From a virus: DNA of 39,368 nt. The notes below the pieces were generated by a model. That model was given only the letters and a program-made list of their open reading frames with translations, had not been told where the DNA came from and did no database searches. Where the stretch lies: positions 1 to 39,368 of IMG/VR virus record IMGVR_UViG_3300003937_000060, one strand, 5' to 3'. Both the position numbers and the translations under genes were made by a program. Position 1 is the stretch's first letter, and every line of letters starts with the position of its first letter. Positions 1-39,368 of the stretch are shown one piece after another.

Positions 1-155
1 TTCTGGCTTATCGCTTTGCCGTCCATAATGTCCAAATTGACCCAACCGCCTTGGCTGGTTGTCGAAAGCGTTTCATATTCGGTGCCACTTGCGACACCAA
101 ATATAAACGCTTCTTCGTTCTTAGACGGGACAGACAAAATTAACTGCTGCCTCAT
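1..155 (-). CDS. Tail protein, possibly P2 gpU-like (partial, cut by window edge)
   Basis: Only the first 51 codons are present; the gene runs off the left edge. The ATG at 155 overlaps the tape-measure stop codon in an ATGA, so the two are translationally coupled. The visible N-terminus (MRQQLILSVPSKNEEAFIFG...) has an F-x-F strand followed by a Trp-containing segment, which loosely recalls P2 gpU. In P2 the gene directly after the tape measure is U, a tail-completion protein. Family assignment rests mainly on position; no diagnostic motif is seen. Confidence 0.55.
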   Translation of the reverse strand, partial: MRQQLILSVPSKNEEAFIFGVASGTEYETLSTTSQGGWVNLDIMDGKAISQ

Positions 156-3094
156 ACGTCGCTCCTATCAGAAAGAGAACCATCCATAGCCACAGATAAC
201 GAATCTGAACCCATAACCCCATCAGCCAATAGCGTTTCTTTCAATTTAGCCACCAAGCGATTCAACATATCTTCATCTTGCTGAGCGTTACCCGATGATG
301 GTGGGACTGTTATGTGGAAAACATTTTGACGATTGTCTTGGCTAGTCTGAGAAAGCGACTTCGCAATTGATGTTTGTGACGGAAGTACACTAGTCGGTTC
401 GGGTAACATTGCCAAGCTTGAAGAACCATCAGCTTGCAACTGCCTAGTAGGCTGAGTTAACCCGGCTTTTTCTTTGTCCAGCGTTGCAGCTTTCGCGGTC
501 AAAGTTTCCTCTTCATCACTAGAAAAAAGACCAGCAACTTTCGCCCCTAACCACTCACCAACTTCACCACCGGCTAAACCACCAAGAGCACCACCTACGA
601 CCGTACCTATACCGGGTAAAATCGCGGTACCTAATGCCGCACCTAATGCCGCACCACCCAAACCACCTACCATATCGCCTGCAGTACCGCCAATTTCGTC
701 AGCGCTACCGTTATTGATAGCAGAAGTTAATGCCGCGCCCTGTAGCATGATATTTAGTGGTTTGAATAATTTCCCTGCTGTGCCTGCAATACCTGCCATC
801 ATGCCTTTCAATGGCAAAGAACCAGCAACATCACCTGCTACAGTTGCCGCATCGGCACCCATCATAGCCAAATCAGCCGCATTGGCACTTGATGTAAGAA
901 GCGATAAAGCTGTACCACCGCCAAGAACAGCAGCACGCTTACCCCATTTTCCTTTTGCAGAACTATTAGACGATGCGCCTGGTGCTGGTGTACCTATAGG
1001 AAGAAAGTCAGTTAACTCAAGCAGACCTCCAAACTTACCACCACGACGCGATAATCTTGCTCTTTTAGAGCGAGATTTACGACTGGAAGTAGATGCACCG
1101 TCACGTTGATAACGATTGCGACCACGGCCCCCATTGTTACCAATGTTATCCAATGTCTGATTCAATCGAGAAAGACGGGACGTCGCTTTCTGAGCCGATT
1201 TCGCAGTACCATCCAAACCAATGCCAAGCTTAGCTTTACCTAAATCAGCATAATTCTTACCCTGACCAAGTAACAGCTTGCCTGCTTTAAAAGCTAATGC
1301 CGCGCCTTTTACAGCTACCAGTGCAGCCGGAATCGCCATTAATGCTGCAGTTGCAGCTGGTGCCGATTGTGCTGCTTCTGTTAACCATGTGATGGCTGGA
1401 GTTACAGTATCAAGCACATCACCTACAACAGGCAGCATGCTTTCCCCTAACACGGTGAACAGTCCTGTTATTGAAGCCGTAAAGGCTGATATTTTCCGCA
1501 TAGCAGTAGCAGACTGGACATCAAACTCTTTCTGCATAGAGCCTGCAAAGTTTGTGTCTTTCTCTACTAACTTGAATGCTTTACGAAAGTTATCAAGGTT
1601 TTGCAAAAGTGGTGCAATCGAACCGATCGACTCAGAGCCGAATAGATTCTTCATTAATGCGGTTTGAACATCTGCATCCTGATCTTTAATCGCCAGTAAC
1701 ACCTGCTCTACCGTCTTAGGCGCATTTTCCTGCATGTCTCGCGCTAAATCTGCTGGATCAAATCCCAAGGTCATTAATGCATCTTTCTGACCACCACTCG
1801 CTGAATCGCCAGCAGTTAAACTTAGCAACAAGTTCTTTGTCGCGGTAGCCGCTACTTCTGTACTTGCCGAACCGGATAATACTGCAGCTGATAGTGAAGC
1901 TGCTTGAACCTCATCAAGACCAGCGTTGGTGATCACAGCACCCTGACGAACGAGCACTTCTGTGATGTCTTTTGCCGTTGTTGCCATGTTGTCACCAACA
2001 TAGTTCACTGCATTCGCCAAATTAACCGCTTGATCCTGACTAAGACCCATCGTCGTGCGCCATTTCATCATTGACGCACCAGCTTCATCGGCTGTCATAT
2101 CAAAAGCAACAGACATCTTTGCTGCTGACTCTGCAAAGTTAAACAACTCATCCTTTGCGATGCCGTTTCGAGCACCCTCGGCAATGATTGCAGAAAGACC
2201 TTCTTGAGTAACACCCAGTTTAGGCGCCTCAATAACAATCCTTTTCTTCATCACCTCCAGCTCTTCATCGCTTGCATCATTCACCGCTTTTTTCACATCA
2301 GCAAACGCTGATTCAAAATCGACAGCAAACTTAATCGGCACTGCCAGAACAGCACCCTTCATTGCCAAATCTAACGCATCGCCCCCTAATTCAGAGCGAG
2401 CCATCTTATTCGACTCTATCTTTGCAGATGCAGCCTGAACCGATTTCAACTTGGCTTTCTGCTTATCCAGTGCAGCGTTCGCAGCAGTAATATCACGCTT
2501 GAGCTGACGTTGTGTTTCACAAAACTTATGCGCCTGAATACCAGACTCATTTAACTTGGATTTCAGGCTATGAAGCTTCGTTCTCTGAACATCGTAATGC
2601 TTGGTGAGCTTTGAAACTTCACTGCGTGATTTATTATAAGCAGCCTGAGTTTTACTTAGCTGCTGCTGATGTTCGTTGAGATTAGCTGTGTTGAGTTTAA
2701 CTTCTTTACGAGCTTCTTTAATTGCTGTTCGCAAAGCTTTACTCGGTTGTTCCGTTGCTCTCATTTGAGCTTCAAGGTTTTGAAGCTTAATTTGAGAACT
2801 GGTAACCGCTGACTCGTAGCCTTTCGTTTGAAGACTAAGCTCCTTTGTCGCTACAGCTAACCGCTCCGCTTTAACTTTAGCCGAGCCCATTTGAGCTGAC
2901 GTTTCAGTTAAATCACGCTTAACACTCGCGTAAGATTTAAGGCTGGCAGCACTGGCATTGAGCTTTTTTATCTCAGCCGAATGAGCTTTAACATCCTCAG
3001 TCAGTGAGCCAAACGATGTTCTGGCCGCCTTGATAGGCACTGAGTATTGATCAATCGCTGCAATTGCAACTTGATACTTTGAACGATTGCTCAT
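152..3094 (-). CDS. Tail tape measure protein (P2 gpT-like)
   Basis: 980 aa, the expected size class for a contractile-tail tape measure (P2 gpT is 815 aa). Residues about 10-230 are highly charged, Lys/Glu/Gln/Ala-rich and predicted coiled coil. A conserved TP901-type core follows (about 250-560; it starts near AVPIKFAVDFESAFADVKKA). There is a hydrophobic Ala-rich segment near 575-610 and a Gly/Ala-rich glycine-zipper membrane-like segment near 805-860. It sets tail length inside the tube and probably helps DNA entry. Its ATG overlaps the stop of the frameshifted chaperone reading frame (ATGA at 3094-3091), the usual E/E'-T arrangement. Confidence 0.92.
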   Translation of the reverse strand: MSNRSKYQVAIAAIDQYSVPIKAARTSFGSLTEDVKAHSAEIKKLNASAASLKSYASVKRDLTETSAQMGSAKVKAERLAVATKELSLQTKGYESAVTSSQIKLQNLEAQMRATEQPSKALRTAIKEARKEVKLNTANLNEHQQQLSKTQAAYNKSRSEVSKLTKHYDVQRTKLHSLKSKLNESGIQAHKFCETQRQLKRDITAANAALDKQKAKLKSVQAASAKIESNKMARSELGGDALDLAMKGAVLAVPIKFAVDFESAFADVKKAVNDASDEELEVMKKRIVIEAPKLGVTQEGLSAIIAEGARNGIAKDELFNFAESAAKMSVAFDMTADEAGASMMKWRTTMGLSQDQAVNLANAVNYVGDNMATTAKDITEVLVRQGAVITNAGLDEVQAASLSAAVLSGSASTEVAATATKNLLLSLTAGDSASGGQKDALMTLGFDPADLARDMQENAPKTVEQVLLAIKDQDADVQTALMKNLFGSESIGSIAPLLQNLDNFRKAFKLVEKDTNFAGSMQKEFDVQSATAMRKISAFTASITGLFTVLGESMLPVVGDVLDTVTPAITWLTEAAQSAPAATAALMAIPAALVAVKGAALAFKAGKLLLGQGKNYADLGKAKLGIGLDGTAKSAQKATSRLSRLNQTLDNIGNNGGRGRNRYQRDGASTSSRKSRSKRARLSRRGGKFGGLLELTDFLPIGTPAPGASSNSSAKGKWGKRAAVLGGGTALSLLTSSANAADLAMMGADAATVAGDVAGSLPLKGMMAGIAGTAGKLFKPLNIMLQGAALTSAINNGSADEIGGTAGDMVGGLGGAALGAALGTAILPGIGTVVGGALGGLAGGEVGEWLGAKVAGLFSSDEEETLTAKAATLDKEKAGLTQPTRQLQADGSSSLAMLPEPTSVLPSQTSIAKSLSQTSQDNRQNVFHITVPPSSGNAQQDEDMLNRLVAKLKETLLADGVMGSDSLSVAMDGSLSDRSDV

Positions 3095-3806
3095 TGTTGC
3101 TTCAACCTTTCAATTGCCAAATAAAAACGCCGCACTGCCACGTCTGCTGGTAGTGCGCCTATTTGCTCATCGTTATATGGATAAACGAGCGGCAGATAAT
3201 CACAGAGCGCTTCTATATCTTTGTCTGAAAGAAGCCTGCCTGCTGGTTTAAAAAATTATCAATATTGACCTGCAATTGATTCCAATCCGGCATAAACAAC
3301 TTGTCTACTTCGGTTTCGCTTAATCCTGAACAAGCATGAGTGATAAACGCCTGCTTTTTCTTATCCGTAGGCTGAGACTTGTAAATCTTACGCGTTCTCA
3401 CAGATGGCACTTTTAATTCGATTTCAGTAATCGTACGACCATCATCAGCGACGATTGGCAGAGCCAGTTGAATTTTCTCACTGCCGATTTCAATTCCTAG
3501 CAACCAATCCGGTGAGTTCTTCGTAACCAAGCTGAAAATGATTTTTTCTATAGAGTTAAAATCTGGTGTAGATAGCTTATCAAACGTCTTTTCTGAAATG
3601 CCTGTTAACGCCAACGTGAACTCTTCAACCACAACATCCTGATCGTCTTGTTCAACATCGACACTGCTATAAATACTGAACGTCAAAGGTTCAAAAGTTA
3701 GCGAGGTAATTTCAGTATCATCAACGGTGATTGGATGAAGAAGATTGTGCGTAATTGGTGCAAGCTTTAGTTCTGTTTTCTTTTTGTTTTCAATTTGCAG
3801 AGTCAT
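3091..3806 (-). CDS. Frameshifted tail assembly chaperone fusion (E-E' type)
   Basis: A -1 shift at TTTAAAC (3252-3246) moves ribosomes from the 197-aa frame into an otherwise start-less frame. That frame continues about 51 codons (PAGRLLSDKDIEALCDY... to ...RRFYLAIERLKQQ) and stops at TGA 3093-3091, overlapping the tape-measure ATG. The zero-frame codons TTT-TTA-AAC place the heptamer exactly as X-XXY-YYZ. A tail chaperone pair made by -1 frameshift immediately before the tape measure is established in P2 (E+E'), lambda (G-GT) and many other tailed phages. The extension would recruit tube subunits to the tape measure. Efficiency cannot be judged from sequence. Confidence 0.82.
3213..3806 (-). 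CDS. Tail assembly chaperone, zero-frame product (P2 gpE / Mu gp41 family)
   Basis: 197 aa protein lying between the tail tube and tape-measure genes, the position of the tail assembly chaperone in P2-like and Mu-like phages. The N-terminal 40 residues resemble the gpE/gp41 family; the C-terminal part seems to repeat the fold (FITHACSGLSETEVDKLF). The family coats the tape measure during tail assembly and is absent from the virion. A canonical slippery heptamer TTTAAAC lies 12 codons before the stop, in the correct zero-frame phase, so a longer fusion is also made (separate entry). The ATG follows a GGAG-type ribosome site, and an intrinsic terminator sits just upstream at 3821-3842. Confidence 0.8.
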   Translation of the reverse strand: MTLQIENKKKTELKLAPITHNLLHPITVDDTEITSLTFEPLTFSIYSSVDVEQDDQDVVVEEFTLALTGISEKTFDKLSTPDFNSIEKIIFSLVTKNSPDWLLGIEIGSEKIQLALPIVADDGRTITEIELKVPSVRTRKIYKSQPTDKKKQAFITHACSGLSETEVDKLFMPDWNQLQVNIDNFLNQQAGFFQTKI

Positions 3807-3820
3807 AAATTTTCTCCAAA

Positions 3821-3842
3821 AAAAGGCTCCCCTTCGGGAGCC
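3821..3842 (-). terminator. Intrinsic terminator between tail tube and tail chaperone genes
   Basis: On the minus strand GGCTCCC-GAAG-GGGAGCC is followed by a run of seven T. The 7-bp GC-rich stem with a four-base loop is a strong terminator. It lies after the abundant tube/sheath genes and before the low-copy chaperone/tape genes, so it probably attenuates rather than ends transcription. Confidence 0.85.
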
Positions 3843-3879
3843 AACTAGCTAGAAATTTGGAATGGGTCCACGGACACAA

Positions 3880-4386
3880 TTAGCCGCGACCGAGATTGCT
3901 GCGATGCTTCGCCATGATGTCACCTTTACCCAAATCGATATATTGGGTATCTAAGTTAATGTCATAACGGATCTTGCCATCTTCAGTGTGCTTATAGATA
4001 CGAGGCGCGAATTCAATCGTAGTTTCAGAGATTGCTTGCGATACTCGTGAGCCATCATCGACTTTGTTGATATCAGCCGTGTAAGAACAATGCTCAGCAA
4101 ATACATTGCCATCTTCATCCTGATAAGAGGCTTTCACGTCAATCTGAACGCGCTCATCTTCTTCAACACCATAAGCCTGTAGTGCTGGTGCCGTTGCACC
4201 CTTAAGCTTTAATGTTCCGTTACCGACCGTAACACCCGTACGCTTTTTAGTGGACGCATAGCGCCCACCTTTCGCGTCTTCTGTTTTACGCTCTACCACT
4301 GGTGGCGTATGTTCTTCTAACTCACCGAAGAACTTGTGACCTTCGAGCACAACTTCGGCCATTACTAATGTGCGTTGACCTGCCAT
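3880..4386 (-). CDS. Tail tube protein (P2 gpFII-like)
   Basis: 168 aa (P2 FII is 172 aa). It lies directly downstream of the sheath gene, its ATG overlapping the sheath stop as TAATG, as in P2 FI-FII. The sequence (MAGQRTLVMAEVVLEG, later EFAPRIYKHTEDGKIRYDINL) is beta-rich with no membrane segment, fitting the major tail tube family of contractile phages. It polymerises into the inner tube around the tape measure. The assignment rests on family resemblance plus gene order. Confidence 0.88.
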   Translation of the reverse strand: MAGQRTLVMAEVVLEGHKFFGELEEHTPPVVERKTEDAKGGRYASTKKRTGVTVGNGTLKLKGATAPALQAYGVEEDERVQIDVKASYQDEDGNVFAEHCSYTADINKVDDGSRVSQAISETTIEFAPRIYKHTEDGKIRYDINLDTQYIDLGKGDIMAKHRSNLGRG

Positions 4387-5549
4387 TACAAGATCTCCGA
4401 GATAAAGTTGTCGATAATGCCGATGTCCTCAATGAGGTGGTAAACCATGTGCTCATTTGGTGGGAAGCCAGCATAACGAATTGCGATGTACCAAGTACCG
4501 TTGCGGTAGGTTTCAGCCGTATTAAGCTCAGGATGAAGCGATACTTCCATACCGATCACTTCTTCATTCGCTTTTAGCTGAGCACCCCATGCGTTCAGTT
4601 TTGAAATTTCTTGTTCCATGAACGATGTGTCGAGATTTTCTGCCATCACCTTTTGCGCAGACTTTTTCAGCTTGCGACAAATGGCTTGCTCCAAACACAC
4701 TTGATTAATAAAGCGACCTGAAAGCGTGCGGTTACCGAGCAGTGAAATACCGCCCAAGTCCGTTTTGCCGAAGTAGCAAATTCCGTGACGGTTCAACAGA
4801 TCACCCTCGGTCGTGGCATCAAGAATGTCGTAAGTAATGTCACGCTGTACACCTTGAGCGTATGTGCCTTTGTTACCAGGTGATTCATGCAATGCCACGC
4901 CTGCATGACAGCCAACCGAAAGCACCGATGGTGGCACGTATACATTCGCACCAGCCGCCTTTGAATAAATGCTTGGCTGTGGGTCAATCAAGGCTGCAAT
5001 ATCGTAACCTGTATCTTTAGTGGCCAACGTCAATGAATAATCAATGACCGCTTTAGTGCTGGTTGATAAGCCATCTAAGTGAGGGAACGCCATCAATTTC
5101 AAAGCTTCCGCTACAAGTGCATCAGATGCTGGTTTTTGATGAGTGTAACCCGGTGCCGCGATGATCGTCGGGGATTCAGTACACAGCGAAATAGCCGCAA
5201 TACCTGTGCGCTGACCAGTACCCACATCAATACCGCCGATTACGTTGTTAAGTGTTTCAGTAGCATCCACACCTTCCGGTACCACGATTACATACTGAGG
5301 TACCGAAACTTTCTTCAAAGTTTCAGTTACGGCGTACCATAGCCAACCCCCTTCTTCACCAGTTGTATCCAGCTTTGCTGCATCAGTGGTATTAGCTACG
5401 CGAAATGGCACATTGAAAGGCACATCTGTATGCTTGTCCGGTGCTGTACCTACCCAACAAACGATATGTTGACCCAACGGCCCCGTTGGAGCTGGCAAGG
5501 CTTTCTTCACAATAGAAATACCATTGTGAACAAATTGAGGAATTAACAT
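4386..5549 (-). CDS. Tail sheath protein (P2 gpFI-like)
   Basis: 387 aa, close to P2 FI (396 aa). Typical sheath features include the N-terminal HNGISIVKKALPAPTGPLGQHIVCWVGTAP region, a central PS-rich insertion domain (IDPQPSIYSKAAGANVYVPPSVLS, Ala/Pro-rich), and the conserved C-terminal segment around NGTWYIAIRYAGFPPNEHMVYHL, which meshes neighbouring subunits. The sheath contracts to drive the tube through the host envelope. It follows a small gene with tandem terminators upstream, so it may head its own transcript. Confidence 0.93.
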   Translation of the reverse strand: MLIPQFVHNGISIVKKALPAPTGPLGQHIVCWVGTAPDKHTDVPFNVPFRVANTTDAAKLDTTGEEGGWLWYAVTETLKKVSVPQYVIVVPEGVDATETLNNVIGGIDVGTGQRTGIAAISLCTESPTIIAAPGYTHQKPASDALVAEALKLMAFPHLDGLSTSTKAVIDYSLTLATKDTGYDIAALIDPQPSIYSKAAGANVYVPPSVLSVGCHAGVALHESPGNKGTYAQGVQRDITYDILDATTEGDLLNRHGICYFGKTDLGGISLLGNRTLSGRFINQVCLEQAICRKLKKSAQKVMAENLDTSFMEQEISKLNAWGAQLKANEEVIGMEVSLHPELNTAETYRNGTWYIAIRYAGFPPNEHMVYHLIEDIGIIDNFISEIL

Positions 5550-5552
5550 AAA

Positions 5553-5750
5553 TTATTTGCTCTTTACCGTGGTTTTAATTGCAGTCGCTTTCTTTGAAAT
5601 ACGACCGTTAGTGAGTAGGGCTTTTGCCTCTTGTGGAAGAAGTTCTAGCTCTTGGCCTTTGGTTGTCCAATGACCTTTATGCCAAGGGAATGGAAGCTCT
5701 ACGATGTAGATTTCGCGCTTCGCCTTAGATATTGGTTTTGCTTGGTGCAT
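5553..5750 (-). CDS. Small protein preceding the tail sheath, unknown
   Basis: 65 aa if started at the ATG at 5750, which has a good AGGAG ribosome site seven to eight bases upstream. A longer in-frame reading starting at 5855 is unlikely because it would run through two terminator hairpins (5763-5789 and 5809-5828). The protein is basic (MHQAKPISKAKREIYIVELP..., C-terminal KKATAIKTTVKSK) and contains a WHKGHWTTKGQELELLPQEAK stretch. Its position just before the sheath gene recalls the small DUF2635-type proteins of Mu-like phages, but the resemblance is weak and I assign no function. Confidence 0.6.
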   Translation of the reverse strand: MHQAKPISKAKREIYIVELPFPWHKGHWTTKGQELELLPQEAKALLTNGRISKKATAIKTTVKSK

Positions 5751-5762
5751 AACGGCTCCTAA

Positions 5763-5789
5763 CAAAAAGCCCTGCACTAACGCAGAGCT
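5763..5789 (-). terminator. Intrinsic terminator, second of a tandem pair
   Basis: Minus-strand stem AGCTCTGC / GCAGGGCT (one mismatch) with loop GTTAGT, then TTTTT. It lies immediately upstream of the ribosome site of the 65-aa gene. Confidence 0.65.
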
Positions 5790-5808
5790 AAGGGTGAATT
5801 TTAGGCAC

Positions 5809-5828
5809 AAAAAAACCGCTTTCGCGGC
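5809..5828 (-). terminator. Intrinsic terminator, first of a tandem pair
   Basis: Minus-strand CCGC-GAAA-GCGG followed by TTTTTTT. The stem is short but has a GNRA loop and a good U-tract. It overlaps the end of the fibre-chaperone gene region and would end baseplate/fibre transcripts before the sheath. Confidence 0.65.
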
Positions 5829-5851
5829 GTCTTTATTTCGTGCTTTCTTTA

Positions 5852-6166
5852 TCAAATGCTGGGCTTAACGGGCCAGACTACATTTGAAAGTTCATAATAC
5901 TGCTCTGTGACATCTCTCAGATCTTGCCGATACTTACGAAAAGGCTCGATGTCTAAACCTTGATCCAATGCCCGATTTACTAAGTGATCTGCTTCAAGTA
6001 AAAGCGGTGCGCGAACTTCGCGAATTTTATCTAGCTCTTTTTTTGCTTGATACTCTCTAAGTGCTGTATCTGCTTCTGCGTCTTGTAAGCCAAGTGCAAG
6101 CAGAGTCTCTTTATCAGCTGGTACATTGATTAACTCTTCACCGCGTATCATGATTTTCTCAAACAT
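5852..6166 (-). CDS. Tail fibre assembly chaperone (Phage_tail_APC-like)
   Basis: 104 aa. The C-terminus has the signature of phage tail-assembly chaperones found after fibre genes: an R-x-x-LL-x-x-AD segment (RAPLLLEADHLVNRALDQ), then YRQDLRDVTEQ and finally VVWPVKPSI, matching the YRQxLRD ... WPxxP pattern. It is transcribed directly after the fibre gene, its start overlapping that gene's stop by one base. It probably helps fold or trimerise the adjacent fibre. The fibre match is specific, so horizontal exchange usually moves the two together. Confidence 0.75.
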   Translation of the reverse strand: MFEKIMIRGEELINVPADKETLLALGLQDAEADTALREYQAKKELDKIREVRAPLLLEADHLVNRALDQGLDIEPFRKYRQDLRDVTEQYYELSNVVWPVKPSI

Positions 6167-6933
6167 TAGCTAACCTCCGTTGCTTGAGTTGGAATTCCAT
6201 AACTGACATATGTTGTCGAATGGTTGTTTGATGAATCGCCCGTCTGAATAGCATCATTCGGTAACGTTAGAGTCTTTCCTAGAAATTTGACGTTAGTGTG
6301 TGATTCTTTGTGATTGTAAAATTCTTCACCGTCAGCCAAGACTTTGAAATCAATCTTGTGGTTAGATACGATCAAATACTTTAAGCGTCCGCCACGGAGC
6401 ATAAAGCCTGAATGGACACGTGCTAAGTATCCCTCGGTGGGCCTGTTGTATACTGTATCGTTCCCCGCCGGATCACTTTTCGCGGCATTACAATATGCTA
6501 AAAAACCTACATTTGCGACTGTCTGACGATAACGCTGAAAATTGACGACAGTACGTAAGTAATTGGCGTTCCCGGACCACGGGTGAGATTGGCCGCGAAG
6601 CGCGACTAGCGCACCTGCTACGTGACTTGTATTAAAATCACTGTTGCTGTAATTGTTCCACGAGTAGTGCCGAAATATCGTAATTTCAGTTTCAGTATTG
6701 CTTGGCATGCTAAAAATAACAGGATAAAAAGTGTCTTTATCACCTTTAATATAAAGCTCAGTAACGTAGCGTCCTTCGGCGTTAATGTCATTCGGCGTTA
6801 GATTCTCTTTCCAAGCATCAAGCTCTTCTGTCGCTTGTTCAACTCGGGCATCAATCTCTTTATTTTTATCGGAAACAGTTTGAGTTAGATTATTAACTGC
6901 TCCAATCAACTGACTTATTTCTTGTGTACTCAC
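6166..6933 (-). CDS. Putative distal tail fibre / receptor-binding protein
   Basis: 255 aa. Residues 1-50 are a short charged helical segment (MSTQEISQLIGAVNNLTQTV...). The remainder is rich in Asn, Ser, Thr, Tyr and Gly with many aromatic residues, as in fibre tip domains (IFRHYSWNNYSNSDFNTSHVAGA, YLARVHSGFMLRGGRLKYLIV). It is followed by a fibre chaperone and preceded by another fibre gene, so it is the likely determinant of host recognition. There is no named domain I can recognise with certainty; exact receptor unknown. Confidence 0.65.
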   Translation of the reverse strand: MSTQEISQLIGAVNNLTQTVSDKNKEIDARVEQATEELDAWKENLTPNDINAEGRYVTELYIKGDKDTFYPVIFSMPSNTETEITIFRHYSWNNYSNSDFNTSHVAGALVALRGQSHPWSGNANYLRTVVNFQRYRQTVANVGFLAYCNAAKSDPAGNDTVYNRPTEGYLARVHSGFMLRGGRLKYLIVSNHKIDFKVLADGEEFYNHKESHTNVKFLGKTLTLPNDAIQTGDSSNNHSTTYVSYGIPTQATEVS

Positions 6934-6945
6934 AGTATGAGCTCC

Positions 6946-7599
6946 TTATGATTTTCTAATTAAGTCTGCACCACTATTAAATGCGGCAGTAAGTCGAGTA
7001 ATGACATCACTTAACTCTTGGTTCGTAGTATCCAACCTTTTTTTCGTTGCAAAGTACGCTGGTTCTTTACCGGAGAAAAGCTTTGAGTCTTCGGCTTGAC
7101 TAGTTGCAAGTAAGAAGCGAGCATCTGTTGCTTCCATGTCATACACATCTGCCGTATTCGCTTTCTTTGCTAACTCAGTCAAGATAACGCCAATACTGTC
7201 TTTGTTATTCTTTAACGCATGAGCAAGTTCGTAAATGGTATCGAGTTCTGCTGGAGCTAAACCAATCAGATTTTGAATAAGCTGATTTACTTCGGCCTTG
7301 GTATAGGTCACTGATTTATCGGCTTTAGTATCAAGCTCTGAAATAGTGACGTTAATCGTCACGTCATCAGTACCGTCAAAGCTAACCTGCCCTGTTGCAT
7401 GACCTGTTAACGCAATCAAACGCGCGATTTTCAACGCTTTCGCATGATCTGCTGTCGCAGTTAAACGATTAGTGACAGTCAAGTGCTCGACTGTTCCACC
7501 GGACTTATCCAGTTTATTTCGCAGCTTACCGTCGATCACACCAAGCAATTCACTGAGTTTGCTTATCATGACATCAATGGGTGTTTGAGCTTCTGCCAT
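6946..7599 (-). CDS. Tail fibre protein with phage fibre repeats
   Basis: 217 aa. It carries recognisable fibre-repeat motifs: LIALTGHATGQVSFDGTDDV followed by TINVTISELDTKADKSVTYTKAEVNQL (the L-x-G-x-a-x-G-x-x-x-F-D-G-x-x-x-v-x-I type), then the LGLAPAELDTIYELAHALKNN-like segment common in Enterobacteria/Vibrio fibres. The N-terminal part has a helical leader (MISKLSELLGVIDGKLRNKL). It probably links the baseplate collar protein (8300-8833) to the distal fibre. Confidence 0.7.
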   Translation of the reverse strand: MAEAQTPIDVMISKLSELLGVIDGKLRNKLDKSGGTVEHLTVTNRLTATADHAKALKIARLIALTGHATGQVSFDGTDDVTINVTISELDTKADKSVTYTKAEVNQLIQNLIGLAPAELDTIYELAHALKNNKDSIGVILTELAKKANTADVYDMEATDARFLLATSQAEDSKLFSGKEPAYFATKKRLDTTNQELSDVITRLTAAFNSGADLIRKS

Positions 7600-7607
7600 T
7601 ATTACTA

Positions 7608-7907
7608 TTACTCCTTAACGCGTAGGACACCGATATAGTGATCAATGGTAATGGTCATCCCATCCACCATTGAAGATTGATCTTCTGCTACCTGTGAGAA
7701 TTGAACCTTTGCTTCAGTTGCTGCAGCTTTTGCTTCAATCGCCATTTTCAACACTTCTTCAGCGACCGTACCCACGGGACCTTGCTTGCCCAAACTAACT
7801 ACATTAAGGCGCGTTCTGCTTGGTGACCGAATCTCTACCATGCTTCGACCTGCTCTCATGCTGACAACATGGCGCTTAACGATTTTCATCGTAATGCGGT
7901 TATTCAT
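7608..7907 (-). CDS. Baseplate/fibre region protein, unknown
   Basis: 99 aa from the ATG at 7907, which has an AGGGAAAA ribosome site; the reading frame is open further upstream, but that would overlap the previous gene. The N-terminal half is very basic (MNNRITMKIVKRHVVSMRAGR...). A short collagen-like LGKQGPVG motif precedes an Ala/Glu helix. It lies among the fibre genes and is probably a structural or fibre-linking protein. No family recognised. Confidence 0.6.
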   Translation of the reverse strand: MNNRITMKIVKRHVVSMRAGRSMVEIRSPSRTRLNVVSLGKQGPVGTVAEEVLKMAIEAKAAATEAKVQFSQVAEDQSSMVDGMTITIDHYIGVLRVKE

Positions 7908-7915
7908 GGTTTTCC

Positions 7916-8290
7916 CTAAGTGCTGCTTTGCACTATGCCTCGTTTCAACTGAGCAACACCGCAAGCTATTGGGTACTTATCATTAGAGGGGAATGTCACT
8001 AACACTTCCCAAAGTGCATCACGCCAATTATCGCAAGATTGACCTTCGGTCTTATCCGGCGCAATGTGATATTCACTTGCACCACTCGTCGGTTCAGAAA
8101 TTTTTATTTCTCCTGCTTCTGACGATATTCGTACAAGCAGCTCATCATTACTACTTTTGCGAATTTCCAGCTCTATCGTGGCTCCGGTTAAATCCACCGG
8201 CTCTCGATTTCGGTTTTCATCTTCGGTTTCCCAAAGCAAATAGAAGTCGCAAGTTCTACCTTCTGTGATTTCAAGTACTTGCTCATACAT
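7916..8290 (-). CDS. Putative baseplate/fibre adaptor protein
   Basis: 124 aa with a beta-sandwich-like pattern: DFYLLWETEDENRNREPVDLTGATIELEIRKS followed by GEIKISEPTSGASEYHIAP. D-L-T-G-A-T-I-x-L-x-I-R is seen in small phage baseplate proteins that bridge to receptor-binding proteins (BppU N-terminal type). The start at 8290 is ten bases from the previous stop. The assignment is by motif resemblance and location only. Confidence 0.55.
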   Translation of the reverse strand: MYEQVLEITEGRTCDFYLLWETEDENRNREPVDLTGATIELEIRKSSNDELLVRISSEAGEIKISEPTSGASEYHIAPDKTEGQSCDNWRDALWEVLVTFPSNDKYPIACGVAQLKRGIVQSST

Positions 8291-8299
8291 AAATGCCTC

Positions 8300-8833
8300 C
8301 TAGCCACCCGCTTTTTCTAACTCAAGCAAACGAAACTCATGCTTGATAGCAATGTGCATTGTGTCTACTTGGCTTTTCGCAAGAATGGCAAACTCTGTAT
8401 CAATTAAGATATTCAGATTTTCAGTGCCAACAATGACCCTGATCGAATCGCTAGGAAGAGCAGAAAGGTTAAGCGTAAATGGCTGAATACAGTGACCACC
8501 TGCGGCTTTATAATTAAGCGTCCTATCGGGTTCAGATATCACACCGAACAAAGTTCCATCATCTAACCAAAAACCGATTTCTCGAATTGCATAGGCTTCT
8601 GGACCAGAAAACTTCGCGGCGGCTTGGATACTGCTTCCGCTTGTATCTTTATATTGACCGAACTCAACTCGATCCAACTCATTTTTTAGAGCTAACTGCT
8701 CTACGTTTGGGAGATAAGCAGCATCACCGACACTCACCCACTTTAACGCTGCTTGAATACCTTTATCTTGGGCACTAATCGCCGCCTCTAACCCTTTTCG
8801 GGTGATGACTAACTTTAATCCTTCATTACTCAT
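8300..8833 (-). CDS. Tail-collar fibre protein (P2 gpH N-terminal type)
   Basis: 177 aa. It matches the N-terminal phage tail-collar fibre domain: LVITRKGLEAAISAQDKGIQAALKWVSVGD, then YAIREIGFWLDDGTLFGVISEPD. In P2 this domain starts the long fibre gpH; here it stands as a short separate protein, with the shaft and tip on separate downstream genes. It attaches fibres to the baseplate. Its ATG overlaps the gpI stop (ATGA at 8833-8830). Confidence 0.78.
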   Translation of the reverse strand: MSNEGLKLVITRKGLEAAISAQDKGIQAALKWVSVGDAAYLPNVEQLALKNELDRVEFGQYKDTSGSSIQAAAKFSGPEAYAIREIGFWLDDGTLFGVISEPDRTLNYKAAGGHCIQPFTLNLSALPSDSIRVIVGTENLNILIDTEFAILAKSQVDTMHIAIKHEFRLLELEKAGG

Positions 8834-9585
8834 GTGATCGCTCTCGCAGTAATACTTGATATAGAAAGGCTATAGCTACCTGCGGCTGGTGCAACGGTAG
8901 CTGACGGTTCGTCTGGTATGACAGTTGCCTTTACGGTCAAACCATTAACACTAATAGGTGGACAGACGCCTCCTGCAATGCCAAATGAAACATCTGCATC
9001 AGGCATGGGCCACAATACTGCAGGGACGTCTGTATAGCTGACATTTGTCGGTGGCGATTTTGCACCAGACAATGCTATTTCAGTTTCAACACCAAAGACC
9101 AAAGATAGTTCTATGGTGTCTCTTGTGGATTTGATGTCATCTAACTTGAGAATAAGATTCTCGATTGTTTCTTTATTAATAGGAGATGAATCTATTTTCC
9201 AAGCAACAACATCCAGTGTGTACGGTGGCAAATCTGGACTCTCATACCGAGACTTAATTTCACATCCGTAGCCAATTGTTTCCAAAGCAATTTCAACACC
9301 GTCTTTGGTCCCCGATTTCTTTCGTTCAATCTGAGCACTAGCAACTTGATGCCTTTTTATTTTTGTCGAGTCTTCCTTTTTCCAATACGTAACCATTCGG
9401 TCTGCTGCCAAATGTGGTAAGACTGACTCCGGTGTTTGATGTGCATTACGTAACTGAGGGAGAGGTGGTGCGACTTGCTCTAGATGTTTGCTTAACGTGT
9501 GTTCTAACGCCCGCTCTAATGGGCTCGCGTTATCTGTTAGTAAGCTGTATCTACTCGGTTTCGACTCGGATGTTGACTGACTCAA
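8830..9585 (-). CDS. Baseplate protein, tail protein I (P2 gpI family)
   Basis: 251 aa if translation begins at the TTG at 9585, which follows an AGGAG site at nine-base spacing. An ATG at 9660 would add 25 residues but has no convincing ribosome site and would overlap gene J by 110 bases. The family core is visible: SLLTDNASPLERALEHTLSK, LPHLAADRMVTYWKKEDS, and KSGTKDGVEIALETIGYG, corresponding to the LLP...LPxLA...W...KGTxxAI...G pattern of tail protein I. It forms part of the baseplate wedge with W and J. The C-terminus (Pro/Ala/Val rich) is longer than P2 gpI. Confidence 0.75.
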   Translation of the reverse strand: MSQSTSESKPSRYSLLTDNASPLERALEHTLSKHLEQVAPPLPQLRNAHQTPESVLPHLAADRMVTYWKKEDSTKIKRHQVASAQIERKKSGTKDGVEIALETIGYGCEIKSRYESPDLPPYTLDVVAWKIDSSPINKETIENLILKLDDIKSTRDTIELSLVFGVETEIALSGAKSPPTNVSYTDVPAVLWPMPDADVSFGIAGGVCPPISVNGLTVKATVIPDEPSATVAPAAGSYSLSISSITARAIT

Positions 9586-10564
9586 GATATGGCGCTCCTG
9601 TGTGATCACACTTAAAGCTTGCTGCTGGTGAATTAATTTGAACTCGGATACCAGCTCCATTAGTCGCTTTCAGTAGAACATGGTCAATCATAGAGCGATC
9701 AATTTCGCCCTCTAACTTGTGCTGGTCTTGACCATATTGAGCGGCGGCGGCATCAGCGGCATTCTGGATAACGTCTTGGTCTGGTCCATTCGGAATATAA
9801 AGCACTGCATCTAGCGTCCATCGTTTGATGCTGGCTTTATGCAGGTAAATGATGTCTGTCTCTTGTGCTACAGAGTGAGTACGCATGTAAGCGAGCGTTT
9901 CAGACAACAACTCATCACTTGGTGTGCCATCGCCAACGTGAGCCAGCAAGTAACCATCGACAATTCCCGTACTAGGAGCGCGATTAACAAAGCGAGCATC
10001 TTTAGTCTGTCCACCAAACTCATGGTCTTTAAACCGATAAGTCACAACTACGGTGTTTTCGTCCGGTGATTGGATTTCCATATCAGGACTGGCACCAGGC
10101 GTTAACGCATGGAAGCGATAACCGTTTCGGGTTCCTGTCGTTGCCAGTGCAAACATCGCTAGATAATAACGAGTGAGAAGCTGCTCATTGCTCTCCATGA
10201 CAGGCTCAACTGGAGGGAAAGCGTTAAGGTCGCCCTCTTCTAGTACCAATCGGGTTAAGCCCATATCAGCAGCAATCGTGTCCACCATATCGTCTTGGGT
10301 GGCGTACATGCCAAACATCTGTTTAGCGTTTTCATTCCAACGACGATAATGGTTCTGCAGAATGACTGTGAAGACTTGCGTAAACTTGGTAAGTATCTCC
10401 GCATTATTGTTCAGCGTTTCTTCAACGGCGGAAACATCAGCTGGTGCAATTTCGTGTAGAGCATCAAGCAGCTCTGTCTTAATGCTTTTGTATAAGCCGC
10501 CGAAATCCGGCGTACTCAAAAGCGTTGGCTCCGGCAACCGAGCCAAATGAGGAAATCTTTTCAT
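9551..10564 (-). CDS. Baseplate wedge protein J (P2 gpJ family)
   Basis: 337 aa (P2 J is 302 aa). The family context and sequence fit baseplate J: N-terminal FPHLARLPEPTLLSTPDFGGLYKSIKTELLDAL, central GYRFHALTPGASPDMEIQSP and HEFGGQTKDARFVNRAPSTGI segments, then VDGYLLAHVGDGTPSDELLSETLAYMRT with a C-terminal beta domain. It lies in the conserved V-(x)-W-J-I order. It builds the baseplate periphery with W and I. Confidence 0.88.
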   Translation of the reverse strand: MKRFPHLARLPEPTLLSTPDFGGLYKSIKTELLDALHEIAPADVSAVEETLNNNAEILTKFTQVFTVILQNHYRRWNENAKQMFGMYATQDDMVDTIAADMGLTRLVLEEGDLNAFPPVEPVMESNEQLLTRYYLAMFALATTGTRNGYRFHALTPGASPDMEIQSPDENTVVVTYRFKDHEFGGQTKDARFVNRAPSTGIVDGYLLAHVGDGTPSDELLSETLAYMRTHSVAQETDIIYLHKASIKRWTLDAVLYIPNGPDQDVIQNAADAAAAQYGQDQHKLEGEIDRSMIDHVLLKATNGAGIRVQINSPAASFKCDHTGAPYLESVNIRVETE

Positions 10565-10573
10565 GTGGACTCT

Positions 10574-10930
10574 CTATTCTGCTTGAGGCAATTCGATAGT
10601 AAATGGATCAACTACTCGACCGTTCCATTTACCGTAAAAGATAACTGACGTACCGTTTTGCGTTCGTTCTGCTACAACTCTCGATGGCTCAAAATCTTCA
10701 AGTCCATTCACAGGGTTCATGAACGCGCCCATGGCGTAAGTTTGAATCAATGCCAATGTGGCATTGTTGGTATTCCGTGAGAGCGTTGCTGGTAGTTGGC
10801 TACCAAATCCTCGAACTTTATTCCTTGCCGAGATGTAAGTCGTCATCACTTGAGTGACACGGCTAATGAATTGATTCCAGCCTGTAATAGTGCGTCCGGT
10901 TTTCCGGCACATGCCAACCATACTAGCCAT
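10574..10930 (-). CDS. Baseplate wedge protein W (P2 gpW / T4 gp25-like)
   Basis: 118 aa (P2 W is 115 aa). Contains the gp25/W lysozyme-like fold signature: MVGMCRKTGRTITGWNQFISRVTQVMTTYISAR followed by VRGFGSQLPATL, matching the conserved GxxRxTGRxIxG...TxxGSR...RxYGS pattern. It starts sheath polymerisation at the baseplate. Immediately followed by J. Confidence 0.88.
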   Translation of the reverse strand: MASMVGMCRKTGRTITGWNQFISRVTQVMTTYISARNKVRGFGSQLPATLSRNTNNATLALIQTYAMGAFMNPVNGLEDFEPSRVVAERTQNGTSVIFYGKWNGRVVDPFTIELPQAE

Positions 10931-11127
10931 TACGTCACCTTATATGTTCCTGCTGACGAACCACCTGTTACTTCTACTTCGGCGTTCTTCTGTATGTGAT
11001 TAACAATGCCTTCCGCAAATGCCACCCACCAATCATGGCCAGCACAAGTTTCAGCTAATGGTTTGAAGCCTGCTTCCGTCATTGCCGCTTCTATCTCTTG
11101 AGCTAGTGCCTCTTTATCTAACGCCAT
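10930..11127 (-). CDS. Small baseplate-region protein, unknown
   Basis: 65 aa from the ATG at 11127, whose A is shared with the V stop codon (TAATG); the frame is open further upstream, but that would extend into V. The sequence (MALDKEALAQEIEAAMTEAGFKPL..., ending EVEVTGGSSAGTYKVT) is acidic with one helix and a short beta tail. Such small proteins between V and W are common in phages of this type and presumably structural, but I recognise no family. Confidence 0.6.
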   Translation of the reverse strand: MALDKEALAQEIEAAMTEAGFKPLAETCAGHDWWVAFAEGIVNHIQKNAEVEVTGGSSAGTYKVT

Positions 11128-11744
11128 TAAGCACCTGCCATTACAACTTTTGAACAATCACCATGGGGTAAGCCTGTCACCATGCACCTATGAGCACCAG
11201 TAACTACACCCTCACCACCGTTTAATAAAATCTTCGGGGCGTCCACGGTCGCATCACCACCTGACGTCACTGCGGTTTTACCACCAACTTTCACTGTGGC
11301 ATCACCTGCGACTTTGACATCCAGCATATGTTTTTTCTTGTCATAACAAACCCGGGTTCCATCGGGATAAACTCGCAGAATCTGATCAGGGTTATCGGTA
11401 GGCAGTGGAAACTGATCACTTGGAACACCAATCAAAGCAATACTGGTCGCGGAGTTATCCCCACCGCAAACATTTAGCAATACAGTTTGCTCTCCAATAC
11501 TAGGAAGACGATATTCAGCAACATCGCCTGCACACGCTGAAAACCATTTTATAAACGGCGTTTCATTGTCACCGAACTTTACTTTGATTCGCTTATGGTC
11601 ATCGCTCCAACCAGAAACTTTACCGACTCTAATCATGTTGTTTAGGCGGCGTTTCAACTCAATGATTTCTTTTTCTTGCAGAGAAAACTGCTGAGAATAC
11701 TCTTCTAACTCAGCCTGAACTATCTGCTGGATTAACTCTCGCAT
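11127..11744 (-). CDS. Baseplate spike protein V (P2 gpV family)
   Basis: 205 aa from the ATG at 11744, which has AGGAG eight bases upstream (P2 V is 211 aa). It has an N-terminal helix (MRELIQQIVQAELEEYSQQF...), then the OB-fold region starting MIRVGKVSGWSDDHKRIKVKFGDNETPFIKWFSACAG and IGEQTVLLNVCGG, and a beta-helical C-terminus with DVKVAGDATVKVGG repeats. The final residues (GAHRCMVTGLPHGDCSK) carry His and Cys suited to metal binding at the spike tip. It is the central membrane-piercing spike. Confidence 0.88.
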   Translation of the reverse strand: MRELIQQIVQAELEEYSQQFSLQEKEIIELKRRLNNMIRVGKVSGWSDDHKRIKVKFGDNETPFIKWFSACAGDVAEYRLPSIGEQTVLLNVCGGDNSATSIALIGVPSDQFPLPTDNPDQILRVYPDGTRVCYDKKKHMLDVKVAGDATVKVGGKTAVTSGGDATVDAPKILLNGGEGVVTGAHRCMVTGLPHGDCSKVVMAGA

Positions 11745-12276
11745 TCTCAAGCTCCTTGTATTCATCCGGCTTTTCGGGGTGCTTAGGGTTAATTGCTAAG
11801 AAGATCCCTAACACTTTTGAGTCTTCTTCAGGTAAATTACCGAGATAAATGTTTTGCCACCATTCTGTTTCCCAGCACTCATAGCCATCTGTGCCAGATT
11901 TAAACATGCCTTGCTGGCTAACAATCTTCTTTGGAAAACCAACAGTCTTACCAAGACCAAAGTTGTTGTTAAACGCAATTCGACCAACTGCACTCGCCAA
12001 ATCCTGAGCAATCAAGTCAGCGTTTCTATTTTCTGTATCGCTGTAAGCTCTGCTCACCAGACAATACACTTTCACGCGAACTGGCTGCTTTATCCTACTA
12101 TCGTTGGCAATCGATAATTCACCGTATTCATCTATGGCTACATGGCATTCAAGTCCAGTCACTTTGTACTTACCGTAAAGCGCATATTCATGAACAGGAA
12201 CGCCTTTGACGCGCTGTTTCAGCACTTCAACGACTTCCATGTAATAATCACTTGGCTTATTCAACGTTAATTGCAT
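11710..12276 (-). CDS. Tail terminator/completion-like protein
   Basis: 188 aa. It occupies the place of lambda gpU, directly after the gpZ-like gene, and overlaps it by 20 bases. The sequence (SDYYMEVVEVLKQRVKGVPVHEYALYGKYKVTG; later FPKKIVSQQGMFKSGTDGYECWETEWWQNI) looks like the small tail-terminator/gp37-type proteins that cap the tail, but no motif is decisive. It is longer than lambda U (131 aa). This gene marks the switch from lambda-like head/neck to P2-like tail genes. Confidence 0.55.
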   Translation of the reverse strand: MQLTLNKPSDYYMEVVEVLKQRVKGVPVHEYALYGKYKVTGLECHVAIDEYGELSIANDSRIKQPVRVKVYCLVSRAYSDTENRNADLIAQDLASAVGRIAFNNNFGLGKTVGFPKKIVSQQGMFKSGTDGYECWETEWWQNIYLGNLPEEDSKVLGIFLAINPKHPEKPDEYKELENARVNPADSSG

Positions 12277-12910
12277 AATTTAGCTCTTGTTTTAGTATTT
12301 CACCGAATCGCTTATTTACCTGCTGCTCTAAGCGAAGCAATATCTGACTCGCTTCATCTTCAATAGAAATACCGACAGCTTGAACAGGGAAGCGACCAAT
12401 TAAGTCTGGATCACGAATAGGCCTATAAGATGCCGACTTGCGATTCTGACGAACAACATCATGCTGCATAACTCTGTTTCGACTGGCTCGGATATAAACT
12501 CGTTCATCACCATAAATCCTGGTGTAGAAAGCACCGTCAAATTGATGAGAGCCTGCCTTAGTACCAGCAGCATTCTGCCGGACACTACCAAGGTTTTCTG
12601 CCGAAATAGCTAACAGGCCAACCCATAAGTTGACTGTCTTCTTGTTTTTGTCATAAGCCAAGATAAAACGATTCTTTAAAGCAGCTTGTTTGATACTCAG
12701 CTCTTTACTCAAGTTACGCAGAGTGTAAGTTCGTAGCCATCTCCCTGTTTTCTTGAGCGCTCGCTCTATCGCCTTAGCGACCTCCTTCTCCATCCCTTTA
12801 AACTCATCTGCAATTAATGCAGTTTCGTTTGATAGATCAAAGCTAAGTGTGCCGGAATTGGTTCGCCTTTGGTGCGCACCTGACTGAGTCAAGTTAGAGG
12901 AAGTTATCAT
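12257..12910 (-). CDS. Minor tail protein Z-like (lambda gpZ family)
   Basis: 217 aa (lambda Z is 192 aa). The basic middle region KAIERALKKTGRWLRTYTLRNLSKELSIKQAALKNRFIL is typical of prophage minor tail protein Z, which acts at tail completion so that tails join heads productively. It lies in lambda order FII-Z-(U). Its ATG overlaps the FII stop region by 17 bases. Confidence 0.75.
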   Translation of the reverse strand: MITSSNLTQSGAHQRRTNSGTLSFDLSNETALIADEFKGMEKEVAKAIERALKKTGRWLRTYTLRNLSKELSIKQAALKNRFILAYDKNKKTVNLWVGLLAISAENLGSVRQNAAGTKAGSHQFDGAFYTRIYGDERVYIRASRNRVMQHDVVRQNRKSASYRPIRDPDLIGRFPVQAVGISIEDEASQILLRLEQQVNKRFGEILKQELNYAINVE

Positions 12911-13262
12911 TTGGGTTCACCCGCTGCCCGTTAGGCTTCATACTAAGAATAAGTAATGAAGTTGTTTCATCTGGGTATAACACATCAGCGATATGCCGAG
13001 TCCCGAATTGTGTCTCAACAGAAGATCCTATGACCAATTCCTTTTCTATCCGACAATTAAAAACAGTTAAGGCTCCGTGTTCAGCTATGAAGGCTACACG
13101 TTGATTTGAATTTTCTTCCGGCATTAATTTTGAATCAAAGATAGCTTTGATATCCAAACTTGAACCGCTTCTTAGTAAAAGCCGAAATTCAGATGCCATA
13201 GCCCCTTCAATCGCAAAGTCCGCACATCTCAGTGCCTCATCAAATAAAGAGTCAAATTCCAT
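12894..13262 (-). CDS. Head-tail connector (lambda gpFII-like)
   Basis: 122 aa from the ATG at 13262 (lambda FII is 117 aa); a TTG two codons earlier is a less likely start. Position between FI-like and Z-like genes is the lambda order. The sequence (EFRLLLRSGSSLDIKAIFDSK, GTRHIADVLYPDETTSLLILSMKPNG) is a small mixed alpha/beta protein compatible with the head-tail joining family. A strong hairpin at 13278-13300 lies right upstream of its ribosome site. Confidence 0.7.
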   Translation of the reverse strand: MEFDSLFDEALRCADFAIEGAMASEFRLLLRSGSSLDIKAIFDSKLMPEENSNQRVAFIAEHGALTVFNCRIEKELVIGSSVETQFGTRHIADVLYPDETTSLLILSMKPNGQRVNPNDNFL

Positions 13263-13277
13263 ATCCAAATTCCAATT

Positions 13278-13308
13278 TAGAGCGAAACGTGTTCGCTCTA
13301 ATTTTTTT
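13278..13308 (+). terminator. Hairpin with plus-strand U-tract inside the late operon
   Basis: TAGAGCGAA-ACGTG-TTCGCTCTA (9-bp perfect arms) is followed on the plus strand by ATTTTTTT, so it reads as an intrinsic terminator for plus-strand (antisense) transcription. On the minus strand it forms the same hairpin in the FII leader, without a following U-tract. Confidence 0.65.
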
Positions 13309-13313
13309 CATTG

Positions 13314-13805
13314 TTAATTCTGACCGATTGGGGTAGCCAAGCCTGCTTCCACCGCTTCCATCGCGGTATCTATATCTAAATACGGGGTATCACCACTCTT
13401 GAGCAGCACTGTCTTTTGGTCTTGCAAATACTGAAACGACTTGTCTACGAAAACTTTCACATTGGCTTTCTCAGTGGTGTGTACCTCTGTCGGCTCTCCT
13501 GCGCTTAGAGTCGTGGTATTGTTTGGGAGTTCAAAGGCAGTACCCGTAAGCATTCCCGAGTCTTTTCGGCTTTGACTCTCGGCTTGTTTACTTTGATCAC
13601 TGGTAGGATATTCACCGTCATTTCCTTTCGTTTGCGACAGGTTTTTATCATCAGATTCACCCATTTTTGGCAATTTTTCTTCCAAATCGTCGATGATTTC
13701 ATTGAGCTGAACTTCGGTAGTTCTATCTGTGTATTGAGGTTCAGTAATTCCGAGTTCAGCGCAAAGATCATCAATACGTTTTCTCTGATTTTCCTTTCGG
13801 CTCAT
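13314..13805 (-). CDS. DNA packaging accessory protein (lambda gpFI-like)
   Basis: 163 aa from the ATG at 13805, which has GGAG seven bases upstream. The N-terminal 60 residues (RKENQRKRIDDLCAELGI..., EIIDDLEEKL) form charged helices as in lambda FI, which helps terminase engage the prohead. A Ser/Gln/Lys-rich linker follows, then a C-terminal small domain (VKVFVDKSFQYLQDQKTVLLKSG...). Order E-FI-FII supports the call. Sequence identity in this family is always low, so it rests largely on context. Confidence 0.6.
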   Translation of the reverse strand: MSRKENQRKRIDDLCAELGITEPQYTDRTTEVQLNEIIDDLEEKLPKMGESDDKNLSQTKGNDGEYPTSDQSKQAESQSRKDSGMLTGTAFELPNNTTTLSAGEPTEVHTTEKANVKVFVDKSFQYLQDQKTVLLKSGDTPYLDIDTAMEAVEAGLATPIGQN

Positions 13806-13822
13806 GATTGGCTCCAAAGTAA

Positions 13823-13844
13823 AAATGGGTCCGTGGACCCATTT
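13823..13844 (-). terminator. Intrinsic terminator after the major capsid gene
   Basis: Minus-strand stem AAATGGGTC-CACG-GACCCATTT merging into TTTTT. It lies 26 bases after the capsid stop and would reduce readthrough from the highly expressed capsid gene into FI. The plus strand also ends in a T-rich run, so it may work both ways. Confidence 0.7.
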
Positions 13845-13869
13845 GTTTTTTAATTAGTGATAGACAGAA

Positions 13870-14907
13870 TTAACCGACTTTAACAACAACAACTTTGTTA
13901 ACGTCAATGAAGTACATTGCAGGTGCGGATTCCGTTTTTGTGTAGCGAATTTCTGGGTCGCCATTTTCAGTCCAATCTTTCACGTAGCGCTCAACTACAT
14001 CAAAGCCCTCACGCTGAGCGGATAAGTCTTGGATTTGGCCGTACAAACGCGCACCTCGCAGTTCTGTATGTGCAAGAATCAAAGTGAAGTCGCGTTGAAC
14101 TTTCTTCGTTTGGCCATCACGGTCAATGTAAGATTCATCAACAACAATGATAGTTATATCACCCAAATTTCCTTTGATGCTAACCGTGGAACCTAAGTCT
14201 TTTAGTGCCGTTTCAAGCTCGGATTTAGAACCACGGCGTGTTTCCAGCGCGTCATTAAACTTCTTAAACTTACGCATAAGCGCCCACGTTTTAGGGTCGG
14301 TAATGATGGTGTTAGTCAAACCTTCAGAAACCGCCGCCCAACTTTCAATATCACCGACGATGTCATAAGTATCAAAGTCTTGAGCCACCCACTGAGCAGA
14401 CGAGAGAAGCGTGATCATGTTGTTCGTATTACGGCCTGCATCAATTTCGTAAGGTATTTCAATATAAGGGCTGTCGATCACGCATTTACCGTCATAGACC
14501 ATCTCTGCACACATCAGCTCTTCACGGTCACTAACTGCTTGCTCTTCGATATCTAGGTTTTGCATCACAATCGCGTTTTGACGCGAACCTGCTGACATAG
14601 AGCCTGTGATCGGCTCTCCGGGGCGACGTTTTACGCTTTGGTTCGCCGTTACTGCGTGTTTCGACTTCACGTATGCAGGCTTAAAACTTGAGGTTTTAAA
14701 GCCTTGATTACGGTCCACTGCCGCACCTATCATTGGTGAGCAAAATGCTGCAATCTTGGTTTTATTTGGGATCATATCGAGATCGACTTTTTCCGTGTCG
14801 AAAGTGTACGACTCGCGGAAGAAGAAGCGCATGAAGAAATTGTCACGACGAATACCTGCTTCTTGAATGGCTCCAAGCAGTTCGCGAGTGGTGTAATTAT
14901 CAGGCAT
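13870..14907 (-). CDS. Major capsid protein (lambda gpE family)
   Basis: 345 aa, almost the same length as lambda E (341 aa). The sequence shows the gpE pattern: N-terminal FFMRFFFRESYTFDTEKVDLDMIPNKTKIAAFCSPMI, an FKPAYVKSKHAVTANQSVKRRPGEPITG loop, and EREELM-type helix (SDREELMCAEMVYDGKC). The C-terminal region DFTLILAHTELRGARLYGQIQDL and APAMYFIDVNKVVVVKV is also typical. HK97 fold is expected from the family. It follows the decoration protein and is followed by a terminator. Confidence 0.92.
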   Translation of the reverse strand: MPDNYTTRELLGAIQEAGIRRDNFFMRFFFRESYTFDTEKVDLDMIPNKTKIAAFCSPMIGAAVDRNQGFKTSSFKPAYVKSKHAVTANQSVKRRPGEPITGSMSAGSRQNAIVMQNLDIEEQAVSDREELMCAEMVYDGKCVIDSPYIEIPYEIDAGRNTNNMITLLSSAQWVAQDFDTYDIVGDIESWAAVSEGLTNTIITDPKTWALMRKFKKFNDALETRRGSKSELETALKDLGSTVSIKGNLGDITIIVVDESYIDRDGQTKKVQRDFTLILAHTELRGARLYGQIQDLSAQREGFDVVERYVKDWTENGDPEIRYTKTESAPAMYFIDVNKVVVVKVG

Positions 14908-14945
14908 AAGAAGCTCTTTTTTCTAAATTCAAAGAAAACGACGAA

Positions 14946-15287
14946 TTAGTATTCATCGTCTACGAAAACTGCACTGCCAAGAAAAGCCGCACGTTTTTGC
15001 TTGTTTGTTGTGACCGTATCAGGCCAGTTCACAAAACCAATGCGGAAGCCACCTTGTAGGTAAACTGTCGATTCTTGATCACTGCCTGTATTCTTCACAT
15101 CACGAGCTGAGATAGCGATGGCTTTGCCTGATGTACCGTCCCATTCCACCAATGTGGCCTCGTCGGTCTCGTCAACCATTAATGGTGTTCGAGCAGGAAA
15201 AGAAACGCCCGTTTTGATTGTTGCTCGCGCCGTTACTGGTACGCTAATCAAAAACTCATCTGGTATGTATACTGATGGTTCTAACAT
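14946..15287 (-). CDS. Head decoration protein (lambda gpD family)
   Basis: 113 aa (lambda D is 110 aa), located between protease/scaffold C and capsid E. The sequence includes ARATIKTGVSFPARTPLMVDETDEATLVEWDGTSGKAIAISARDV and STVYLQGGFRIGFVNWPD, the beta-rich gpD pattern. Trimers bind at three-fold sites and stabilise the expanded head against packaged DNA. The ATG has an AAGGA ribosome site. Confidence 0.9.
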   Translation of the reverse strand: MLEPSVYIPDEFLISVPVTARATIKTGVSFPARTPLMVDETDEATLVEWDGTSGKAIAISARDVKNTGSDQESTVYLQGGFRIGFVNWPDTVTTNKQKRAAFLGSAVFVDDEY

Positions 15288-15300
15288 GCTCGTTTCCTTG

Positions 15301-15720
15301 TTAAATGCGTGTGTATGAAGAAGCTAGCGCTTTGATGTTCTTTTGCTCTTCGGTGACATCACCGGAACCAACATCATCACCAAGCGGGTCACCATGCTCT
15401 GCAGCCAGCACCATTAATGCCGATTCGTTTTTCGCAGTGGCACTGACAGGTACTGATGCAAGCAATACCTTGGCTTCATCAACGCTAAGTTTAGGGTTAC
15501 TGGCAAGTTGCTGCGCGAGCGCTTCACGCCCTTTGGCTTCTTCTAGGCCAATGATGCCCATGCAGCGTTCACGCTCTTTTGTGGTTGGGTCCGTAGACTT
15601 ATCACTTTGCGCACTCGCTTGTAGCTGTCCTTCAGCTAATTTTTGCGGAGTCGCTGGATCGGTGGCATGTTGTTGACTACCCTCCTTACCCATTGCGACT
15701 GGTTTATCTTGCTCCGTCAT
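15301..15720 (-). CDS. Internal-start scaffold protein (lambda Nu3-like), inferred
   Basis: An in-frame ATG at 15720 within the C gene is preceded by GGGGG at six-base spacing. It would give a 139-aa protein (MTEQDKPVAMGKEG...) identical to the C-terminal third of the protease. This repeats the lambda C/Nu3 arrangement, where the scaffold is made from an internal start. The segment is helical, Gln/Ala/Glu-rich and lacks protease residues, as expected of a scaffold. Expression is an inference from the site and from the family. Confidence 0.55.
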   Translation of the reverse strand: MTEQDKPVAMGKEGSQQHATDPATPQKLAEGQLQASAQSDKSTDPTTKERERCMGIIGLEEAKGREALAQQLASNPKLSVDEAKVLLASVPVSATAKNESALMVLAAEHGDPLGDDVGSGDVTEEQKNIKALASSYTRI

Positions 15721-16629
15721 AGCGGCCCCCATATCAAAGGTGGTTTGTTGTTTCTTGAACTGTTCAGCCATTATCTGAACAGCATCAAGCCCGTTGATGA
15801 CTTCGTTTGCGAAGCCAGCATCCACTGCAGCTTGGCCTTCATAGACCTGCGCCTCAGTCGATAGAATCGTTTTAATATCGACGCCCATATACTTAGCAGC
15901 TTTACCTGCAAACATCTGACGTGTGCTCTCTGCTTCGGACTTCCATTTATCTCGCACCTCTTTCGGCAGAGATTGGTAAGGATTACCATCGGCTTTGTGG
16001 TCACCTGCTGTGACCAAGGTGATTTCCACACCTTGCTGAGCCAACATCTTTTCGATGTTGGTGTGCGCCATAATCACACCCACGGAACCTGCTATCCCAG
16101 TTTGAGTAATGAGACGCCTTGAACACGCACTCGCGATCATTTGGCCTGCACTGCAGTGCATGTCATAACCGAGGGACCAGATTGGCTTGGTTTCACGCAT
16201 ATCTGCGATTTTATCGGCCAAATCGAAGCAACCTGCGACCATGCCGCCGGGAGTATTCATATCTAGCAAAATAGCTTTGACTTCAGGGTCTGAAAGCGCT
16301 TCTCGTAAGCGGTGCATGATGCCGTCATACCCTGTCATTCCAGAATAAGGTTTGATGTGGCCATACTTATGAACCAACGATCCATCAATCGGGATAATGG
16401 CTATACCCTGAGAGACTTGATAACTGCGGCTGCTGCTTCGAGTCCGAGAAAAACCAGAAGCGATTTTTTTCATATCATTCTCGCGCAGGGTTTGCCCTTC
16501 GGTGTCGGTTAACTTGACCACATTACCTAAACGCTGGCTGAGCGCCGAGAAAAACACTCGAGCATAGCCAGCTTCTAAAGCGAGCGGCCTGTTAAATGTG
16601 TTGCTAATGAGATGTTGTAAATTATTCAT
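15301..16629 (-). CDS. Head maturation protease, S49 family (lambda gpC-like)
   Basis: 442 aa (lambda C is 439 aa). Residues about 70-280 are an S49/ClpP-like serine protease: IAIIPIDGSLVHKYG, the oxyanion region LLDMNTPGGMVAGCFDLAD, the nucleophile Ser in the DMHCSAGQMIAS segment, and TGIAGSVGVIMAHTNIEKML with a conserved Lys in the following HKADGNPY region. The C-terminal third is Gln/Glu/Ser/Ala-rich scaffold. It cleaves portal and scaffold during prohead maturation. Its ATG overlaps the portal stop by eight bases. Confidence 0.9.
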   Translation of the reverse strand: MNNLQHLISNTFNRPLALEAGYARVFFSALSQRLGNVVKLTDTEGQTLRENDMKKIASGFSRTRSSSRSYQVSQGIAIIPIDGSLVHKYGHIKPYSGMTGYDGIMHRLREALSDPEVKAILLDMNTPGGMVAGCFDLADKIADMRETKPIWSLGYDMHCSAGQMIASACSRRLITQTGIAGSVGVIMAHTNIEKMLAQQGVEITLVTAGDHKADGNPYQSLPKEVRDKWKSEAESTRQMFAGKAAKYMGVDIKTILSTEAQVYEGQAAVDAGFANEVINGLDAVQIMAEQFKKQQTTFDMGAAMTEQDKPVAMGKEGSQQHATDPATPQKLAEGQLQASAQSDKSTDPTTKERERCMGIIGLEEAKGREALAQQLASNPKLSVDEAKVLLASVPVSATAKNESALMVLAAEHGDPLGDDVGSGDVTEEQKNIKALASSYTRI

Positions 16630-18178
16630 TTGGACTCTCGATTGGGTTGTCCGGTGCTAAAGCCTGTAGCTTCATCCAACTCGGTGGTGGCAAACCTTTC
16701 GATTTACGTTCTTCCATTTCGGCCAACTGTTGATCAAAGATTTCTTGATAATCTTCACCGAGAAGCGCGAGCTCCTTCTCATACGTTGATAAACCTGATT
16801 CGATACGCAATACGGCTTCTTTGACTTCTTTCAATCCGTCAATAGCAAGTCGACCGGAGCCTATCCAATCACTCTTGGTCCAAGCATTACGGCGTTCATA
16901 GAAGTTAAATCGCGCTTTGCTCGGCAGCTTGATGTAGCGACGCAAGAGCATTTCTTCGAATATAAGCGCAAAGATCTGACTGGCGAATCGGTTAGCAATG
17001 ATTTTTCGTCGACCCATGAAGTAACGCCATGAATCGTTGTGCGAAGCACGAATGGTGCTGTAAGACATTTGTGCGTAATTACGCGAGAGCTGTGCGTAAT
17101 CCACACCTAATCCCGCTGCAACGTAACGGATAATGGATTGCTCCAATGCAGCAAATCCATTGTCGGCGTTTCCTGCACTATGCAGGTTTATTTTGTCACC
17201 AGGCATGAGATGCGGCAGTTTAACGCCGTTAAACTTTACTTCGTTGGTGTCATAGTATGCGCCGTAAGTCATGAGCATCTTTTCGACCGCGCCATTTTGG
17301 TGCGCACCGAACAAGTACTCCATAGCTTGGTCAGATCCAAGCTCTGACTCGATACTTGCTGCATACATGGCGTTAACAATCGCTCGCTGTAACGTAGTGT
17401 TCTGTAATGTGTCGAGCATCTTCAGTTGCTCTAAACACGATAAGAACTTATTCACGCCGCGACATTGCCCGCCTTCGGATGGCTCAAAGATATGCAAGAA
17501 TCCCATTCGGCCCGAGCGTAAACGCTTCGGTACTTCACGCCATTTTTTGGGAGATCCAAAGTTATCTGCTCCTTCTTCTATGAAGTAGGAAATGGCCTCG
17601 CCATGTTGGTTAAAGCGCATCCCACCACGTTGATGGGGTTTATCTAACGTATAGTTGGGATTATTAACTTTACGTGGCGCAACCATTCGGATGCAGGTAG
17701 AAAAGTGTGAATGGCGGCGGTCTATCCATTCCGGCTTCGCCATAATTTCGCCAGTGTGGGCATGCGTTTCTATTCCCTCACGCATCATCATTGTGAACGT
17801 TCGGCGTCCTTCTGCGTCTATAAGGCAGTTCGGGTCTTCGGCTATGTCACGAAAAATGGCTTCGACCTCACGCACAAACCCTTTGTCTGGAGTAATCCCA
17901 AGCAATAACCAATTCGGTTTGTAACTGAGGCGAAACTCAGAACCAATGATGTGATCTTTATGTAGCTGGATACCGTTCGCTGCAATACCATTATTACGCG
18001 TTACATCGTCTGTTCTGGCGTTCGCATGCTTCATAACAGGCAGGAACGCTGCATCTACCGATTTTGACGGAGGGTTCCAATCACTCATCTGGCCACCAAA
18101 CCCTGAACCGCCAGCTCTATACACCGCCTCTCTTAATGGTGTTTGGCCATCTGCAGCCAGTAGTCCGGTGTGTGTCAT
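16622..18178 (-). CDS. Portal protein (lambda gpB family)
   Basis: 518 aa (lambda B is 533 aa). Family-typical segments include the N-terminal SVDAAFLPVMKHANARTDDVTRNNGIAANGIQLHKDHIIG, a central HIFEPSEGGQCRGVNKFLSCLEQLKMLDTLQNTTLQRAIVNAMYAASIES, and GLGVDYAQLSRNYAQMSYSTIRASHNDSWRYF. Twelve copies form the DNA channel at one head vertex and dock terminase. It sits in lambda order A-W-B-C and touches the W stop directly (start 18178). Confidence 0.93.
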   Translation of the reverse strand: MTHTGLLAADGQTPLREAVYRAGGSGFGGQMSDWNPPSKSVDAAFLPVMKHANARTDDVTRNNGIAANGIQLHKDHIIGSEFRLSYKPNWLLLGITPDKGFVREVEAIFRDIAEDPNCLIDAEGRRTFTMMMREGIETHAHTGEIMAKPEWIDRRHSHFSTCIRMVAPRKVNNPNYTLDKPHQRGGMRFNQHGEAISYFIEEGADNFGSPKKWREVPKRLRSGRMGFLHIFEPSEGGQCRGVNKFLSCLEQLKMLDTLQNTTLQRAIVNAMYAASIESELGSDQAMEYLFGAHQNGAVEKMLMTYGAYYDTNEVKFNGVKLPHLMPGDKINLHSAGNADNGFAALEQSIIRYVAAGLGVDYAQLSRNYAQMSYSTIRASHNDSWRYFMGRRKIIANRFASQIFALIFEEMLLRRYIKLPSKARFNFYERRNAWTKSDWIGSGRLAIDGLKEVKEAVLRIESGLSTYEKELALLGEDYQEIFDQQLAEMEERKSKGLPPPSWMKLQALAPDNPIESPNE

Positions 18179-18387
18179 TAGAATAAAACTCCTGCAGGGC
18201 GACGACGACGCACATTAGTCATACCAAGTTGCGTCTTTAATTCATCAATGTAATTCTTGAGTTGATGGATATTTGCGTGATTGAAATCAACACGTCGACC
18301 ATCTTTAACTATTGACACTGCCATAGTGCCCGTTTGGAGCTTGTGATAAGCATCCTCGGCTTGACTCAATTTATCTCGTAAAGACAC
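18178..18387 (-). CDS. Head-tail joining protein W (lambda gpW family)
   Basis: 69 aa (lambda W is 68 aa), starting at a GTG at 18387 two bases... immediately after the terminase stop, with AGGAAG just upstream. The protein has a helix (LRDKLSQAEDAYHKLQTG), a beta hairpin (MAVSIVKDGRRVDFNHAN), a second helix (IHQLKNYIDELKTQLG) and a basic tail (RRRRPAG), the known gpW fold. It binds the portal and prepares the head for tail attachment. Confidence 0.92.
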   Translation of the reverse strand: MSLRDKLSQAEDAYHKLQTGTMAVSIVKDGRRVDFNHANIHQLKNYIDELKTQLGMTNVRRRRPAGVLF

Positions 18388-20394
18388 TTAGCTTCCTTTT
18401 AACCGTTCTGCTGCGGCACGAATACCGCTCATTTTTTGGGAGTTTGGTGATGAAATCTGAGGAAGTGGGTCCGGCTCTGTTAAGACAAAACCAAACTTTT
18501 GCACAAGGATATTCAAAGCGGCATGAGCATAGTTCCACCCATCCAATGCTTCATCAAACGGGTGATATTGCTTAACCCAACGCCAAGCTCGCTGACCATT
18601 CTTTTTAATTTCCAGCTTCTTGGATGCGCTACAAAGTTGTTTAAAGAACTCGTCGCCACAAATTGCATCATCAACCGGGAAATGAATACAGCCTGGTACT
18701 GCTTCACCGCTTGGTGATGGCTGTAAACCAAGACGACCATACAAACGAGCTTTGATGCCATCCGTACCTAATCGAGTTAAGTAGACTTTCTTGCTATTTT
18801 TCTTACGAGGGAAGTTTGCAATGGCTTTTCCGTATTGGTTTTCACCTTGAATTGGAATAACCCAAAGCGAACCATGGCGGCGGCTCATTTCATAAACATC
18901 ATCTGTTTTGTGTCCCATGGCATCCCAACACCACAAACGGACATCCATGATTTCACCATTTGCTTTTTTGTATTGGTTGTAAAGCTTTTCACCTGCGGCC
19001 TTTTTAAGTTCTTCACTCGATAAATCACCGAGCAAAACGATATGATCAATAAGCCAGCATTCTTCACCTTTACCCCACCCCCACACAAACATTTCAACAC
19101 GGTCGTCTTGGGTATCTATACCACCAGTAAGAACGCTTGCTCGATCAGCCACTGGATTATCTTGTCTGTTTCCTTTCCACCATATTTCGCGGCGTGTTTG
19201 GAGCGTTTCCCAATCAAGCTTATCGCGATTATCACCTTCCCATAGTTCACCGAGCACTAGGTTGATGAATGGCTTTAGCTTTGCAGGATCGCCTTTACAA
19301 CTTAAAAACTCTTTAACCAAACCAATCCAGCCCGAGGACAGGTTCAAGCTGTATCCAGCCCAACAATGTAGACCTACTGTTTCAGGAGTAGGCTCTGCTT
19401 CACCTGATTCAGAGAAGAAGTTAATCCCGTCTTTTGTCCACGTTCCATCTTCTGCAATCCAACGACCAGCCTTTTGCATGCTGGATAGTTGGTTGTAATA
19501 AATCTTGCCTTGATGATCACCTTTGCCATTACAGCTAATGCATGAATAATGCGCTGTTCTGGCTTTGGCTTTTATGCTGGTTTTTGAGTTATCCCATTTC
19601 ATACCATGCTTGGTATCAGGAGTTCCCCATTCTAAAACTTGCTCATGGCCACAATGCGGACATGGCAAATAAAACCTAAAGGTCAGATCCATCTGAGCCA
19701 TTAAGTTTTCAATATGTGATTCCCCTGCAATCGTTGGAGTTGTTCCCCAACGCTCCATCGGGAACGCTGCACCCTCTAAACGAGTGCGAGCCAGTTTGAT
19801 TGGTGAGCCCTCTTTGCCTAGCTCCCAATCCCAACCGTCAACCTCATCACCAAAAATTGCAGATTTGGTCATGCGGCGCATGTTTTTTGGTGTACCAGCT
19901 CCTTTAATATCGAGCGTCCACCCTAACCCCACCTTCTTTTTGGTGGTGTTTTTCTCATTATTCGCAAACAGAAACGGAAAGATTTTCCGCATGATGGGCA
20001 TCTCTTCCCATGCTGCGTCGATTTCATCAATCGTGAAATCTTTTGCGTCGTCTTCTGTTGGCTGGTAAATAGCAATGTTGCTTCCGTACTGAGCCTGTAA
20101 ACAACTCACGGAACCAACTAAAACCTTGGAGTAACCAATACGGGCTGACTTTTGCCAAGTCACGCACCGTATATCTCGGTTACACATCATATTTAATGGA
20201 ACAACCTGCAGAGGCATTGTTGTCCATTGGCCTGCTGTCTGAGATGAGCCAGCAGGTAATCGGAAATGCTTATCGCACCACTCAGTCCCTGTAACTGGTA
20301 GAATTCTCTTCATCCCCGACAAGCCACGACGGACTGCTGCCCGGATCGCTGTCCATGTAATCTGAGAGGTCAGGAAGGATGTCTGCACATTCAT
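18388..20394 (-). CDS. Terminase large subunit (lambda gpA family)
   Basis: 668 aa (lambda A is 641 aa). The N-terminus aligns with lambda A around AVRRGLSG...TEWCDKHFRLPAGSSQTAGQWTTMPLQ. The ATPase region includes the variant Walker-type WQKSARIGYSKVLVGS segment and a downstream acidic Walker B-like patch (SAIFGDEVDGWDWELGKEG). A zinc-like PCPHCGHEQ...YSCISCNGKG pair and the C-terminal nuclease region (GGIDTQDDRVEMFVWGWG) follow. It cuts cos and pumps DNA. Its first 37 codons overlap the small-subunit gene by 113 bases; the alignment to gpA argues the overlap is real. Confidence 0.94.
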   Translation of the reverse strand: MNVQTSFLTSQITWTAIRAAVRRGLSGMKRILPVTGTEWCDKHFRLPAGSSQTAGQWTTMPLQVVPLNMMCNRDIRCVTWQKSARIGYSKVLVGSVSCLQAQYGSNIAIYQPTEDDAKDFTIDEIDAAWEEMPIMRKIFPFLFANNEKNTTKKKVGLGWTLDIKGAGTPKNMRRMTKSAIFGDEVDGWDWELGKEGSPIKLARTRLEGAAFPMERWGTTPTIAGESHIENLMAQMDLTFRFYLPCPHCGHEQVLEWGTPDTKHGMKWDNSKTSIKAKARTAHYSCISCNGKGDHQGKIYYNQLSSMQKAGRWIAEDGTWTKDGINFFSESGEAEPTPETVGLHCWAGYSLNLSSGWIGLVKEFLSCKGDPAKLKPFINLVLGELWEGDNRDKLDWETLQTRREIWWKGNRQDNPVADRASVLTGGIDTQDDRVEMFVWGWGKGEECWLIDHIVLLGDLSSEELKKAAGEKLYNQYKKANGEIMDVRLWCWDAMGHKTDDVYEMSRRHGSLWVIPIQGENQYGKAIANFPRKKNSKKVYLTRLGTDGIKARLYGRLGLQPSPSGEAVPGCIHFPVDDAICGDEFFKQLCSASKKLEIKKNGQRAWRWVKQYHPFDEALDGWNYAHAALNILVQKFGFVLTEPDPLPQISSPNSQKMSGIRAAAERLKGS

Positions 20395-20872
20395 TTACTG
20401 CTGCCGTGAGTTCTGCTTCCAGTACCTCGCGCACTTCCGGCGGCATGTCTGGATATGCGATTTTCATCTTCGGGATAAGAGAGTCGTGGCGACTTGCCAA
20501 TCGACCGCCTAATTGCTGAAGCGTCTCGACAATAAGTTCGATAGGTGCATATGACTTTTCAAATAGCACACGCTTAGCTCGCTTCATCGCAATGTTCTCT
20601 CGCTTCTCTTCAAGCTTGAGTCGTTGCTCTTCACGCGCCATTTCTTCGTCCTCATCTTCCTCCGTTTCCGGTTCTTGTGTGGGACTTTTAAGCTGTGATT
20701 TATAAGTGATGTACGCATGATTACATGCGAGAGGATTCATGCCGTCGCGCCCTTTGGCGGCTGGCAAGATCCCTTGCTGCGTAAGGTTTCTGACCTGCCT
20801 TTCAGAGATGCCAAGGAGCTTTGCTATATCCGACTGCGTGAATCTCTTGTCTGGATAAAATAGATTGCTCAT
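20282..20872 (-). CDS. Terminase small subunit (lambda gpNu1 family)
   Basis: 196 aa (lambda Nu1 is 181 aa). The first 45 residues are a winged helix-turn-helix (FTQSDIAKLLGISERQVRNLTQQGILPAAKGRDGMNP) that binds cos. A long acidic/basic coiled-coil segment (EEDEDEEMAREEQRLKLEEKREN) and a C-terminal part that contacts the large subunit follow. Directly upstream at 20881-20901 are GGTTTCC repeats that resemble the core of the lambda R sites bound by Nu1. The ribosome site is weak. Confidence 0.92.
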   Translation of the reverse strand: MSNLFYPDKRFTQSDIAKLLGISERQVRNLTQQGILPAAKGRDGMNPLACNHAYITYKSQLKSPTQEPETEEDEDEEMAREEQRLKLEEKRENIAMKRAKRVLFEKSYAPIELIVETLQQLGGRLASRHDSLIPKMKIAYPDMPPEVREVLEAELTAAVNECADILPDLSDYMDSDPGSSPSWLVGDEENSTSYRD

Positions 20873-20880
20873 TCATGGTC

Positions 20881-20999
20881 AAAAACCGGAAACCGGAAAC
20901 CCCCTAAATCAAAAAAAAATTTCAACGAGCGACTTCCTGCGGTTTAGCCACCCGTAGTTTACTATCTAGCGCCAAAGGACCCATTGCGACCGTGGTCGC
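20881..20999 (-). other. Candidate cos region (packaging initiation)
   Basis: Between the lysis genes and terminase, exactly where lambda carries cos. On the minus strand there are two tandem GGTTTCC repeats plus a third degenerate GGTTTTT (20901-20881), sharing GTTTCC with the lambda R-site consensus. A long A-tract (20911-20919) could be a bend. The partial palindrome GCGACC-AC-GGTCGC lies at 20986-20999 within the end of the holin gene and is a cosN candidate. Position and motif resemblance support this; the cleavage point is not determined. Confidence 0.45.
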
Positions 21000-21207
21000 A
21001 GCTGGTAGGCTTAGGTGATTGGGATAGCACACGCAGGACCATAGTCACCACCGCTGCTAGGGCATTAAGTATGGCGTAAACCATAACGCTAACATGCACT
21101 TCAACAAGAGGAAGAAGTGACACGATCAAGTTCATAGCAATCAGAGCGAACGACCACTTGATTGACCACCATTTGCCTGACTGTTTCCAGTTATCAATCA
21201 ACTTCAT
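20962..21207 (-). CDS. Putative phage holin, two-TM type
   Basis: 81 aa. Basic/aromatic N-terminus (MKLIDNWKQSGKWWSIKWS) leading into TM1 (FALIAMNLIVSLLPLV) and TM2 (VSVMVYAILNALAAVVTMVLRV), then a polar tail (SQSPKPTSCDHGRNGSFGAR). The pattern KxxxSxxWS... resembles small phage holins of the DUF7940 type found near terminase genes. It lies after the spanins, so with the 22642-22923 gene the phage would have two holin-like proteins, one perhaps an antiholin. Confidence 0.6.
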   Translation of the reverse strand: MKLIDNWKQSGKWWSIKWSFALIAMNLIVSLLPLVEVHVSVMVYAILNALAAVVTMVLRVLSQSPKPTSCDHGRNGSFGAR

Positions 21208-21358
21208 GACTTACTTCCTTTGATGCTTGGATAGCCATGATTATGGCCTCTTCAAGCTTTTGCGTTGCTTCTTTCATAAGTGAGGGATTATTCGTTGGCT
21301 GATTAGTCATCAAACGTTCTAATGCCTGCCCTTGCGTGTTCAGAATTGCCTCAAACAT
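21194..21358 (-). CDS. Small protein in lysis region, unknown
   Basis: 54 aa from ATG 21358, which has GAGGT just upstream; the frame extends upstream but without a site. The sequence (MFEAILNTQGQALERLMTNQPTNN..., KLEEAIIMAIQASKEVSHEVD) is helical and soluble. The stop overlaps the downstream holin start by about 14 bases, suggesting coupled translation. Function not recognised. Confidence 0.6.
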   Translation of the reverse strand: MFEAILNTQGQALERLMTNQPTNNPSLMKEATQKLEEAIIMAIQASKEVSHEVD

Positions 21359-21479
21359 AGCTACCTCATTGCGCCGATTGGATACGCGCAATCCAACGCA
21401 CCACCCACATATCCATCTAACAAATGTATAGTCTGCCCGTTCAGTTATCGTTACCTGTCCACGTGGAAGTTAATCAGTG

Positions 21480-21758
21480 CTATTTCTCTACCTGTTTGTT
21501 CTGGTACCACTGTTTAACTTTATCGGGCTTCTGCCCACACTTCTCTAATGCACCCTTCCAAATTAGGTCACGTTCAACAGCTTCATCCCTTGTAAGGGGA
21601 GGACTATCGAAAGGAATATCACAAGGTGTTAGAAAAGCAGCCGGTGGAAGAACTACCACATCACGAGTCTGCGTCACTACTTTTAGATCCGTAGTGCTGC
21701 CACATGCTGTCAATAACATCGGCAGGCAAACGCTTAGAGCCACAATCATCTTCTTCAT
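21480..21758 (-). CDS. Outer-membrane spanin lipoprotein (Rz1-like)
   Basis: 92 aa. A lipoprotein signal peptide with lipobox LLTAC (cleavage before Cys19) is followed by a Pro-rich region (VVVLPPAAFLTPCDIPFDSPPLT). The gene starts inside the Rz-like gene in another frame (98-base overlap), the classical nested spanin arrangement. It links the outer membrane to the inner-membrane partner to fuse membranes in the last step of lysis. Confidence 0.88.
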   Translation of the reverse strand: MKKMIVALSVCLPMLLTACGSTTDLKVVTQTRDVVVLPPAAFLTPCDIPFDSPPLTRDEAVERDLIWKGALEKCGQKPDKVKQWYQNKQVEK

Positions 21759-22077
21759 TCTGCAGTAGTCCTTTTAGTTCCCCAACAGCCTTATTCACCG
21801 TTGCGTCCACGGTCGCATTGTAGGATTTCATGTAATCAACGGCTTTACGCTCATCTTCAAGGTACTGAGTGAGCGTGTTAATCGTTGAGTTTAAATCAGT
21901 GTTGACTTGAGTAACCGTGGCAATAGACAGCTTAGCTGTTGCCAACTCGGCCTCTTTGGTTTCGAGTTTTGAATCTCGGGTTTCAATCTGAGTTTCCAAA
22001 AAATCAACACGTAAAGTAAAAAAGCCAATTGCTAATCCGAGCAACGCAATCAAAAGACCATTAACTTTAGTTATCAA
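21661..22077 (-). CDS. Inner-membrane spanin (Rz-like)
   Basis: 138 aa. Uses a TTG start at 22077, supported by GGAG seven bases upstream; no ATG fits. One N-terminal TM (VNGLLIALLGLAIGFFTLRV) is followed by a long periplasmic coiled coil (residues about 25-90: LETQIETRDSKLETKEAELA...). It pairs with the Rz1-like lipoprotein and overlaps the endolysin stop by 11 bases. Together they disrupt the outer membrane. Confidence 0.85.
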   Translation of the reverse strand: MITKVNGLLIALLGLAIGFFTLRVDFLETQIETRDSKLETKEAELATAKLSIATVTQVNTDLNSTINTLTQYLEDERKAVDYMKSYNATVDATVNKAVGELKGLLQNEEDDCGSKRLPADVIDSMWQHYGSKSSDADS

Positions 22078-22645
22078 AACAAAGCTCCATCTCTTTCTGT
22101 CGCCGCTTGACTAGACCCGGTAATTTCTTACCTGCGCCATACACCCAAAAGCGCAGCTCATTGCATGCGTTCTTGTAGTTGCCTTGGCGAATGTGTTTAA
22201 AAATACGTGTCTCGCTACCGTCAGGGTTCTTCCTGAATCGCGTGCAGCCTGTGTTGAATATGAATGATGTGAATGCATCAATTTGCCCTTGGCTCATCGA
22301 GGCGTCACCCATTGAAGTAACGAGACATTTTTCTGAGGATTGAATGTTGCGAACCCAATCTTTTGCAATTTGCTCTTTCGTCTTAGGCTTTCCTGTAACA
22401 TTGTGCGTATTACCAATCCCATCAGTAGCTAAGCCAGCAGGGCAAACATAAGGCTTCAATCGGCAACTTTCCGCATTGCCGATCAACTCTAATGCTTGAG
22501 GTGAAATAATCAGTTCCCCGACAATCTCACCACCAACCTCAACCACTCCGACCGGGGCAGAAGAAGTTTCTGTTTGATATACACCACCTGTAACTAAAGC
22601 GATGATTGCCATCACTGAGCAAACGACCTTGTTCTTCTGCTTCAT
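22067..22645 (-). CDS. Endolysin, GH24 lysozyme with signal-arrest-release N-terminus
   Basis: 192 aa. Residues 7-23 form a weak, Ala/Gly-containing hydrophobic segment typical of SAR endolysins (VVCSVMAIIALVTGGVY). The GH24 catalytic region is NAESCRLKPYVC...T: Glu59, Cys68 and Thr74, which keeps the E-8-(D/C)-5-T spacing but with Cys in place of Asp. The enzyme cleaves peptidoglycan after release from the membrane. Cys residues at 9, 61 and 68 could take part in redox or disulfide control as in other SAR endolysins. Start overlaps the holin stop (ATGA). Confidence 0.9.
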   Translation of the reverse strand: MKQKNKVVCSVMAIIALVTGGVYQTETSSAPVGVVEVGGEIVGELIISPQALELIGNAESCRLKPYVCPAGLATDGIGNTHNVTGKPKTKEQIAKDWVRNIQSSEKCLVTSMGDASMSQGQIDAFTSFIFNTGCTRFRKNPDGSETRIFKHIRQGNYKNACNELRFWVYGAGKKLPGLVKRRQKEMELCFDN

Positions 22646-22923
22646 TTGTTCACTTCCTCAATGATGCTACGCTCAACTCTGTCTCGTAACAGATTGTGAT
22701 TCTTTGCTTTGAAATACCAAGACAAAATAAAAGACGCGATACCGAGCACAATGCCGAAAATAACCCCCCACTCACTAACTGAAAGCGCACCCAAAAGCGT
22801 GGTGAATCCTGCCCAAAAAATAGTAGAGTCCGTTGCAATTTCCTCGGCTTTTACCGAGAAGCCAGTTCCTAGCCCCCATGCTAGAAGCTTTACAATCCAG
22901 CCTTTTTTTCTGTTCCCTAACAT
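22642..22923 (-). CDS. Holin (phage 21 S-like, class II)
   Basis: 93 aa from ATG 22923; a GTG at 22950 in the same frame has its AGGA too close, so the start is uncertain and dual starts are possible. Two hydrophobic segments (about TIFWAGFTTLLGAL and WGVIFGIVLGIASFILSWYF), then the tail YFKAKNHNLLRDRVERSI. The SxxEWGxI...SWYFKxK pattern resembles S21-type holins. It lies immediately before the SAR endolysin, the combination used by phage 21, where small pinholin lesions activate the SAR enzyme. Confidence 0.78.
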   Translation of the reverse strand: MLGNRKKGWIVKLLAWGLGTGFSVKAEEIATDSTIFWAGFTTLLGALSVSEWGVIFGIVLGIASFILSWYFKAKNHNLLRDRVERSIIEEVNK

Positions 22924-22952
22924 AGTGACTAAAAATGCCTCACGGCACACTC

Positions 22953-23999
22953 CTATAAATTTTTAAACGACTCGACCGTCGACAAATACGTGCCTTCTTC
23001 CATCTCAACACCAATAAAACAGCGGTTTAACTTCACACATGCTTTACCTGTTGAGCCGGAACCCATGAAAGCATCAAGCACCACATCACCTTCTCGACTG
23101 CTAGCAGTGAGAATGTGCTCCAGCATTTCCGCTGGCTTTTCGCATGGATGTTTACCCGGGTAATACGCGACAGGGGAAAAGGTCCACACATCGGTATAAG
23201 GAACGTCACTTGTGACACTAAATGGACGACGCAAACTTTCGTACTCCGCTTTTAAATCATCATACTGACGAGTCAGTAATCGATAATCAGCGTTTAATGC
23301 ATCGTATTCTTTTGTTAACTCATCATGAGAACGTTCAAGCTTTCCTGCGTGGTCAGAAAACAACGCTTGCAGCTTTTCGTATTGTTCACGATTCGGAAGT
23401 TTCCATTGGCTATCACTAAACCAGTGCGAACACATCTTAGTGCCAGTGGCTTCATTAATTTCTTTGGCTGAAATGCCAAGTGACTCACGCGCTTGTTTGA
23501 AATAATTAATCAGAGGTTCAAATACCTCTTTCTTTAACTCCGCGCATCGTTTCGCATAGCCAGCGACGCCTTTAGCATGACCTTCAGCACCGTAATGTTC
23601 AGCGAACAACACACGCTCGGTAGCAGGAAAAAACGAACGTAAGTCAGTCTTTCTCATTCTGCGCCATGGCCCGTTTGGCTTAGCCCAAATGATATTGTTC
23701 AGCACATTAAAGCGCTGCCTCATAAGCAATTCAGTGTCAGCAGAAAGCTTGTGGCCACAAAATAAGTAGATACTGCCTGCAGGCTTTAGAACTCGCCAAA
23801 ACTCAAGCATGATCTCGTCTAACCACGCCAAGAACGTTTGAACATCTGGCCACTGATTATCCCAAGCGTTTTTCTTTACTTGGAAATAAGGTGGATCAGT
23901 TAAAACAAGGTCAACGCTGTTATCCGGTAAGGTTTTTAGATAAGAAATGCAGTCTGCATTAAACAGCTGCACTGTATTATTTAAGAAGGAATGATTCAT
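22953..23999 (-). CDS. DNA adenine (N6) methyltransferase, beta-class
   Basis: 348 aa from ATG 23999, which has GGAGG at four-base spacing. The DPPY catalytic motif is at residues 35-38 and the SAM-binding FMGSG at 311-315, so the order DPPY first then FxGxG places it in the beta class. Between them is a target-recognition region containing a helix-turn-helix-like segment (LGISAKEINEATGTKMCSHWF) and an unusual coiled coil (about 217-257). The GGAGG ribosome site is inside a stem-loop ending at the start codon (24000-24030), and a Com-like gene precedes it. It probably protects phage DNA from restriction. No cognate nuclease is seen. Confidence 0.9.
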   Translation of the reverse strand: MNHSFLNNTVQLFNADCISYLKTLPDNSVDLVLTDPPYFQVKKNAWDNQWPDVQTFLAWLDEIMLEFWRVLKPAGSIYLFCGHKLSADTELLMRQRFNVLNNIIWAKPNGPWRRMRKTDLRSFFPATERVLFAEHYGAEGHAKGVAGYAKRCAELKKEVFEPLINYFKQARESLGISAKEINEATGTKMCSHWFSDSQWKLPNREQYEKLQALFSDHAGKLERSHDELTKEYDALNADYRLLTRQYDDLKAEYESLRRPFSVTSDVPYTDVWTFSPVAYYPGKHPCEKPAEMLEHILTASSREGDVVLDAFMGSGSTGKACVKLNRCFIGVEMEEGTYLSTVESFKNL

Positions 24000-24030
24000 A
24001 GTGCCTCCGAGCTTAGGCGCTCTTGGCACT
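24000..24030 (-). promoter_or_regulatory. Stem-loop sequestering the methyltransferase ribosome-binding site
   Basis: On the minus-strand RNA the outer arms AGTGCC (24030-24025) and GGCACT (24005-24000) pair, and inner arms GAGC (24022-24019) and GCTC (24012-24009) close a loop GCCTAA. GGAGG (24008-24004) lies in the internal loop and outer stem, and the ATG begins at the next base. The com stop codon TAA is in the loop. Ribosomes finishing com, or the Com protein itself, could open the site, as established for the mom leader of phage Mu. Confidence 0.65.
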
Positions 24031-24138
24031 CTCCTTAACCAATGTCTTGCACCGTTTGCATTTTATCGAAACAGTGCCAATAAATTCACATAACTTTGCG
24101 CCACACTTATAGCAGCGCAGTTCTATTAGTTTTGTCAT
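24013..24138 (-). CDS. Com-like zinc-finger translational regulator
   Basis: 41 aa. The protein is MTKLIELRCYKCGAKL-CEF...IKCKRCKTLVKE..., with CYKC (Cys9, Cys12) and CKRC (Cys27, Cys30), the two-knuckle zinc finger of the Mu Com family. In Mu, Com binds the mom mRNA and opens its blocked ribosome site. Here the gene sits 13 bases upstream of an adenine methyltransferase whose ribosome site is in a hairpin, the same logic. Its own start is two bases after another hairpin (24141-24161). Family call is firm for the fold; the function is inferred from context. Confidence 0.78.
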   Translation of the reverse strand: MTKLIELRCYKCGAKLCEFIGTVSIKCKRCKTLVKESAKSA

Positions 24139-24140
24139 AT

Positions 24141-24161
24141 AGTCTCACTTTCGTGTAGACT
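24141..24161 (-). promoter_or_regulatory. GNRA-loop hairpin immediately before the com start codon
   Basis: Minus-strand RNA: AGTCT, bulged A, CAC, loop GAAA, GTG, AGACT, then AT and the ATG. The only ribosome-site-like bases (GTGAG) are in the 3' arm, so the hairpin could lower com translation. It is a candidate autoregulatory site. Confidence 0.55.
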
Positions 24162-24334
24162 CCAACCGCTTTGCAAAGCTGGATGGGCCTTGGTTTGGCT
24201 TATGACTAGCGTAATAGGTCAGATGGCTGTGAAGTGTTCCCGCACTTAACAGCCGCCCATTTCATTGCCGTAAATATTCACAGCTTCCTCTCCGTCTACA
24301 ACGGGTCTCTGGTACTCAAGGCTGCTCCAAATAC
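24162..24334 (-). ncRNA. Structured leader RNA upstream of com
   Basis: No gene is seen here. In the minus-strand transcript, 24254-24225 folds as GGCTGT-T-AAGTG / CACTT-C-ACAGCC around loop CGGGAA (11 pairs, one mismatch). At 24179-24168 there is the perfect 12-base palindrome GCTTTGCAAAGC, flanked by near-complementary CCATCC and GGTTGG, which lengthens the stem. Two or three strong hairpins within 170 bases of a leader suggest a regulatory or antitermination-related RNA. Function unknown. Confidence 0.45.
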
Positions 24335-24360
24335 GAAAAAACCCCGCCGAAGCGAGGTTT
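24335..24360 (-). terminator. Intrinsic terminator at the start of the late transcript (tR'-like)
   Basis: Minus-strand AACCTCGC-TTCG-GCGGGGTT followed by TTTT. Strong 8-bp stem with UUCG loop, about 90 nt downstream of the promoter at 24432-24460 and before all late genes. It could end the early operon as well. Confidence 0.85.
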
Positions 24361-24431
24361 CTGTAACATTCTAAGAAGTTTCAATTCTTATCATTATTGT
24401 TGATGGGTTATAAAAACCGCATCTTGGTAAA

Positions 24432-24460
24432 ACTATATACTTACAACCCTACCTTTTCAA
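24432..24460 (-). promoter_or_regulatory. Sigma70-type promoter, candidate late promoter (pR'-like)
   Basis: Minus strand: -35 TTGAAA (24460-24455), 17-base spacer, -10 TATAGT (24437-24432), predicted start near 24425. It is in a 127-bp AT-rich gap just downstream of the last early gene, pointing at the late genes through a terminator. This is the lambda pR'-tR' layout. Confidence 0.65.
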
Positions 24461-24486
24461 CTATATATTGATAATAATTTATCAAT

Positions 24487-24735
24487 TTACGCTACATGTT
24501 GTGTTGTTAGGCTAATTTGTAATTCGCCTAGCTGAGTCGTAATTAGCCTCTTATCTCCGGTATAAGTCATACACCCTGATACTAATAATTGCTCTACAAC
24601 AAATTCTAAATGAGCTCGACCTGCTTCTTCAGTCTCTTTGTCCCAAAGCAACATAGAGTCAATAGTGGTAGGTCCACAGTTAGCACTTTCAAGGATACTT
24701 AGCACTAAATTTGCTTGTTCTGGTTTTACGTTCAT
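24487..24735 (-). CDS. Small winged-helix-like protein, unknown
   Basis: 82 aa. MNVKPEQANLVLSILESANCG..., then a helix-turn-helix-like run and a short beta wing near YTGDKRLITTQLGELQISL. It is the last gene of the early operon, just before the late promoter. A transcriptional role is possible but no family is recognised. Confidence 0.55.
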   Translation of the reverse strand: MNVKPEQANLVLSILESANCGPTTIDSMLLWDKETEEAGRAHLEFVVEQLLVSGCMTYTGDKRLITTQLGELQISLTTQHVA

Positions 24736-24809
24736 TTTTAACTCTCCCGGCGTTTAAATCACTTCCGACACTAATTACTTGCCGAGAGGAAAGCCAGTCT
24801 TATTAACGG

Positions 24810-25226
24810 TTAAACGTTGGTGTGTGATACAGAGCTGGTTTGACTATTTAAGCGGCTACCACTAACCATTCCAAGCACCTCATTGGTTGCCTCTTTCAAG
24901 AGAATATCCCTTTTATGCCAATGTCTAAAAATTAAAGGCAGGTGCTCTTGTCGTACTATCTTCCTGCCTAACTTCACCGCCCAATGAAACTCTGCTACGG
25001 CACCTTCGCTCATACTCCAACGAGGAAGAAGAACGACCACATCACAAACTTCAAGCATGGCATGGGCAAACTTCATGTATTCCGGTTCACTCATGCCTTT
25101 TGGAAGTAGGGAGGTGTATAAGGCAGCATTACCTGAATCGGCAATCAGGTCAGAAACACTTTTGAACGCTTCAACGTTGTAATTGGGCTGGTCACTCACT
25201 GGACCAGCAATATAAAACTTCATCAT
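24810..25226 (-). CDS. DUF4406-like protein (nucleoside deoxyribosyltransferase fold)
   Basis: 138 aa. The start FYIAGPVSDQPNYNVEAF and the run CDVVVLLPRWSMSEGAVAEFHWAVKLGRKIV match the DUF4406 pattern (YIAGPM...N...F; C-D-x-x-x-L-L-P-x-W-x-x-S-x-G-A-x-x-E). This Rossmann-like domain is related to nucleoside 2-deoxyribosyltransferases. It is common in phage early regions, where a role in nucleotide metabolism or base modification is suspected but not shown. Two adjacent ATGs are possible starts (25226 and 25223). Confidence 0.75.
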   Translation of the reverse strand: MMKFYIAGPVSDQPNYNVEAFKSVSDLIADSGNAALYTSLLPKGMSEPEYMKFAHAMLEVCDVVVLLPRWSMSEGAVAEFHWAVKLGRKIVRQEHLPLIFRHWHKRDILLKEATNEVLGMVSGSRLNSQTSSVSHTNV

Positions 25227-25235
25227 ATGTTTTAG

Positions 25236-25484
25236 TTAGCCTTCAAAGTCTTCTTCTGCTATCAATGGCTTTCCATCATCGTTCCAGTAATATTGACCAT
25301 CCTTCTTATTGATGATTCCTCTTGTAATAAGTTCATCAGATATAAATTCAAGTAACCTCTCAAGACCTTGCTTTTCAGTGATCGCCTGAGAAAAAGAAAT
25401 TGTTTCAACCTCGCAGCGCTTACCTTCAATATTAATGAATTTGCCTACTGATAGGTTCTCTACCACTTGTATTGTTGTTGCCAT
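25236..25484 (-). CDS. Hypothetical early protein
   Basis: 82 aa with a GAGGA ribosome site. The sequence (MATTIQVVENLSVGKFINIEGKRCEVETISF..., C-terminal GQYYWNDDGKPLIAEEDFEG) is acidic and soluble. It sits ten bases before the DUF4406 gene. No family recognised. Confidence 0.6.
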   Translation of the reverse strand: MATTIQVVENLSVGKFINIEGKRCEVETISFSQAITEKQGLERLLEFISDELITRGIINKKDGQYYWNDDGKPLIAEEDFEG

Positions 25485-25506
25485 CAGATATTCCTCAATC
25501 CTTAAT

Positions 25507-26928
25507 TTAAGCGGCTATCGTGTTTGAAATCGGCTGACCAAAATTAGCCTGAACTAGAGCCTTGGCTAAAAGAGGTGGTACCGAGTTCCCCACCTTGGCC
25601 ACTTGCACTTTCTTCGATAATTTTTTACCTGCACTGTTATGGCCAATGATGTAATCATCACGAAAGCTCTGAGCCTTAAACAGCTCATGTGGCTGCAACA
25701 TCCTTAGTCCAATATCAACAACCATGTACGGATTGCCTTTAACAACGACAAGAGCAAATCGGTCTCTAGTCGTAATTGTGTTCAACGGAGCATCCAAAGT
25801 TTGCATATTGTCGGTACCATAATAAGCAATCAAGTACGCTCTAACTTCACCGAAGTGATTTCCTCCTGAAGTAATCGTATGGAGCGGCTCATTCATAGAC
25901 TGCCCGACGTTACCGTTACGAAGCTTTACAATATGACTAGTGACCAAAGCAAAACTTCCACCCTTTGGATAAGCGGTAATGGTTCTCAAAGGTTCATTGA
26001 TTGACATATTACGTTGACTCGAAGAATTCGCACATTCAGTAAGGAATGGAATAATCGTTTCATCTGGTGCGATGTATGGGTCTTCACAATCAATAACGTA
26101 TCTTTGTAGGCCTTTTGCGATTCTGGCCAAAGTCTTTTCTGCTAACGGTTTTTTTCGTCCAAAAATAGACGTGACTGGAAGGCTCCAATCAATACTGTCT
26201 GCGGCGGTAACATAAGGTATTAGGTCTTCACCATGCGTTGGGTCAGGCCAGATATTTTTCCCACCATCTTTACGCGCTATCATGAAGAACCGTTCTCGCG
26301 TTGTTCCCGCACCATAGTCACAAGCGGCTAAGACCTTGTGATCCAATGCATAACCAAGACCTTTAAACAATTTCAATTTTTCTTTAACATCAAATTCAAC
26401 ACCAACAGCTCTACACATTTCTAACCATGATGGGTGTTTTGGCGTTAGCCCGACAGTTAGCACTTTCACAAACGCTTCAAACGTTTCACCTTTCTTTTCC
26501 GGGTCGGGTCTCCACTTACTATTAATCTTTTTCAATGGTCCCCAAGTGGTAAACTCTTCAACGTTCTCCAAATGAAAACCTCTCATATCAGAGAGAAGCG
26601 CCCATCGCACAACTACCCATGCCAAGCCTCGAATTTTTTGATCCATCGGCTTATCACCTTTGGCTTTTGAAAAGTGAGTGCAATCAGGGGAAAACCAAGC
26701 AAAACCAACAGGGCGACCTTGGCAAACTTTCTTAATATCAACATCCCAAACCGATTCACAAAAGACCTTAGTGTCTGGGTGATTTAAGCGATACATATCT
26801 ATCGCGGCAGGATCATGATTAACAGCAATGTCGGCACTACGCCCCAAAGCCATACGGACTCCTTCACCAGCACCGCCTCCGCCAGCAAAGTTATCGACCA
26901 CTAATTCATGAGGGAGAATCTGATACAT
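25507..26928 (-). CDS. DNA cytosine-5 methyltransferase
   Basis: 473 aa from ATG 26928, with GAGG eight bases upstream. C5 motifs in order: I (DNFAGGGGAGEGVRMAL), IV with catalytic Cys83 in PDCTHFS instead of the usual PPCQ, VI (HLENVEEF), VIII (TTRERFFMIARK) and X (VAKVGNSVPPLLAKALV). The recognition region holds three repeated E/A-P-L-x-T-I-T segments (NEPLRTITA, NEPLHTITSGG, DAPLNTITTRD), a feature of phage C5 enzymes of this type. It very probably protects phage DNA from host restriction; recognition sequence unknown. No endonuclease partner is in the window. Confidence 0.92.
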   Translation of the reverse strand: MYQILPHELVVDNFAGGGGAGEGVRMALGRSADIAVNHDPAAIDMYRLNHPDTKVFCESVWDVDIKKVCQGRPVGFAWFSPDCTHFSKAKGDKPMDQKIRGLAWVVVRWALLSDMRGFHLENVEEFTTWGPLKKINSKWRPDPEKKGETFEAFVKVLTVGLTPKHPSWLEMCRAVGVEFDVKEKLKLFKGLGYALDHKVLAACDYGAGTTRERFFMIARKDGGKNIWPDPTHGEDLIPYVTAADSIDWSLPVTSIFGRKKPLAEKTLARIAKGLQRYVIDCEDPYIAPDETIIPFLTECANSSSQRNMSINEPLRTITAYPKGGSFALVTSHIVKLRNGNVGQSMNEPLHTITSGGNHFGEVRAYLIAYYGTDNMQTLDAPLNTITTRDRFALVVVKGNPYMVVDIGLRMLQPHELFKAQSFRDDYIIGHNSAGKKLSKKVQVAKVGNSVPPLLAKALVQANFGQPISNTIAA

Positions 26929-26952
26929 CACGCTATCCTCGCTTCCACTAAA

Positions 26953-27129
26953 TTATTCATTCTCATATCCATTTAAGGCAGCATCATAAAAAATGGTGCC
27001 AACGACCTGTGGAGGTGGTTCCGTTCTCCACTCTGAAACCCATTTATCTAACCAATCCATAGCTTGCTGCTGAGACATCTGATTGTGCGTCATAACATAA
27101 GCTACGAGTCGGTTCGAATCAGGCTGCAT
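26953..27129 (-). CDS. Small hypothetical protein
   Basis: 58 aa. MQPDSNRLVAYVMTHNQMSQ..., with Trp-rich middle (QAMDWLDKWVSEWRTEP) and acidic end (DAALNGYENE). The ATG at 27129 follows AAGGTCAAAC, and the gene fits tightly between ssb (stop 27138) and the C5 methyltransferase. Helical, soluble; no family recognised. Confidence 0.6.
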   Translation of the reverse strand: MQPDSNRLVAYVMTHNQMSQQQAMDWLDKWVSEWRTEPPPQVVGTIFYDAALNGYENE

Positions 27130-27137
27130 GTTTGACC

Positions 27138-27650
27138 TTATGAACAGGCGTAAGCAGTACGAGCACCGCGAGCAAAGGTATCGCGGAATGGAATATCATC
27201 ATCGAAATCCATAGGTGGCTCATTGTATTGCTGTGGTGATGGTTGTGGAGCTGGCTGTTGAGGCTGGCCCCAACCTCCTTGATGAGGATTGTTTGGTCGA
27301 CTATCTAACATTCTCATCACACCGTTGAAGCCTTGAACAATAACCTCGCTGGTGTAACGGTTTTGTCCGCTTTGATCTTCCCATTTACGAGTTTGCAATC
27401 GACCTTCGATGTAGACTTGAGAGCCCTTGCGTAGGTGTTCGCCAGCAATTTCCGCTAACCTGCCTCCGAGAATTACATTGTGCCACTCGGTTTTTTCACG
27501 TTGTTCGCCTGTAGCTTTATCACGCCAGCTTTCAGACGTGGCCACGCTTAACTTAGTCCATGGTCTATTGTTGCTGCCGCCATAGCGCACTTCTGGATCA
27601 CTGCCAAGGTTGCCGATAATGATTACTTTATTAATTCCACGGCTAGACAT
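27138..27650 (-). CDS. ssb: Single-stranded DNA-binding protein
   Basis: 170 aa. OB fold at residues 1-112: [73 protein letters not shown] Gln/Pro/Gly linker ([19 protein letters not shown]) leads to the acidic tip MDFDDDIPF at 147-155. Unlike nearly all SSBs, the tip is not at the end: a further 15 residues [15 protein letters not shown] follow. It protects replicating DNA and normally recruits partners by the free C-terminal tip. The start touches the rdgC-like stop. Confidence 0.95.
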
Positions 27651-28687
27651 TATTCAGTTCCTTCTAACAATGCTTTAGCGCCCTCACTGATGTTCTCTTC
27701 TGTCACCGACATCAATTGCGCTTCTTTAAGCTGAGCAACGAATTCTTCGCTTTCACGATTGCTCTCGATTCTTCCACCAAATGACTCATTCAAGGAATAT
27801 ATAATCCGGTTTAAACGATCAGCAGTAATAAGCCAGTTAGCATTGAAGTCATCATCGCAGGTACTGAATAATCGGTCGGCTAAGAGATTTGAATTAGGGA
27901 TGGGTTCGACAAAATTGAGAATATAAAAATACTTATCGCGCTTAGATGCGATGGTGATCGCCCACGTTTCATCTTCGTTAGCACAAAAAACAAGGCCCAT
28001 CTGAGTAATGCTCTTTCCTTTAAGAACTTCAAGCTCATCCTTCTCGATTTGGATCCCTTTAAAAGAGATTTGCTTAGTTGCTTTATCGCCAACAGCCTTT
28101 ATTTGTTCATAATAATCGACACGAAGAAAATCACTTAACTTACCCTCGCCTTGTAAGGCTCTTGATAAAACATCAGACGGTTGATATTCGGTGTCTACAG
28201 GTAGAGCTACAAAAGAACCCAAACTGTGACGTAGTAGTTTTAATAACTGTGCACAGCGTTTATCGCTCTTGTCATTAACAAATAGATAGCCTGATTCGGT
28301 ATCAATAAATGCTGTTACATAGTTAACGCTTGGTATTTCAAGGCGTAGTATTTCTTCTTTAACTTGACCGTAATACTCATTTTCCAATTTGGCCTGATCA
28401 AGACCAGGCTTTTCTTCCATGATTTTACTTACTCGTTGACTAACAACTTCCTTAACTTTTGATGGGGAAATTTTCTTCTCTTGAATCTTCAAGCGAAAGC
28501 CATACAAGCATCCAAGCTTAATAATTAAATCATCTCGACTAAGACACATTGGACTAACAAACCCCAATGATTCTGTTCCTGTATCTGAGAGAGGTTTGGC
28601 TCGAAACTCTTCAAATCGTTTTTCAAGCGTATCTAGGCTGTAAGCAAATGCTGGCAAATAGTAAGGAGTACATTGTTTAAATTGCAT
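27650..28687 (-). CDS. RdgC-like recombination-associated protein
   Basis: 345 aa (bacterial RdgC is about 300 aa). The N-terminus ([33 protein letters not shown]..., GFVSPM) matches the MxFKNxxxYRL...GWVxP start of RdgC, and [27 protein letters not shown] matches the conserved middle. RdgC is a ring-shaped DNA-binding protein that modulates RecA. In a phage it may temper RecA or aid replication and recombination. It is in the early operon with ssb. Confidence 0.82.
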
Positions 28688-28696
28688 AAGAGACTC

Positions 28697-28876
28697 TTAA
28701 TGTTGAATCGATTTAATTTGGACACCATTGTCGATTGGGACCACGGACACAATTGGCTTATCAGCATGAACCCAACGTTCTTTTTCACAGTGATATCCTT
28801 GTTTTTCTAAATGAGACTCGGCTTGAAAAAAACTTTCAAAAGTAAATGGAGTATCGATTGTGCTCGTGGTTGACAT
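28697..28876 (-). CDS. Small hypothetical protein
   Basis: 59 aa from ATG 28876 with GAGAGGAAG upstream. The protein (MSTTSTIDTPFTFESFFQAESHLEKQGYHCEKERWVHADKPIVSVVPIDNGVQIK...) resembles small phage proteins that fold as a single alpha/beta domain. No function is assigned. Confidence 0.55.
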   Translation of the reverse strand: MSTTSTIDTPFTFESFFQAESHLEKQGYHCEKERWVHADKPIVSVVPIDNGVQIKSIQH

Positions 28877-28884
28877 ACTTCCTC

Positions 28885-29157
28885 TCAAAGATGCTTATAT
28901 TCGTAAGCATCATTAGGGCCAAGCTCATCTTCTGCGGTTTTAAGCAACACAAGAAGAGAGTCACAACACGGGGAAACATGCACTTCTTCGAAGTGAACAT
29001 GAATGACACTTAAATCTTCACTATTAACTGCAGAGCTTACGCTTCTATATTTAATCTTTGCTTTTGTTTCTCCATAACACTCGCCACATAAAATTACTGG
29101 ATGTGTTTCTACAGCCTCTGGTTTTAATTTATATTCACCAATTTTATTTAGTTCCAT
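28885..29157 (-). CDS. Hypothetical protein with possible zinc site
   Basis: 90 aa. A CGEC pair near residue 24 and a PCCDS segment near residue 58 could bind zinc. Its ATG follows directly on the stop of the 24-codon frame at 29158-29232 (TAAATGG), suggesting coupled translation. No family recognised. Confidence 0.55.
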   Translation of the reverse strand: MELNKIGEYKLKPEAVETHPVILCGECYGETKAKIKYRSVSSAVNSEDLSVIHVHFEEVHVSPCCDSLLVLLKTAEDELGPNDAYEYKHL

Positions 29158-29232
29158 TTATGCTATCTCTTTAAGTAAGTACTGCGTTAGGTACACTGTT
29201 ACTGGGTAGTTTGTGGCATACAACGTTAGCAT
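29158..29232 (-). CDS. Micro-ORF, duplicate of the C-terminus of the Lar-like protein
   Basis: 24 codons: ATG at 29232 with AAGGA seven bases upstream, ending TAA at 29160-29158 just before the next ATG. Its sequence YATNYPVTVYLTQYLLKEIA aligns with the C-terminus of the gene at 29741-30064, YAEHYPVPEYLTQYLRQEIA. Both copies end at the start of the next gene. It is either a degraded duplicate or a coupling leader peptide. Confidence 0.5.
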   Translation of the reverse strand: MLTLYATNYPVTVYLTQYLLKEIA

Positions 29233-29234
29233 CG

Positions 29235-29744
29235 CTATTCCTTAGCCGACTGAGCTTTAGCGTTATCAAAATCTATGTTAGAGATCGCTAAAACATTCTT
29301 TTCTAAGGTCAGCCTAGTATTGATATAAATGACGCCATCCCATTCGAAAAATTCAAGCCCACTAAAAATGATGTCTCCCCAGTGGGTACCAATGGCATCA
29401 AAGAACTTATCTAAGCTAACTTCACTAACCTCAGGTAATAAGTTTTGATAGCGGCTTTTAAGCTCTCTCAGCTTGGCAGCATTCTCCTTGCCTTTTATCC
29501 GAGAACGAATGGTGCTAACGCCATCTTTTGGCTTCGTCCAAAGTGCAGCGTCTTCTCGGGTATAAGAATTGTTAAGAGCCAAACCATGAAATCGAACTCC
29601 ATGGACAGAATGTGTAAAAACAGCTTTAGCATTAAACTCATTAGCAAAAGCATCAAAGTCTGCCTTCAGATCTTTGGCTTCAGCCTTATGCTGAGATAAG
29701 GCTGTCAATACTGCTTTATCTTCCGTTTGGTAAAATTTATTCAT
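29235..29744 (-). CDS. Hypothetical early protein
   Basis: 169 aa, mixed alpha/beta and charged (MNKFYQTEDKAVLTALSQHKAEAKDLK..., GVRFHGLALNNSYTREDAALWTKPKDG). The start overlaps the previous stop as ATGA. It lies in the early operon between the Lar-like protein and the micro-ORF. No family recognised. Confidence 0.6.
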   Translation of the reverse strand: MNKFYQTEDKAVLTALSQHKAEAKDLKADFDAFANEFNAKAVFTHSVHGVRFHGLALNNSYTREDAALWTKPKDGVSTIRSRIKGKENAAKLRELKSRYQNLLPEVSEVSLDKFFDAIGTHWGDIIFSGLEFFEWDGVIYINTRLTLEKNVLAISNIDFDNAKAQSAKE

Positions 29745-30064
29745 GCTATCTCCTGACGTAAGTACTGTGTTAAGTACTCTGGCACTGGGTAATGTTCGGC
29801 ATAGTATTTAGCCCAATGTCTATACACATGCTCGTCACCATGACGGTTTAACAAAGCCCAACTAGCAATAGCAGCAGGCTTGTTATCAAAAGGCCCAACT
29901 TGTTGTTTACAGTTAGGGCAAAACAAAATGAATTTCTTAGTGGCTCTGTTATAACCCCATTCAGGCAGCCACGAATTCTCTGGCTTCAGACCGAAGTACA
30001 GATTGCATAGACACGTCGGCATGTCTTCTGGCAGTTTTTCTGCTGCGTCCTCGTTCATGCACAT
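29741..30064 (-). CDS. Lar-like zinc-ribbon protein (possible restriction alleviation)
   Basis: 107 aa from ATG 30064, which has AGGAAGG eight bases upstream (a TTG at 30085 and ATG at 30058 are alternatives). CLCN and FCPNCKQQVGPFDNKPAAIASWALLNR give a C-x-C / C-x-x-C pair followed by the GP...AI-x-x-W-x-x-x-N/R pattern typical of Lar-family zinc ribbons. Lar of Rac prophage eases type I restriction. It overlaps the preceding gene by 104 bases. The zinc fold is likely; the biological role is an inference. Confidence 0.6.
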   Translation of the reverse strand: MCMNEDAAEKLPEDMPTCLCNLYFGLKPENSWLPEWGYNRATKKFILFCPNCKQQVGPFDNKPAAIASWALLNRHGDEHVYRHWAKYYAEHYPVPEYLTQYLRQEIA

Positions 30065-30683
30065 GGTCCAAGCCTTCCTTATCAAATCTGTCTAAAATAT
30101 CGATCAGGCGATTCCAACGTTTAGCCCATGATTTCTCCCACGCTTTCTGCTTCTTCTCAGCCAGCTTCGCTATCTCAACCTGAGTTAATTGCATTTTTCT
30201 GGCGTTCAACTGATCACGCTTCTGCATACAAGCGAGTAGAGCAAGGTGCTTTATCAAGTCCTTAGAATCATCGCTAAGAGTTTTAGGTTCCTCTGCATAG
30301 AAGAGAGCTAACAAGACACTTAACAAAGCTTTTGTAGGACTTTGCGCTCCTTCGCTGTAACAGAAGCGGAGCCAATCACCTATATGCTCCGGAGCACTAT
30401 TCATGTCGTGCACCAATTTCGCATGCTTAAACGCTTGCGCTGGCAGTGGCATAGGGGAATGCTTAAACTGTTTACATGCCAACGTGGTAACAACTTGCGG
30501 CTTAACTTTTGCCAATTCTTCGCCCTTCTCACCAACTTCAATTCGGTAATTACTACGTTGGAACCGTGCATCACTACTTCCATTTTGTTCAAAACCATCC
30601 AACTGACCTCTGGTTCTGGGAATAACTAAAAGTGCAGAGCGAAGCTCTTCTCGTAGTCCTTCCTCGTTATACTTATTACGCAT
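29961..30683 (-). CDS. Uncharacterised early regulator, candidate Q-type antiterminator
   Basis: 240 aa from ATG 30683, with AGGGG eight bases upstream. Helical protein; the second half contains a long Lys/Gln/Trp-rich run (AKLAEKKQKAWEKSWAKRWNRLIDILDRF) and a very basic tail (HERGRSRKTARRHAD), suited to nucleic-acid binding. It is the third gene from the early promoter and the only sizeable unassigned basic protein ahead of the candidate pR'-tR' region. Q function is inferred from context and architecture alone; a replication role is equally possible. Confidence 0.5.
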   Translation of the reverse strand: MRNKYNEEGLREELRSALLVIPRTRGQLDGFEQNGSSDARFQRSNYRIEVGEKGEELAKVKPQVVTTLACKQFKHSPMPLPAQAFKHAKLVHDMNSAPEHIGDWLRFCYSEGAQSPTKALLSVLLALFYAEEPKTLSDDSKDLIKHLALLACMQKRDQLNARKMQLTQVEIAKLAEKKQKAWEKSWAKRWNRLIDILDRFDKEGLDHVHERGRSRKTARRHADVSMQSVLRSEAREFVAA

Positions 30684-30694
30684 GGTCATCCCCT

Positions 30695-31294
30695 TTAATT
30701 AAACAAAGAGTTGTTTCGGTACGCTTTTACTGAAGAAGGTTCAATCCCTGTCGCCCGGTAAATTGCACCAAGTTCAGCCATTAAAATGCCTATGCACTCG
30801 GCTATCTCATTTGAGTAGTTAAGAACTTCCGTAGGATCATCATCAGACGTGAAAACACCATCCATAGCGGGATTTGATTTAATGAGGATGTCACCCCATT
30901 CTTTTGCCATTTGAGGAAGGTGAGATCGAGTTTCGTTGTTTTGAGTCCGTGGTCCCATCGCTGTTAAAGCAACAAAGAAAGAACCTAACATTCCGCAAAG
31001 CTCATTCTTCAATGGCTGCTGGTACTCATGAGGGAGACTAGAAATAAGAGGTAGTATCCAGTTAACTGTGAGTTGGTTTTCACCATCTATATAGCGAACA
31101 AGACGCCGAGACTGACTTTTGTACCATTTATCTATCTCTCTATCTGGTTCAAAAAGCTCTCCAGCTTTGATTAGCTCAGGTAAAACGCGAGTTCTTATGT
31201 ACTTCTCGGCGGCAATACCTATTTCTTCTAAATAGCAATTGATATGGCGAATCACTATCGCTGACAATCTGTTGTCGTTTTTTCGACGTTTCAT
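30695..31294 (-). CDS. Hypothetical early protein following Cro-like gene
   Basis: 199 aa from ATG 31294 with AGGTGG six bases upstream (a GTG at 31303 is in frame). The N-terminus is basic (MKRRKNDNRLSAIVIRHINCYLEEIG), the remainder helical with Trp/Leu-rich stretches (KWYKSQSRRLVRYIDGENQLTVNWILPLI). Second gene of the early operon, the place of cII or related regulators in lambdoid phages. No family recognised. Confidence 0.55.
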   Translation of the reverse strand: MKRRKNDNRLSAIVIRHINCYLEEIGIAAEKYIRTRVLPELIKAGELFEPDREIDKWYKSQSRRLVRYIDGENQLTVNWILPLISSLPHEYQQPLKNELCGMLGSFFVALTAMGPRTQNNETRSHLPQMAKEWGDILIKSNPAMDGVFTSDDDPTEVLNYSNEIAECIGILMAELGAIYRATGIEPSSVKAYRNNSLFN

Positions 31295-31310
31295 TACTAC
31301 CACCTACTGA

Positions 31311-31544
31311 CTATTCTTTAGTTATAGCGAAATCAGGGAAGCGTTCTGGATAAATCAAATGCTCTAGGGATAAGCCATCTTTTTTGTATCTATCAACCAC
31401 TTTTAAACAAACCTCTCCTGATGAGTTTTTAGATATCCCTCTTTCTAACCGGCTCAACGTTGAGTCACTAGAACAACACTCTTTAGCCAACTGTGTTAAG
31501 GAAATACCCTCTTTTTTTCGGCACATATATAAAGGAGTTTTCAT
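31311..31544 (-). CDS. Cro-like helix-turn-helix repressor
   Basis: 77 aa. HTH in residues about 13-35 (ISLTQLAKECCSSDSTLSRLERG), same fold type as CI in the opposite direction, and size of a Cro. It is the first gene of the early operon, divergent from the CI-like repressor. Its ribosome site is weak and its start overlaps operator-like TCATAT sequence. It probably shuts down cI and tunes early transcription. Confidence 0.75.
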   Translation of the reverse strand: MKTPLYMCRKKEGISLTQLAKECCSSDSTLSRLERGISKNSSGEVCLKVVDRYKKDGLSLEHLIYPERFPDFAITKE

Positions 31545-31662
31545 ATGACGACTTTATTTCATATTTGACACAAAGTAAAGTATTACAACTTTGTGCCGTC
31601 TATGGTTCTGTCAAATATGAGATAGAGGACAATTTTTCATATATGAAAAAAAAGGCAGCGCG
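31545..31662. promoter_or_regulatory. cI/cro intergenic operator region
   Basis: Three nested symmetric elements: TCATATTTGACA (31559-31570) and its inverted copy TGTCAAATATGA (31609-31620); CACAAAGT (31569-31576) with ACTTTGTG (31588-31595); and the perfect 18-bp palindrome TTTTTCATATATGAAAAA (31633-31650) just before cI. TCATAT also occurs at the cro start (31541-31546). The repeated TCATAT half-site suggests operators for CI and Cro. Two TTGACA boxes face each other inside the outer repeat, but no good -10 can be assigned with confidence. Confidence 0.65.
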
Positions 31663-32343
31663 ATGGAATTGCATGAGTTAATAAAGACTGAAAGAACGAA
31701 GAGATTTAGTCTTGATGAGGTTGCAGCCACATTTAAAGAGTGGGGAATCGATTGTTCTTCATCTACTCTCTCAAGAATCGAACGTGGCGCGATCCCCAGC
31801 TGGCCAATCGTTGATGGTTTTTGCAAATTATTTGGCTGGTCTTTATCCGATCTCGAAAGAAAGCTCGGAAGAACTGTCAGTAACGAAAAACCACAAGTAA
31901 GTACGGAATCACCAAGAAAAAGACATGTGTCGTCTGCTATTGGAAGAGAAATCCCCATTGTAAGTTGGGTAAATGCTGGTGGCTGGGCAGAGAGCCCATG
32001 TATTGAGAGCTACAACCAAGAAAAACAATTTGTTACTGGAAAAATGCCTAAGAACACTTTCGGCTTGGTTGTGTCGGGAAACTCAATGGAAAACTGTGAA
32101 ATGAAAGAGACTTTCCCGAATGGAAGTTTAATTCTAGTCAATCCAGACATAGAACCCGAGATAGGCGACTATGTTGTTGCTGTAGATGAAGTGACTCAAG
32201 AGGCAACGTTCAAGCAATTACTTGAAGATTGTGGTAAAAAGATGTTGGTTCCACTTAATTCTCAATATCAAGTGATGAACGTGACAGAAACCACTATGAT
32301 AAAAGGTGTGGTATTTAGAAGTATTGTCGATAAGAAGGTCTGA
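31663..32343 (+). CDS. CI-type repressor with LexA/S24 autoprotease
   Basis: 226 aa. N-terminal HTH (about residues 14-45, FSLDEVAATFKEWGIDCSSSTLSRIERG). Cleavage site Ala105-Gly106 in SWVNAGGW. Peptidase S24 dyad Ser141 (VVSGNSMEN) and Lys184 (ATFKQLL). These features predict RecA-stimulated self-cleavage, that is SOS induction. It maintains lysogeny by repressing the divergent early operon. Ribosome site AAGG precedes the ATG, and a terminator lies 190 bases downstream (32534-32563). Confidence 0.93.
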   Translation: MELHELIKTERTKRFSLDEVAATFKEWGIDCSSSTLSRIERGAIPSWPIVDGFCKLFGWSLSDLERKLGRTVSNEKPQVSTESPRKRHVSSAIGREIPIVSWVNAGGWAESPCIESYNQEKQFVTGKMPKNTFGLVVSGNSMENCEMKETFPNGSLILVNPDIEPEIGDYVVAVDEVTQEATFKQLLEDCGKKMLVPLNSQYQVMNVTETTMIKGVVFRSIVDKKV

Positions 32344-32708
32344 TACATATACTTTCTTGTCATTTTTGATACAAAGAAGCTCAAGTTTGAATTTCCCATT
32401 TATGAAAAGATCGTTTACTATTGTGGCTATAGATAACGTTCAAAGCATGGTGGGTGATGTTGCTTCTGGTAATAAAAAGAAAAACACTAAGCTATGTTAT
32501 TGATTTAAAACAGATTTTAATAAATACAGATACAAAAAAAGCCGGTTGTGGCGACCGACTTTTCTTATGTGATAGGCAGCTGGAGACTAACCATAACACT
32601 CAAATTGTTGGTTATAATTCTAGCGGCCTATTCATGCATACGCAATAGAAAAAGTTAACTAATAATAACTTTTTTACATTGTGGTATCTGTCATCAGACG
32701 GAACGAAG
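32344..32708 (+). other. cI-repA intergenic region (no sure gene)
   Basis: 365 bp. It contains the hairpin terminator at 32534-32563 and a short frame at 32402-32503 (MKRSFTIVAIDNVQSMVGDV..., 33 codons, no clear ribosome site). There is a possible -10 TATAAT at 32613-32618, and an inverted repeat AAAAAGTTA / TAACTTTTT at 32649-32674 right before repA, which could be an operator or attenuator controlling RepA. Nothing here is secure as a gene. Confidence 0.4.
32534..32563. terminator. Bidirectional intrinsic terminator after cI
   Basis: Stem AAAGCCGGT / ACCGACTTT with loop TGTGGCG; seven T follow on the minus strand and TTTTCTT on the plus strand. One C-A mismatch on the plus strand becomes a G-U pair on the minus strand. 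It insulates repA from cI transcription. Confidence 0.75.
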
Positions 32709-35700
32709 ATGGCTAATCATATACTACTAGAATTGCATGAAGCCGAGGAAGCGCTCGGTTACATCTCTCCAGACTTACCTTATATAGACTGGTCCAAAAT
32801 TGGCCGGGCGCTATATTCTGAATACGGTGATGCGGCAAGGGACATATTTGAAGACTGGTCTGAAGCTGGATCTACATACGATAAACGCAGCTTTAATAGT
32901 TGGTGGAAAAACTTCCGCAATACAAAGCGTACTAGCTTTGGCTCTTTTATCCATGAAGCAATGCAAGCTGGCTGGAAGCCTGAACAAAAAGATCGTTCAG
33001 AGGAAGAGCAGCAGCGCATTGTTTCAGAGTACAAGAAACGCAAAAAAGCAGCAGAAGAGAAAAGAGCTCTAGCTGAGAAAGAACAATGGGAAGAGCTAAG
33101 TAAAGAAGAACAACTTTACCAACAATGGCCATCTAAGTTCTCACCGACTCAGTATATGCTGAAAAAGCAAATGGCTGACATAGGCCGATTTGTAGATGTC
33201 CGTTTAGGTAGAGACCGCTTTAATAATCAGTGCTTGGTTTGGCCGATCTACGAAAGGTTATTCAACCAAGGTCGATTCTGCGGCTTTGAACGTATTTTAG
33301 ATAAAAGCTTTAAAGTTGGTGATCGCGTCATCAACAAAGTTTCAAGTGATAATGCTCGCACAGATATTGGCTTTTGTACTTTCGGTAAGTTCTGCGACCA
33401 TGGACCCAAACGTGTCTGGGTTGTGGGTGGTTTTGCTGATGCTTATTCTGCACACATAGCAACTAACGAAGTTGTCGTGACTCCAATTGGTGAAGGTAAC
33501 ATTCCACACCTTATCAAGCGCCTTAAGTCTGAACATCCAGACGTCCAATTTATAGCTGCGCCTGATAATGATAAAGCAGGTATTGAGATGATTAACCGCG
33601 CAGGCGGTTACTGGACACTCCCACATACTGACGGCTACGATTGGAGTGACACTTTCTTAAATTTTGGAATGGATGCCGTTGCTGAACAGTTGAAAGCTAT
33701 CAACGGTTTTGAAACTATCTACTCAAATTCTCGCTATCTACAAGCGGAAATCCGAAAAGGTCTAAACCTGATTGACTCAGATATGGGAACAGGTAAGTCG
33801 ACTGTCGCTAAGAACTTCATCCAGAAAAACCCTCATTTTAAAACTCTAGTTATCTCGCACCGTGTTGCACTGGCTAAATCTCTCAAAGCTGGCCTACAAG
33901 GTGATAATGTTTCCGTTGAGTTTTACCAAGACCTCATCATCAAAGATCCGGTACCAGGCACTGATGCAAACATGGCTCTGCGTAACGCGCATGTTCTTGT
34001 TTGTTCTGTGGATTCACTATGGCGCCTAGCTGGTTCTAATTGGGATGTTGTTTTCGTTGATGAATTTGAACAAAACCTTACGCAGTACTATGCGAAAACA
34101 ATCCAATATGGTGAGCACTGCCTGAACTACTTGCAGTTCGTTCTTACGAACAGCGAAACGCAGATCTTAGCCGACGCTCACATGGGCGAGCTGGCTTTCG
34201 ACTTCTGCCATCACATCGGCATGCATTCTGGCGTGTACTTTAAAAATAGTTATCAAGTAGCTCAAGGCAAAAAAATGTTTGTTTATGAGTCGAAAGATCA
34301 TCTGCTTGAAGAAGTCATGCAGCAAGTTATGGCGAAAGGTAAACGATACATTTACGCCAACTCAAAAGAGCAAGTGAAAGCGATTGGTACTGCTATTGAG
34401 CAGGAAAGAGAGCGTAAACACTATGACGGCTCGGTATTGGTTGTTCATGCGGATGTGACCGGGACAGATGAAGTAAAAACGGCACTGGAAAATATCAATG
34501 CCATCGTTCCTAAACTTGACATTCTGATCGCTTCACCAACTCTCGGTACCGGATTCGATATCAAATCTGACACTCACCAGTTTGAAAAAACCATCGGCTT
34601 TTTATCCTCTCGCGTTGGCACAGCAGAAGAAGGTCACCAAGGTCTTAACCGAGCACGTGACGTTCAAGAATTTCATGTCTATCTCGACAACGCAGAGAGA
34701 AGCGAGCCAACAGACCCTATTTACATCCAAAACAAACTGGTTGAAGAAGTCTCTGCAGAGACAATGAAAGTATTATCAATCGATCCTACGACAGGCGACT
34801 TTACAACTCGCAACGCTTTATATGAATGGCTTTTCTGTAAAGTTAAAGCCAAACAGAACGAATCATCTAACCGCTATCGCTCTCGCTTTTTAGAACTGGC
34901 AAAGAAAGGTGGTTATGAAATCATTCAAGTAGCTAAGCAAAAACTGGCAGCTGAGTTTGGTTCAACTGTTAGGAAAGAAGCAAAGGACCGAAACAACCGT
35001 ATCGACCTTCGTGACATACAAGACGCACCTGTTCATATTGGTGAAGCTTTCCAAACAGCTATGCGAAATGGTGAAGATTACACCGTGACTGAGATTGTGA
35101 AATCAAAAGTTAACTTTGACTTGCACCTCGATGCTGCTAATGAAGAGCAGCTCGAGTGTCTGCTTCCTTTTGCACAAGAGGTTTACGAAAACTTTGGCCA
35201 CGATGGTGCTAACGCAAAAATTAATGATGTGGATAGTGCACTCCAAATACCAGAGAACAAGCGTGATGCAGTCCTAACGGCCCTGACTTATAAGCAAAAC
35301 AAACATCGCTTTGTTGACTCAATTAAAAAGCTTTCATGGGTTAACGTAGACGCTCACTCTGCTCAAGCGTTCGACATGAAAGACGTTCAACACGCTGAAA
35401 GCCGAGTTAGCTGGCGTCACCTTTCTATCAAACGGGCGCACTTGATCAAGCTTCTCCAGATAGCTGGTATCGATGAGCAATTGAACTACAACGGCAAACA
35501 ATGGACCGCTGATGCACTAAAACCTGCACTTTATGAGTGGCTTCGTAAGCAATCCACTAAAGATCGGCTTTTCAAGTATTCAGGCATATCTGTTTCTGCA
35601 AATATCTTGGCGAATCCAGTGCAATGGTTTAACAGCCACTTGCGCTCTTTTGGTGTGCCTATTGAATCACGCAAGAAACGCATTGGCTCAGGTAAAATTG

Positions 35701-36335
35701 TCAACTCCTACTTTGTACATCTACCGGAATGGGAAGCAGTGAAAGCACTTGTTTCGCTACGTTCTCAAGGTATCGAAGAAAGTCTACAAGACGCAGAAAC
35801 ACTTGATATCGAAACGATCCAACGGCAAGTTGCATCTTTTATCAATGAATTAAGCACAAGCAAATTTAAACAAGGCTACAAGGTTCGCTTTGACAAACTC
35901 GATGAGCAATGCCGCTTAACTGGCCTGGTGGATTTGCGTGACGATTTAGCAGCAGCGTTTGCGCCATTCACACAAGAAATTAAGGATCTGGTAGCACCAA
36001 AATATGATCCACCTTCGCCACTGTTTATTAATAACAAAATTGCGCAGGGTGGATCATCTATTCAAGCAAAAGATAACAGTAATAACGGGCCTTTAGCGTA
36101 CATTGAGGGAGAGGAGAAGAGGCTTTCCTTTGAGTTTCCAGAAAAAACCACCAATGTACTCAGTCGTAATCATCGTGACGTAGTTTATGAAGTGGCCAAC
36201 ATTGCTGTGAATGAATACCAGCTCGACGCCACAAAGGTCGTACAGGTCATGCTTGAATATGGGTTAGAAAACATTAAGAACAGCGCACTGGCTTGGGCAG
36301 GCTCCGTTAAACAGGCGATTATGGAAGGTATTTAG
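32709..36335 (+). CDS. repA: RepA-type replication protein (primase/helicase, N15-like)
   Basis: 1208 aa from ATG 32709 (N15 RepA is 1324 aa). N-terminal PriCT-like domain (about 15-90, ISPDLPYIDWSKIGRAL...). A Toprim-like region at about 235-315 has GGFADAYSAHIA and APDNDKAG. A helicase domain follows with Walker A DMGTGKST (358-365), ISHRVALAK, and VVFVDEF (449-455), of the origin-binding-protein type. It combines priming, helicase and origin recognition. In N15 the origin lies within repA; that may hold here but no origin is identified. An upstream in-frame TTG at 32679 is less likely as start. Confidence 0.9.
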   Translation: MANHILLELHEAEEALGYISPDLPYIDWSKIGRALYSEYGDAARDIFEDWSEAGSTYDKRSFNSWWKNFRNTKRTSFGSFIHEAMQAGWKPEQKDRSEEEQQRIVSEYKKRKKAAEEKRALAEKEQWEELSKEEQLYQQWPSKFSPTQYMLKKQMADIGRFVDVRLGRDRFNNQCLVWPIYERLFNQGRFCGFERILDKSFKVGDRVINKVSSDNARTDIGFCTFGKFCDHGPKRVWVVGGFADAYSAHIATNEVVVTPIGEGNIPHLIKRLKSEHPDVQFIAAPDNDKAGIEMINRAGGYWTLPHTDGYDWSDTFLNFGMDAVAEQLKAINGFETIYSNSRYLQAEIRKGLNLIDSDMGTGKSTVAKNFIQKNPHFKTLVISHRVALAKSLKAGLQGDNVSVEFYQDLIIKDPVPGTDANMALRNAHVLVCSVDSLWRLAGSNWDVVFVDEFEQNLTQYYAKTIQYGEHCLNYLQFVLTNSETQILADAHMGELAFDFCHHIGMHSGVYFKNSYQVAQGKKMFVYESKDHLLEEVMQQVMAKGKRYIYANSKEQVKAIGTAIEQERERKHYDGSVLVVHADVTGTDEVKTALENINAIVPKLDILIASPTLGTGFDIKSDTHQFEKTIGFLSSRVGTAEEGHQGLNRARDVQEFHVYLDNAERSEPTDPIYIQNKLVEEVSAETMKVLSIDPTTGDFTTRNALYEWLFCKVKAKQNESSNRYRSRFLELAKKGGYEIIQVAKQKLAAEFGSTVRKEAKDRNNRIDLRDIQDAPVHIGEAFQTAMRNGEDYTVTEIVKSKVNFDLHLDAANEEQLECLLPFAQEVYENFGHDGANAKINDVDSALQIPENKRDAVLTALTYKQNKHRFVDSIKKLSWVNVDAHSAQAFDMKDVQHAESRVSWRHLSIKRAHLIKLLQIAGIDEQLNYNGKQWTADALKPALYEWLRKQSTKDRLFKYSGISVSANILANPVQWFNSHLRSFGVPIESRKKRIGSGKIVNSYFVHLPEWEAVKALVSLRSQGIEESLQDAETLDIETIQRQVASFINELSTSKFKQGYKVRFDKLDEQCRLTGLVDLRDDLAAAFAPFTQEIKDLVAPKYDPPSPLFINNKIAQGGSSIQAKDNSNNGPLAYIEGEEKRLSFEFPEKTTNVLSRNHRDVVYEVANIAVNEYQLDATKVVQVMLEYGLENIKNSALAWAGSVKQAIMEGI

Positions 36336-36399
36336 GTATGGTTAATAAAGTCATTCATAAGGGCTAACGATTGGACTGGTGTTTTATCGCAGTGTGAGG

Positions 36400-36428
36400 A
36401 TGGAAAGGTAGTTTACCTACCTTTCCAT
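36400..36428 (+). terminator. Perfect 12-bp hairpin downstream of repA
   Basis: ATGGAAAGGTAG-TTTAC-CTACCTTTCCAT, followed by TTGGGC. The stem is perfect but the U-tract is poor. It may end the repA transcript or be a processing or protein-binding site. Confidence 0.5.
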
Positions 36429-36590
36429 TTGGGCTTAATCCACTAAACAATCAATTATGTAGATTAGTCCTTTTATATATAAATTTGGATTTAATCTAAA
36501 TGCTAAAAAAAAAGACTTTATCACTTTTTTAAACAAGGATTTAGAGCTACTAAAAAGCATAATCACCAACTTTAATTTTCAATATTGAAT

Positions 36591-36620
36591 TTGCCAAGCG
36601 GGTGACTACTGTTCTATAGT
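36591..36620 (+). promoter_or_regulatory. Promoter for the small RNA candidate
   Basis: -35 TTGCCA (36591-36596), 18-base spacer, -10 TATAGT (36615-36620). Start predicted near 36627. Confidence 0.55.
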
Positions 36621-36626
36621 CTTGTC

Positions 36627-36723
36627 TGTAGGTATCAACAAGATACGATAGGTCGTCACGTTCAGGTAGTTGCCGCTACCTTAGCTTAGCCCTGACTTAA
36701 ACCCCGCTCTTAGTGGGGTTTTT
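36627..36723 (+). ncRNA. Candidate small regulatory RNA
   Basis: About 97 nt from a sigma70-type promoter to an intrinsic terminator, with no start codon-ribosome site pair. Three hairpins: GTATC-AACAA-GATAC (from 36632), GGTAG-TTGCCG-CTACC (36665-36680), and the terminator stem AAACCCCGC-TCTTA-GTGGGGTTT with T5 (36699-36723). It sits between repA and the protelomerase gene, so replication or immunity control is plausible. The family is not recognised. Confidence 0.55.
36699..36723 (+). terminator. Intrinsic terminator of the small RNA
   Basis: Stem AAACCCCGC / GTGGGGTTT with loop TCTTA, followed by TT and further T (TTTTTG). Strong and correctly oriented for the plus strand. Confidence 0.85.
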
Positions 36724-37025
36724 GTTTATATGAAGTACACCTAAAGATAATGCATACTTCTTTGACTACCTTGATACAAACCCTTACTGCATCTAGCGTA
36801 GTGGAATATAAGATAGTGCTCCGGCCTTAGATTTGCAAGGTACAGGTTTGGGATGAGTTGTTGATAACTAAAGAAGAAGCAAAGAACGAGTCAGTAAATA
36901 CTAACCTACAAAAGGTGTGTATAGCGGATGATAAAAAATTATAAGTTTTAGATTGGTCGGTATTTAATCTCCCTAAAAAATATTTCTCTTGATTTTTAAT
37001 CGGAATTTAAAAGCAGTTTATGATC

Positions 37026-37067
37026 AAAAAAGCGCACCTATTCGTCATATATCGAGCGCGCTTTTTT
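37026..37067. terminator. Bidirectional terminator downstream of the protelomerase gene
   Basis: Arms AAAAAAGCGC (37026-37035) and GCGCTTTTTT (37058-37067) around a 22-base loop, with U-tracts on both strands. It ends the protelomerase transcript (minus) and any plus-strand transcript from the repA side. Confidence 0.75.
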
Positions 37068-37099
37068 TAGCCATGGAAAAATCAGTTTTCTTTTCTACG

Positions 37100-39175
37100 T
37101 TATGAAATTTTCAAGTCTCGATACAGAACAAGAGTAGAGTCCTTACTGGCTTTCTTGCTAGGAGTCCAAACCTCACATATAGCTTGCCCTTTTATCATGA
37201 TTCGTGAGTACCACATACCACCGTCTTTGGTAACTAATGGTGCTGGTGGCTTTTCTGGTAAGGCTTTGCGGTACACGAACTCATTCCAAGCTAATTTGAA
37301 TGCATCCATGACGTTTTTAGGTTCTTTACCTACGCTAATTTGCCAACTCTTATCTTCAATGGTTACGTCCACCAGCCAAGTACCATCATCTTCTTTATGG
37401 CCCTTCATCTTAGGTTTGATCACTGTTTCATCTTTAGGTTTGGTTTCTACCACCTCTTCGGTCGTATTGTTTGCAGGTGTTGTTTCCGCTTTGGCTTCTT
37501 CTGCCGCTTTCTTTGTTCGAACGGATTTGCTATCCATAATTGCATCGATAGACCAATCAAGTTTTAAAGCATCTTCCATTAACGCTAAGTAGTCTTTGAC
37601 CATCTTGTAGTTACGAGTTTTTCCTTCGTGGTCTCGACGAATATCTATAGCTTTAATCACCTGGTAAGGATCGTTTTCAAGCATGGCAATGACAGCTTCG
37701 TGCAACTTTATTCGAGCGGAAGTGCCTTTTATCCAGTCGTTCTCTGACATAGCTTTAACGGCTTCAATGCGGCGCTTATCAGAGTCCACAACTAACGGCT
37801 CCCAATTCTTACCAGCGTTTAACACTTTGAACTGCATATAGTGTGTTTGAGCATCGGTGTCATGGTGACCAAGTAGCTCCTTATAGAACATGTTTTCGTC
37901 TTTGCTTTTCCAACGAGGGTCATCTTTAAAGAAGAGTTCAAAGCTAATCTTTGCGTAAATTGCTCGCGTATCTTTGAACAGCCACTCACGATGGATGGGC
38001 TTTCCGTCAGTAGTTATTGGCACGTTTTCAAATAGGTCACGAACAAACTCATTAAGAGGTCTTGCCGTTCTATTTGCTACCAACTGGTTAACCGAGTACT
38101 GTCTAGTCGGTTCCAGAGAGTTCAATGCAAGAATATTAGGGAACATGCGCAACCTGTGTATTGCTTCAAGCACTTTGTTCGCATCGGTTAAGGTGTAAAT
38201 GGTCATTTCATCATCTGTCATACCACCACGTTTTTTCGCTTGGCCTACAAATTTCAATCTGTGGTTATCAACCTTTTTAAACTCACCTTGGAACAGCACT
38301 TCGATGGCCCTACGTCCAGTGGCCAGCGCAACACCAGCTGCAACGGCTTCCCATCTGTCTACAGATGAAGGGCTTAATATTAAATCAAGAGCCTGCATAG
38401 TTTTCGTATAGTCAATTTCAATCGCAGCCTCTTTTTTCTCAGTTAAAGATCGCTTCTTCTCTGCAGAGCCAGTATCCCTTGCAAATGCATCCTTACGTAA
38501 GTGACGCATCACTTCATGGTCAATTTTCAGATCAGCTAGTTGGCTGTAAAAACCCGGTATCTGATTGATTACTTCGTGCAGGTGCTTGATTTTCTCAGCT
38601 CGCTCCGAGGCTTTTAATGGCTTTAATGTTTCCAGTTCGTTAGACCATTCAGGGAGTGTTTTAATGCGCTCATTGATGACGCTGGCATAACGACTTGTTT
38701 CTGGAGTTATACCTTTTAAGTTTTTCTCTAGGGCTGTAACCAGTTTGAGTTTTTCAATAAGAACCTTCCACGTTTTACGAGTTTCATCAAGTGAGAGGTC
38801 TTCCCAACTATGCAACATGTAAGCACACAATGGGTACTTGTTCCTCATTCGCTCAATCGAATCATCGAAAGCGTGGTGTTTTACACCGTTGGCACTTACA
38901 GCATTCCTAACATCTTTTAGGTATGAAGATGCCATGTTTAGAGAGATTGAATGCTCTTTGTTTTGCACTCTCTTACCGTATAAAGCGGTTATAACCTTTT
39001 GGGCAGCACGCTTATGCTTTGCTGTTTTTTGACCTTGAGGAAGGTCACTCAAATCAATAGCTCTTACCTCTTCTAGAAACTTTTTGATGAACTCTGCGAA
39101 GTTAAATTTACGTCTACGACGATCAATATTATCTGAGTCATTGAATGATTTAGGATCAACTGTGTTCGCACTCAT
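37100..39175 (-). CDS. telN: Protelomerase (hairpin telomere resolvase)
   Basis: 691 aa (N15 TelN is 631 aa). Tyrosine-recombinase catalytic set in order: Arg289 (TGRRAIEV), Lys in VGQAKKRGG (314-315), Arg404 (FKDTRAIYAKI), His437 (LGHHD) and the nucleophile Tyr446 (THYMQF), nine residues after His437 as in XerD. N-terminal helical DNA-binding region 1-250; C-terminal extension after 550 with Lys/Thr linker (EEAKAETTPANNTTEE) and a small beta domain. It cuts the palindrome (39321-39368) and rejoins strands as hairpins. Good GGAG ribosome site. Family call is firm; the symbol follows N15 usage. Confidence 0.95.
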   Translation of the reverse strand: MSANTVDPKSFNDSDNIDRRRRKFNFAEFIKKFLEEVRAIDLSDLPQGQKTAKHKRAAQKVITALYGKRVQNKEHSISLNMASSYLKDVRNAVSANGVKHHAFDDSIERMRNKYPLCAYMLHSWEDLSLDETRKTWKVLIEKLKLVTALEKNLKGITPETSRYASVINERIKTLPEWSNELETLKPLKASERAEKIKHLHEVINQIPGFYSQLADLKIDHEVMRHLRKDAFARDTGSAEKKRSLTEKKEAAIEIDYTKTMQALDLILSPSSVDRWEAVAAGVALATGRRAIEVLFQGEFKKVDNHRLKFVGQAKKRGGMTDDEMTIYTLTDANKVLEAIHRLRMFPNILALNSLEPTRQYSVNQLVANRTARPLNEFVRDLFENVPITTDGKPIHREWLFKDTRAIYAKISFELFFKDDPRWKSKDENMFYKELLGHHDTDAQTHYMQFKVLNAGKNWEPLVVDSDKRRIEAVKAMSENDWIKGTSARIKLHEAVIAMLENDPYQVIKAIDIRRDHEGKTRNYKMVKDYLALMEDALKLDWSIDAIMDSKSVRTKKAAEEAKAETTPANNTTEEVVETKPKDETVIKPKMKGHKEDDGTWLVDVTIEDKSWQISVGKEPKNVMDAFKLAWNEFVYRKALPEKPPAPLVTKDGGMWYSRIMIKGQAICEVWTPSKKASKDSTLVLYRDLKIS

Positions 39176-39207
39176 GGCTAACTCTCCATCGACAAGAAAT
39201 TAATAAA

Positions 39208-39236
39208 AGGTTACACGGCAATAAATTGATTGTCAA
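39208..39236 (-). promoter_or_regulatory. Protelomerase promoter
   Basis: -35 TTGACA (39236-39231), exactly 17 bases, -10 TAACCT (39213-39208), start near 39201, 26 bases before the gene. GTTACAC, the sequence also present in the telomere arm, overlaps the -10 at 39210-39216. Confidence 0.7.
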
Positions 39237-39271
39237 ATAATCAAATAGTTACTTTTTAATACAGCAAAATA

Positions 39272-39281
39272 GTAACGTTAC
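39272..39281. repeat. Palindrome GTAACGTTAC, copy 1
   Basis: Perfect 10-bp palindrome between the protelomerase promoter and the telomere palindrome. A second identical copy lies 45 bp away, at 39317-39326, overlapping the arm of the telomere site. Candidate protelomerase-binding flank element (N15 has flanking repeats around telRL). Confidence 0.55.
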
Positions 39282-39320
39282 ATGAGGGTAAATATTCTTG
39301 CGTCATGTACTGCACTGTAA

Positions 39321-39368
39321 CGTTACACAATACTAAACATTTACGTAAATGTTTAGTATTGTGTAACG
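39321..39368. other. Telomere resolution site palindrome (tos/telRL type)
   Basis: Perfect 48-bp inverted repeat; the centre lies between 39344 and 39345 within TTTACGTAAA. Arms read CGTTACACAATACTAAACAT then TTAC, and the exact complement to the window end. The palindrome touches the edge, so it may be longer; GTAACGTTAC at 39317-39326 fits continuation. Next to the protelomerase gene this is the expected substrate for hairpin formation. A linear-plasmid end read through a hairpin, or an internal virion site, would look the same. Confidence 0.88.

Follow-up and report, generated by a model that had tools for sequence, protein, structure and literature searches.

A Com-binding motif shares bases with the predicted start-hiding stem of a phage DNA adenine methyltransferase: a probable translational on-switch

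Introduction

The closest described system is the com-mom pair of phage Mu. Com is a small CCCC zinc protein encoded directly upstream of its target, and an RNA hairpin hides the start of the downstream gene, with the Com site on the 5' side of this hairpin. Com binds next to the start-hiding stem-loop (TIS) and activates translation of mom (PMC6483171). Nowacka et al. (2019) selected RNAs with the zinc finger of a Haemophilus Mu-like Com protein, using SELEX and footprinting (PMC6483171). The selected product is NGAGNNCC(N)2-3GAGNNCCNN; its core, CC(N)2-3GAG, lies in a hairpin loop closed by a C-G pair (PMC6483171).

Com-like genes directly before a DNA methylase, as in the locus described here, are present in B3 (ORF47-48), phiARM81ld (p55-56), KS5 (gp21-20) and the E. 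coli phage Chuche, the named pairs belonging to transposable and P2/lambda-like phages. The depositors' annotation places such a gene before an adenine methylase in B3, phiARM81ld and Chuche, and a table in Lynch et al. (2010) lists a Com-like gene before the methylase of KS5 (PMC3091744). The enzyme of phiARM81ld is homologous to the one studied here (55% identity), with the same logic of competing hairpins and an unrelated stem sequence. B3, on the other hand, has a Dam-type enzyme and only the core of the motif. In FluMu-type prophages a non-specific adenine methyltransferase (Hin1523, Hia5, Nma1821) stands at the mom position of Mu-like prophages.

The present locus lies on a virus contig of a Vibrio-type phage; the window is the whole stretch of 39,368 nucleotides that was analysed. 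It resembles Mu in having a small CCCC zinc protein encoded directly upstream of the target and a hairpin with the Com site on the 5' side. In Mu the Com site and the start-hiding stem are side by side, whereas they share bases in the window. The two genes overlap by 80 nt in Mu as annotated and not at all in the window, and the full two-repeat Com motif is found in the window but not in Mu. A preliminary description of this DNA had proposed a mom-like switch on a different enzyme. The enzyme is indeed an N6-adenine methyltransferase instead of Mom, but the implied novelty was overstated, since pairs of Com-like and adenine methyltransferase genes are already annotated in several phages. The pairing is thus known, and the new variant is the predicted mutually exclusive switch. 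A search of the open-licence literature found neither a natural methyltransferase leader described as carrying the Com motif nor a description of the overlapping arrangement. It also gave no publication on the leader RNA described below or on a Com switch ahead of this methyltransferase.

Results

The methyltransferase and its genomic setting

The gene at 22953–23999 (minus strand) encodes a protein of 348 amino acids. A DPPY motif precedes the SAM-binding FxGxG motif (FMGSGST), and the protein matches PF01555 (E 1.7e-45) and phrog_67. This order of motifs together with PF01555 identifies a beta-class N6-adenine DNA methyltransferase. CcrM and adenine-methyltransferase models also match, below their cut-offs. 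The enzyme is a member of the N15 gp52 / VHML ORF17 group, and 882 phage records match it. Homology of the protein to Mom was not found; it is a PF01555 N6_N4 methyltransferase. The ATG is located at 23999, the codon at which the alignment of relatives begins, and is preceded by the Shine-Dalgarno (SD) sequence GGAGG at 24004–24008 (minus strand).

Read 5' to 3' on the minus strand, the region consists of a promoter-like site (24460–24432), a hairpin resembling an intrinsic terminator (24362–24337), the leader (about 24331–24147), com, the methyltransferase, a holin and a lysozyme. The terminator-like site is a prediction, and the number of such sites is not above that in shuffled sequences. 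A gene for an antitermination protein Q-like product is located upstream of the late region (29961–30689, minus strand; phrog_304, E 8e-43), and a CII-like protein is also encoded in the window. Judged from these similarities, both are consistent with late transcription of the com-methyltransferase region. The region of the homologous gene in phage phiKO2 is annotated as late-transcribed. The same phage carries a cytosine-C5 methyltransferase gene (25507–26931, minus strand) upstream of the late region.

The Com-like protein

The com-like gene (24013–24138, minus strand) lies directly upstream of the DNA-modification gene on the same strand, an order that is the same in relatives. Its product has 41 amino acids (MTKLIELRCYKCGAKLCEFIGTVSIKCKRCKTLVKESAKSA) and two CxxC pairs, as the preliminary description had stated. 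The protein matches PHROG 6417, 'translational regulator' (E 4e-5). The best Pfam family is Zn_ribbon_Com (PF10122; E 8e-4) with a score of 19.2 bits, which is below the curated cut-off of 22.9; this family matches 9 of the 12 members of alignment A1 (E up to 0.01). The small CCCC zinc ribbon and the conserved RC..C.KLL / IKCPRCK-like blocks of the Com family (PF10122 / PHROG 6417) are present. In an alignment with the Com proteins of Mu and phiARM81ld, C9, C12, L16, C27, R29, C30 and K31 are invariant. AlphaFold2 predicts a four-stranded ribbon (pLDDT 87). A scan with the 12-member Com alignment gave no result, conserved words being absent, and closer sets were used instead. The scan of genome contigs for com loci yielded two loci only, and little was matched when genomes were searched broadly with Com models.

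A stem-loop that hides the methyltransferase start

The leader of the methyltransferase is predicted to fold into a two-stage stem-loop (24000–24030, minus strand) whose 5' arm is the Com motif. In the outer stem AGUGCC (24030–24025) pairs with GGCACU (24005–24000), and in the inner stem GAGC (24022–24019) pairs with GCUC (24012–24009). The hexaloop GCCUAA contains the com stop codon UAA (24015–24013). The last base of the stem, 24000, directly precedes the ATG. The two stages, the end of the stem at the ATG and the stop codon in the loop are therefore as originally described. The statement that GGAGG is buried applies to one half only: in the predicted stem covering the ribosome-binding site (24030–24000) the GG at 24005–24004 is paired, but the GGA at 24008–24006 lies in an internal loop.

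The folding energy of the 81-nt piece is modestly better than that of shuffled sequences (z -1.90; 10 of 200 as good). Energy alone was set aside as proof of the stem, as a z of -1.9 is weak evidence. When the Com motif was kept fixed and the SD segment was shuffled, the observed stem (-17.0 kcal/mol) was far more stable than the mean (-7.8 kcal/mol, p 0.002). The same layout recurs in relatives, and the evidence from comparison is strong.

The Com-binding motif

The window was searched for GAGNNCC(N)2-3GAGNNCC, the published SELEX target of a Com protein (PMC6483171). An exact match, GAGTGCCAAGAGCGCC, is located at 24016–24031 (minus strand; with flanks A-GAGUGCC-AA-GAGCGCC-UA, 24032–24014). 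It is the only match on both strands of the 39-kb window, where 0.02 are expected, and overlaps the 3' end of com as well as the 5' arm of the start-hiding stem. The candidate hairpin of the motif is formed by 24029–24026 and 24020–24017 with the loop CAAGA.

For comparison, com loci were gathered through protein similarity, independently of the motif. Of 110 unique com loci, 67 carry the motif no more than 100 nt past the second CxxC. Its density after com is 7.2 hits per kb, compared with 0.004 per kb elsewhere in the same loci. None of 42 com-less methyltransferase leaders, including those of N15, phiKO2 and VHML, contains it. The full motif is missing from the other 43 of the 110 loci, among them the relative L009, and some of these have the core CC(N)2-3GAG only. 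In L009 (positions 1912–1960) com and the leader RNA are present, the Com motif is decayed and no clear SD is seen; this phage may have lost the switch.

In a hairpin GNNC-C(N2-3)GA-GNNC the NN positions of the motif make up pairs two and three, and they covary accordingly. Read as this 4-bp hairpin, the variable positions are paired in 95.6% of cases, with a covariation of 0.478 compared with 0.150 after shuffling and at most 0.169 when the register was slid. The covarying stem spans 40 distinct motifs, and both positions are paired in 40 of 49 distinct motifs (16.6 expected). In L008 and L012 the motif is retained although the com reading frame does not include it. Motif and covariation hold before PF01555 methyltransferases, Dam-like enzymes, Mom-like proteins and some cytosine methyltransferases. 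Modification genes of several kinds thus seem to have been joined to the Com module.

Some further loci were noted. In L148, L222, L137 and L176, Com-like genes directly precede genes for cytosine-C5-type methyltransferases, with the full Com motif in L148 and L222. L107 and L158 have a Com-like gene and the motif near genes that bear no methyltransferase signature. Pseudomonas-type com-Dam loci (L228, L229, L245, L254 and others) contain the Com motif twice in succession, at a distance of 22 nt, which may mean that there are two sites for Com.

The position of the com stop codon within the loop suggests another explanation, plain translational coupling. Ribosomes that end com at the UAA would open up the stem and start again at the ATG, 13 nt further on, and the com protein would have another function or none. 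The SD lies between stop and start, and ribosomes translating com will inevitably disturb the stem and could open it independently of Com binding. In relatives, however, the stop varies while the motif stays: it precedes the motif in L008, lies in the loop in the window, and is found past the methyltransferase start in L059 and past the mom start in Mu, with the Com motif kept. Coupling also leaves an exact Com-binding motif with hairpin-covarying bases unexplained and is an improbable account of the locus.

Less probable still is the reading, suggested by some of the names given to Com in databases, that the zinc ribbon regulates transcription by binding DNA, with the hairpin incidental or a weak terminator. 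Zinc ribbons are common among transcription regulators, and the window Com scores weakly with generic zinc-ribbon models as well. The conserved target at a translation start, the RNA covariation and the match to a motif selected as RNA speak against this, and no T-tract follows the stem. That Com represses, or mainly affects mRNA stability, is similarly remote. In favour of this reading, the direction of control is taken from Mu only. Against it, Com activates mom translation in Mu (PMC6483171), and the motif overlaps the arm opposite the SD and not the SD itself, so that binding should free the start.

Two predicted folds that exclude each other

In the predicted folds GAGUGCC, the first repeat, serves twice, as 5' arm of the Com hairpin and as pairing partner of the SD. 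For the Vibrio and Aeromonas relatives, most or nearly all of the predicted ensemble has the SD paired with the Com motif. In the window group practically all pairing of the SD involves the Com motif, also where the stem sequence is entirely different (L059 and L011): the stems are AGUGCC:GGCACU in the window, CUAAGAGU:ACUCUUAG in L011 and CUCCGAGU:ACUCGGAG in phiARM81ld. In 18 such leaders, on average 1.6 of the 16 choices of the NN pair that keep the Com hairpin give a stronger inhibitory stem than the actual pair; in the window none of the 16 does. As the actual pair beats nearly all alternatives in this way, these bases are under two RNA constraints at once. The predicted Com hairpin and the start-covering stem share one set of bases, both in the window and in its Vibrio and Aeromonas relatives, so that only one of the two can form at a time. 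Unlike in the window, the SD in most loci of the Mu-like Dam/Mom group pairs elsewhere than with the Com motif, as it does in Mu.

By prediction, the closed form is favoured over the Com-hairpin state by 7–15 kcal/mol (in the window, -25.2 against -14.4 kcal/mol). Therefore, tight binding of Com or co-transcriptional action would be required. Forcing the Com hairpin gave no consistent rise in predicted SD accessibility.

A structured leader RNA upstream of com

About 185 nt between the terminator and com (24147–24331, minus strand) are conserved, and compensatory changes occur in 19 of 41 predicted pairs. The 60-nt core (24273–24331) comprises P1, an invariant CC:GG step and P3, with the invariant internal loops GAGUA/AAG and GAGA/AGA. 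In 32 sequences 96.3% of the core positions pair, and the covariation is 0.593, compared with 0.185 after shuffling and at most 0.087 when slid. An Rfam search gave no credible match; istR, RNAI and RsmY were rejected, as they mainly matched the terminator hairpin and scored far below the gathering thresholds.

A covariance model finds the leader in Vibrio-type phages with com and in com-less phages with an upstream LexA-box-like sequence. All matches lie before this methyltransferase family, including six of six in the genomes scanned, one of which is an already known Vibrio locus. In the N15-, phiKO2- and VHML-type loci tested with this model the leader was not found. The leader segment GAGTACCNGAGACC resembles the Com motif with a 1-nt spacer; it was rejected as a Com site, being equally conserved in com-less phages.

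In the com-less phages the leader lies directly before the methyltransferase gene, and a hairpin is predicted to sequester SD and AUG. One side of P1, GCCUUGAGUAC, could pair instead with GUAUUCAAGGC, next to this hairpin. A LexA-box-like palindrome, the same leader RNA and the riboswitch-like alternative pairing are found in the com-less relatives L013–L021, L054, L056, L272, L281 and L324–L328. An SD-based start was not assignable in 18 of 32 com-less control leaders, and no general claim on accessibility is made for them. The leader is very probably a real structured RNA, and a regulatory role is likely.

Discussion

The locus is best read as a Com-controlled translational on-switch for the phage DNA adenine methyltransferase, with a probability of roughly 0.8 judged from sequence and predicted folds. 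The mom-like switch proposed in the preliminary description is thus supported. The strongest evidence is the Com SELEX motif and its overlap with the start-hiding stem, both of which were absent from the preliminary description.

Without Com, the 3' end of the com transcript would fold such that the 3' arm takes up part of the SD and closes against the AUG. In this closed form the methyltransferase would be poorly translated. Com would be made from the same late transcript as the methyltransferase and would bind GAGNNCC...GAGNNCC in its small-hairpin form, in which CC-AA-GAG is presented in the loop. This motif doubles as the 5' arm of the stem that hides the start, so that the RNA could not be bound by Com and closed at the same time. 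The Com hairpin would form first during transcription, and Com could capture it before the SD arm emerges. Since this hairpin is complete 11 nt before the SD arm starts to emerge, the direct competition of Com with the stem probably takes place during transcription. Com binding at this RNA and its kinetics are deduced from the motif and the predicted folds, activation is assumed by analogy to Mu, and methylation would be delayed until Com has accumulated. To judge from the arrangement of the locus, Com very probably turns on self-methylation of the phage at a late stage of infection.

A wider reading is more tentative. Two RNA controls might be stacked before this methyltransferase: the Com switch with alternative folds of the same bases, and an upstream structured leader RNA of a class not described before, which has a riboswitch-like layout in com-less phages and perhaps senses the methyltransferase or a methylation metabolite.

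These loci provide a natural family of dozens of sites, amenable to experiment, for an RNA motif of Com that is known from SELEX and from the leader of Mu mom. Competition of Com and the inhibitory stem for the same bases suggests a simple mechanism for a step left unclear by Mu. A further layer of RNA control over this methyltransferase is suggested by the unclassified leader RNA. The findings would imply that Com serves as a general module placed ahead of DNA-modification genes of several kinds, and that many phages delay self-methylation until late in infection.
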